Shown: piece by piece, positions 1-64,000 of the stretch
Position numbering within the stretch: position 1 is the first letter of the stretch
Layout: every line of letters starts with the position of its first letter
Assembly (NCBI GenBank): GCA_025449115.1
Contig: JAHLKC010000060.1
Span: 1-64,000 of the forward strand
Source of the DNA: Chytridium lagenaria
Lineage: Eukaryota; Chytridiomycota; Chytridiomycetes; Chytridiales; Chytridiaceae
Direction of reading: 5' to 3'
Length of the DNA stretch: 64,000 bases
Position numbers and translations under genes: made by a program
Notes under the pieces: generated by a model
Databases searched by the model: none
What the model saw: only the letters and a program-made list of their open reading frames with translations
Told to the model about the DNA's origin: nothing

Positions 1-128
1 TCCCAAGAGGACACTCACGCAATTATTAATTGGAATGATATCAAGTCACATGATATTCTGTGATAGCCAATCATATTGAGGTGGCAGCGTGGAGTTATTT
101 CTCTTTGGTGCGGAAAGGAGCCTTTTTC

Positions 129-136
129 TATAAAAG
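129..136 (+). promoter_or_regulatory. TATA box of the WOPR gene
   Basis: TATAAAAG lies about 280 bases upstream of the first usable ATG at 410, leaving a long 5' leader. The leader has pyrimidine-rich and CA-rich stretches but no convincing upstream coding region. Motif match only; the transcription start is not visible. Confidence 0.45.
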
Positions 137-409
137 CTGAAAGCAAAACTCAAAAGATCCCTCTTGATTTTCCTTATTTCCCTTCTACTCCACTCCGGGG
201 CACTCTACTATTCCACCCATTTGAACAACCTTCTTTCAAAACCACCGGCATCAACCTCCTGTTCAGCCTCACTCACTCACACATATTTCACCAACAGAGA
301 GAGGGCCGGCCCATCTACAGCACCAACCTACGATAACAATAACAGTAGTAACAACAACAGCTTTCGCAAGGCTGGTCTTTAAAAGAGTAGCCCTTCCCCT
401 CTCACTTGA

Positions 410-3370
410 ATGTTCCTTAACGGCAACATGAACTCTTTGATGGCTTCAACTCTGTCTTCGACTTCTGTCAACGCTGCAGCTGCAGTCGCTGCACACATTC
501 ATCAGCAGCACCACCAGCAGCATTATCAACAACAGCAGCAACTGAGATCGCCATCCCAACACCACATCACCGTCACCACCTCTGCTTCCCCTGTCATGGA
601 CCAAACCATGATGATGTCACCTACAGGAGACTTCCAGATGTTTGTGGACCAACAACAGCAACAAGCAACAACAGCAACAACAACAATATTCTCCCCCTTC
701 CACTTCCCCTGTGCTTATCCCTCTCGACGATGGGTCATACACCCCCCTCCCTCACGAAACTTTTTACGGCTACCTTGACACCCCGCAAGACGCTCTCGTT
801 CTCATGCAATCAGCGAGGATGGGTGGGCTTAACACACTCCCCCGAGTCAAGGCTAGGCTTACTGTAGCTGAGAGGTCAGCCATTCGTTCCGGATCCATCT
901 TTGTCTTTGACCAAGAAGAGTCTAACATTAAGCGCTGGACAGTGAGTAATCCTTTTTTCTCATCATATCAACCGACCCCATTGCATTCACGTCAACCTTC
1001 TTTTTCATTTGCGTTGGTTGGACCTCCTTCGATCCTTCATCGCCCCTATGGCTCCAACAAAAATTTTGTTTTTTTTAATTTTAATATTTTTTTCGTTATT
1101 ATTGTCTTTGTACCCTTTTCTTCTTCTCACTTTCCTTGGTGGTATGAAGATGATGCAATCCCTCCCCGTTCATTAACTGTTGAGGTCCCTTTTGGTCATC
1201 ATTCTTGCTCATAACTCCACGTCATCTTTTACTTAACAATACCATCTTTCTTTGTTTTTTATTTGCAGGATGGAATGAACTGGTCTCCCTCCCGTATTCA
1301 CAATGGATGTTTCTTGATCTATCGGTGAGTATTTATGTAGTTATTTATTTACACTTTGATTTCTCTTTCAAATTTCCGTCTCTGTCCCTCCGAGTTCCCA
1401 TCTCTTCCTCCTCCCCTTCTTTCTCTCTTGCTAGCACATATGAAGAAAAACCTGTTGGTGTTCTGGATCGCACACAAGTGGTGATCTTCGTGGGCACGGC
1501 ACAATTGGGGGGACATACTTTCTGTTGCTGGACCTGATTGGCCCGGACTGCGCTTTCCTTATGAAAATTTGAGTCCCGGACTTTGTCCTACCTTATCCTA
1601 GGATTTGGTTCGATGCACTTCGGTACAGCATCTGAATCTTGGTTCATACCGAATTCCTTTTATGGAAGGATCAATGTTCCCACGGACTTCGGGAAGTGAA
1701 AGGATCGAAGATGACTCTGGGGGACCATCGATATGACATTAGACTGCGTGTTGTCTCACTCGCTTCGATATTGCTGCCCCACTTGCCGCCCTCGATTCTC
1801 CCTCCTTCACCTCCTCTTCTCATCCTCCTCGTCACCTCCTGGTCCCAGCCTGTCATGCTCATACCTCATATCCTTCTCTATTATAATTTCAAATCTCCAT
1901 AAATTCATTTCCATTAACGATCCATTATTATTATTAGCCAAATCGTTAAACCTGAACAAAACATTCCCACGGACGTTGACACCTCCAAACCACGTGGTCC
2001 TTTATCCCCGGAACTCCTGGACTTGAGGTTGACCTTAATGAACCTGGATTTAATGCTCAATTGCGGGACTCTATGGTGGTCAAGAAAAATGGAATGGGGA
2101 AGAAGACAATTTCGCTCGAGTTTGAGGGGAGACATGTGCATGTTATTTCGTATTACAACAGCATGATGTGATTGCTGGGAGGTTGCCGATTCCGGCGAGA
2201 ACGGATAGACTCGGACAAGTCGCCATTCCTGCTGAGGTGTGTAGATTTAATTTTTATGCTTCTTTACCCATTTGTGGCGCGAATTCCTTATTAAGACGGC
2301 ACTTTTTATTAGCTTAAGGAGACTCTTTTGAAAAATTCTCTCACACGTACCGTTCCCATGAGCAAGGAGACAGCCGGCTCCCTCGCCACTGGTTTCCCGC
2401 ACCTCAACGTTCCTCAACGTCACAAGAGCGATGGTGCCATCCGTTCCCGCTCCCGCGCCATCTCTCCCAATAATCTTCGCAATAGACCAGCGACACCCAT
2501 CTCCTCCCCCAACGTTCCACAGCTCTGGATCCACCTCTATGTATCTCCTTCCACCCAGCCCAGTCGGTATTGCCACCTCTACATTTGAACTCTCCAAACC
2601 TCCTCGCTCTAAATCCCCTGTCGTTGCCATGTACTCGTCAACACCACCTGTGGATGTGACGTTCAGACAACGTCGCGACTCAAATTCGGTCGAGCGGATC
2701 AAGCAACTACGGCAGTCTTCATCGTCGCGCGTCATCCATCAAATCGTCCCCACTCTTGGATGCTTCAACGGGAGGACTCATCGTTCACCCCAATGGCAGT
2801 ATCTCCAGCCTCGACGGCTGGGACGCCACACCTCCCGTGTCCAACCTCCCCTCTCCAACCGTCACCGACAATACGCAAGACCGTCTCGTCACCTCGCTCA
2901 CTACCGCTTTCCGTTTCGAAATCACAGCCCCAGATGATGACCACAGCAGCATTCAAAACAACTCTCCTCTCCAAAGCTTCTCCCCTACATTCAAGAAGAA
3001 CCCATGCGTCGTCACTTCCTCCGCGGGGTCATTCTCATCCCTCTCCTCAACCTCCACAAACTCTTCCATCCCTTCCTTGGCCGCTTCCACACGTCCCACA
3101 TCTCCTCTCACAAACGCCCCATTCCAACTCCCCACCACTCACGTCCAAACGTCGTTCCATCAACAACCTTGGACGACTCAAGCCCCCTCTTTCCTTGATC
3201 ACCAACTCTACGACTTGTTTGCGGGCCAACCTCAGCAGCAGTACCAGCCAACACCGCAATACCACTCGGTGATCACCAACACCAACCCTGCTTACACCAC
3301 TAAAGTGGAGACTTTCTCTCAACAACCAACCATGATGCTTCAGTCATTCTCGGCACCATCGCAACAATAG
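410..3370 (+). CDS. WOPR-domain (Gti1/Pac2 family) transcription factor
   Basis: This is a sequence-specific DNA-binding regulator of the Wor1/Ryp1/Sge1/Gti1 family, which controls morphology and development in fungi. After a Gln/His-rich start (ATG 410 or 428), the first WOPR half reads GYLDTPQDALVLMQSARMGG and continues to SGSIFVFDQEESNIKRWT, ending at a GTGAGT donor (941/942). Exon 2 (1269-1324) continues DGMNWSPSRIHNGCFLIYR. The second WOPR half is at about 2010-2235, with KKTISLEFEGRHVHVISYY then HDVIAGRLPIPARTDRLGQ. The Ser/Pro/Thr/Gln-rich tail ends at 3370. Frame breaks are seen at 665 (one extra G inside a CAA run), near 2160 (one base missing before HDVIAG), and between 2500 and 2760. 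The exon around 1438-1960 is unresolved. The family is clear from the two halves in the right order; exact exon limits are not. Confidence 0.85.
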
Positions 3371-4943
3371 ACTCTTTTTTTGGTTTCTGGTTTTTCTTTT
3401 TTCTTTTTTTTGTTATATGGGCGTTTTGAGATCCCCCAATATCCCTTTTATCCTTAGTATTTTGTGATGGCTTGATCTGTCTCTAGTTTTTTTTTTTTTT
3501 GATGATTGTAAAAAAATAAATAGTTTATAACATACACTGGTCGTCAGTGTGATTATTTGAATACTTTGAAAGTTTTAAACCTATATACCGAATTGAATTC
3601 TTTCTGGTGGATTGGCAATTTCAACGCTTTTCGTTGTTTCTCGTTTTGGAAAGAATCGCCGAGTTAGTCTTTCCTCACAAGAACCAGTGGTAATCTACAT
3701 CTTCATTGCGCCTATCGGCTTACTTAATCACAGTGGTGGCGCCATGGTCTCCCAACGCTTTCATCAGTATCATCATCCCTGCTCCCACTGACGCCATCTC
3801 ATATGACATTGTCAATGCACCGCCCCAAATAGTTTCACAAAAAAAAACATAAACATAATAGTCAGGAGGGTTCCCCTTTTTTGAGTACGGATACCTTTTT
3901 GGTGGAGTATGACGAATGAAGGGGTTGAACTCTGACGAGGAATGGAGGGAGGAGAGGAGGAGAAACATGGGGGCTCCTTGCGGAAAATAGAATTAGTGCC
4001 GGTTAACGGAATGGGTTCGGGAAGGGTGATTGGGACTTCAGAAGTTGGAGGCGGACTTTAGACGAATCCAGTATATTACGTTAACATGAGGACAGCAAGC
4101 GTTGAGGAATGTGATTCTCTTACGTCATAAACTCTGGCTTTTCTTCAACTGCCGTTAGAATAATTTGATTAGTATGGGTATGAACGGTGCCGTCAGTAGC
4201 TTCTGTTTAAAGAAACAAACCATTGGAGTCGGTACAACAGAGATGTTCATGTTTTCCGGTACAGGATTTTTGGGACTTCAAAGAAACACTCACACAAATT
4301 ACATGAACCAAATTAAAGTTTGGCGACTCTTACGTCAACCGCATAGATTTCTCGAGACACAATTTGCTACTATACTACACCAAATGAAAGCTTAAAATAC
4401 CTGTTACTAAAAAGCAAAAAAGGTTATTGACTACATTATTATTAATAAAGATGGAGACCTATGGTTTATTGATAGAATGTGTAAGAAGAATAAGGAAGGT
4501 GCCTTTGTGCAGGTAGATGATGTCCGGGCTGACTTTGGTGTTGTATAGACAGAGCTTGGGTCATTGATGTACGGGTTTCGCTGGCACCTTATCTCAGGAA
4601 AGTTAAACAGACTGAAAAGTTCAGCCAACAATACTTAATTATTTAGACGGACTCAAAACTCGGGATTAATTTTGTAAAGTCGGAGATGTATACCGTGGCG
4701 GTGATCCATAAACAAAAGATTATATCAATAACTTTTAATAACTCATAATAATTTATTATGCACAAAAATATCTACAATTACAAAGAGAAATATTCAACAA
4801 TCCGCGATATCCAACTTCAATATCTACTGAAATAATATCTATCGACATGGCATACAATCAATCGTCGCCAACAACAGCATATTATACAAAAAATGTACAA
4901 AAGTCCAACAACAACAGGTATCCAACAACCTCTCAAAGCCGAT
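3371..4943. other. Intergenic and 3' region
   Basis: Thymine-rich sequence follows the WOPR stop codon (poly-T runs at about 3375-3410 and 3487-3500), as expected of a 3' untranslated region. The rest is AT-rich. I find no ORF with protein-like composition, no RNA gene and no repeat I can delimit. Confidence 0.5.
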
Positions 4944-6858
4944 CTACAAATTCTGATACTTTCTCAACACCTTAAAATGTGGTGCTGTAAATGCCTGATG
5001 CCCCACCAACTTGAAATCTCTCCTAACTCCAACCTCCGCATTTCCAATATTCGGCAACCCCGTAAAGCCCTGCCTCACCGCGCCCATCTTCCTCATAACA
5101 ACCGGTTCCTCCAACAACATCCTCTTATCCTGCAATTCCTTTACCGTTCTCGCCGTAATCGTCCTCCCATCAAACCCCGCATACATCAACCCCCCACTCT
5201 CCTCCCTTCTGGCTTTCGCTATTTTATGAAGTTTTTCTTCCAACTGGACCTGATTATGCGGCGCCAGCGGTGTGGGGACACCTTCCTCAACCGCCCGTTT
5301 GGCTTCATCATCCCCACCAACGCCATCCAGAACCTGCTGGTAATACGTTGACGCGAATTGGGGGTTGAGGAGACCGAAGTGGGAGGAGGATGGGAGACGT
5401 TTACGGACGGGACGAGTTTGCCATTGGGGTACACCGTATTGACCTTCAATTTTCATTTGGTCCATGAGACGAGGGGCAAAGACTTGAGGGGTGACGGTGC
5501 GTGAAGGGAGTCGTGTGGGGATGTTATGAGTAGTGGGACGGGAGTCATGGACGCGGGGGGGTTTTTGGCGAGTAGGGATGGGGGGCAGGACAGATATGCG
5601 TTTGGCTTCTTCGGGAGGTTCAGGCTGACCATCAAATCATCAATATCGGTTTGAATCGATTCCTGCATGGTCATATCTTCCAACGGTGTGGATTCATCAA
5701 CTTTAGGTGGCAACTGCGGAGGTTCGGGGAGAGGAAGCATGGGTCTTTCAGGGATGACCATTTCTGGAGGAGGCTCTGGTTGATCCCAAGTGAATAGACC
5801 CTTTAGCCGATCTCCTCCAGCTGCTGCGAAGGAGGCAGGCCTGCTTGCTCCCACCGCGGGTTGACGTAATCCAAGTTCTCTTGCGGTGAATTCGCGTTCG
5901 CTGCGTTTGCTGTTTTCAGGGATTGGTGTGCATGACGATTCCGCAGAAGACATGAGCTTTTGATACATTTCCGAAGACTTTTCAAATCCGCATCGTATAA
6001 GATGTTCAACGTATTCCCTTTTCGCTTTTCTGTTTATTTTTGGCGGTTAGGTGCAGTCTCAATGTTACTTAGGGACGCGTATGTTATCAGGAAACGTATA
6101 GTTATAAAATAAACAAAGCAAAAGTAAGATTGAAAACGAATTGCAGACAAAGACATATATGACGTAGAGATAAACTCACTCTAAGCCCGTCTTTTCTTCC
6201 CGCTCCTGCGTCTCAATGAACGATTTTGAAAACCCTTCAGAGTCCAACGTCCTCTCAAGATCCTTCAGTGCCACCATTGCAAGTGCCATCTTGTACCGTG
6301 ACCCCAACTGGTGCAATTCTGTAGCTTCCGCAGGCGTCAACGCTATCGCCAAATCCCTTTCCACCTCTGGATCCAGTCCTAGGCCTCCAGGCACAGCGGG
6401 CACTTCAGCCAACGGTTGGGTTTGTTCTTCACGATGATCCGGAGGTCTATGTAAACTCACTGTAGAGTGCTGCATCCCAACACCTGTCGCTGTGAACGAT
6501 ACACTGCTGCGAGAACCAGAAACGGAAGGAGGTTGTCCAAAACCTGCGGGATGATGCGATGTGATGGATTGGCGAACAGATCTCCTCGACTCTGCTGCAA
6601 CGACATCCGGGGATATCTGACTCCCATCCGGTCTAGTCACGGAGCTCAACCGCTTCACTCCAGCAACAGATCTCCTTTCTACTGTTGTCGCAGCCGACGT
6701 TGCCTCATTTTTTCCAAACTTTAATGTACTCTTTTCAATGTTGAGACCCTTCGGGAGTGGTTCATGTTCTGGGGGGCAGCGGTCCTCATCTGCACATGGA
6801 TCCCGTTGACGAGATGTGCCGCAGTGGACATGCCTGCGGCCTATATCTCCTTGAGCTG
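4944..6858 (-). CDS. Hypothetical protein, multi-exon
   Basis: I do not recognise this protein. The reading frame is open from about 6858, and no convincing ATG is visible there, so a further 5' exon is likely. The first segment holds a Cys-containing stretch (CADEDRCPPEHEP) and a Ser-rich, Arg-rich region. It then ends EREEKTG at a GTGAG donor (exon end 6180). The next exon (from about 6026) reads REYVEHLIRCGFEKSSEMYQ only after one extra base in the A-run near 6020 is discounted. It then passes through a proline-rich segment (WDQPEPPPEMVIP). Another break near 5470-5560 leads to a well-formed C-terminal block of about 170 residues, with YGVPQWQTRP near its start and ending VLRKYQNL at 4944. 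Composition and continuity across frames argue for a real gene. Function unknown. Confidence 0.6.
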
Positions 6859-9544
6859 TGTCCTTCGTAGTTTATTATAGAGTGATACTTGATCAGGAAT
6901 GGTGGTGGCATTGTTAATGGGATTGGCAAGTATATATATAATATATACTGATGATGGACTTTGAAAAGGGGTCTTCCTAACCTTCGGTGTAGGAAGAGCG
7001 TATCTACATTAGAAGGTCAGGATGGTTGAAAAAGAAGATTTTATTGAGTTTTTTTGAAGGGGAAGACGGTGGTTGATGGTTGGTGTCAATTATCAGACTT
7101 TCAAGTTTTTTTTACTCCATAGTTGTTACGGTGCAAAGAAATGTGAAGATAAAATTATATATATATGCATACTTAAAGTAGAGCTTTTATCGCAAGTTAA
7201 AAGTGTAACTAAAGACATCACCTTGTAAGCCTCATTAATACTGAGTAATATCTTGCGTATCGGAGTCGTTAAGTAGTGTACACCCTTTTCTTCTCACACC
7301 CTGACGCTGTTTATCCAATATATTTGCTCCACTCACTGCTCAATATCTTTTCTCTTTTTCTAAAACTTACATTTTCATTTTAGTATTTCCCTAAAACCAT
7401 AGATCACGAAATTGATATCCAGTAAGATCTTTGTCCTTGGAAACAAAGCCTCATATTCGGTATGTTGATACTTATTGTCGTAGAATCGCGTATTTTACTA
7501 TGGGGTACGTGAACAAGGCTGGGGTTACCAAAGTGGATTCGAGTTGGAGGTATGAGTTGGAAATGATCGCTTTGCGGTTTGTTCCTTGAAAAGGCTGTTC
7601 TGGTGCGTAGATATTAAAATCATATCTGGAACTCACGTCACGATGAGTTTATGTAGTTATTGTCCCAATTCCCCTCTTTATCTAAGCGGTATCTTTCCCT
7701 TTTTTTTTTTTTTTGTTCTATTTTTTTCTGTACTGTCAAAGTTTTCAAGAACAAAGGCTCAATTATAGGCTTTTGATATTAATTTTTCTCAATTTCGCAT
7801 TATTGTTTGGTCTAAGGTTGTGCTAGGGATGCCTCAGCTATAGATTGGTTTTGAGGTATGCGCTGAAGACGATTGCTTGTGAGGTTTTCTTCCGGGGCTA
7901 CGTTAAGGGGAGGATTGGGATGGTCACGTCTAAAGGCCGCGTCAAGATGATGAGGTTTACTAGAGTTTTTCGGTTCCCGTTGCTCTTTGTTGGAGACAGT
8001 TCGTGCAATTTCTTTTTTTTCTTGCTCTTTTCTTGCCCTTGGAACAAGTAGTTTTTGTCACTATTTAGATGGCTTCCCAACCTCTCAATCTCGTATTTCT
8101 TCTCTTTTCTAAAAAAACCCTTACTTTCTCTGTTACAATCTCAAGCGGGCATGTATTTCCACATCCCAAAAGTCATCGGATGGACAGGAAACTCTTCTCC
8201 TGTGGATGAGATGCCTATTTTCTGGTTGTAACATCTTTTGTGTTGGAATCTCGTGCGTTATTTGGGGTTGAGGTTGGGCGGGTCATGTCAGGTACCCCAC
8301 CCCGGCTATGCGTATCGGATCTAGGGTTTTGACATGTTGATGATCCCTTGCGGAGTTTTCTTAAAGGCTGTGTTTGCAGTGGGTGTTTGAAAGTGTATGT
8401 GGAGGTCGCGTTAAGGTGATGAGGTTTTTACGGCATTTTCCCATCTTTTATTATTTTTGTTTCCCATTTATTATTTTTTGTTAAGAGACATTTTCCGCCC
8501 TTTCTCTTTTCTCTTCTTTTTACTTTGTGTTGGGTCAAAATTGCCCTTGTTTACTTTCCCTCCGGTTTCTTGCATAATCCTTATTTTCTGTTTCCTTCCC
8601 TCCTAGAGTCAAAAACTTTTTGCAAATACATATATACGTCTTCAAAAAGTTGAAGTGACAAACAGACCATAACCACTATATTCCTCCATAAGTTTCCGCT
8701 ATTGCTTGCAATCACCAAAACCCGCAATTTCCACCCAAACTTCTTCTTTTTTTCTGCGTTGTTTGCCTCATTCAGATCATACCTCCAATCCCACTCTCCC
8801 GTTGAACTAAATATCGCGTCCCTCGACAATTCCTCTGTCTCTGTCCATCAAACCCTCTGACGCAAAACCACAGGATAGCTCACACCACCTACCTTAAAAC
8901 GTTCCGCTGCTCAACTTTTGAACAGCTGATGAAGGTCTTGCTAGAACATTGGGCAACGTCCTATCAGACGGCCGAGAACTTCGACAAAGACCTTTCTCAA
9001 GGCGACGATAATTCGGCTTGAACAATCGATAGGCGCTACGTTTGAAGGTTTCCTTGCGGAACACCATCATCCACAGCCCATCAATAAACCTCAACATCAA
9101 CCGAGTACTGCGCCTACACCTGTCCAGCGATCTTGCTATTAAACCACCACATCAGTTATCGGTAAGACATCTTATGGTGTACGGACCCTCCTCGCTCTCT
9201 CCAAGGTGCGTTTGAATACACAGAATCGCTCAACACCCTGCACGAGAACCTCGAGTGCTTGACACCGTATCAAAGTACACCGTAGAAAAAGAAGTTCTTG
9301 CTTATACTGCTATTCGCAATGGTAAGCACCTTGTTCCTTTCCGATTTTATTCTTACCACTATTATTCGCCTCATGAATCCATCAATTATATATAGCCTTG
9401 TACAGAAAAATCGTACAATGGACGAACCCTCGGCTTTCCGTTTCTACCAAATTCGGGCATTGCGGAGTCTCCGAATTCCACCCCTGCCTGACAATTCAAG
9501 TATATGCCTTTATACTTCCCTTAATTACTTCCATCCCACAAGCA
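6859..9544. other. Long intergenic region
   Basis: No gene can be supported in these 2.7 kb. There is a TA-rich run near 6930-6955 and several poly-T tracts. Two stretches, about 7840-8000 and 8320-8460, look like diverged direct copies of each other: both carry a variant of GGCCGCGTCAAGATGATGAGG a similar distance after a CTTGCGGAG/CTTGTGAGG motif. The part after 8900 may include the promoter and leader of the Zn2Cys6 gene. Confidence 0.4.
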
Positions 9545-12500
9545 ATGGAGCGCCGCCCGCCGAAAGACGCTATCATGGCCGGCTTTATTGAAACAGGCTG
9601 TCAGTTATCCAACGTACCAACTCCAGCATCATGGCTGATTCAAAGCAGCAGTAGCAGCGCAATCTCTTCTGGCTTCCCATATCTGACTAATAACTCAAGC
9701 CCCCTTTCAGCGCCGACTAGATCAAATGAATCGTCAAATAACCCAAGAACAAACCCGCCTTCGTTACCATCTCTTCCTGATGACCGTATTCAACAAAAAT
9801 CCAGATATAATCTTGCATGCTTAAGGTGCAGAGAAAAGAAAAGGAAATGTGACGGTGCACGACCTACTTGCACAGGATGCGTTAAAGCTCAGTCTCGATG
9901 GTCACTGGGAGACCCGCCAGTGGTCTGCCAATATGAGACAAGCTTAAAGAGGAAACCCAGACAGACGACGTAAGTTTAAGCATCCTATCTTTACCTTTTC
10001 TCCTATAATTTGTAAGTGACCTGACAGGAATGTAAGGCGTGCCATCAGAGAAAAGTTGGATTCAATTGAGCTACTTTTAAAACCCTTTCAGGTAACTTGT
10101 ATTCACTGTTGTTGTCATACTCACAGGTACTGAAACGTCGTATCTCGCAGAAAACCAATTTGCCATCGTCATCCGGCTTTGATGCTTCCGACAACGACCC
10201 GTTCGAAAAGGATTTGCAGAAGGATTTAGAAAGGGTGGCTTTAATGACCGTGGAACATCAATCTTCAAGTACATTTCTAGTAAATCTTCCGTACCTCTCC
10301 CTCGAGTCCCTCCAGTTTTAACGGCTCATGTGTACGTAGCAATGACGTTCGCAGCACATTAGCAAACTCCTTTTATACTGGCTTCTCCGACTCAATGCTC
10401 GTCAACCCCTCCCTCTCTCTTATATCCTCATCTCTCTCCGAGGTCCGCATTGACGAAGCCCTTCTCCGTGCTCTTGATGGTATCGGATGCCCAGCTTTTA
10501 TTTGGAATCTGAAGATGCAGAGATACTAAAGGGCGCACAGCCATTCACAAAACGCGTCACCATTCCGACATTGGCTGTAAAGAATCATGATGACCTTGAG
10601 ACTCATCTTATCGCGATTTTTTTCACGTATGTGCATAAGATGATACCGATGATGAGGGAGGATACCTTTTTGGAGAATTACATGCCTGTGAATCGACATC
10701 CTTCTGCTCTGCTATACGCGATGTTGGGACGGCGACGATTTTTTCACAACATCCATGTAAGCTTCGTAAAGGCTGTTTTTCTTTTAACTTTTAGTTAATC
10801 TCTTGATCGTTTTCCATTTTTTTGGGTTTATCAACAACGAAATAATCATTAACAATACATTTAGTACTTTACCACAACTTTCAGACCCCTTACAAGGCAG
10901 CGCAGTATTACATCGGTCAAGCAGAGAAAGAGGTGGTTAAATCACAGAATATTTAGTAGCTATGCAAACTATGATTCTGATTTCAATTTGGGATTATGTA
11001 AGTATATTTCGGGATATATTAATAATTAGAAGCTATGCTTATCTACTTCTATGTCATTTGTGACGGAAAACAGGGATACTTTTTGGGAATGCAATCATGT
11101 AAGTTTATTTTTCCATGCTATGTTTCCTCTAACAAATGATGTATTTATTTATTTTCAATTCTTCAGACCAATGGATAGGCAAGAGCTGTCGAGAATTCCA
11201 TAAGCTTAATCTGAGGAAGTTCAACGACATGCTACCCAATAATCCATTTGCAATCTGGCATGGGCCTAGGGATGAACCAAATCTGATTGAAGAGGAAGTG
11301 AGATACCGAACATTTCAGTCTCTTTTCATCACTGATACGGCGGCGTCGATGGCTTCGGGCCTTCCGTTAGCTATTGCGGAAGAGGACTACGCGAGCGTGC
11401 TGGTAGATATAGAAAAAAGGCTTAAGGATCAAGTCAAGGAGAGCGAAGTTAGACGGCTGGGTCCAAGTGAAAGTGGCGTTGGGGATAGCGGTAGAAGTGC
11501 GCAGGAGTGGAGGAACGTTTTTTTTAATGTACCGGGAAACTCTATCTATGATGTTCCTAGTTTTGTGAGATCGCATCCTGCTGTATTTCGAACAAATGAT
11601 GCGGTTTTCGCGAGATGGCCCATTCACCCACCTCTGAAAACACAGGGAGTGCCGACACATCTTACCACTTCAGAATTTGACCAATACGTGAGTGAATTTC
11701 ACTAATTCATAATGATAAGCTGATTTTTAACTTGTAGCATTTAGTATCTTGTGCAGCTATGCTTCATCGTCCGCCGCATACTTCGTCTGAGACTGTGGCA
11801 GAATATACCCACCGACTATAAAGACTCTTCCACCGCACTTTCTGTTGTTCCCCATCCTCTCAACATTGCTCAACTTCACGACGCCCTCGTACAATTTTAT
11901 ACCTTCCTTCCTGAATCCGAGAGGCCATTCCGCTCTCTGTCTGACATCCCGTCCTCCTCATATGGCATAATGAATTCGACCTATTCAACCTCCTGGGTCC
12001 ACCGCCCACACGCCGTCAGCGTCCAAATGTATTTCTTCTCAGCCCTTGCCATACTCCACGATCCCAAGGAATCGGATGGACGTAGAATATATAGAATCGG
12101 TGGTGGGAAACGGTTGAATACTCTCGAAGTTCTCGTTATGGCTCAACATGCACAGATACACGTTCTTCGAAGCGTATACACCGCTTACGGTGATCCGTTT
12201 GACACTCGGATTCGACCCCAAACTACTGCTGGAACACGAAAGTCGAAGTACTCATCTAGCATGAATCCAACATATTTTAAATCTGAAAATCCCAGCCAAC
12301 TCGACCGTCTTGACGAATTATTAAGAGTATGGGGAGCTACCATTGGGTCGCCACCAAAAGCGAACGGAAGGTCAATGTCTACCTCTCATCTCATCTCACG
12401 TTACACATCACCTCTGCCTTTCAAAAATGATATGAAACACTCGCCACCGCCTCTGGCAATTGCCGAGTTCCCGCTATCGGCTTTTTTACTATACTCGAAC

Positions 12501-12793
12501 AGTTTAAGCATTCTGTCTTCGCTGTTACCGGGAGTTGTGCCTGGAGTGCTAGAGGGGCAAGTAGAATTGGATGATGGGCCGGTGGATTGTTTGTATGGGA
12601 TCAGAATGATTGTGATTCCGACGTTGGCTGAATTATCGATGGTGTGGTGCATTGCAGAGGTTGGATTAGCTGCGTGCTTGCATGGCAATAATTTATTTTT
12701 TAGATTTACTTACGTAAACTTCAAAAACTACTGAAAGAGGTAACCAAGTCTCTCGAAGATACAACACCGACTTTCTGGGATATAGCAGAATGA
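9545..12793 (+). CDS. Zn2Cys6 fungal-type transcription factor
   Basis: This nuclear regulator has a Gal4-type binuclear zinc cluster at residues ~95-130 after the ATG at 9545. The pattern is CLRCREKKRKCDGARPTC, then TGC, then a final Cys 15 residues later. Exon 1 ends at 9968 (GTAAGT donor). Exon 2 (10028-10091) encodes a helical linker (REKLDSIELLLKPFQ), and exon 3 starts at 10127. A frame change near 10290-10350 leads to the middle region (EVRIDEALLRALDGIG). Another at about 10952 is needed to read EYLVAMQTMILISIWDYGYF, typical of the fungal-specific activator domain. The exon at about 11166-11687 contains EVRYRTFQSLFITDTAASM. The last exon begins near 11738, and its true C terminus, after a break near 12690, reads YLRKLQKLLKEVTKSLEDT to a stop at 12791-12793. 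The target genes cannot be inferred. The neighbouring ABC transporter is divergent in orientation and not obviously linked. Confidence 0.88.
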
Positions 12794-13382
12794 TATGCTG
12801 GATGATGCTCCAAAATTTTATTCATAGATAAACCTATTAAATGAAAAGGTCGGAAAGCTGCTCCCTTACATTATTATTATCGGATGTATTCCTCATTTTG
12901 TTCAACGTTAACGTGTTTTCTTCCGTACACCAGATATGAGACATGCATGAGAACCTTAATGAATGCATTTCTAGCCGCATTCAACTGACGCAATGAAGGA
13001 AACGGCTGAATGACCAACCGCTTGAGCCCATTATTTTGGAATTTCATTTGGCGGAGTTCTTGGCCTTTTGTAAAGAATGAGTAAGCCCATATTTGTGTTG
13101 ATAATAATAGGAAAGAAACATGTACTTTTGTAATTGAAATGCATCCGGTGTATAAGTACAAGTTTTACGATTTGAGAGTTATATGACTATCTGAGAAGTA
13201 GGAAGAAGTTGAGTTTACAATATGAGACAATGATTATTACTTGAGACCTTTAAGGACAACGTCTCTCACATTTTTGTGGCTCACATGAAAACACCAAAAA
13301 AAAAACACCAAAAAAAAGTAAAAAGCGACATTGAAGCTCTTAGATTTTCAAAATCATTTAACGCGCATATGCACTCGCAAAC
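12794..13382. other. Intergenic between convergent genes
   Basis: AT-rich sequence between the 3' ends of the Zn2Cys6 gene and the ABC transporter, with a short A-rich tract (two poly-A runs split by CACC, about 13295-13320). No coding or RNA feature seen. Confidence 0.5.
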
Positions 13383-16300
13383 TTAAGCAACTGGTACATC
13401 CACATTTTGCTGCACCGCCAACTGATAATACACCCCCTTCATCGCACACAACTCCCGGTGTGTCCCTTGTTCCACCACCCTCCCCTTCTTCACCACAAAA
13501 ATCACATCCGCACCCTGGATCGAACTCAATCGATGCGCCACAGCCACCGTGGTCCGTCCCTTTGCAGCTGCCATATCCAACGCCTCCTGAACCACCCGTT
13601 CACTCTCCGCATCAAGCGCAGAGGTGGCTTCATCCAACAACAGAATCTTGGGTTGAGCCATCAGCGCCCTCGCGATCGCTATCCGCTGCTTTGACCACCA
13701 GAGAGTTTGGAACCACGGACACCGACGACGGTTTTGTAGCCTTCTGGAAGGGAAAAGAATGAAATCGTGGATGTTGGCGTCTTTGGCTGCTTCAACTACG
13801 CGTGGATCCGTTCCCTCGCTCACAAAGGTCTCATCAGTGTGAAGCCCAAGTAAAATGTTTTCTTCAATGCTCATATCGAATAAACCAGGTTCCTGCGCCA
13901 CGATCCCCACATTCGCCCTTAAATCCTTCAAATTCATTGACCTCAAATCCCGTCCATCAATCTCCACGCTCCCGGCCTCAACATCATAAAACCGTTCCAA
14001 CAACCCCAGCACCGTCGATTTCCCACATCCACTACCCCCAACCAACGCTACAAACTGTCCGGGCTCAACGGATAAACTCAATCCATTTAGGACTTTGACG
14101 CCGGTATACCCAAACACAACGTCTTTAAGTTCGATGCGTCCTATGATGGATTTGGTGGAAACGCCGGCGTTGATGTCGATGAGTGGGGTACGATCGAGGA
14201 TAGTAAAGATAGATTGACCGGCGGAACGGGCTTTGGTGACGTCGGGGATGAATGCAAATATGCGGCCGGCGCTGATCGAGCCAAAGATGACGGCAACAAA
14301 GACGACGAAAAAATCTTGGACTTGGTAGTTTTCATAGGCGATGAGTTGACCGCCATACCAGAACTGATGCGGGTTAGTTGGTTGTAAATAATGTAGTTAC
14401 AAAGAACAATTATATTGAAGCAAAAACAGAGGATGGGAAGTAAATAGCAAAGGCATTTGACACAAAAGTAGATTAATTAAACTGGAGAAAAAAGTTGGCA
14501 ACTCACCACAAGGGATAAACCTAAAAGTTCATACACTGACTAACCGCATAAAATGCCGAACTGCTTACCGCACTCCTGCACCCATCGCTCACGGGTCCCT
14601 TTAACATTCCCACGTAACGTTCATGCACCCATCCTTCTGCCGTTAAAGCCTGCACGCTCCTAATCCCCGCAACGCCCTCACAACAAACCTGCGCGCTCCT
14701 TGCATGCGCCTTCTCAGCTTTTTCCGAAAAATGAGTCAACACTATAACACGGAACGCACCAGCAATGACAAGGAGCGGGAGAACGGTGATTCCAACCAAC
14801 GCGAGTTTCCAGCCATAAAATAGGGAGATGATAGCACCTCCTAGGAGGGTGGAGAGGAGTTGAAGAGACGTGCCGAGGGTGATTCCGGAGGCGCCTTGGA
14901 GTTTTTGGGAGTCGGTGGAGAGGTTTGAGGAAAGAGAGCCCGTGGAGTGGGGTGCTGGAGCGTTTTTGGTGGGTTTAATGGGGGATAAGGAGGTGGAGAA
15001 AAAAGAGAGGTCTTGATGGAGAATAGCGCTAAAGAGGGAGACGGCGGAGACGGTCTGTGAGACGTTCGTTGGCAATACCGAATAGAGTGTTTTGCGCAAT
15101 GTTGGTGATAGCGGTCACTGCAGCCATGACAACAAACATGGAGGCCCTGGTGTGTATGTTAGGTATGCAACAAAGGGGAGTTTGCTTACCAAAATCGAAT
15201 ATCGCGAGTACGTTGAGGCTCGGCAGCGGCAAAGGCTTGAATGACGGAAGAGAAGACGATGGCGAAAATGGGGATGACTAAGCCGGCAATCATTGCAGAA
15301 TGAGACCGGGGGATGGGTGTAGACGAGTTCGGGTTTGCTGAGGAGATATACTTCTTTGATGATCCTCCACTAAATAAATAGTAAGTCTCATAAACTTAGA
15401 GCATCAATCGCGATCACTCACCATAGTTATCGGTTTAATTCTGCTCTTTCCAGCCTCACCCAGTTCCAATGCAACAGACTCCCTCCGATGTCCTTCAGCA
15501 GCACACTCACCATCTTCCATATCCTGCTCCGCCCCCAAAGCCGCATCAGGATCCTCTTCCTTTCTCTCTTCATCCTCCACAGTCTTCAGCTGCTGCGCTT
15601 CAACTAAACCCCTATACACCCCGCTCTCCATCTTCATTAGTTCATCATGCGATCCACTTTCAACAATCACTCCGCCTTTGGACATGACGACAATGCGGTC
15701 GGCGGAACGAAACTGTGGAAAGACGATGCGCCTATAACGATGGTGGTGCGGCCTTTGGAGGCGTTGTCGAGGGCTTGTTGGACAATGGCGCTCAGAGACG
15801 GTATGAGAGCAGAGGTAGCCTCGTCGAGGAGAAGGATCTTTATTAATTATATTTCAAAACACTGTTAATAAATATGTACGTGCAAGATGATGATCTAACC
15901 TGAGGATTTTTGATGATAGCTCTAGCAATAGCGATACGCTGTTTCTGGCCACCGGAAAGCATAAAGCCACGGTCACCAACTTGAGTGGAATAACCTATTC
16001 AAAAAACAGCATTAAACCAACCCCAATGAACACTGTGTATCATACCATTCGGCAACCTCATCACAAATTCATGAGCGTTAGCCAAGATGCAAGCCTGCTT
16101 GACAAGCTCCAACTGTGCTTCCTCAGATGCTTTCTCGTTTGGCGTCCCGATAAGACCTCTGGCGACGTTCCCAGCAATAGTACCGTCAAATAGGATAGGC
16201 TCTTGGGATACGAGACGATTTGACGACGAAGCCAGAGCAGGCTGAGAGTGGTGAGGTTTTGACCGTCCAGTTCGATAGAACCACATTTGGGGTCGTAGAA

Positions 16301-17948
16301 TCGCTCAATAAGCTGTTTATGTAAGTCAACTTGGAGAGAGAAAAACATGGGAAGAAAGCAGGATGTACCTGAATTATTGTCGACTTCCCGGAACCAGAGA
16401 GACCTACTAAAGCTGTGGTAGCACCAGCCTCAACGTCAGATTGAATTTCGTCAGAACTGAAACATCTGGTCGACTCGGGTAATTGAAGTCAACATCGTTA
16501 AACCGAATATTCCCCTTGCATCTCTTCAACTGTTCCGTCTCAGTAGTTCCTCCATCGCCTTTAGGAGCACCAATAGCATCGATATCTGGCACACGATCCA
16601 GTGTTGCCAAAATCTTGGACCCAGCTCCCACCCCCAACGAAAAGGCCTGCATTTCGGGGGCAATCTGCCCCAACGCAACGCTCCCGTCAAGATAGCAAAA
16701 AACACATTCACGACATCCCCGGCACTAATCTCATTTGTCTGCAACAACACGCTCCCATAATAGAATGCCAGCGCATACATCAAGTACATGAACATGAAGA
16801 CGATTCCGGTGCCGGCTCCCGTGATCACGCTTTTCTTAATCCCAAGTTTCACGGCGGGGTCGAGGAGAGCGCTGTAGCGATTTAGCATGCGGGTTTGGGC
16901 GTTTAGGGCGGAGACGGTGCGGATGGAGGAGATACATTCTTCTGCGACTGTACCGGCTTTGGCGTAGCTTGTAAGAATGCTGCGTTGGAATCGGGTACCA
17001 AGGATGTTGGCGGCCCCGGCTGCGAGGACGATAAGTGGGACAACGGAAAGGAGGACAAATGTGAGACGATATGAACGGTAGAATGATATCGCGAATGAGC
17101 CGATAAAGGTAAAGATCTGATAAAAAGCGATGGGGACTTTTTCAGAGACAGCATCCTATTATTAAGAACGTAAGTCAATGCTTGTTAATAACGGACATAC
17201 CTGAATTAAAAGCATGTCGGAGGTGATTCGTGTGGCCACTTCACCAGCACCTTGAGCCTCATGCCACGTGATATCCTGCCTGAGGACGGCCCAAAGGTAC
17301 TTTTCTCTCATCCTGTAAGTGATTCTCTCGCCGGTAGCGACGAATATCCCCATGTAGATGTAGGTAGTGACAAAAGTGAAGGCAGCGAGATACAGAAAGT
17401 ACAGCGTGTTGGTGCGAACATCTACGAGAAAGTTTTGTCTCCAAGTGTTGGTGAAAACCTCGCGTTCAGCGAGGGTAAGGTTGGCGAAAACGGGACTGGA
17501 TGGGGTGACGGAAAAGGTATTGACGAGGTTTCCAAAGACAACGCTACGGTTTATGAGAGAGAGAATAAGCAAATTATTCACGTCGTTTGATACGATTACG
17601 GAGGATATTGAATTCAGAGATCTTACGTTATAAATGGGTGAGCAGTACCAGCAGCTGCAGCACTTACGATGCCAATAAACATCAATAGCATATCAAGAGC
17701 CGTTGCGTATCGGAAAAGTTCCTAAAAATAATGGCGATGCATTAGCAATTGTATTGATATCATAAGGTTGGGAGGTAAGGTACCTTGAACTTTACTCGAC
17801 GCGGGACTTCCTCTGGAACGCTTCCGCCAATAAGGGCATCTTCTTGCCCAGATGTCGGATTTTCCACGGCCTTAAGGCCAGTGGATGGAGAGACCAGGTC
17901 CACAGTGACGATATCATTCTTTTCGATATTTTGTTTGACGTCAGCCAT
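13383..17948 (-). CDS. ABC transporter, subfamily B (MDR/P-glycoprotein type, full length)
   Basis: This is a membrane exporter with two transmembrane domains and two ATPase domains; substrates in this family are often hydrophobic compounds, peptides or lipids. The start [12 protein letters not shown] at 17948 is followed by a short exon ending at 17784. TMD1 follows, including the exon with [17 protein letters not shown] and the coupling region [22 protein letters not shown]1 has Walker [10 protein letters not shown] (about 16390), [14 protein letters not shown] (about 15945) and [11 protein letters not shown] (about 15820). TMD2 runs from about 15390 to 14140, and NBD2 has GGSGCGKST (about 14030) and [16 protein letters not shown] (about 13640), ending at 13383. 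Domain order and length match a full transporter. Several frames must be joined. The NBD2 signature is broken because CAAAAG reads CAAAG near 13690, a one-base homopolymer loss. Another break follows AILTG near 16690. I consider the gene functional but mis-sequenced. Confidence 0.93.
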
Positions 17949-18425
17949 GTTAGAATGAGCGGAAACAAAATGTTTAACGTGAGATAAACTGGACTAAAGA
18001 AATATCTCTAACTTTTTCTGCTGCATAGACATCACATATAGATACTTCTGACAGTTTTATTCTCCATAGTTATAAATATATTTAGAAGGAACCGTAGAAT
18101 GTTTGTTCCAAGTATCTCTCAACGTTCTTTTGGGTGTGTTGTTTGAGGAATGTGTGCCTTTGGTTTTCTTGTTTTTGTAACGCAACACATTCCAGAAGCC
18201 AGTTGGATTACAAAACATTTGGCCCACTTGCCATACCGTACCATGATGTATATAGTTTAAAACAGCCAATGATGTAAAGAGCCAATGAGCGCTCTTTCTA
18301 TAAGTAATCTAAACAGCCAATAACCTTTTGCAGACCGTTTATTAACAACTTTTGTTTCTTTGTTTCCTCTTGTTTACCATCCGTCGCCCTACCATCACCC
18401 ATCACATTCCATCCATCCATCCATC
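17949..18425. other. Divergent promoter region between ABC transporter and transposase-like gene
   Basis: The two genes are transcribed away from each other over this 477-base gap. It carries several CCAAT-like boxes (AGCCAAT near 18264, 18280 and 18314), the classic site for the HAP/NF-Y complex. No terminal inverted repeat could be recognised here. Confidence 0.4.
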
Positions 18426-21400
18426 ATGTCGTCAGAATCTATAAAGGATTACACCGAGGAAACCAATGGAAGGATGGTCCGCAAGAGGCAACGAATCATG
18501 GACTACTTTGTTGTTGCTGATAATGCAACTCGTTCCGATACGGCATCAGCAAGCGCAAGTTCAAGTTCCATCCCCATACTGCCTCCTCTGAACACCCAGG
18601 CGCCGCGAGCATCGGATCCCCCCACATCAAAGCGAGGGAGGAAGGCAGGAAGTAAAAATGCATCCAATCACAAAGCAGGAGGTGTCAGAAAAAACGCTGG
18701 ACGACCTGCAGGAGGAAGCAAACCTGTCCAGAAAGCTGGAACATCATCACGGTGAGCTCATGCATTTAACATAAAAATCTTGTTCTCATATTCTCATAAA
18801 AATAGTCTCGCATTGCCGACACTTCCACCAGATTTACCGACGGATGAGGAGGACGAGATTCCGCTTGTTCAAAATCGACGGAAACGACTTTCTTTTGATG
18901 AGGAGGGGTCATTTCAAAGGTAATTAAAGAAATATTTATATTTAAAAGTAATATGAAAAAAGTCTGGAATGCATGAATCTTGATCGGACCGCTTCACAAG
19001 AAGAATACGAAAAAGTCACAGAAGGAACACGGGTCGCAAATGAAGATTCTTTTATTGATGATGAAGAAATGACGAACGCCGGAACCTTTTTAGAACAAGA
19101 CTGTGTTGGTGGGGGAGCTATCACGAATGGCAGTGATGCGGAAGCAGGAGTCATGACCGATGAGAATACCAGGAGAGTGAGAAATGCCAATAGTGGGGAA
19201 GCAGTAAATGACAACAATAACGATGGGGAGGCAATAGGATGGATGAGCGGAACGCAATTTAGTGACGAACGACTTGCGGTGGATGATTTTGAGAGCGGCG
19301 AGGGAGAAGATGACGAAATTGCTGACGATAATGAGTTGTGGGTATCATCAAAACACTTCTTTACTTAACAACTTTAGAGAAGATGATGTAGACGATGCCG
19401 CGCAAGTTGATGGAAATGGGCCGGTGGATGACTATCTTCACCAACTTTACACGAGGCTTATGGACGACATATCGAAAAAAAGTCAGAATGTCTCGAGCCT
19501 TTATAAGGCACTTTTGGACGGAAAGCTTTGGGTAGACCCACCGGATCCTGTAGCAGACCTAAACAATTCGCTCAAAAAGGGGTTTAAGCCAGATCCCAGC
19601 GTATTTTACCTACCCCGCGTTTTTTTGTGGTTCCCCGACATATCTTTTGCACCGTTTCAGTAAGTCTTTTTTTTTTCGAACATAATAACAAAACACATAA
19701 TTAAAATAAACCGCAGATTCTCGTGCCAGTATTGTCAGAGCTCGGAAAATGTGAAGCGTCGTCGGCCAAAGCGCTCGTTCAGAAAAGTTTACAGCTTGAC
19801 AGACGGCTGCTACTATATATTCACATGCCAGTAAGTGTTTCCTTTCAAAGACTTTCAGTTTCTCCTTCATTTTATCTAAAAATAATATCTTTATTGAATT
19901 TTAGCTACAACTGTCACAAGTGCCCAAAAAACCCAAACCAAAAAACAGCCTCTTGCTTCCTCGGAACGCAACCTTCCGCTATTCGAACCTTACCTCGAGC
20001 GATTCAAGAAGCTTTCCCTGCTCTATTGACGAAGAAGATAGGAGTTGATAATGATATTCTGGCGCTGCTATGTCAAGGGTGTGAGAAGGGTTTGGGGCCA
20101 ACGCAAATTAGCGGAATCTGCAAGGAAAACTATACAGAAGCATATGCGAAGAAAATGTTACGATACTGGGATTTGCTTTTGGCTTTTTCAAAGCTTCCGA
20201 CGCGACCTGCTCTGAGCTATGTGCTTAAACGCGACCTAAGAACGATACCTGACTTCTCAAGTTTCTTTGATCGGAGTGGTTATAATGGACGATTTCCATC
20301 AGGTTCGCAATTTCCGTTTTCCTTCTTTGTCTAAAAATATTCGCTTCAGGTACCTACCTTCAAAAGGTGTTTGTTAAAACAATGGAACTCTCGGAACCTG
20401 TTTATAACGCCAGAATGCCATCGCCTTACAAGTGATATATATAAATGTGATGATAGTTTTAAGGTATGTTACAACCTGATTGTCTATTTATTCACATAAA
20501 GTATAGATAGTCAAACACTCTCAGCAAAAAGGCGGACAGTCTCTTCACAGTGCATACTGCACTATAATGACAAAGTACGGCGAGATAAAAACCTCGATGT
20601 TTTTGCAGTCGGGTTCGCATGACGTTAAGGGACCTCCGTTCCGAGCGCTGGCTGATTCTATAGCAAGACACAACCCTGATCAGCGAGCCCCTGTAGAGTT
20701 TTTCTACACCGATAAGTGTTGCGGCATGGGGGGAGACCGACCTTTTTTGGAGAGTGTTTTTCCATCGTTGAAGGACGGCCTTGCTATTCCCCCGCTCCTA
20801 AGCTTGCCGGGGAGCCCCGGATTTATCTCAAAGACCGGAAATCTTGTTACAGTTTTGCAACCTCTCTTAGAATTCATGGATAATGGAGCGGATCTGATTG
20901 TTGGATTTGATACTGAGTGGAATATGCCCAAAAGGCGCGGCCAACAACGTTCCCGCGTCTGTCTCATTCAAATTGCATTTCGCAAACTTAGCGGATACCA
21001 TACAGAGCGCGTCTTTCCAAACGGTAATGCATTATTTCTGTAACTTTTACACGTGCCGCTTTCTTACCTTTTCATAGATACCGTGCTTTTGATTCAGCTC
21101 AATCCTGACAAGCCAACAGTGCCAGAGGTCCTGAAGGAGTTATTGGAACATCCTCGGCTTATTGCTTCTGGACGGAGCGCAAAGCAGGATGCCAAAAACT
21201 TACTCGATGATTACGCCATCAAGATGGGAAATGTTGTTGCTCTCGAGGAATACGCGCGCGATCACCACCTGCTCCACGGGGATAGACGTCGCTGGTCATT
21301 GCAGATGATGGCAGAGACTTTTCTGGGTTTTACGTTGGACAAAGGCGAGGACCTTCGAAAGACTTCCTGGTCAGCAGATCTGTCAGAGGCTAAAAAGTGT

Positions 21401-23530
21401 TACGCCGCTCGAGACGCTTGGGCTTCACTACTTGTTTACGAGACAATGCAAAAGGCGGTTGCCAATGCGGACGACTCCGTAGTGATCCCTCCTCATGACT
21501 TAGCTTTCCCAGAGCCAGACGACGCGGCAGAGGCTCACCCATCTCCAACGAATTCCTCCAGGCCGGTTTCAAATGAATCTCAGCATTCTGACCGGCACCA
21601 ATCCAACTTTCCGGTCTACAGACGGGGATTAAAGACTCGCGTCTTACTTGATATATTCCATGCCATGAGACGAATCACCAAGTTCATACCCAGCAAGCAT
21701 CCTTTCCTCGGCATCTTCTGTGCAAAGTTAAGGGATGCCTTCTTTCTGTTCAACGACGACGATAAGCAAAAGGTTGAAGACTACATTGCGGAACAAAGGG
21801 ATGATTTTGGACGGCCATGTACATTTGAGTCTCTGCTGCGGAGCAAGCCCCAATGGATCTTTGAACGTGTTCGACGCCGGGTTCCTCCGCCAGATAAGCT
21901 AGAGGAATTGCTTGAGAATGTAATGAGGGAGTTCTCAAAGCCAGAATATACCGTCGACGCTAAAAGGTTGCTGGATGAGAAAGCTTTGGCTGCGTATGAA
22001 AAGCTCCTTATTCACGTGAGGAACGGCTGCATTTCCGACCCCCCTGGCGTAAACCTCTATTTCAAGACGGGCATTGACAAAAAGAGCGGCTTCAACTTTA
22101 TCGAACTATCCGCGGAACTAACGCAGTTGAGACCTACCATCAAAAGCTGGAGATGCACATGGAACCTTGGAATGCCAGCCCTCAACTTTTGCACTATGCT
22201 ACAATGGTTCACAGGCATCGTTACAACGTTCGCGCATCTCAAAAACTCCGGCCTCACTATCCAAAAACAGGAAATTACTCGAATTGGCTGTATGATCAGA
22301 TTATATTGACCAAAGAGAAATTGTATGGTCGTCGTCATCAAGGATTTTATTACGAGCAGTTTACAAGAATTTCACCGAGTCTTGATTTTGAGCCTTTTGG
22401 AGTTGTTCCCGTTGTTGAACGGAAGGACTTTGAAGATGTTGAGAATGCCCCCGAGTTTAAGGGATATTCAACTTCTGAAAAGTTTCTGGCAAAGAAGATG
22501 AGGACAGTCGTGCCACATACACCAATACAGTCGGAACAGGAGAGAGCTTTATTTTTTCGCTTCATACCTCACTACGAAATAACTCGCTTTGGGACTGGTG
22601 AAGCTGCGGGGAAGGGGGGAGACTGGAAGCGAATGGCGGCGGACTGGAATATGGGAAAGTTATGCTTGCACGGGGAAGTTGGATCCGCTAAACCAAATGT
22701 TGCCGCGAAAATATTCCAGAAATTGCCTGATCATCTCGAACAATACTATAAGGTACTAAGTTATAAAAGTGATTTATTAACAAGTTCAGATATATGTAGA
22801 GAGGTGGCAGAAGCGATTCAAGGAGCAGAAACAAAAAGGTGCAGTTCAAATAATGGACCGCCGAGCGGAGGATATTAGAAAAACAGTGGAGGGAGAAATG
22901 ATTGAAGGGTCTACCGTGTTCCAAGAGCCCGAAGAGCTTCTCCCTGATTATGGCGAGATAATGCACTACTTTGAGGAGAGAGAAGGGGAAGACGAGGTCA
23001 ATACTAACTCGGAAGGAGATGACATGCAAATGGAGACTGACCTAAATTCGCCTTCCACATCTCCCATCCCATACAATCCTTCCCCCTTCTTCGCCTCAAG
23101 CTCGCGTACCCTTTCGAATCCCTTATATCCCATCAATCGGAAGTACCTCTATGGAAGATGTTACTGCGCAATCTGTTGTTGAAATCGCGCAGCAAACAGT
23201 TAGAGCATCAGTGCCCTCGATAACGCGAGAGGAACAGCCAGAAAGACAAAGAGCAGCGGGAAAAAAAGTAAGGGAGTGTAAAATATGCGGGTTGGCCAAA
23301 TGCAAAGGTAAATTAAGAATATTCTTGCCTACCTAACTTCCAAGGTGCAACACCCCGCGGATCTTGTGTGAATAAATGCGAGAAGTGTAGAGAAGAGGAT
23401 TGTCCAGGAAAGGGATCAAAAAAAGGTTAGCAATCGAGTTGGATGTGTGGAAAAGCTACTGACCTTTTCCTGAGAAGGCCAAAAATGTCGATGGCTACTT
23501 CTCGGCAGCCGCACGCTGCAGCCGAAATGA
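18426..23530 (+). CDS. Transposase-like protein with inserted WRN-type 3'-5' exonuclease
   Basis: Exons 18426-18751, 18806-18919, about 18962-19335, then several more to the stop at 23530. The N terminus is basic then very acidic. A cysteine module follows (FSCQYC near 19730, YNCHKCPKNP near 19910), which I recall as typical of the DUF6729 type. A DDE-like first Asp is in KCDDSFK (about 20455), and the second in YTDKCCG (about 20707). Inserted after it is a DEDDy exonuclease: FDTEW near 20910, SRVCLIQIA, a third Asp in SAKQDAKNL (about 21185) and YAARDAW (about 21410). The fold resumes with VLLDIFHAMRRI (about 21650), and the presumed third acidic residue lies in RGTNAVE (about 22125). That motif is reached only if one T is restored in a T-run near 22098. 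A second break lies near 23130. The Cys-rich tail (CKICGLAKC, then CVNKCEKC) ends the protein. The family assignment rests on motif order; DNA cutting is inferred, not shown. Confidence 0.8.
18426..23530 (+). mobile_element. Probable DNA transposon body (ends not found)
   Basis: The transposase-like gene defines the core of a putative element. I could not find terminal inverted repeats or a target-site duplication in 18.0-18.4 kb or 23.5-24.1 kb. It could be a domesticated gene or a decayed copy that has lost its ends. The gene is much less damaged than its neighbours, which would fit recent arrival or selection. Confidence 0.4.
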
Positions 23531-24062
23531 AGAAATAATTGGTCGACGAATAACGTTAATTAATACATAAATAAAGATTTACATCATTTTTAAGTCAGCT
23601 CGCAACACTCACCGTTAATTCCCAACTGCGATCGAAAGGTATGCTAGGCTGTAGATAGTTATCATCCATTAGAATACAACGCAATCAGTCTTACCTAGAT
23701 CCGTCCTGTCCCTTCCCGTCTCTTCCTCCCCTTCCTTCAACCTCTCCTTCTTCCCCTTCCCCATCGATACCCAGTTGAACCCCCCCCTACCTCCGAATTT
23801 TTGATTCTTTAATTTTTGATTACAGCTGTGGTACGGTATGGTAAGGGGGCCAACATTTTGAACTTTATATGAACCTTTGGGAGTCAAGAAATACGATTTG
23901 AGAAAAAGAGGGTCAGTGAGTGGGCCTGTTTGAGAAGAGAAAGTCTCAGGCCTCTAAGGTTGGAGATGGTTGGTGGATAAATAAAAACCGTCGAAAGGAT
24001 CACAGCTTGAAGTCTTATACTTTGCTTGCATTTATATTGTTATTCTAACACAACTATCATCA
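23531..24062. other. Intergenic downstream of the transposase-like gene
   Basis: Starts with an AT-rich 3' region (AATAAA at about 23569), then a C/T-rich stretch at 23690-23790. No coding signal seen. Confidence 0.4.
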
Positions 24063-25855
24063 GTGGCGTGTGATCAAGGAAGTGTATCAACTCAATAAAC
24101 CCGAAGTCGGGTACACAATCCCAGGCCTCGTCGCTACAACTATCGCCGGCTAAGTCATCTCATTCTTCTCCATCATTTTTTCCTCCATCATCCAAGCCTT
24201 TTCCTACCCTTGAACACTAACGATATTCGATTCTGGTAAATACCCCCCCGCCTCGTTCCTGTTATTAATTCTTTCTCCTAAGCGCCCTATTTGGCATCGC
24301 CAACGTCTCACAGACCGTATCCGTCGTCTTCTTTTCCGAGCCATCCTTTTTTGCAAGCACCGACACTCCCACCCACATTGTTGAAAAAAAAGAAATGTAG
24401 AAAATCCTAACGGCTCCCACCTTATTGGCGCAGGAGCGTTCCGGATTATCGTTTTAGCGCACTTTTCAAACAACGCGGAAAAGGGCCATTCGAGAAAGTG
24501 GGTAGGCTGCTTGTGAAGGGGTTGCGGCTAATTAGGACTGTGCGGGGATTGACTGCGGGGTGTGGGTGCATGAACGGTATTTCGGGATGTTGGAGGGACC
24601 GCTGAAGGATGGATGTAAGGTGACGGAGAGTAGGACCGGGTTTTTTGTTTAGTCAGCGTGTCAACGTTTTGGGGAATGCGCTTTTGGTGAGTCTTTGTCC
24701 TTTCGTTCTTATTTCCTCTGATGATTTACCCCTGTCGAGCACTTTCAATTGATCCATTTCTATCTCGCTTTTCTTTTAAAATAATTGTGGTACGGCGGCC
24801 AACCCATTGCTTACGAGAACTATGAAGTCAAAAACTTTTTCGGCGTCTTCATGGCCACCATCTTTGGTTGTATCAGCGCTGGCCGTATTTTGCAGTCGTT
24901 CCTGACATCACCAAAGCCCGTAAGCCGTCCTGACCATCCTCGATCACGAACCCTTCATCGACATTGACTCTTAAAAGAGTCGTCCACTTCCCTTTAGCGG
25001 GACCGATAAATCCCACACCGTTAACAGTCGTATTGAATTAAACGACGTATGGTTTTCGTATACGACAGAGGTTACGATAACGGCGGCACCGACGTTGAGG
25101 GGTATTGAATTTGACGGTGGAGCTGGGACAGTTTGTGGTGGGACCGTCTGGGTGTGGAAAGTCGACGATGTTGGGGCTTGAAGTTTTTTCATGATGTTGA
25201 TTTTGGGCATGCCTATAGATGTTACTGATATTCGACTTTGGGATCTTTGATCTGTTGCTGGAATCGTATCTGAGGAACGGGTTATTCGACATGTTGGTGG
25301 AAGAACACATTCTCCTCGGTTTAATCGATAAAGATGAACCTTAAGTAGAGGGCAAACAGTACGCCCGTGTCGAAGATCTGCGAAAGAAGCCAACGTTCAC
25401 GATTTCGCATCACCCTCCTAGAAGGCTTCAAAACCCCGGTCGGGAACACGTGGTTCCCCGACTCCCTGGTGGTCAAAAGCAACGTGTCGTGTGTTGATCG
25501 ATGCACCCAAGATGTTATTTGAGTGAGGTCACCTCTGCGCTTGATGCTCAGAGTGAACGGGGTGTGCAAGATGCGTTGGATAGATGCTAACGGTCGACGA
25601 CGATGGTCGTGGTGCATCGATCTAAATGTTAACATCACAATTGCCTCGAGTATACAGGGGTTTAAACCCCCTTATACCTGATATAACATCCAAAAATGTA
25701 AATGATTTGGAAATAGTGTGAAGTTGATATTCAGATTGATTTCGATTCAGCATGCGGATGTGATTTTTTGTGTTGAGGGATGGAGGGGTTGCGGAACGGG
25801 GACACATCAGGAGTTGTGTTTGAGGAGGTTGTATTATGAGTTGGCGGTGCCGTAG
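24063..25855 (+). pseudogene. Decayed C-terminal half of an ABCB transporter
   Basis: This is a relic of TMD2 plus NBD2, closest in my reading to the intact transporter at 13.4-17.9 kb but on the opposite strand. Matches appear in order. VIKEVYQLNKPEVGYT (24065) corresponds to [36 protein letters not shown] lies near 24440, and LWYGGQPIAYENYEVKNFF at 24783. A Walker A remnant (GPSGCGKST) is near 25140, a signature remnant (LPGGQKQRV) near 25465 and SALDAQSERGVQDALDR near 25535. The end YYELAVP stops at 25855. Unlike its parent, the copy has many frame changes, in-frame stops, missing blocks and about 100 extra bases between the H-loop and IQHADVIF (about 25625-25735). That is too much to blame on sequencing, so it is a true pseudogene. 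Confidence 0.85.
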
Positions 25856-26057
25856 TATTTGGATGTGGGGGATGGGCAGAAGTAGAGAAGATGATGATTA
25901 TTGTATGCATCTTGCATACGTCTTTCTCATTGTAAATATACTTCTACTTGTTTTATGAGGTCTTTACCCTATCCATGGCTCCCACTTGTTTTTTTCCAAA
26001 GTTTTTCAGAACGAGATTAAAACTCCGCTGACAAGTTCTAACCGTCATCCAACAACC

Positions 26058-26596
26058 ATGTCGTCCCCACCCTCCACCTCTCATCCAACACCTCCACCCC
26101 TCCCCCTCTGGCTACTCTCGGCAAAACACCACCTCCTCCACCACTCCCCCAGCATCCACCATCTCCGCACTCAAACAACAACGCTCCTCCACCAAAGCTC
26201 ATATCCATGAACCGTCTTCACCCAGGTGGTCTCTCCACCCTCACCTCCCGAGAACGCACACACCTCATCCAATCCGTTTCTGACGAGATCGCCAAGCAAG
26301 CGCTCTACCTTGATGCGATGAAGGAGGTGGAGAGGGTGATTGATCATCGGTTGGGAGTTTGGGAGGTGGGAACGGAGGGTAAGTTGGTTGTTTTTTGAAA
26401 GGTTCCGTGTGTGATGATTTGTTGAATGGGTAGGGAGAGGTGTTGTGAAGGAGACGGAACGGGGGTGGTAGGGATACTGGCGAGATGGCCGGATATGCGG
26501 GACTGTTTTGAAAAGGGTGCATGAACGTAGCGTTACCGAGAGAATTGAGACGAATAGCATGGCAAACATCCCTGATGGACGAGAATGTCGCAACGG

Positions 26597-26687
<91 letters not shown>

Positions 26688-29600
26688 CCATGTATCTAAT
26701 GAAACCATATAGATTTCCAACGATACATCACATCAGAACGATTCGATAGAATGTGGATGGCGTTCAGTCCGATTCTATATGACCTGTGAGTAAATTCGTC
26801 CCCTTGTGGTTTTTCAATGAGTTTAATAAAGGTCGTATAGATGTCAAGCTTACCTCTCCTCCAATAAATCCATCCTCCCTCTTGCGACCCAATACCGTTG
26901 CGTGAAACGAATGGAACAATCACTCATGTACCTGATGGAACCATCTTCATGTCCAGATCTACGATCCCTCCATCTAGCGTTCACGACGCTCGAATTAGCG
27001 ACTTGCGATGCGGTGTTGAAGAGCGCGGGTGAGGAGACGGTGGCTGCAGAGTTTGGGTTTATGGAATCCGGGTTTTTGGTGGGAGGACGGGTGGTTGAGG
27101 AAGATGAGAGCGAGGTATCGTTGGACTGCGAAGAATCCGAAACGGATGAAGAAAAGACGACTATGAAAACTTTTCAACTTTATCCAAACCCGCATCAACG
27201 GCTTCATCGACCCCCCACACTCCACGTCAACGTCGTCACGTTCCTCCACGTCGTTTAAAACCTCCAACGTTCCACCCCCCACCCACATCAACGTCTCGGT
27301 CCCGGCAACTCGCGATCCTGGTCCCCTTTATCAAGGCGCTTGAAATGGATTCCGTCCCCACAAAGCAGTCGGGCGGTGGCAGCGGATGGGTATTGATGGT
27401 GAAGGGTGATGGATGATGGGAGTGAGGAAGGGAAGACGGGGAGGGTTGTGGAAGCTGTGGCAACGTTTTGGGCGCGTATGCCGGAACATTGGAGACAGGT
27501 TTGTGAGAGTGGTGTCTGTGTGTGTGTTTTTGGGTTGTTGATGGTTTCATGTAGAATGGAGAGTATAGAGTGCAACAGATTGCGATGGACGTGGAGGCGG
27601 ATTTGCAGGATACGGATTTCACGTTGTGTAATCACATACTGAAACTCGTTGGCGAAGGTTGGTCATCCTCCTTATCTTCTGTTTTAACGTCTAATAGGAT
27701 CCGATGGTCATGATTTTCGAGGTCTTGAGCCCCTCATTCGACTTATTCTAGTGACTTGTTTGTCGGTATGTCCCATTTTCTTTACATTTTTAATCGGTTG
27801 AAGGAAATGCAATCTCGAAGTTCTCCTCTACATCTACGATCAACTCATCATTGGGTCATTTGAGATGAACAATGACCCGACATACCCCCCGTTCGACACG
27901 CTCATAGATTGGTTCTGCACAGGATTTTTATTAGCCATGCGAGATCGAATTCTACAATGCGAAAAGGTACAATATTTTTTTTCAATATATGATTAACAGA
28001 CAAGGTTGAATACATGTACCGCATGCTTCCATCTCCCAACCCGATCCCCATCGCCACGCTCTCGACGCTCATTGACCTTCGTTTCCTGACGCGATTTCGG
28101 AGGGGAAAAGTGTACGCTGTGCATGAGGTGGATGAAGGGATGGTGTTGAAGATGAAGGAGAAGATGAGACGGGTTGAAGGGAAGATGGTGGAGGGAGTTG
28201 GGAGGGGGATTGCGGTGAGTGAGGTTGAGGAGGAGGATGGGGGGTTGAGATGAGGGTGCTTGATGAATGGGATTTGGTGGAGGCTGAGAGGGAGGGGATG
28301 GAGGAGGTGGAGAGATGGATGGAAGTGCGGAGGAGGTATGAGGAGAAGAGGAAATGGAATATGGAGCGTAAGGAGATTTTAAGTATAGGTGACGGCTAAT
28401 GAGTATTAGTTTGGAGACAGGTTGGAAGGGGAATTATAAAGTGGAAGTATTTTGTGGATATGCTGGTAGAGGCTGTCAATTTACGAAAAGAGCAAGGACT
28501 GAAAGGTATTTCTCCTTCATGATTCTGTTTACCAAAACATGTTTTTTTTTTTAAGAACGCGCCAACCGTAAAGATAAAACCACCAACTCCGATCCCACCT
28601 CCACCCTCCCTGTTTCCTCCACCCTCCTCCCAGCCATCGACCCTCTCACCTCAATAGACGATCTCGACCGCAGCATGATCCTCCGTACAATGTGGGAGAA
28701 CCTTGCCCGCGATTACGAGTGGACGTCTAATGTGGGTGAGATTCAACCGTTGATGGATGAGGAGACGCGGGGAAGTGAACGAGAGGTGGTTGTAGAGGTG
28801 CCTGGGATGATTGGGGAGGAGAGTGAGGGGGAGGAGAAGAGGGATGTGGATAGTGTGGAAATGGCATATAGAAAGTCAGAGTGGAGAGAGGTGGTGAAGA
28901 GACCTGAGATGAGAGTTGGAACGGTTTTGGTGCATAGGGGAACGTGAGTTGTGGGTTTGTCTGTTTTCACTTTTCTGACTTTTTTTTTATATACAGCGTT
29001 CTCGGCGAAGAAACTGAACATCTCACCCCACTCGGGAATCTCCTCAACTCCCTCGTCACCAAAATCAACTATGGTACAAACCCCTCTGTCTCCAGTTCTT
29101 TGACTTTATTATAAATATATTTTTTTACTAACCCCTTTTCAAGTCCTCGATGGTCCACCTCCCACCCACCCTTTCACCACGCGCGCACTAACAAATGCCA
29201 TCAACGACGCCACCCTCCTCATCTCCGACGTGACCATCGCGTCACGTTCCCCAAAATGGATTCACAACGCGCCCCCGCCGCCAGATATTGATCCGGATGC
29301 GAATTTCGCGAAACAAATAGATGAGGTTGTGGGATGGGTTGTGGAGCGAGAGAGGGGGGTGGGAATCGGATGGAGAGGATTGAGGAACGAAGGGAAGCGT
29401 TGTTGGTGGATGTGGAGAAGAGGAGGAAGGCGAGACAAAGTGGAGATGGGGATGGGAAGGTGGGGGTGAATGTGGGGAGGTAAGAAGAATAGATGAGGAA
29501 GTGGGTTTTTTTTTTAAATTGTTTATTAGAATCTACGCAAACCAGGTTGTGAAAAACACAGACGACGTTAACCACCTTAAAACAATGAACGGTATTCTCA

Positions 29601-29945
29601 CCCTTATCGCCGATCGCATGTCCCTAGGTAAATGTTTCTTTTTCCGCCTTAATCTCAAAACCCTAACACTTGCGTCACAAAGTCTTAAAGGGGACCCTTT
29701 GCTCCACGACACCTACCACACCACCTCCCAAACCGACGCCATACACTTCCACACAGACGAACGCGACACCTGGTTCCAAATGTTTGGCGACACTCAACCC
29801 CACACCCCCGATGCCATCCTCCATCTCCTCTCCATCGCAGACGCGACCTCCCCAACCTCTTTATCACGCAACACAACGCTCACGCGACCCCGTGGTCCTC
29901 GATGACGTTGAACAGCATGAAACGTCAGAAAACAGGTTTGTTTAG
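26058..29945 (+). CDS. Hypothetical protein, weakly TBC/Rab-GAP-like
   Basis: A multi-exon gene is supported by protein-like segments joined across good splice sites, starting at ATG 26058. Exon 1 includes LTSRERTHLIQSVSDEIAKQ and ends at GTAAG near 26380. A second exon reads LPRELRRIAWQTSLMDENV, ending just before the intron that holds the poly-C run. The next (26714 on) reads DFQRYITSERFDRMWMAF. Later exons contain DFTLCNHILKLVGEG (27610-27655), LEVLLYIYDQLIIGSFEMNN (about 27815) and DTLIDWFCTGFLLAMRDRIL. The order LPRELRR..W, then an IYDQL-type helix, then an Ala/Leu helix resembles a TBC domain, but no catalytic R or Q finger could be confirmed. Acidic and charged segments follow (28675-29470). 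Frames shift often, and the end (29905 or 29945) is uncertain. Confidence 0.5.
26600..26683 (+). repeat. 84-base uninterrupted poly-C tract
   Basis: A run of 84 consecutive C residues begins two bases into the sequence after a GTAAC splice donor, inside a predicted intron (about 26596-26713). Predicted long proline or glycine reading frames across it are artefacts of the homopolymer. It may be a real (dC/dG) tract or an assembly artefact. Confidence 0.95.
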
Positions 29946-31805
29946 TGGGATGCGGAGACGACGGAATGCGAGCATTTTGAGCCAGAGTGGAGTTTGGAGG
30001 AGTGTTGAGACTTTGGAGAGTGGATGGGGAGGAAGCAGAGGAGGTTGAGGAGAGAGTTTTGAAGAGGATGGAGGGACGGAGGAAGGGACGGTTTGGAGGT
30101 ACGTGGAGGAGGTAGGGGTGTTGGAAGGTGGTGAAGTGGGGGTTTTAAGATTGTGGAAGTGGATGACGATTAGAAACGTACGTGATTTGATGTACTTTTG
30201 ATGTGGAAGCTGAATTTAAAAAATGAGTCGGTACCATTTATATAGTGCTCTGGAAATGAGGTAGTGAGGGTACACGTCGTGGTGTTCTCTGTTATGGCAC
30301 ATCAACCACAAATATGAAAGCCTTGTGTCTCTGACTATTATACATTATAGTGTAAAATTGACGTGCCGAACAGCGGTGCCATAATGATACTCCTATCGTA
30401 GCCATACCTTATCATGAGCGTCAACGAAACCTGCCACTTCGAGACGTGCAATGGACAGAGCGGTTGTGGAGCTTTCGAATGAGCTATCGCAAGGGTGGGT
30501 TGAAATACGAGATCACCCGAAATGGCATAAACGTGTTTTGTTTAGTTTTGGTGTGGTTGCACCATGAATTTGCTAATAAATAATAAAATTTCGATTTACG
30601 ACAAACTTGTGATTTTGAAAACGATAAATGAAACAGGACTGCAGTAGTCAAAAACGGAGACTGTCGCTCGCGTATTCGTTGATACTGAATAGAGTCAATG
30701 CATAGAAAGTCATGGTCTTTTTGTTCTCCTTTTTCATAGAAAAGTAAAAAAAAAATAATTACAATCACTATGTATGTGAAATATATACATTTTTTTTAAA
30801 CTTTACGCATCTTTAATGATATATTTTAGCACTGTTTACAAGATTTAGATTTTCAGAAATGTGATGAGGGTGTGGATAATGTTGATGGATGATGATGGTT
30901 GATTATCACAGACGTTTGAAAAGACGCCGTTTACTCCAGGTTCCGGTTTTATCCGCCTACACATTATTTTAGAAAATAGATTTTTTTTTAACTTTTCTTG
31001 CATTTTAATATTTTCCTTTTCCTCTCTCCTCCTCCTTCTCTTCTTTTTTTTTTCATGATATATAAATAGTTGCACAAAGTCTCCAGACAGGCGACCCATT
31101 CTTTTGGTAATCATTACCAGGCTATCGGATTTCATTCTGCGCCAGGGCGAAAATCTTTTTTCCCTGTGGCTTCTGGCCCAAACTTTTCATGTTGTGTAAC
31201 AAATGTTCCTCCTCTTGGTTCTCTCTTTTCAAATTAATTTAATAGAAACAACCAAATATTTAATAGAAAATAATATAAAAAAACCTTGTGACTGCCAATT
31301 ACTGATCTAATAATAAGACCTGGCCTTCTCACAGGTAGATGGTTTGATAGATACGATAAAGACGGACTCGTTGGATCCTTTCTAATGGACATGCAACCAT
31401 CAACAGAGCACATGAATAAAGCAACAACTTGTGGAGGAACTTGACCGCGCCATTCGGACAATACCGTCTGTCGGACGTGCATGGTGGAGTTACCTTTTGT
31501 GATGTTGCGCGATTGCATGCCGGTCATGCATGCATGTATGTATGTAGAGTTGGAAGAGTTCTGATGGTATTTTTTTATAAACACGATTGCAAGATCAAAA
31601 AGTCTTTCAAGTACATATTGAATGAAATGAAAAAGAGATGCAAAGTGTATTGTAGTATTGAATCATACATAGTATTGAATCCTAATAAGAATAAGAATGA
31701 AATCTAATCTCTCTCTCTCTCTGTATATAATGTATATTTATATTATTATACAAGAGGTTGACCAAAAGTGTATGACAAATCAATATAACATCTAATATAG
31801 TCTAG

Positions 31806-31836
<31 letters not shown>

Positions 31837-32267
31837 GATAATATAGAGAGAGGTATGTATGTATGTATGTTATTCATAAATAAATAAATCATCATGCATG
31901 CATGCATGATCCATCATCCATCATCAAATATTATAAAGTATATATATATATACATTGATTCAATATTAATATTATTATATATATGAAAAAGTACTTTTAC
32001 ATACATTCCATTATATTATTATGTGTATGTACATACATGGACATGTTATTGACCAATAATAAAAGGTTAATATCTAATATATTACAATTCTTCATTGCTT
32101 AATTATTAATATTAAATTATAAAATATTTACTTTCATTTTTTCTTGTTCTTGTTCTTCTTCTCCTTCTTCTTCTTTTCCCTTTTATTAATAATAATAAAA
32201 TAATATTTATTAATATTTAAAATAATATATATAATAATATATATTAATATTCAATAATATATAATAT
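29946..32267. other. AT-rich gene-poor island, left part
   Basis: No supported gene. The first few hundred bases (29950-30170) are G-rich and may include the last exon of the preceding gene. From 30.2 kb the sequence is AT-rich with poly-T tracts. Microsatellites cluster at 31.7-32.0 kb: a CT run at 31709-31722, an AT run at 31806-31831, TATG repeats near 31855-31870 and CATG repeats near 31893-31908. Confidence 0.6.
31806..31831 (+). repeat. (AT)n microsatellite
   Basis: Thirteen AT units in a row within a cluster of other simple repeats. Such tracts are usually length-polymorphic. Confidence 0.9.
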
Positions 32268-32269
32268 TA

Positions 32270-33761
32270 CACCCCGACTGCCCACAACGTTTGAAAAACG
32301 TTTTTTTGGATAAACGTTACTCCAACGTTTTTCAGAAGTTGTGGCAACTATTTTTCGCCCCATGTGGTTGAAACAGTTGTTGCTGCAACGTTGGAATTTT
32401 TGCCAACGTTGTCACGTCGTTGAAAATTGAAAACGTTGGGATTTTTAATCGACAACGTTGGTTTGCAACGTTATGGCAACCTCTATTAACTTTATTGTGC
32501 ATTTTGCCAACGTTGTCATGTCGTTGAAATGGAAACGTTGGGATTTTTTAATAGACAACGTTGCTTTCCAACGTTATAGCAGCGTTGATGTACATCGTTC
32601 ACCAATTTCGCTAAGTCCATCCTCTGTAACATTATTAGTTTGATTTGAAAGCAATCCACATTCCTTTTTTCTTTCACTTTTTTTTAACGATCCTTACCAC
32701 CATCCATCATTCCTCCCCACCCACCGTCACTTGTTGTTGCGTTCTAACTTTTGGCATTTCTTCGTCGTCATATGTTCTACATCCCGCCTCCTACCTTCCT
32801 CATCCCAACCCATGCCTTTTTCATCCACCTCCCGCCTCCTTCATCCCGCCCCTTTATCCCACCTCTTTTATCTAAATCACTTCCTGCCGTTCCAAATGCT
32901 TCATAGTGTGGTAAAAAATCCTTTATTGTCATTAAGAGATCTGACGTTCTAATTAGACATCCCCTATTGTGCGGCCACTGTTGCGACCAATGGCTCTGGA
33001 TACCTTCGCTGAGTTGTGTCATTGATCTTAATATCTAGGGCTAACTTTTCTGATTAGATGCAGTTTCTAAGGATACCCTGCTTGGAGATGAATGCCCTGG
33101 TAAGGCTCAACACTTAGTGTTAAGTGTTGATTATCTTTGCCGTGTGTTTAACATATCTATCACTAACTCGCAGATTGGAACTACTGCTATTATGCAAGGG
33201 AGTGGACTATTTCATGTAAGGTTTAATGCCATTTTTTTTAACAACTCGGTTTAGTGATTCAGTGGACTCAGCGCAAATTGATTTAGGTAGCTTTGATTCA
33301 TTATCGAGTCTGCAGGTAAATACTAATCTCTGTCAGGTAATGTATGCTTCGCATTTTTCTTTTGCGGCATGGATGTATGCCTTCACTTTCTTTCATCTGT
33401 GCGCTTGTTCTCACGCCCCCTGTCATTGTCACTTTGACGTTTCTTGCACTTATCACAACTCTATAATAAAGTTTCATTATTATTATTATATTATATTAAT
33501 TTATTATTATTATTACTGAGGTATCAACCAAAGTAGAAAGGTGGAAAGGGTAGGAATCCCAAAACCTTCAAACCGTTGAAAAACGTTGTGCCAACGTTGC
33601 AGCGAAACGTTGTGTAAACATTTTAAAAAATCGTTGGGTAACGTTCCAAAAAATACGTTGCTACGAGATAGTGACTTGAAAACGTAACTGACACGTTGCC
33701 AGCAAAACGTTGTGGCAATAGTTGCTGCAACTTCTGAAAAACGTTGTGTTCAGTCGGGGTG
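32270..33761. mobile_element. Non-autonomous DNA element with TA target site and AACGTT-rich ends
   Basis: The 5' end starts CACCCCGACTG and the 3' end finishes with its exact reverse complement CAGTCGGGGTG. Both are flanked by TA (32268-32269 and 33762-33763), as for Tc1/mariner-like elements. Homology between the ends extends inward: 32324-32350 matches 33719-33745 inverted with one mismatch, displaced by about 33 extra bases on the left. The subterminal regions are crowded with the palindrome AACGTT (13 copies in the left 320 bases, 6 in the right 190). The 1.49-kb body has no transposase ORF. The centre (32640-33480) is unrelated low-complexity and unique sequence. Confidence 0.8.
32401..32597 (+). 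repeat. Two tandem ~105-bp units inside the element
   Basis: Each unit begins GCCAACGTTGTCA (32401 and 32506) and continues through TCGTTGAAA, AACGTTGGGATTTTT, GACAACGTTG and CAACGTTAT. The second copy differs by several substitutions and small indels. Each carries four AACGTT palindromes, so the duplication multiplies a presumed protein-binding or folding motif. Confidence 0.85.
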
Positions 33762-34033
33762 TATATATTAACCCAATAAGAAATAACCCTTTATTAATAA
33801 AAATAAATAAATATTATTATTTAAAAAATTTATTAATTTATTTGTTACATATGTACCTATTTACATTATAATTATTTTAATAATAAATCTATTATTTAAA
33901 TGTGAGATAACTATAATATAACTAATAATATTATATAATTAATAGGTAAAATAGCTATATAGGTATTTATATAGCAGCCAGCCAGGTGTATATAATATAT
34001 ATATATATACTATTACTTATTTTAATAATAATA

Positions 34034-34504
34034 GAGAGTTTTCGCAAACCAACAATTTCAATTTTTACTTTTCAAATTTTATCCTGATTTTTATGATAGT
34101 ACAAAGCATTTTGCAAACATGAAATATCAAAAGTAATAGAAACTTTATACTTTCAAGAGCAAATGTCGTCATAACGCCTTGATTTTTGCTCTTCGTTGAG
34201 ATTTGGCCTTCTTCTGGCTGTTTTCATCAACAGGAGCCAAATTCAAATCCATAATTTCCATCACTGCTCATTGGAAGCAGATCTATGAGACAAAAAAGGG
34301 TTATGGGGAGCTTAGTACGTTAAAAGGTGACGAGGATGGAGGTGAAATGAGGGAATGTGCGAGTGGATGGGGACCTAAAATATGAAAAATGAAATTAGGA
34401 TAGCGAGCTCGAATCCTATTTTTTAATGACAAATTTCATGCTAAATTTGAGCTAACCTGAATTTTAGGGAAAATTTTGGCAAATGTAACGTTTGCGAAAA
34501 TCTC
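34034..34504. mobile_element. Small TIR element (MITE-like) flanked by TA
   Basis: The left end GAGAGTTTTCGCAAAC and the right end GTTTGCGAAAATCTC are inverted copies differing by one base insertion. Both are bounded by TA (34032-34033 and 34505-34506). The element is 471 bp, AT-rich, without a plausible coding region. The ends differ from those of the element at 32270, so it is a separate family. Confidence 0.6.
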
Positions 34505-34506
34505 TA

Positions 34507-35635
34507 ATATTAAATATTTTTATTTTATTATTTTATTTATTATTATTATTTTACTTCCTCCCTCTCTCATACAATACTAGGTACAATAATAATATTTACA
34601 TATAAAGGCATATCCGATTATTTAAATCTTTACCACACTCATATAATATAAATCCCAAATCTTCCTTTTTCTCTCTCCCCCCCTTCCACCCCCCCACCCC
34701 AAACTTGCTACTTTTTCCATTTCTTTCAAATCTTTATATTATTCGGAATAAACAACAAGGTATGTGAACACACTGGCCACGCATACAATACAATACATCC
34801 TACTCTGCTCCCACACCATCAATCCTACTTGGACAACTGTATGCTACAACAAGGCACTTGCTCAAAACACTCGTCTCTCTCTTTTTAAGCTGTGACGGCA
34901 CGGCAGCAGTAGAAAGGTGGCAAGCTGATTCTGCCAGGCACTTTATGCTGCTTCATTCTCTTGTGGACCTTTTTTTTTTTTTGACTACTCTCCTCTACTC
35001 TACTCCTCATCATCCCCTTACTTTCGGCATTCTCGGTCTCGATGACTATTCTTCATCCTGCCACAGACGTGGGGGAATGGTGGCAACCAGACTTTTTTAC
35101 CCATCAATAGCGTCATTTGCAACAGCCACAGTAGCGAGAGTACTACTTTGATGATGGGGAGGAGAGTAGGTTCGGTGAAGAGGTGTGGGAAAGTCAGCCC
35201 CGAACCATATCATGTCATGGCTTGGCTGTTACCACCAGCGCGACCATCCTATAGGCCACTGCACCTCCAGATTCTACACTTGTCTTGTTAGAGAATCATC
35301 AATGTGGATGGATGGAGGTGGTGTAGTGATGGTGGATGGGACGGCGAGGGTCAAAGATGTTGTTGGCCTTTACCCCCTTTTTTTTTTGGCTTCTTTCCTT
35401 ATTTCTCCTTAGCAGCCATGGAAAAAATTTATTTTTCGCCTTGTCTTTTTTGGACTTTGACGACTAGAAGGACTTGTATTCTCTCTCAGAAGCGAGCAAC
35501 CCTTTCAAACCTCATTCGGGACCATCGCTAACCTCATTTCCCCCTTTTTTTTCTTTCTTTACTTTGAATTGAAGATTAAGAGTAGCATTACAGCATTTGT
35601 AAAAAAACTAAAGCAGGTTCGAGACTGGAACTATC
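34507..35635. other. Upstream region of the DDT/AT-hook gene
   Basis: Pyrimidine-rich strings (CTCTCTCCCCCC near 34670) and several poly-T runs precede the ATG at 35636. I see no gene; part of this is probably promoter and 5' leader. Confidence 0.4.
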
Positions 35636-38600
35636 ATGTACCCGAATCACCATCAATCATCGGGTACACCCTCGGGCACATCGCCACGCGACGTAGCCCC
35701 AATTCCTTACTACTTGACACAACCGCGATATGAATCGCCCAACGCGTCAGCCCACAATTCTCCACGCACTATAAACCATCCTTCTTCCTACCGACCCTCA
35801 TCCGCACCACAGCAATCATACCCTTCCCAGCACACGCACATGGCTCCAGAGTACTCTTCAATTCGGAATGAGTCACCGGTTCAGCCTTCCTATGGATACG
35901 AGCACCCCCCTGCGCATCATCATTCTGGCAATTACTGGGGTGCCCCTCCTGAAGCGGACGGGCCTCCACTAGGAGCTGTAAGTTGTTGTGTGTTTCCACC
36001 ATTGGGCCATTTTGATTTCTTCAGTAAAATTAAAATGTATTTTTATCACTCTAGTACCGACCACCATCAGAATGGTCGGAACATGCGAGTGCTCCACCTC
36101 AACATTACAGCCCATACCAAGCGTCGAGAAACGAGTTGCCTTCTGAACGTCGCTCATCAGTCCCTCTCCCCGGCACTCGCCTCGAATATCACTCCCCCTC
36201 CCTTCCTCCTCAACCTCAACGCTACTCTGAGGACCCTAGAACGATCCCATTCGACCCCTATGCTCGTCCTCCCCCACTCCTCTCCCCAACACTCCCTCAA
36301 AACTGGTCCCAATCTCCGCGAACTCCATATCAGGAACACCCGCAGAACTCACCATACTGGAGAAATCGCGAACCTCCGCAGCAGGTGGAACCCTCACCTC
36401 CCAGAGCGCCACCTGCACCGACTCCAGCGTTCAGCATTGACCATATTTTAAAGCCTCAGTCTGAGGGGCATTCAGAAACGCCGCAAGCACTTGATGAAGA
36501 ATGTGAGAGAGAAGGGACAAAGAGTGATGGGGAGTCACAGGATGAGGTGCCGAGATCCAGTCTTTCTTGGAAACCATGGTTAGTATCGTTAAAGTACGCA
36601 TTAAAGCTCTTTTGTTAACTTTATCGTATGACAGGGTCCCTCAATTGAATGAAGATGGCAATCCCATTCCCAAACCGCGTCGAAAACGTCGAACCCGTGA
36701 GCAGATTGTTGCTGACTCTCTGGCCGAACTCGCCGCCCGTGAAGGCAAGTCTCAAGCATCAGTCGTCAAACGGAAGCGGAGGGAAGAAGTTTCAGCTCTC
36801 CCAGGAGACGGTTGACGAGTCCTATTCGGAATCTTCGGAGGATTGTAAGTGGGACAAGACGACTGGAAAGTTTTTTGAGTGGACTGAAAAGAATTTGGAG
36901 AAGAAGCCAAAGCTGAAGAAAGACAAGACGGTTGTTGGGTTGGCTAGGGCAACGCCAAGGCTAAAGTGGAGGCTTTGGCGATGGGTGCGTTGTCAAAGGA
37001 GGATTTTGGAGTCGAGAGGTTGAGTTACCAACAACAGCAGGAACCCGTCAGTGCAATGGACAATGGTGGTAAAGAACGGGAAGGTGTTGTTGACGCAGCG
37101 GGCGCGATAGACAATGGTGTTGATGAACAGCAAGGTGCTGTCGACACTATGACCGCAATGGGCAATGGAGTCGATGGGCAGCGTCAGCAAGTTACTGTTG
37201 ACACTACGTCTCAGCCGCCCTTTTCCGGATAATGGTGCCCCATCACAAGCTTCGCCGGTGGGAAGATGATGGTGACACAACGTCCCCGCCGTCTCCTGGT
37301 AAACGCACACGCCGAAAACCCGCCTACCTCTCTGAGCATTTGACTGGATCAGACGAGGAGATGAATGACATTGGCGGGAACGATGGGAATGGGACAGCAT
37401 TTGAGGATACGCCTTCGTCGCCAGCTTCGAAAACCGATGGTCATGTTAAACCTAAATTGGGACGTCCTAAAAAGGGGATGGAGACGGGGAAGACAAAGGC
37501 CAAAAAGGCGGCTGCAGCTGCCGCAAAAGAGGCCGCGGAAGCAGGCGGAGCTTTCTGCAGGAGGTATACCCCTCACGCAGGATTTTGAGAATCATCAAGA
37601 GCATCAGCAACCGCCTCAACGGTCTGATTCCACCGTGTCTGCGGGAAGTTTGACATCCGAGGTTGCGGACAAACGGAAATCGAAACGTGGAAGACCTAGA
37701 AAATCAGTCACTGCTTCACCGCCTAGGAATTCCGCAACGGCTTCACCACCCGTTGAATCACCTTTTGCACTCGCATCGATTCCACCCGATGCATCTGCTG
37801 ACCGACCTAAACGTCGTGGCCGACCTTCTGCGCCAGTGTTTTACACAACCTCATCTTCAGGTCCCATGCAGGTTGTTGTTCCACCGCAAGATCCTGCGCT
37901 CACTGAAGATGCCAAGTTTGCGGCGGCGTTGTTGAAAAGTGCAGATGTCAACACGGTGGCTTTGTCGCCGGTGAAGCCTGTGCCTGCTCAGTCTCTACCC
38001 CCAGTCGTTCCCGCTGACGCTGCGCCGACCGACCATTTGTATGCGACGGCGTTGTTGAAGTGGCAGGCTGGGCAGAGTCAGGGTGAGGGGGAGCCGATGG
38101 ATGTTGAGCGTGGTGAGGATTCAGCACATGGAGGTGAGGAGGAGGAGGACGAGGAAGACGAGGATGAGGAGAAGAGTCAATCGGAAAATGGCGGGAACTT
38201 GGAGGGTGGGGATGGCGTTGTTGACGCTGGTGGTGAGCCCAAGTTGAGTGAACAGGATATTATGGATGGGAAGCGTCAAAGACTTTACCGGAGGGGTTGA
38301 GGAAGGCGTTGATTGAGGCTGCGGCTGCTTGGTTGAAGAATCAGGTGACGGGGAAAGTGGGGACGCTCCTCCGGCTGAACCGGAAGAACCAGCGGCCCCT
38401 GTGCCAACACCGAAACGAAAGTCCAAGAAACGGAAGTTGGAGGAAGCTGCAGCGGAGCATGATGATGATGAAGAGGGAAAGCGCCCTTTACAGCGGATGG
38501 ACAGCCGGTCAAGAAGAAGCGAAAGAGGAGGACGAGGGCGGAGATTCTTGAGGCACGAGCGCAGGAGGCTGCGGAGAAGGCTGCGGCGATTGCGGCGGGT

Positions 38601-41600
38601 TACCGTTGAAGAGGAAATGGAGGACCAAGTTGTCGAGTCTTGGTGGAGGGGCAGTGCTGCCTACGGATCCTGTTGCGCATGATGAAACGACTGCGCAGGG
38701 AACGATGTGGGGACTGTTGTGTCACCTGGCAAGACGTTGTTGCCCACTGAGATCTATGAGCGGTTGATGGGAGTAGCAAGAAAAAGTTCAGATTGGAGAA
38801 GATTCCGATGCGAATGTGAAGGCGATTTCGAGGCCGTTGCCTCGGTTGACGCGAGTTGAGGACAAGTATATTATTCCACCCCCACCTCCGATTGCGAGTG
38901 CGGAGAAGCGACATGTGGCCAAGGTGAGAGGGAAGAAGGGAGGTGAGTTGCGGAGGAAGTGCAGGAGGTGGAGAAGGTGGATGTGTGTTACCGAAATTGC
39001 TTTGGAGAAGGAGGTTGAGGATGAGGGAGGCTTTGAGGTGTTGATGGTTGTGGATTTTTTGAATGAGTTTGGAGAGGAGTTTGGGGTTGTGAGAGGGGAT
39101 CAGTTGAGGTGGTCGCTTGGTGAGTCTTTTTTGTTTTTTTTTTATATTTTTGGTATGGTTTTTGGGTGCTTTTGCTTGATTGTTTTTTCTTTTATTTCTT
39201 GTTCTTTCTCCTTCCCCCCTTTTTCTTTTTTTTCTGGGGGGATTGTCGATGAATGTTGGAGGATTAATGTCTTACTTTTTTTATTGTGATAGATGGTGTC
39301 GAGAGACTATTGTATAATCTTTCATGGACGTTTCCTCGACTCCTGATGATCTACTACTTTCTTTTTAGCCGCTGCAAATCCCCTCTCTTTTCCGAAGACG
39401 AAAATGATATTTTCCCTCCAAAACTCGAGGATACTCAGGCTCTCCTTGCTCGTCATCTCCGCGATCGTGAGCTTCATGCCTCGTCACTTTTATGGGCAGA
39501 CGTCGGTTCAACGATGGTGATAATGAGCACTCGACTGATTCCGAGGATGATGATATCGCGGTCCCATCAACCCCGTACTGCGCCCGTGTCGAGCTGGTTA
39601 ACGCCTGATCGGCTTTTACCGGATGGTGTGGATGGGGATGATGACCATGAAGGTGAACCGACGCTTCGGACGGTGTATCAAGTTTTTGGGAGGGTATCGG
39701 ATTTCACGTTGATTCCACCGCATTTCCATGCTTTTGCGCTTGCGGAGCTTGTGAGAAGTGTTTGTGAGACGGACAGGTTTCGGGAGATTATGGATGATAC
39801 GGTTGAAGGGATTGATCAGTTGAGGAGGGATCGGTATCAGAATAGCCGGAAGCATAATATTTGAAGGTGGAGTATGGGGAGACGCAGAAGAAGGTGATGG
39901 AGTATGAGCTTGCTGTTCAGGTGCTTGAGAAGGAGGAGGGGGAGGCGAGGGAGAGTGGTGTTGGGACGCCTGGAGTTGAGGAGGAGGGGGTTGAGGAACC
40001 CAAGACGAGGGTTGCGAGACGGCAGGTTGGGAAAGAGCAGGAGAGGGCAAAGAAGGAGGCGGATAAGGAGCGGAAGGGGAGATGTCGAGGTTGTTGAAGG
40101 TTAGAATGCGTGTGTTGATAGGGCTTATGCGATTGAGGAGGAGTTGAGGAAGCTGGATGAGGAGGAGGAGGAGATTAAGGTTGAGTTGAGGAGGAGGGTG
40201 TCGAGGTTGAGGGGGACTGCGGGAGACTTGTGGGGAGTGATAGGGATATGGCGAGTTATATCTTTGTGGAGGTGTGTCCTGGGGAGGATGGGGCTTTGGG
40301 GATGGCGATGGATGATGACCCAGCGGGGGGTATGGGGAGGAGGGAGAAGGGGTAGGGAGGAAGGAGGTTGTGCAGGATGAGCCTGATGTTGGGATGGAGG
40401 ATTTGTTGATGGAGGATAGGAATGGTGGGATGGAGGTGGATTGGCCAAGGAGAAGACGGAGGTGAAGGTTGCGGTTGTTGAAGATCCGACACGGATAAGG
40501 CCGGAGGGTGGGGGAGGGGAGGGCCTGTGTTTGGGTTGGTGTGGGAACGCATAAGGAGCATAAGATGTTTGTGGGCCTGAAGTGCAGAGGATTGCGGAGG
40601 CGCTTTTTGATGGGATGGGATGTTGATATGAAGGTTCGCGGGGGTTGGTGGTGGTGATGGTGATGGGAATGGGGTGGTGGAGAAGCCGTTGATGGAGGGG
40701 TTGGCGGATTATGAGAGTGCGGAGGGTTGCCAAGGTATCGTGTGTGGATTCCTTGTTCTCGTTGAAGCGGTTTTATGAGTGTTTGAATGATCGAGGATTC
40801 GGAACGTGATCTTGCGACGACCACCCGGGATTTGTTTAGGAGTTATGGTGTGAGTCTTTCTGCTACCCAGTGGTTGCATAAGCGGACGGCTCGGCTGCTG
40901 CTGCTGCAGCTGTTGCTGGAGAGATTCCGATTGATTTAGAGGCACTTGCGAATGAGTCTGTGACGTGTTATGATCTTTTCTTGAACCCTGAGGTGGCGAC
41001 CCGAACGCTTCGGACGTCCACGGCGCACCCGCATTCACCGCTCACGGCCAATGAGTGAAGCTTGAACGGACGTTGAAGTGGTTTGGGGAGTGGGTGGCGT
41101 CTTTGGGGAAGCCGCTTCCACCTGTGCATGAGTCGACGGAGGCTGGGGTTGAGTTTGTGGAGGATAAGGCGGTGACGTTGGGGTTGCCTTCGGATTCGTC
41201 AGAGTATGCGTGGGGGATTTCTGGGCCCAAGTTTGGGTACAAGTATCATAGTTTGGAGAAGAAGGTGACGTGCACCTTGATGATGCGCTTGTGGATCAAC
41301 TTGAAAACGGGTCTTCGATCAAGGTTTCAAAGAATGCGCCTGCGCCGTATTTGCCTATTATGACTGGGATTGCGACGGTGAATTTGAACAAGTTGCTCAA
41401 GTGGTGGATGCGACGAGGAATTCCGAGACGAATCCTGGGAGTTTACCGAAAAAGTTTGAGGTGGAATTGAAACTCAACAATGCCATGTTGAGATGGGCTT
41501 GTAAGCCTTTGCCGCTTTTCAATGCTGTTGTGGATCCTGCTGAACCGCATGTGGCGTTGTCGCCCATGTACCTCCCGTTTGATCCGGTGCAGTTTTTGCC

Positions 41601-42811
41601 AGAGGAGTATCAGGAGGAGGAGCAGCCTAAACGGAAAGGTCGACCTCCCAAGAATCCGCAACCTGCGCCACGGAGACGCGGGAAGAGGAAGATTTTCCGA
41701 ACCCCGCCGTTACTTGAGCAAGGGTGGTTTGAGTCATATGAGAAGCACGCTGCCATTATTCGACCACCGCCACCTAGGCCTGAAGGGCCTGTAGAGTTTT
41801 GCCCATTTTTTTCAACGCTGTATGAGGTGTCTGTGAAGATTTGTGCTGAGTTTGCAAACCCTGCTTATGCTGCCACGCTTGCGATGATGATGTGTGAAGC
41901 GAGGAAGCGGGGGAGCCTTTCTGGGGTGTGTCGTGTTCTTCGGTATATGGCGAAAGAGATACGGACGGAGATGGAGGAGATGAAGGAGAAGGAGGAGGAG
42001 GAGGAACGGGAGAGGGAGAGGGAGAAGGTGCGGGAGGAGGAGAAGGCCAAGGTTGCTGCTGAGAGGGCGAGGGTGAGGGTTGAGAAGAATTTGGAGAAGG
42101 AGAAGGAGAAGGAAAGGAGAAGGAGAAGGAGAAGGTTGCTGTGGAGAAGGGGGTGACGGGGAGTGGGAGGAGGACGACGAGGACTTCGATGGAGACGATG
42201 GAGGGATGAAGAGTTATAAGGAGGTGGAGGAGGATGATGGGGAGGATGAGTTGATGGAGGAGGAGGGAGGAGGAGGAGGAGGCGATGGAGGAAGTAGCAA
42301 GGAGGAACCTGCGACAGAGACGATGGAGGTGGATGAGAGTGCGACAGAGGTTGAGGCTGTGTCGACGAAATTGGGGAAGACTCAAAAGTCGTATCCCCCC
42401 ATTTGAATGGTTCCACACCGAAACCCGACTCTGTCCCGACCACATCCCCGACTGACGTGAAGCGTGGACGTGTAGCGAACCCTGGCAAGAAATCCACGTT
42501 ATCTCGTGAGCAGCGAGCTTTGCGACGGGTGGAACTGAGGGGAGTCTTGGAGTGCCTGATGGTGAGAAACCTGGTGGTGTTGCTGATAAGAAGGAGGAGA
42601 GGGTGAAGACGAGGGATGTCGACTGGGGCGTTACCCGAAACGGGAGACGCGGAGACGAGAGAGTGAGAGGATGAAGACGAGACGAAGTTTGGGGGGGAGG
42701 AGGAGGAGGGGAGGAGGAGGAGTCGCCGCCGCCTGGGTATGGGGGAGAAGTGAGGAAGGAGGGAGTGCGGCCAAGAGGAAGAGGAGGATTGTGAATGATG
42801 ATGAAGATTGA
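35636..42811 (+). CDS. AT-hook protein with DDT and WHIM-like regions (chromatin factor)
   Basis: This looks like a nuclear, ISWI-complex-type accessory protein. Exons 1-3 are clear: 35636-35977, 36055-36578 and 36635 onward, giving a Pro/Ser/Tyr-rich N terminus. AT-hook cores follow: PKPRRKRR (36670), KLGRPKKG (37452), KRGRPRK (37682), KRRGRPS (37808) and KRKGRPPK (41632). A DDT domain is seen as VLMVVDFLNEFGEEFGVV (39028-39100), ending at a GTGAG donor. After a ~170-base intron come DFTLIPPHFHAFALAELVRS (39700), WHIM1-like, a charged coiled coil (QKKVMEYELAVQVLEKEEGE) and a WHIM2-like GSDRDMASYIFVEV (about 40240). The acidic, Lys/Glu-rich tail ends with an AAKRKRR nuclear signal at 42811. 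Many single-base frame changes occur, most in G-rich codons (for example near 36770, 37230, 37570, 38300, 40100 and 41060). I treat it as one gene, but it could be two. Confidence 0.7.
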
Positions 42812-44272
42812 GAGGATTGATTGCCTTGGGTGTTTTTTTTGGGGGAAGGGGGGTGTGGTGGTTGGGTTTATTATATCTGGGGTTTTTTGTTGAGGTGGGG
42901 GGATGTTGGGTGGATTATATACCTGGTCTAGAACATTTTTTTTTTTTTTGGTTTTTTGTTTTGTATAGTTTTGTGTGTGTTTTTTTTATTTTGGTGTTTT
43001 TTTTTTTGGGGGGGAAAGTTTGGGGTTGAGTCTGGAAGAGGCGTTGCAGCGTGTTGTCCATGTATTTATTTTATACGAAAGAAAATTAGTAATGTTTCCG
43101 TGAGCCTTTTTTTTTTTTTCTGTTGTGGGATGTAAACACCTGTTACTGAGATATCGGAGATGCTATTTTTTTTTTTTGTTTAGTTGACAATTCCTTTAGT
43201 GCAAACAAAAACAGAATAGAAATGTAGGTGCATTTCAGCCGTGTATTATCACTCGTCCCTGGGCGGCACGGAAAGCACGCGAATGGCTGCCGTGTTGACT
43301 TTGTCCAACGACGAGTCTTTTGAGGGATCGATTGAAGTGGGATTGGGTTTGTAAAGTTGGGAGAGCGTGAGGATTTCTTTTTTTTGGGCCGAAACATATG
43401 GGTGTGAGGACTTTGTTCATCAGGTTGAGGATTGGTTGGTGATCGAAGACAGACGATGAGAGGAAGAGGAACCGAGGGTATGATTTTAGAAGATTGAATT
43501 TAAGAAAGCATGATCTAATCAATCTGGTCCGCGTTTGGTAGAACTATGATGAATAAGTCTATTGAAGTTTAGGTCTGTGTCTCACGTTTATTTCAGTTCC
43601 TCCTCCCATTGACACTTTCGGGTTCGACCGAGATTCTTTCCCGCACCGTCACGCTGACAATGGAAGTCAACGGCACTTTTCTTTAAAATACTAATGTCGA
43701 CAAACAACGGTTACAGCTACTTGCGGGTAAGGCGAAAAAGCAGCTTGTTCCAATCATTCGCTTCTACCGAATTAGTTGGGCAGAAACGGGAAAGAGATGA
43801 TATCAACAAGATGTTGTCTTTGGCCTTTCCCTGAGAACTCCATATTCGTTTCGTGTGCATGGTGGCAATAGATTCGATTACGAAGAGCGTGGAGTTGAAG
43901 TGGCTGTTTGTACGCTTTTGTAAAATAAAGAGCAATGTTCTATCGTATTTACTTTAATGCGAAGTTATTGTAGATATCAACTTGTTATAAAATCCATTGT
44001 TCGAATCTGGTTTGGAGGCTTACTCTGTATGGAAAGGAAGTGAGCATCGCCTTGGTAATAAAACATGCGTTGTCTTTGTTTTTTATTTTCCTGTTCTTTT
44101 TCGACGTGAATCACCACGGGAAAGTCAGAGGCCTCATTTGGAATGAGCTTACGAGATTGTGCAACAGCTCGTCCATAACGAAAAAAAAAAGGCATTCATC
44201 CGTCATTCCATCTCAACCTCATCCAACCTCAACTCCTCCTGTCCCATCACCCTCATCCCACTTTAAATCACA
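42812..44272. other. Intergenic, G/T-rich then AT-rich
   Basis: The first 220 bases are extremely G/T-rich on this strand with poly-T runs (42833, 42930, 43000), probably the 3' untranslated region of the preceding gene. The remainder (43100-44270) has several short ORFs on both strands with no protein-like pattern. The last 150 bases before HIS1 are pyrimidine-rich, as in fungal promoters. Confidence 0.45.
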
Positions 44273-45274
44273 ATGGACGCTCAAGATCTTGAAAACAGGT
44301 TACTGTTTGGTATCCCCAAGAAAGGGCGTCTTCATGAACAAGTCATGACCCTGCTGTCCGGAGCAGACATTCAATTTCGCCGCAAGAACCGTCTCGATAT
44401 TGCACTTTCCACCAACCATCCCATCGCTCTCGTCTTCCTCCCTGCCGCCGATATTGCCCAGTTCGTCGGCGCCGGAAACGTCGATATCGGAATCACTGGA
44501 CAGGACATGGTGGCAGAGGGTGAAGCCGATATTGAGGAGATTCTTCAGCTTGGGTTTGGGAAATGCAGACTGTCGGTTCAGGTGCCGATCGCCTCGCCTT
44601 ATAAGACTTCGAGAGATCTTGTTGGAAAGAGGATCGCAACAAGCTTTGAGAGGCTCGTCAAGATTCACTTTGATAAGATTGAGGCTGAGATGAGAAAGGA
44701 AGGACTGGATCCCAAGCCTACCATCATCAGCTACGTTTCTGGATCTGTGGAAGCTGCATGTGCCCTTGGCTTAGCTGATGGCATTGGTAAGTCATAATAT
44801 CCCTTTGGGTATTTTTCATATGCAGTTCACTTGATTCATAAATCTAACTATTGCAATTAGTGGATTTGGTTGAATCCGGAGAAACCATGATTGCCGCTAA
44901 ACTCCACGACATTGATACCCTCCTCCTCCCAAGCCGTTTTACTCTGCAATCCCAAGAAGCACCAAACCAACCCCCTCATTGAGAAAATTAAGCGCCGTAT
45001 TGAAGGCATTATCGTCGCCCAGCGTTACGTCCTTTTCACCTACAACGTGCCCAGAGAAAGTATGAGCGCTGCAGTAAAAATCACACCAGGGAAGAAAGCC
45101 CCCACTATCTCTCCTCTCGACCACGGTAACTGGGTTGCTATCTCTGTTATGGTTCAAAAGGCAAAGATGGTGGATGTCATGGATCAATTGGAGGATATTG
45201 GCGCGCAGGACATTCTTGTCACGGAAATTAAGAATGCACGGATGGGTTCGAATGCAGAATACTTTGAGGCGTAA
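44273..45274 (+). CDS. HIS1: ATP phosphoribosyltransferase
   Basis: This enzyme catalyses the first step of histidine synthesis, joining ATP and PRPP to give phosphoribosyl-ATP in the cytosol. It starts at ATG 44273 (MDAQDLENRLLFGIPKKGRL). Diagnostic segments are GAGNVDIGITGQDM, GFGKCRLSVQVP and the PRPP-loop region ISYVSGSVEAACALGLADGI. An intron (GTAAGT at about 44787 to CAATTAG at about 44860) separates this from VDLVESGETM. The C-terminal regulatory HisG_C domain includes NPLIEKIKRRIEG and ends at 45274, so the enzyme is of the long, feedback-inhibited type. A single extra C in the CTC repeat near 44925 breaks the frame between DIDTLL and SQAVLLCNPKKH. Because HIS1 is single-copy and needed for prototrophy, this is best read as an error in the sequence. 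Confidence 0.96.
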
Positions 45275-45290
45275 AGATCTCACTGAGTCT

Positions 45291-45296
45291 AATAAA
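45291..45296 (+). terminator. Poly(A) signal of HIS1
   Basis: AATAAA lies 17 bases after the HIS1 stop codon, and a poly-A run follows at 45330. Position is compatible with a fungal efficiency/positioning element. Confidence 0.4.
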
Positions 45297-45493
45297 AACA
45301 ATAGCGTTAACCTCACCTCGTAGTGCCGTAAAAAAAAAGTTTACATCATGAAGTCTTTTTTCGCCATTTAACTTCGTGATATTTTTTTTTTGGAGAGAAA
45401 AAGTAGGAGCGCGTATGATGAGCTTTGAAGGGATCAGCCATTCAAACTATTTGCGACTTTCGGCTTATTATTATTATATGTTTTTTTTGCAAA

Positions 45494-46724
45494 TTAAATG
45501 AATAGCATTACGGTGATAAAGATGCAGACAACTGCGTTAAAGATTACGGTCGTCGTGTAAACGGGCGCCGCTTTGGACGGCCTTGGCGTAGAAATGGGGC
45601 CAGAAGTTGAAGAAAGATCCGTAACCTCCGTTGTGTCCTATAAATGTGATAGAATAAAAACTGAGGTCAGAACCAGTACAAAAAAATTTAAAAAAAAGTG
45701 TACTGACCGTCACAGCTAAAGTAGGATCCCAGAACAATGACCGTGCCCTCGTTCCATTTAAAGCAACGCGGAAGATCATAAATCCGTAGGTGTCTTGCTT
45801 TTTTGGCGCTAAACCCTTCAGGTCCATCATCTTTAGTAAAATCGACACCCCTGGTTGTATCAGAGATGGAACCGTAAAACTCTGGATCCGCTGCAATCTC
45901 AGCCTTGGCTCCACCATCGACAATGACTTCGCCCACCCAGTTATAAATCCCTGACTGCTCGAAATCGATGGACCTGGGGCGGGTGGCATTCCGCGCATTA
46001 CGGGTAGAATTGAAGTTGCGCTTTTTCTCAGAGAAGACGAGTTGAACCAAAGCAAGGCTAGAGTTCTGATATTTGTAGTCAAAGTTGGAAAAGCCAAACG
46101 AAAACTTAATTTCGAATGGAAGCGACCCTGAATTGTTGACCTGGCCAGAGATATTGCGCTCATTCATGTAGTGTGAGGCGATGAAGCTGGCTTGGAAGTT
46201 GGGGTAGGCTTGAGGTGCGCTGAAAGTGGAAGAGATGGTGCGATTTACGACGCCATCGGCTTGAGTAGCGTTAGAGAATGTGAAGGCGCTCCAGTTATTT
46301 TGGCGGTTTGTAAAGTCGACAAAGGAAGTAGACTGGTTCAGCGTTATGGTGTCATTATATTCGACGACACGGGCGATTCCAACAGAAAGAGCGAATGTGG
46401 ACATGGCATTTCCCACCAGTGACGCTTGAAGATGTCAGTATGAAATGGGATAAAATGGAACAAGGAGGGGAAGCTACACTGACCATTGACGTTTCTGAAG
46501 ACTCCAGCTCTGACGAACGGCATGGGGCGAACGCCAACATCGTACCTCAGCGCTCCTTTGGTGGGATCCCAAACGACAACTGATGCCAACCTGGGCAAAA
46601 GGATGCCAGTTCCGTTAAGACGTGGTTGCGCATCAGCACCGAGAGGAACTATCGTCATAAAAACGATGGCAGTTACGACTAGAAGCGTCTTTGAAAACAC
46701 TGATGACATCTTAATGATGGCCAT
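45494..46724 (-). CDS. Secreted N-glycosylated protein, possibly GPI-anchored
   Basis: The protein starts at 46724 with a signal peptide (MSSVFSKTLLVVTAIVFMTI followed by a small-residue cleavage region, GADAQ). Exon 1 ends at 46484. Exon 2 (46424-45708) encodes a β-rich-looking ectodomain with many N-x-S/T sites (NQST, NATQ, NRTI, NERNIS, NSS, NST, NAT) and a few Cys. Both introns use a GTCAGT donor. Exon 3 begins at 45637. The frame that splices directly gives HNGGYGSFFNFW and stops at 45537. A second frame of the same exon reads TTEVTDLSSTSG, then a Ser/Thr/Pro-rich spacer and the hydrophobic end VIFNAVVCIFITVMLFI (stop at 45494), which looks like a GPI-attachment or membrane tail. I do not recognise the family. 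A cell-surface role is inferred from the signal and glycosylation pattern only. Confidence 0.75.
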
Positions 46725-47469
46725 GATCGTGTAATAATCCTAAGGTTTGTTTGTTTTGGTGGATGTCAATTTCAAATTGGATGACAACTTTGTTTTCACT
46801 AATTCCAAAATATTGGATTTGTGGGTAAAAAGACCCAAACTTCAGTCGATCGGCCTCCAAATGAATACCCTCCACAATACTTAATGCTGCACTATTTTAT
46901 GCTGTAGATAATTGTTTGCCATTTGAGTGAAAACAACTTCGTTATTATACGTATGGATAGTTCAAGCGTGTTGAGAAATAAAGTTAAATGCCGAACAACC
47001 AGAAAATGGTCAAGTTGTGACTATTGCATGATTTAGTGCACCAAACAAACTCATCATATAAGAGCCTTCATTTATCTATTAGGCATAAGAAGCATGGAGT
47101 ATGTAGCATAGACTGCTTTTTTTTTCCTTCTTGAAGGAATCAAGCGTCCCACTTTTTTACAGAATTCACCTAAAAAATAAAAAATAAAATAAAGAGAAAA
47201 AAAAGTACTAAAGTTAATAAAATAAAGCTGATGGGGCTTGATCAAAGTATTAAGAATTTTAAAAATTTATGTATGTAGCTAAAAAGCCATCAATACCTTT
47301 TTTGGGTCAACTTCAATTCTGTGGGTTCGGGATATTGAAGAAAAAGGATGATCTTATAGTTTTTTGTTGTAAAAATAAAGAACGCAGCTTAAAAGAAATG
47401 CAAAAACTGTGTATTTAACTTGATAGAGAAAAGGATGACGGGATACCTCCAAAGAAAGTTTCCATATAA
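46725..47469. other. Promoter of the secreted protein gene and HEM1 3' region
   Basis: AT-rich sequence with A-rich runs at 47165-47210. It separates the secreted-protein start (reading left) from the HEM1 end. No additional gene seen. Confidence 0.45.
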
Positions 47470-49551
47470 CTATCCCAATAAAACCACAACATGAGTTAGA
47501 AGTGTTAAGCGGTAGCCAGAGACCATGGGAGAAGCAGCAATGGGCACATTCTCCATCTGCATCTCAATATCCCTCAAAGTCACAAGCTGCTCCACCTTCT
47601 TCCCGACTCCAACCCAGCACATCCACCCAACTTTTCCCAGTCATTCTCCCTCTTCAAACCCCTCTTGGTCCAAATACTCTCCAAAGCAGTCACAAGCTTC
47701 TCCATGTGCGCGTCGTGGTGACCAGGGGTAGGCGTGATCCTCAATCTCTCCTCACCCTTGGAAACAGTGGGAAAATTGATCGACTGAACGTAAATGGCGT
47801 GTTCGTGCAAGAGCTCGTCGGAGACGGCTTTGGCAGTGACAGCGTCACCAACGAGAACCGGGACAATGTGGGAAGGGTTGGGGACGACAGGGATACCGAG
47901 ATCAGCAAGACGGTTTTCAGAGAGCGAGTGTGGATCTGCTGGCCGGCGCGTTCTTTGCCGGAGCGCTTAAGGTAGCGGATGGAAGTCAAAGCTCCAGAGA
48001 CGATGGGAGGGGGAGAGAAGTCGTGAAAATAAAGCCAGGAGCGTAAGATCGGATCATGTCAATCATGCGGTTGGAACCAGCTAATTAAGATTTAGTTAGC
48101 AATGAGCTTCAAACATAATGATATGAAATCGAAACCCACAGTAAACATATCCAAAAATAAAAATAAAAATCATTAACTCACCAATATAGCCACCAACAAC
48201 ACCATAGGCCTTTCCAAGGTACCGGTGATGATATCCATCTCATCCATGGCATCAATGTATTCGGCAACACCGGCTCCAGTATTTCCGTACATACCTACAG
48301 CGTGCACCTCATCCAAGAAAGTAATGGCTTATACTTCCTCGCAAGCGCCGCAATTTCCTTGATAGGACCAATAGATCCACACATGGAATAAACACTCTCA
48401 AACGCAATAATCTTGGGCACGCTCCTATCATACTTTTGAAGCAATGTCTCAAGATGGTTGACATCATTGTGAAAGATTTCTTGGGTGCGCGCGAGTTACG
48501 CATACCCTGGATCATGGAGGCATGGTTGGATGCATCCGAGAAGATGACGCAACCGGGCATCTTGGAGGCAAGAGTGGATAGAGTAGCGTCGTTGGCGACA
48601 AAGCAGGAGGAAAGATGAGAGCATTGTCTTTGTTGTGAAGACTGGCGAGCTCTTGTTCGAGAGAAAGGTGGAGCTGAGCGTTTCCAGCAATGTTACGGGT
48701 ACCACCGGCTCCAGCGCCCGTACTTGTCAAGCGTGTTCCTAAGTGGGTGGGAGACAAAAGATGAGAAAATCATTCTGGTATGTAAGAAAAAAATAATGCG
48801 ACTGCTCACTTCATGTCCTGGACAACCAAAGGGTGCTTGCTCATACCAAGGTAGTCATTCGAGCACCATACAGTAACGTGTTCTCCACTGGCAACGTGAG
48901 CCTTGGGGAACTCCTGAGCCAAACGGTTGATGTTGTTGAAATAGCGGTAGCTCTTGTCGGAATGCTTCTTGTCAATCTCACTCTGTAGAATCCCTCATAG
49001 TCAAAGGGATGTTGTTGAAATAGCAGGCTGGCTGCTCCTGTCTTTAGCTACGACGTAAAGAAATGATGACCGCATCAGTGACGAGTTTTCAAGATTAGAT
49101 CAAAACCTTAAAAAAAAAAAAACCAGCAACGATCGAAACAAAAAGAAAGAAAACAAAACAGGTCTCACCATGCCAGCAGAGGTGCTCTTGGCCTCGGTCT
49201 CGCAAACCCAGCAGAAGGGGGAGGGGGCACGATGCCGTCGTGCTTGGCAAATTTCTCAGGGAGATTGGTCATAGTCGCCATTCTCCCTTGGGGATGAGGA
49301 AATGTTCCTGGTCGAATGACGAACTGACTGAACGGCGAGAGCCTTGCCCATCACAGGGCATTGTTGAGCAGCCTGAAAAGAGCAGAGCTAGGCCCAGCGC
49401 GAGCGGCAAGATAGCTGGCTTGGGGACAGAGGCAGTAGCACTGGCATGGGGGCAACCGTTGATCGTGGTTGAGAGCTGACGGAGGGTTGAAGCGGGAGTG
49501 CGAGCCAGGAAAGGGCAAGATCGAGATACGTTTCGACAGGAGAGACTCCAT
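47470..49551 (-). CDS. HEM1: 5-Aminolevulinate synthase, mitochondrial
   Basis: This PLP enzyme condenses glycine and succinyl-CoA in the mitochondrial matrix, the first committed step of heme synthesis. The N terminus ([19 protein letters not shown] 49551) leads into a presequence with a heme-regulatory CP motif ([14 protein letters not shown], about 49350). The core follows. [20 protein letters not shown] and [12 protein letters not shown] are at 48950-48850, then [27 protein letters not shown] (48530), [15 protein letters not shown] (48300) and the end of the PLP-lysine region [10 protein letters not shown] (48190). The C-terminal part contains [16 protein letters not shown] (48040). The most plausible C-terminal frame runs through [20 protein letters not shown] to a stop at 47470. 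Single-base breaks occur, notably TTGGGAAAG reading TTGGAAAG beside the catalytic lysine (about 48220). Introns are near 48770-48810, 48100-48180 and 49060-49170. Heme feedback on import and transcription is known for the family. Confidence 0.93.
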
Positions 49552-50050
49552 TCTGAATATATGGCGTCTTTGAGGTAATGAGATGATGAGTGAGTAGGAG
49601 TGACTCTTCTGGGTGTGTTTGATCAGATTAAAAACAGTAGGCCGCAACACGCTGCAAGATTGAATTGATTAATAATTTTCCTTTTTTCTTTCTTTTTTGC
49701 TGTTGGTGGAACACTTCGGCAAAAAAAAACAAAAAGAAACATTTAACCTTTCGATTTCTGTTTACTTTATTTTTCAAATTTGAAATACCACACAACAAAC
49801 AACAAGTAGAATAAATAAATACATGTGGTATATACAGTGTTGGAATGGCATGCGTAGAAACGAACAAAAGAACAAAGAATTAGATGGGTTAGGGCCATGA
49901 GGTATTTATACTAATAAGGAAATAAAGATGAAAATTGTCATACCTTTTCAGTATCGATTCGCTGGGATATGATCTGTTCAGACCACCAGCCCAGCGCGGT
50001 GAATGCACACATGAACAAGCAATTAATCTCCAGCTTCCATCTCCTCAGCC
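49552..50050. other. HEM1 upstream region
   Basis: About 500 bases between HEM1 and the next minus-strand gene, AT-rich with poly-A and poly-T runs (49680-49735). No distinct TATA element or regulator site could be assigned. Confidence 0.4.
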
Positions 50051-53000
50051 TCATTGAGACCACCACATTCCAAGCTCTTCTCTCTCCAGTATATGCATAA
50101 TGTGCTCCCAAATGATGAAAGTTATCCCCCCCTGTATATCACGATCAACAATATACCCAGCATCTGGCTGCTCCCCAGGTTGTCGCAGAATTGGCCTGCA
50201 GCACTCTGTCTGTGATGGGATACAGCACCGCAACCTGGTGTTTGTCGTAATTGAACTGGATCCCAAAGGTAAAGAGTTTAGTTTAATTAAAAACTATACA
50301 TTCTATAATTCTTACCATTAACATTGGCACAGCTTACAGAAGTCGGAAGGTTGAAAGGCTCTCCAAAATCATCGAGGCAGTACAATCGGGCTTTCCGTTC
50401 ATGACAGCGTCTCAACCGTTTTTTCCTGGAGCAAAAAGTCATTAAACTGAATGGGCAGAAAGGGATGCCTTACCTATGATTGCATCTTGCTCTTATCATA
50501 GAATGCACATTTGTGTTATGCGTCTCAAAGTCAAAGTCGGGATTCTCCATGGCATCAGGGAAACTAAAGTATTGATGGTAGGAGCTGCATCGTTTGTTGT
50601 TGTTCCCTTTTCTGACATAAACATGGCTGTAGACCCTTGAATTGCCATCTCTCTGTCAACCTCTGTTAACACAAGGGTTAGAGCAACATTGTGTAAATTT
50701 AGGAATTAAACTACCTTGGTTTCAACAGATCCATGAGGCTTTCTCCAACTAAAGTTTCCATATCCAACATACATCATCGGCGCCACATCATTCAAATTCA
50801 CAACCTCTGCCCCAGGAACCACATCAACCATCCCTACAGCCTCCTCCTCTTCAACAACACCAGCTTGTGCTGGTCCGCCTTCTGCAGGCGCAATGCCCTC
50901 TTGGGGCTCTGGAAATTGATCAACATCCATATCATTCACTCCTGGTCCATCTCCATCTTGAGGCGGCAGGGGGTTCTGAAGCTCTCTGCACCTGCAGGGT
51001 CTATGTCGTCGAACGCCCATGGGGTTTTTGTTTTGGTTCTACCTTGTGGCCTTTCGAGACGATCACGCTTCCAGAAAAGAAAAGAATGGTGAATAATAAA
51101 TGAGGAGATAAAGATGAAACATACAGACATCCTCCACATCAAGTAGAGGGCCGCAAGTGGCCTATAAGCTTGACGTCCAATACCCCGTGCTCTCCGCATA
51201 TGAAGATGTTGTCGATCACTATGAAAGAGTCGGAGGCTAATGTGAAGGTCATTAGGGTTCAATGTCAAAAAAAAAGGGCTTTGCCTCTCATAATGCTCAG
51301 ATACTGTGAGATGGTAAGAGCATCTGGGCACCAAGTTCTCTCCATGAAGCCTCCGTTCTGCACCTCGTAATGCATTAATTTGATCTAGGACAATATGTAA
51401 ATTGGAAACCCTGTTGACAAATCAGTGATACACTCACCTGATATAGATATCATTGGCTCAATATCAGGGTTTTCTTCATTATGAAGGGCAACAAGGTCAG
51501 CATCTCTGGCGCAAAGTTGCTTTGTCTTTTGTTCAAACCAGGTAGATAAGTTGATTGTTCTTTAATGGAGATGTTAATGACAGTGATGTAAACAAATGAA
51601 ATCAACTACCTGCTTGTCGGCCCCTCAGTCTTCTCACATAAGACTTTCTTTCCTGCCGCAGAGCCCTCCGCTCTTCTCGATGATTATCAGGGTCATTGAT
51701 ATACTCTGGATGTTGATCCACAAAGCCACGCTGCTCCTCAATCACCCCACCATAGCCCATCCTCACTGCCACCATCTGAAACTTTTGTCCAGGATCAACA
51801 CCAATTTGTTGCCGCCAGTTTCTATCTTCAGGGTCTGTGCTCCAGCACGATGGGCAGGTATGTCTGCCTTCCTCATCAGTCCATTGCCATTCTGGACAAG
51901 TACGGGAACATGGTTGATGCAAGGAGTTGGCCTGTTGGAGTTTGCTGGTTGCCTCTCCAGGGTGTATCAGGATGGTGTGCCATTCGGTGCGCCCCTGGGT
52001 TTTGAACCTCATCTAGAGTGGCATTCGCGCTTAGGAAATAGGTTTTAGTTTTTTGATAGCGAGAACTAAAAGATCTCACGTTTGTTTAAGGGAAAGGGGA
52101 GGTCATTTGTTCTATGGAATACAGCCAACTGCAGGCTATAGCCATCAGTCAAAACCAATAGTTTCTCAATGGGAAAGTTGCCGCCACCTTTGGTATAATA
52201 AGTCAACAATTACTATCATTAAATACAAACACTGACCTCTATGAAAGCTTTGACCATGATCTCGAATTTGTTTGCAACCACGACGTCCATCCTCAACTCT
52301 GCTGGTTGCACCGCATCCACCATATTCCCAAGCTCTTCATCCGAGTATGGCATCAAAGCAAACATATCGCTGATGGCTCTCCTTGCATTGGCAGGATTTA
52401 AACTCAAATAGAGGTACTCCTCCTCTCTGGCTCCTTTTTAATTAGTGGTTAATTTTATTTGAAGGTAGAAAAAGCAAAGGAAAAGAGGTGGATTTGTACT
52501 CACAAATTCTAATCTCCAAGGATGAAACCCAGCTGATCGGTGTGCTTCGAGGCTTGATGATGGTTGCATGTATAGATTTCCAATCAAACTTGATAAAGGG
52601 TGGGCCTGTTGAAGTTCGTTGGTGTGAGATGTATGGCCTTGTTTCTTGACTGATTTGCCTCTGCGTCTTCTTCTTCATCCTCTTGTCGTGTCTGTGTTCT
52701 TCGTATCAGAGATAGATATATCTATTTGACAATTAATATGATTGCTTTGTAACCAAAAAGAATTACCGTAAGGCAGGCATGAATCTTGATATGCACTTCT
52801 GCACCTTCTATTCTGGTTCCATGTGAACCACGGAGGAGTGTTTGCTCTAACAGCTTCAGGCGTCACCCAGTTTGCTGGTGCCATGAAATCGTCCGGAAGT
52901 CTTGCAATGGCATAGTGAAGCAGCCGAAACAGGGGTCTTGAAATAGATGTTAATTGAAAACAAAGATTATGGTCCACTCTACCTCAGTTGAAAGCAAAGC

Positions 53001-54450
53001 CACCTTCTTCTAAATGTTTCTCTTTCATCCATCCCAAACCCATCCCAAAGAAAATTTGATAAAGGGTGAAGAAGGTGAATGTTGCCAAATCGCCGAACCA
53101 TACGTGGTGTGAAAATAAGAAGGAGCCTGTTGCCTGTTTGCAATGTCAATGTATTGGATTGAGAAATAAAATCTACTTACGTGTTTGCACTCTTCTTGCC
53201 TCTGTCCAATTGGCATCCTCCCTGCAAATTGCCCAACATCCTCCACCATTCTTCCAATGACCTTTGCTATCCCTTCCTCTATTGCTCTGGGAACATGATT
53301 TTTGATGTCTGTTGCGTGTGTCATCATTAGCATCTATCATTTAAGAAATAAATGTACTCACTTCCTAGGCATGTTCCTGTTTGCATATCGACAATATAGT
53401 TCAATTGGGTTGGCTGGATCTGTCGAATGGCATGATAATTCAGTGATCATCCTCTGAGGTGGAGGGCCTGGTGCCATTGGAGTTCCCAGTTGATTTGGGT
53501 CATCTATTGAATGGTCATGAATGACACACGGAGCTATAAAAACTTACAATCAGCAATGTTGCACTCGGTGGCACCTGACCACGTTCTAAAGATGGTTCTC
53601 CTTGGACTGGGTTCATTGTCAACGACATAGTCATGGTTAATCCGGATCTAAATGAAAATGTAATTAGATAATAAAAGTGAAACTAGAAAGAGCCAACCTT
53701 GGTAGACAGCTCTAAATGTGTCCCAAAGCAAGCTTCTAGAGAGAAAAATTGTTCTCATTGGAGAAAGGAAATGTGATGGAATGCTCATCCACTGGCATCA
53801 CGGCAGGAGGAAGTTGAATTTCATGGCATTACCTAGGCCAATGTGATAGCGTGTGGTGGTAGTGAGGAGATCCACGGGAAAAGAGGTCGCATGAGGTAGA
53901 GGTGCTGCTGCACCATCAACCACTTCCAAAAAGCCAATCGTCTCAAAACTCATGCATTCTCTCACAGCAACATCTCCAAGAAGCTTCCACATCCAATACA
54001 TCATCTACAGGAATGAGTTAGAAGATGACAAATGATGTGGATAACTTACAATATTCATGGAATCAACCACCCTCTTAAACCGTGCCATAATGACATTGAC
54101 CTGGTCAATGGATGGTGGGCCATTGCATGCGTTATTCTGTGGATGCAGTGGAGCAGGATGTAGAATCTGATTTTCTGGCAGAGTGCTGTAGCCGATGCCT
54201 GAACGTATACGCTTCCTTAACAACCCCACACTAAAGGTTTGCCAGAATCCCTGTGCGTTAGCTGCCATTGCAGCTTCACAGGTGCTTGAGTGTGCTGCTT
54301 CAGCTGGAAGACAAACACAGAAGAGAGTGAAAGAGAATGAACTTGATGGGGTAAATGACATCAAGCAGACTTATTGCGGGGGACAAGAGCTAGATTCCCA
54401 CCCTTGCGGGGACAAGAGCTAGATTCCCACCCTTGCGTGAACGGGGACAT
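50051..54450 (-). CDS. Unrecognised large multi-exon gene (or two adjacent genes)
   Basis: I do not recognise this protein. Exon-like blocks with proper donors and acceptors run from about 54450 to 50050. They include AANAQGFWQTFSVGLLRKRI (54250), MYWMWKLLGDVAVRECMSF (54000), INHDYVVDNEPSPRRTIFRTW (53620 region, split by an intron), IELYCRYANRNMPR (53400) and KNHVPRAIEEGIAKVIGRMV (53300). Next come LLHYAIARLPDDFMAPANW (52910) and ISDMFALMPYSDEELGNMVD (52370). A block with a zinc-ribbon-like set (CSRTCPEW, then CPSCW; 51910-51850) is followed by an Arg/Glu-rich helix. Then come FFLTLNPNDLHISLRLFHSD (51260), an acidic Pro/Glu/Val-rich segment (50930-50750) and MMYVGYGNFSWRKPHGSVET. All introns are short. 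The length, lack of a known enzyme motif and crowded exons are compatible with a lineage-specific or element-borne protein. Boundaries are approximate. Confidence 0.45.
54374..54436 (+). repeat. 29-bp direct tandem duplication
   Basis: Two copies of a unit containing GACAAGAGCTAGATTCCCAC lie head to tail (starting at 54382 and 54411), identical over the shared length. It falls at the proposed start of the unknown minus-strand gene and does not keep a reading frame (29 is not a multiple of 3). Confidence 0.9.
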
Positions 54451-54552
54451 GATGACACCATCAAAGCTAAGTTTGGTTGCGGGAACATTTTGAGGGACCT
54501 CATATGATATGAATATTCTGGTGTAGGTAATTGTAACAAATTTTATTAGCTT

Positions 54553-54867
54553 TTACAACAATTCTGCTTTCAAATTTCTATAAACAGCCAACAGGTCGGC
54601 TTTACTAGGATCATCCTCCAACCACTTCTCCAACCAAGAATATAAATGCCCACAAGTGAAAAAAACTAAAGAATGACGCTGCCCCTCATAAACATCATTA
54701 AAATGAGTGAGCAGACGGGAGCGAAAACCAACCAGACCCCCAGCTTTAGCTTCCACCTTAACACCAGCCTCAAACAAATTAATAGCACCCCAGTAAAAGC
54801 ACCAAAGGGAAGAACAAAGAAAAAACCCTGCTTGAAATCCTGAGGGTGTGATCTTCTCTTGACCCAT
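54553..54867 (-). CDS. Hypothetical 104-residue protein
   Basis: A single uninterrupted frame from ATG 54867 (MGQEKITPSGFQAGFFLCSS) to a stop at 54553. The middle is mildly hydrophobic. The C-terminal half (VYEGQRHSLVFFTCGHLYSW, then WLEDDPSKADLLAVYRNLK) looks like a folded α-helical protein. No known family is evident. It lies upstream of and parallel to the large unknown gene. Confidence 0.4.
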   Translation of the reverse strand: MGQEKITPSGFQAGFFLCSSLWCFYWGAINLFEAGVKVEAKAGGLVGFRSRLLTHFNDVYEGQRHSLVFFTCGHLYSWLEKWLEDDPSKADLLAVYRNLKAELL

Positions 54868-55825
54868 CCCTCCCTACCTAGCTTCGACTAGGGGTAGGGG
54901 AGAAGAGTAAAGGAGTTGCTCCAGCAGAGCAAGTCCACAGAGCACCTAGGGACAGGATGTACTCCTGAATCTAAGTGATGTTGTTGTTGTTTGGCGATGG
55001 TGTGGGTGAGTGATCGCGAGGTTCTGCTTATGTAAAGGGAGAAGGGAACGTGTTTAGTATCTTCATTATCGACTTACCTTGCTGCTAAACCAATATCAGC
55101 ACCAGATCGTCTCCTGGCAATCGGGGATGGCTATAAGTCTCCATGCCACCCTACTATGGCACCTTTTGGAACATGGGCTCTCGTTTGCCTCTCAGAGCTT
55201 AGAACAGGGTAACCTCACTCATTGCCTGCCGTTAGCGCCTGATCATCGGGTCGGAGAGCACCAGAGGTGGAATATAGCTGACCAAGCCTTGACTAAAGGA
55301 CACTGTGAATGAGGAGGGATTCCATCACAGCCTTCTGTCTCAGACGGCTGGATTGCAGCTTCACCAGGTGGTAAGGGGGCAGAGGGGTCGACTGTCATCC
55401 AACTAAGAGTGAAGGGGAGATCACGCCGCGAGGCCACGCGCGTGGTGATAGAGGATGGGGGATCAACTCAATATCAACTACTTAATTCAACAGGTACAAA
55501 TTAAATCAAGAAATCTCTCATATTAAAGTAATACACAAAATACAAATAAATAACAGACACAACATATGCACACACACATAAACGGCACATATGCGCGCCA
55601 CCCCTTCAATAAAAACCCTATAAACGTGGGGAAAAACTATATATAAAAAACCCAAAGGGAAAAGAAGGGAGGATTCAATATGACGCGTAAATATACGCGT
55701 CGACGCGGGATATAACGGAACTCAACGGACTTAGACGAAATGTCCTTATGAGCCATAGGCCATGTGAATAATGTAATTCTTCACAAGGGTCTTTGTGTGT
55801 GTTGTCCGGCAGTGAATGTTTAACA
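54868..55825. other. Non-coding stretch with palindromes and ACGCGT boxes
   Basis: No convincing gene. It contains a perfect 12-base palindrome CCACGCGCGTGG (about 55433-55444) and two ACGCGT boxes at 55683 and 55695 followed by ACGCGG. Near 54885-54905 an imperfect hairpin (CTCCCTACCTA against TAGGGGTAGGGGAG) is visible. The GC content at 55050-55450 is higher than in the flanks. A leader or long terminal repeat of a retroelement was considered but not supported. Confidence 0.45.
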
Positions 55826-56943
55826 CTACCCCCCGAAAAGGTTCCCAGGAATGACTAATCCAAGATGTCCAGCCCTTCCTACAACTGGGTTCTTTGCCTC
55901 AAATTCCAAAAGTTGGGAGTGAAGAAGGGATTGAAGTTGAGCAAAGAGAGGGAAGGCAGCACGAATAACATCAGAAATTAAAATAAAAAGAGGAGTGTTG
56001 ACTAAAATAAATCCCAACCCATCCCATGAGTGGAGCTCTTGATTCGACGCTTCAGACTAAGGAGATGTGACAGAAAAGGAAGATCCTATTAAATCATCAA
56101 AAATCAGACTAAATAAAGAAAAAGGTTGTAACTCACACTGGACCTCTTCCAAATGGTCATATGCAAGGCTGTAAAGCCTCCCCTCTCTCCTCTCCTGGTA
56201 GCCCTTTCTGCCCTAACCTCCGATGCACTCTCAACCTTTCCAAAAACTGTGACACCATTCTTCCTCACCCTACACCCTCCTTTCCTCCCCAAAATGCTAG
56301 TGGTCCCCCCTTCCCTCACAGAATAAAGAGTGTTCTTGTTGCTGCGAGAGATGTGACTGTATCATCTTCTGGATGGACCTTAATTTGGTGAGCTTCTTCA
56401 TGACACAGGGATCCTTGAGGTGGTTGTTGAGTTTGGGGTTGCCAGAGAGGATTTCAAGGTCCGTAATGGAGGGGAGTTTCATCTTTCTAGATAGAGAGTC
56501 CACCAATTCCTTGCTGGATGTGAGGAGGGTTTGCAGTAGGTCTGGGGGAATGAATGTGTTGGTGGCAATAAACTTGGATAGCCTTTTCTGGTTGAGTCCT
56601 ATGGAGCTGGGGAGTAGCTGGATCCCCTCTTCTCATGGTTGCATCCACCACAACCACAGAATAGGTTGGTTGCACCACTGTTGTCAGATCTGCCTTGACT
56701 GACCAAACACAATAGAGGGAGGGAACAGTGTCAAGAGACAAAACAATGAGAAAAAAAATGAGGTAACAAACACTTACATTTTGAGGTGTTTGGATGAGGG
56801 GTGTCTGGAAGATTCAGCAATTCCTGGTTGGTGATGATCGAAGAGAAGACTCTAACATCATCAGGGTCATGTAGGAGGAAAGGTGGGTGGTTGTGACTTT
56901 TTCTCCCTTTTGGATTCTTCTTCCTCTTCCTGTTGCTGCCCAT
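55826..56943 (-). CDS. Hypothetical protein with Cys cluster
   Basis: Starts at ATG 56943 with a basic run (MGSNRKRKKNPKGRKSHNH). Exon 1 ends at 56778 (GTAAGT donor). Exon 2 starts at 56698 and carries the cluster NLFCGCGGCNHEKRG. One base too many in the G-run near 56625 separates this from LNQKRLSKFIATNTFIPPDL, a helical region with DSLSRKMKLPSITDLEIL, and a stop at 56297. Further frames towards 55826 may be a later exon or a separate gene. The short CGCGGC cluster could bind metal. No family recognised. Confidence 0.4.
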
Positions 56944-57035
56944 GTTGTTTGGTCAATATGGATGGGATGTATGGGATGGATGGGATGGGATGATAAAGTA
57001 TGGAGTTAGATCAAATGCAAAAGTTGGATTAAAAA

Positions 57036-57112
57036 AATTGTCAGAAAAAAAATTGGCAGAAAAAAAATGGCAGAAAAAAAATGGCAGAGAAAAAATTGTC
57101 AGATCAAAAAAA
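57036..57112 (+). repeat. Minisatellite, five ~15-bp units
   Basis: Degenerate units of TGGCAGAAAAAAAA or TTGTCAGAAAAAAAA repeat about five times. A short run of GGATG-type repeats sits just upstream (about 56961-56993). Confidence 0.8.
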
Positions 57113-57138
57113 AGGATGGGAAAGAAAAAAGTTGGATG

Positions 57139-57520
57139 TCATAAACCAGATGTGGAGGCGTCCCTCAAAAAGCAAAGATGTATGCAAATATAAAATAAAG
57201 TCATAAATAAGAAATGATATGATCCCTCAGTAACTCTAATATAATCCAACACCCAATCTACTTCACACAACCAGCTTCGTATGATACCACATGGTGTATT
57301 CAAGTGTTTCTCTGAGCAGAGCATATCCACCAGCTGAAGAGAGTCAGTGTGGCCACCAAGAATCTCAACAGTGGTTTTGTTAGAATATGTCCACAATTCC
57401 ACGAACATGGGCTCAAGCTGTGTGAAGAGGACATGCCTTGCAGAAGAGTTGAACTTCATCAAGGCTATGAATGCATCATCAATGCAATGAATGTAAATAC
57501 AAAATCTTTTTTTTTTTGGT
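57139..57520 (-). CDS. Short hypothetical protein or exon
   Basis: One open frame with protein-like composition: MKFNSSARHVLFTQLEPMFV, then ELWTYSNKTTVEILGGHTDS and IIRSWLCEVDWVLDYIR, ending at 57139. A preceding exon may lie before 57480. It is parallel to the adjacent unknown genes and could be the first part of one of them. Function unknown. Confidence 0.35.
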
Positions 57521-58930
57521 GATGAAGAAAAATTATCTCCTAACCCTCCCTTATTTTATTGTTAAAATATAATAAATAAACAATAATATTAATATTCATA
57601 AATAAATAATTAAATAAACAAAAAAAACCCCCCAATAACAAAAAACAACAACAACACCACCATTATAAAATATACGGCATCCCTTTAAACTCCTCCCTAA
57701 ACCCCTTCTCTGTCTGCATTGCTCTCTAACATCCTCGACAACTGCAAACAACACCCCCGCATCCCACCCCCTCAAAACGGCGTATCTTCCCTCCTCCCTC
57801 TAGGTCGCCGTGTATCAACCTTCCATCCTCTACAACCGCCGTCCCAGGAACCCAATGCGCCGGATCCTCCCCAAATTCATCCACGCCTCCACCTTCACAA
57901 ACACCATCGTCGACGTCACACACCCACCACCTCATCACCCTCCCCATGGTCCCGTCATCACCCCAATCCGCGTCAACGTCACTGCAACAAAAAAACCGAC
58001 TTGGAAGACAAGGGTTTGGAAAAGTGCCATGGCGTTTTGCAAGGTTTTAATCGTATAGCGATGACCCTGCATACAACCCCAGGAACGCCGTAGTAGTGAT
58101 CTTTGCAATTTGAGTATCCATCTTTCTTCAAACGTCGTCAAGAAAACAAAGTTAAAGGTACTATAAAGCTCCGATGTTACCTTATTTATAGGCGAGGTCA
58201 ACAATTATCATATGACAAAGCCTCGTCATCAAAAGAGAGATAGTATTGGGAGGAAGTGTACCGCTACATTAATATTATAAATACACCACAGACTTCATTT
58301 GTTTTTTACAATATAGATACTGGTGGTGAACACAGTTCACGTAGAATACTAAGTGATAAACATCACGTCGCTTTTCAGTTCATGAAGGAGCGCTGTATGT
58401 TAAACGGTAAAACGCGTAATGAATCGTTTATAACACAGCGTCACATCTTGATCAGCTTACCCAGCGGGACAAAGGGCCACACCCGCGGGGACAGAAGCGT
58501 GACTTGTGGGTTTAGTACTCGGTATTCCAGCAGACCGAGCGATGTCCGCATAGCAATTATGGTCAAGGTTATGACGCATGGCAACACCGAGAGCTGCATG
58601 ACAGTGAAGAGCGTAGTCACCAAATTAGCAGCTAAGCACAACGGAAACAGTGGGACATGGGGCTGAGGTGGGGAGGTCCTGCGAGGGGGGGAACTGAGAA
58701 TAAGGAGGCGATAGCAGCTGGCTGCTGAGGCAGTCAGAAGAGGCAGGATTGAAGAGCAGAGAGGGGCTGGGGAGGTGAGTCTGGCGGGCAGACGTTTGAT
58801 AAACCGACGCCAAGCAAGCCTAACAAGCCAAATCAGAAGCTAAAGTCACGCCTAATCCATCAAAGGGAACCATTGCGGTATTAATCAATGTTTCATTAGA
58901 AATCAAAGGGCGAAGCTCACAAGTCCGACA
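57521..58930. other. No supported gene
   Basis: AT-rich at 57540-57670, then C-rich to 58020. A minus-strand frame at 58441-58641 has a hydrophobic stretch (LVTTLFTVMQLSVLPCVITL), but it has no upstream exon or known family. No RNA genes recognised. Confidence 0.35.
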
Positions 58931-58954
58931 GTAAAGTAGCGTTAGTGGACAATT

Positions 58955-59957
58955 AATTCCTTGTGTCAGCTTCAGAGGATAAGACTGGTGAGCCGTTCTT
59001 CTCAGTTATTTCTGATTGTTTTCAGGGGAAAATACTGATTAAAAATAGTACGGCTATGGAGTTTGGACACATTTATGAACGTCGTTGTTTACAAGGGTCA
59101 TAACTATCCTGTATGGGATGTGGATTTTAGCAAGGAGGGTAATTACTTTGCAACTTGTTCTCATGACCGGACGGCAAGACTATGGAGTACGGATACCATT
59201 AATCCATTACATATTTGTGTGGGGCACAATTCGAATGTTGATGTAGGATTTTAGGCCATTTTAAACATTTTATAATGCATATACTTATGTTTTTCGTTTG
59301 CAAGACCGTGCGGTTTCACCCTAACCGTAACTATATTGGGACCGGAGCGAGTGATGGACAAACAAGACTATGGGAGATCAACAAGGGGAGTTGCGTGCGG
59401 ATGTTAAATGGCGAACATAGTCCATAACTGCGTTGTGTTTCTCTCCTGATGGCCATATGCTTGCAACCGAAGTATGAAAATTTTAGCATCTCGTTGTCTG
59501 TCTCTTTATCTAACTCCCGGAATTGTTTTGCAGATTGAAGATGGAACAATACGCGTGTGGAATCTGGAGATGGGCAAGGTGATGAAACGGTTTAAAGGTC
59601 ATGAACATAGCATCTATTCCGTTAGCTTTAGTCGGGATGGCTCCCAGCTGGCATCCGGAGGTGCGGATAATACGGTGCGGATTTGGGATATTAAGGGAGA
59701 TGGAGGAGATACAGACGGGTCCATTTCTTTGCCAGGGAGAGAAGGGTGTGTTGTGTTTATTGATTATAATTTCGTCGCTGATGTTTTTGTTTTTGGTTTT
59801 CTGCAGTGCTTTGTGCCCACCCATCGGCACATTCCCAACGAAAGGGACACCAATAATGAAGGTGCATTACATGCGGACGAATGTGCTCTTGGCGCTTGGG
59901 CCGTTTTCAACCTCCGATTTGATGGTGGCATGCATAAAACGTGTATGTGATGTGTAA
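58955..59957 (+). pseudogene. TAF5: 5'-truncated TAF5 (TFIID subunit) WD40 region
   Basis: TAF5 is a WD40 scaffold of the general factor TFIID (and of SAGA in yeast). Only the C-terminal propeller repeats are here. The first piece is FLVSASEDKT (58957-58986), preceded by an in-frame TAA. A GTGAGC...AATAG intron leads to VRLWSLDTFMNVVVYKGHNY (59049) and FATCSHDRTARLWSTD. The next exon, from about 59305, gives VRFHPNRNYIGTGASDGQTR. A frame change near 59425 leads to ITALCFSPDGHMLATE, then an exon at 59532 (DGTIRVWNLEMGKVMKRFKG, SGGADNTVRIWD). A final exon reads GTFPTKGTPIMKVHYMRTN, the TAF5-specific tail, stopping at 59957. The LisH, NTD2 and early repeats are missing upstream. Because TAF5 is essential, an intact copy should exist elsewhere, unless the 5' part was lost in assembly. 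Confidence 0.8.
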
Positions 59958-60670
59958 ATAAATTATAGAACAAGAGCTCGATTCTTTTCTTGGATTCTTT
60001 TCTTGGATTCCAAGTCGATACAAGAGTAAATTTACTACGCAAGATAGATTAGGCTTGCTGCCGTGATCATGTCTGAGAATAGCATTCTGATGGAGATGTG
60101 TTTAATCGCTGGCCCGTCTACGCCGCTTCCCACAGTATTGCGTGAGATTGTGATCAAAATGAAATCTTCTGAGGATGAGGTTGAGGAAAAGGGTTGATTA
60201 TGCTTTTACTAACAGGAATATATATTACTGTGCTCACCCTGACGTGCCAACGTGCACCAGCATCGTCATTCGATCCCACCCTTTGTCTCATTTAAGTGTT
60301 TATGTAATATGGCACATTGCTTTAAACCCTACTAAGCTGCTTTGCAGTAGCTTGGTCAGCGCGTCGGTCATCACCACTACGTGAAGGCCTTTCACTTTTT
60401 CATCAATGAAGATCGGCTGTATCTCCAAATGAAAATTTTCTTTGACTAAAGTACCGACGGTAGTGAAATTCCACTTTGGACTGCCGGTTCCAAAGAATGA
60501 AATCTTTTTTTTTTGTTCAACTAGCATCTCATCGTCGCTTATATACAAATAAATAAAACCTTCTCTACAAAAGACAACTTCTCTCTCTAGATACATCCTG
60601 TTTCTCCGCTACCCATCCACATCCTGGTTCTCCATACGGAGGAGAAAGAGTTCTTTCTTACATTGGCATA
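59958..60670. other. Intergenic between TAF5 fragment and ATXN10 homologue
   Basis: No supported gene. A pyrimidine-rich stretch with CTCTCTCT at 60577-60590 precedes the ATXN10 start and is the likely promoter side. Confidence 0.4.
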
Positions 60671-62735
60671 ATGGAGCCTGAACCTGACCAGCATATGCAA
60701 CAACCCTCTACCGAAAACGTTCATGAGCTTATCACCACCGCCTTCCCTTTGAGTCGGAACACGGAATTCGAAAGGGACTTTCCATGATCGAGGAAGATCT
60801 CTCAATGGCCAACGGAGAATTCAACCAGTTGCACTTCGCCTTGCCGAACGTTTAAATGACGCATGGAGGGAGACGGATGTAAGGATGGATGTGACGGCAA
60901 GCCTGTTGCCATTGAATCCTGCATCGTCTTGCCGCTACTGTGAGAGACGTAGCAGGTACGCTCGTCCCTGACGATGTTACGGTATGAGTTCTCTTTGGCC
61001 GTCTTGTTTTTATCGTGTTTATGTTTTTCTGCCTCAGGGATCTCGGCCTGCTGCATATTCCGCTGACGCAAGACTTTATAGATGCAGCCTCGGTTCTATA
61101 CCAACAGTATGGCATTGTCTTGCCAATGCCTTCGTAGCCATACGTAATCAAATCCTTATGACATTTGGTGGCCCGGATGAATGCGGTGTTTGTTGTCCCA
61201 CTCGTGCCGAAGCAACTATCGACTTAGCCACTGCCTACCTCCATCTCCTAAGAAACTTATGTGCTGCAGTACCTGCTAATCAAATACGTGCTAGGTATGT
61301 CAGTATGTGCCTCGCCTCTATATTTTTTGCCTATCAGAATAGTCTCGATTTTTGATTAACGTATCTCTCCTCTCAGTCAACTGGAATTCTACAAGTCGGC
61401 CGAAATTATCCTTGCTTACGAATGCAGTTGGCTTATCACGACGGTGAAGCCTTGTTCCCAAATTAGAGCAAAAGGTGTTTTTAGCCTATAAGCATTCAAC
61501 TGATAGTTGTGATTAGTAACAGCCAGTGTAAACATGGGAACTCAGATGCTTGCGAATATGATGACGGGAAATGAGCAGATTTTGAATGCGTGTGGCCGAG
61601 ATTTTTCAACAAGGGATCTGATCTGTTAATGTAAGCTCATGTTTACTCTTTTGTCGGATGAACTTAAAATTTAACTTCGTTTTTGCAGTCAGATTCTGAA
61701 AGCGAGCGATTCTAAGACATGTAAGTTTGTGTTGAATGTTCATATATAATTGCACATTTAAGAACAAGGACAGAACGTGAGTTTTGCGTTGTTCTTATTG
61801 TGATTATTTTCCTCTCTATTAACGTATTCTAACCATGTATGTAGAGAGCTCCTTGTTTCCACACCAGTCGGTCGCAGCCTTCTTATCCTCCTCCTACGCG
61901 AAGCTGAAAATCTGTTTGAGCAGGACAGCCCAAATTTTGATATTATGCGAGTTTCATCACACTACCTTGTAGACAATGCGTTTCTATATGTAATTCGGTT
62001 CTAACTTAAACTGTCTAGCTACGGCATCATTGTCAATATGATTGAACTCGACGACACATCCAAAATTATGCAAGCCATCTGCCTCATCGCCCTCGCACTG
62101 CCTTACTCTCTCGCGAACACCTCACCTTTCTTAAAATGCTTGATGGTATGGTCGAATCTCGACTTGGGAGTGGGAACCCCTCCGCTGTCGCCGCGCTCTC
62201 AAGCCACGCCTTTTCAAACGAAACCTCCTCATATTCTGTCGTCTTTTTCGAAAACTTGTTAAAGCTCTTGAAAGGTTCTGGATGCTGTTTTGAAAGAAGC
62301 CGAATGGTAGTTGGGGCACAACGAAAGCTTCGATGAATCCGACGAGACGTTTATAAATGTTGATCAAACATCCAGCCCTTCGCCGACTATTCCGACTGTT
62401 GGACGTTGACTGCATCTTTATTTTTCTCCGTTACTTCACACGAGCACTCAGTGGGGAAGATGACCCGCAAGGGAGTCATACGACGGACGGCGGAAGCTTG
62501 TTATGAAGGAGGGACTTGGGGCGCGCTTTTGGCGCTTCTGACGATGCTTGCGAGGGTGAACCACCAGGGAAAGGAGATCGAAGGCAACAGCAGTACCAGA
62601 GGAGGCTATGAAGAAGTTGAATGAGGTGTTGATGTTGAGGGTGGATGCTATGAAGGTGGTTGCCAATTTATGTTACGGTGTGGTTGAGGTGCAGGATGAG
62701 GTAATATTATCATTGCTTTCATTTGTTTTCGTTGG

Positions 62736-62766
<31 letters not shown>

Positions 62767-63112
62767 ATAACAACCGATGTAAACCTGTTCCCTTTCAGTT
62801 CCGCTGCCTTGGTGGCATCCCTATTGTTTTAAATCACTGCCGCATTGATGACTCCAATCCCTGTAAGTTTTAAACCTGCATTCACTTCTATTGCATTGCT
62901 CGTACTTACACTCTTTCTTAGTCCTTCGAGAATGGTCTATTTTCGCCGTACGAAATCTTTGCGACAACAACCCAAAAAATCAAGCCCTCATCGCAAGCCT
63001 TGAAGCTAGAGGTATGGCACCCGACGATGGTACACTTGCCGCTGCTGGTTTGAAAGCAAGGGTTACCAGCGATGGGAAAGTGAAGGTTGGTCCCGTGATG
63101 GACCCTCTGTGA
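60671..63112 (+). CDS. Ataxin-10 homologue (ATXN10/CTR86 family)
   Basis: This is a helical-repeat (armadillo-like) cytoplasmic protein; the fungal members are poorly understood. ATG 60671 (MEPEPDQHMQQPSTENVHEL) is the best start. A frame change near 60785 leads to VALRLAERLNDAWRETDVR. Later exons give LLRNLCAAVPANQIRA (61245), FYKSAEIILAYECSW (61390), MGTQMLANMMTGNEQILN (61535) and SLLILLLREAENLFEQD (61880). The signature ataxin-10 C terminus follows: CLGGIPIVLNHCRIDDSNPF (62812 across an intron to 62925), LREWSIFAVRNLCDNNPKNQ, ending GPVMDPL at 63112. Splice sites around the last two introns are canonical. The middle (62200-62640) contains several frame changes. The family assignment is strong because of the NPFLREW..RNLC..N..NQ block. 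Confidence 0.87.
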
Positions 63113-63465
63113 AAGCTTGTGAGTGGCTATCTTTGAACATTATTACTGCCTTTACCGTTTTGGCTTGTAAGTGTACCTCTGTACAACTCCCTGATATCTT
63201 GTACGTGTGCCCTCTCAAACACCACCCGTACACAACTAAATTTAATCACTCCCTTCTTCGAAAATGTACCTTTTAATCATCATACCCCACAAATCAATTA
63301 GCTTTTAATATATTATGTACATGGATGACGTGTATGGTTGAAGTAGCATACGCGAGAAGAACGCATCGCACCCATCAATCCTTGACCACGACTAACTTCG
63401 TCTCGACCCTCCCACCTGTATTCCTTTGCACCAACCAAATTAGCTGCTCAAGCATATGTAACGTC
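63113..63465. other. Intergenic region
   Basis: Short AT-rich gap between two convergent genes. Nothing recognised. Confidence 0.4.
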
Positions 63466-63750
63466 TCATCCATTCAGATCCTCCCCCTCAAGCACCAAAT
63501 TCAAACTACAAATAATCTCTATTTCCTGCCCCGTCGTGCTGTCAACCTCACTGCCCCTTCCAAAATCCACTACCACAATCTCCCCGCCCGCAACATAAAC
63601 CATCCCCGTCTCATCCGTCGCAACTCCAACCTCATCAACCGATGTCGGTACCGGTAATCTCACGAGATTACTGAAAGCATTGGGGCGCAATGAAAGGTCG
63701 AAAAGCAGAATGGGACACTTTGACGGAGAATAATTGCGGTGTTGAGAGCA
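63466..63750 (-). CDS. C-terminal fragment of unknown, possibly β-propeller protein
   Basis: The frame reads CPILLFDLSLRPNAFSNLVR, then TSVDEVGVATDETGMVYVAG and GEIVVVDFG, and stops at 63466. Alternation of hydrophobic strands with DETGMVYVAGG resembles an NHL or similar β-propeller blade. Upstream exons would lie toward 64000 or beyond the window. Family uncertain. Confidence 0.35.
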   Translation of the reverse strand, partial: CSQHRNYSPSKCPILLFDLSLRPNAFSNLVRLPVPTSVDEVGVATDETGMVYVAGGEIVVVDFGRGSEVDSTTGQEIEIICSLNLVLEGEDLNG

Positions 63751-64000
63751 TTAGGACTCCAAATTTAAAACTTATATCCCGTTAAATCGGGCAGTCAAGC
63801 TTCGAGAATTCCATAAAAGCGAAAACTATCTAACCTAGTTCCTTTCTCTACCTTGCTACAAGCTCACACTCCATCGTTTTGTCGTCACCGGAATAACTTG
63901 TGGACCGGAGGAAAAACGTCAGCAAAAAATTGGACAGGTGAGAAACCATGCAGGCAACTGAAATAGGGAAGGGCATCGCTGGATCGCTGCTTGCCAGTTG

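Follow-up and report, generated by a model that had tools for sequence, protein, structure and literature searches.

A probable cut-and-paste transposon of Chytridium lagenaria encoding a Dada-type transposase with a built-in DEDDy exonuclease

The analyzed stretch of Chytridium lagenaria DNA (contig JAHLKC010000060.1, positions 1 to 64,000; hereafter the window) contains a transposon bounded by 23-bp terminal inverted repeats (TIRs), in which a transposase gene was found. The splice sites of this gene were placed by eye. The features of the locus, in positions of the window, are:

18214..18220, no strand: left target duplication of the window copy, AACATTT, 7 bp
18221..23851, + strand: whole transposon, 5,631 bp, based on its ends and seven genomic matches
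18221..18243, + strand: left TIR, GGCCCACTTGCCATACCGTACCA, 21/23 identical to the right end; seven left ends read genome-wide
18426..23530, + strand: transposase gene, about ten exons, modelled by eye; frame breaks in the window copy
19427..20330, + strand: DUF6729 region and N-terminal cysteine finger, several exons; PF20499 with E 1.7e-6 on one ORF
19721-19735 and 19906-19923, + strand: cysteines of the N-terminal finger, C-x2-C, 35 residues, C-x2-C, by eye
20443-20463, + strand: KCDDSFK motif
20449..20451, + strand: first acidic residue, D of KCDDSFK, aligning with SGDHFFK of the relatives P0001 and L070
20705-20722, + strand: YTDKCC motif
20711..20713, + strand: second acidic residue, D of YTDKCC, aligning with FSDN (P0001), FTDN (L070) and YTDN (P0060)
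20897..21460, + strand: DEDDy 3'-5' exonuclease domain (PF01612, WRN exonuclease match), one intron
20906-20920, + strand: exonuclease motif FDTEW
21182-21199, + strand: exonuclease motif KQDAKN
21401-21421, + strand: exonuclease motif YAARDAW
21644-21667, + strand: LLDIFHAM, containing DxxH
21650..21661, + strand: DxxH motif (DIFH), by motif position and alignment
22111-22131, + strand: RGTNAVE motif
22129..22131, + strand: third acidic residue, E of RGTNAVE
23277..23303, + strand: start of the C-terminal cysteine-rich finger (CKICGLAKC), which runs into the next exon; a similar pattern ends L070 and P0032 by eye
23829..23851, - strand: right TIR; six right ends read genome-wide
23852..23858, no strand: right target duplication of the window copy, AACATTT

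The order KCDDSFK, YTDKCC, exonuclease, RGTNAVE, which had been read in a first-pass annotation of this DNA, was recovered completely on the + strand, spread over several exons. The first and the second D reside on separate exons, and the intron of the exonuclease was located by eye at about 21020-21076. The window copy exhibits frame shifts within the first-D exon and directly upstream of RGTNAVE, and none of the copies read was fully open. Single parts of the gene are intact elsewhere in the genome: the copy on contig C98 has an uninterrupted first-D exon in one frame, and on C148 a single frame of 580 aa runs from the second half of the exonuclease through DIFHAMRRI to RGTNAVE.

The exonuclease was identified by PF01612 (E 6.3e-13), located on an ORF separate from that matching PF20499, and by a sequence search of the PDB, in which the WRN exonuclease was matched with an E-value of 3.5e-13. 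Thus, the earlier description of this domain as WRN-like was corroborated. It displays the D-x-E, D and Y-x3-D residues of the DEDDy type, with PF01612 above the cut-off, and all four residues are kept in the window protein and in three relatives possessing the full domain. The WRN exonuclease was the closest of the matches listed; unlike WRN, the window protein carries the domain within a transposase chain and has no helicase.

Relatives were searched with the joined protein and with its C-terminal half, each profile including an added bait sequence. The joined protein of 1017 aa alone gave no match among 6246 candidates, and the two-sequence profile found P0001, a protein of 1874 aa, with an E-value of 6.1e-109. 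By the C-terminal half, 63 proteins were detected at E <=0.01 (weakest 0.0093), whose BLASTP identity to the window-family sequence ranged from 25 to 46%. According to the record names, they include proteins of Mycena leptocephala, Mycena olivaceomarginata, Lentinula raphanica, Cladochytrium replicatum, Mucor hiemalis and Laminaria digitata. The only match in the prokaryote genomes searched was L070 (JAHDDY010000130.1, 1-7056), a contig of a Rhodobacteraceae MAG that carries a 1964-aa frame of a eukaryote-type transposase and probably is a mis-binned stray eukaryote contig. No relative was confirmed in the viral contigs searched, and a protein search of the own genome yielded the seven contigs again (at least seven).

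P0001 and L070 harbor the first D, the second D, the DEDDy exonuclease, DxxH and the E in one open frame, with the motifs SGDHFFK, FSDN or FTDN, GLDAEW, YAAxD, DVMH and RGTNxNE. Since both show the same order, the arrangement in the window can be regarded, on the strength of the motifs, as lying beyond chance. DUF6729 was found in P0001 (E 1e-14) and in L070 (E 8.3e-16). P0001 is 26% and 29% identical to the window protein in two segments, L070 29% in its best segment, and L070 and P0001 are 37% identical to each other. P0060 of Mucor contains all parts from the second D onward, likewise in a single open frame. A C-half core was obtained from 65 of 66 sequences (the exception being P0062), and after removal of two short ones 63 remained for alignment. 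In an earlier alignment, two exon rows misplaced by the aligner were left out. Of the 63 aligned cores, 62 have the E of RGTNxxE, while the ungapped rows of the trimmed cores contain the D of DxxH in 35/35 and its H in 34/36 cases. P0002 and P0003 have a DxxH without its H, and outside the trimmed cores the Laminaria protein P0061 has N in place of the D. In a tree of the 63 cores, the window family had no close relative.

It had been proposed that the exonuclease is inserted between the second and third acidic positions of an RNase H-like fold. Motif order and the single chain in P0001 and L070 agree with the proposed order. AlphaFold was run on the two relatives (P0001 600-1480, L070 1937-4438), and in both the exonuclease was built, but the transposase core with D, D and E, including the region from the first to the second D, appeared at low confidence. 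Among the matches listed, only one and two sequences, respectively, covered the first D in these models. The RNase H fold of the core is therefore a prediction from motifs and literature. Neither the window protein nor the relatives searched matched a Pfam transposase family, and the C-half profile gave no PDB match at E <0.35. Fold matches among those listed were mostly exonucleases and polymerases, a result that does not speak against a transposase fold. In the first-pass annotation it was noted that hAT transposases place a helical insert in the interval occupied here by the exonuclease. Both models also revealed a helical stretch; it follows DxxH, whereas the exonuclease precedes it, so that the chain has both.

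Copies were collected across the genome, a survey that had been suggested beforehand. A 1.7-kb query matched seven places, and 13 element ends (seven left, six right) were read on nine contigs, all of which carry GGCC at the tip. The runs inside the tips differ among the ends (four or five G on the right; two, three or five C on the left), differences that may result from trimming or assembly error. When the genome was scanned with the TIR pattern, 15 places matched: the 13 ends read and two further ones, on C94 and C127, with two mismatches. A reversed control pattern matched four. L070 showed no convincing terminal repeats.

Both ends are present in four copies, three of which are flanked by exact 8-bp duplications: GAGAATTG on C57, AAAAAAAG on C178 and TAAAAAAA on C148. 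The window copy has 7 bp, the eighth base being unlike on the two sides. For two random positions of the window, the chance of sharing eight bases is 4.3e-5, a figure that is generous because of poly-A sites. The C57 copy is inserted in another repeat, whose related unoccupied site on C13 contains GAGAATTG once and is continuous across the junction. A second related unoccupied site on C53 is more diverged, with one of the eight duplication bases changed. Joining the flanks on either side of the window copy gave a sequence with no matches other than itself and a partial one to a repeat on C31. The element has been mobile in the past. Since its two ends (L010, L018) are about 15.7 kb apart, the C148 copy seems to be interrupted and may harbor a nested insertion of about 10 kb. 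Over 5,578 aligned bases, the C57 copy differs from the window copy by 37 substitutions and 40 indel events; indels being so numerous, assembly errors are suspected.

In the first-pass annotation, related fungal proteins were known as uncharacterised DUF6729/exonuclease proteins, without a described mechanism. This view could not be upheld, as the architecture has been known since 2013, when Kojima and Jurka reported Dada transposases in which a DEDDy exonuclease sits after the second D and before DxxH, and proposed that it processes cleaved 3' ends (PMC3706591). The text of that paper describes the exonuclease for the Dada of Laccaria and Ectocarpus only, namely for Dada-1_LB and Dada-2_LB of Laccaria bicolor and Dada-1_ES of Ectocarpus siliculosus; in Ectocarpus, one Dada family with 15 copies is mentioned in PMC12477816. 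Our comparison was made with the published description of these families. According to the text, the window protein shares with them the position of the exonuclease, the DDE triad, zinc fingers near both protein ends and introns, and its relatives occur in the same groups as their hosts, mushrooms and brown algae. With the animal and Perkinsus Dada as described in PMC3706591 and PMC8869645, it has in common the DDE with DxxH after the second D, seen by motif and alignment, and the cysteine fingers. The N-terminal CCCC finger has an inner spacing of 35 residues, as in Dada, though the spacing of its first pair is unlike that of Dada-U6_DR. At the C-terminus a cysteine-rich end is present, whose third ligand looks like C rather than the H of the CCHC finger of Dada. 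The element length lies within the range of 4,666 to 10,979 bp given for Dada. We class the protein as Dada-type.

The element itself departs from the published diagnosis. In the texts consulted, Dada is characterized by duplications of 6-7 bp and by snRNA or tRNA genes as insertion targets (PMC3706591; PMC8869645), the lack of TIRs is stated for Dada-U6 and Dada-U1 (PMC3706591), and one copy lies inside a hAT element (PMC8869645). In contrast, the window element possesses TIRs, mostly 8-bp duplications and no recognized small-RNA gene as target: neither Rfam nor ARAGORN gave a hit in 12 loci that contain element copies or their termini, where the halves of a split gene could escape both, nor did ARAGORN in the window or either program in the two unoccupied sites. 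Given these differences in termini, target sites and length of the duplication, we did not file the element as Dada. No Dada with TIRs or 8-bp duplications was found in the literature searched, and as far as this literature goes these properties, together with the lack of a recognized small-RNA target, are new for the architecture. For DUF6729, no paper was found there.

TIRs are a property of hAT and P transposons, in which we know of no exonuclease before DxxH. Duplications of about 8 bp and the C/DxxH motif are, by the description in PMC3706591, further traits that the window element shares with both groups. The hAT families of Pfam matched neither the window ORFs nor the 29 aligned members. 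KolobokD, as presented in PMC9587614, is likewise a DDD/E transposon whose exonuclease is believed to work on 3' ends, but this enzyme is DEDDh (TREX-like), not DEDDy, and Kolobok generates TTAA duplications of 4 bp.

We consider it likely that the element is a cut-and-paste DNA transposon with a single large Dada-type DDE transposase and built-in exonuclease. Its chain would consist of an N-terminal zinc region (DUF6729), the first D, the second D, the DEDDy exonuclease, DxxH, the helical stretch, the E and the cysteine finger. The zinc regions may bind the inverted repeats, and the D-D-E site would cut both ends and join them to the target over an 8-bp stagger, presumably in the same way as in the relatives that PMC3706591 assigns to Dada, namely the groups hAT, P, MuDR and Kolobok. 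The exonuclease might trim the 3' ends freed by cutting. As its substrate we tentatively favor, at less than even odds, donor-side or overhanging flank ends, because the GGCC tip was kept at every end read.

Whether the element is nonetheless an ordinary Dada transposon, its TIRs and 8-bp duplications being unreported variation within the superfamily, is almost evenly balanced. The protein fits most points (DxxH, four-cysteine finger with the spacing of 35, introns, size and exonuclease position), and the 2013 authors themselves left room for duplications of 8 bp in Dada-U1 (PMC3706591). Moreover, the right end on C170 (L029, 1443-1500), one of the 13, adjoins by eye a tRNA-like T-arm and a T run; no tRNA was called there, and an Rfam search with permissive settings gave no confirmation. 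Against this reading stand the exact 8-bp duplications in three of four complete copies, the TIRs and the absence of a recognized RNA gene. It is conceivable, with somewhat less confidence, that the fungal and algal transposases bearing an exonuclease and DUF6729 represent a separate transposon lineage next to Dada. Such a lineage would be marked by TIRs, 8-bp duplications and the absence of small-RNA targeting, and its exonuclease would have a fixed role in end processing.

That the exonuclease acts on RNA, e.g., by trimming small silencing RNAs, rather than on transposition ends appears unlikely: the fold matches listed do include RNase D, Rrp6, Nibbler and Egalitarian, but the closest of those listed is the DNA exonuclease WRN, and a position within the catalytic interval points to activity on the DNA that the transposase handles. 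The failure of AlphaFold to build the core fold would suit a cargo nuclease in an element moved by another protein. We regard this as very improbable given the DDE motifs, the published Dada assignment and the frames read in the 5.6-kb element, in which no second large protein was seen. Introns and frame breaks split the window copy and might mimic a fusion of two separate genes, but such an artefact of the gene model is contradicted by the single open frames of P0001, L070 and P0060 and hardly deserves consideration.

For a transposon with an exonuclease inside its transposase, defined ends, duplications and an unoccupied site are now at hand; for Dada-1_LB, Dada-2_LB and Dada-1_ES the text of PMC3706591 states neither termini nor duplications nor targets. 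Knowledge of the ends makes it possible to test in a reporter what the exonuclease does. The element also raises the question of whether all Dada or only some of its lineages insert strictly into small-RNA genes. If a separate lineage exists, this targeting and the lack of TIRs would belong to the other Dada lineages.

DUF6729 also occurs outside the element, on C15, C14 and C18 above the Pfam cut-off and on C32 below it. At none of the four was a transposase half present in the adjoining DNA read, and at two of them (L060, C15:98803-99111; L061, C14:394417-394659) an exonuclease was absent there as well; these two are either stand-alone DUF6729 genes or remnants. To the left of the transposon, ABC transporter ORFs (PF00005, PF00664) lie at 13383-14396 and 16526-17155 on the - strand, and a fragment similar to them by eye is located to its right at about 24790-24900 on the + strand.
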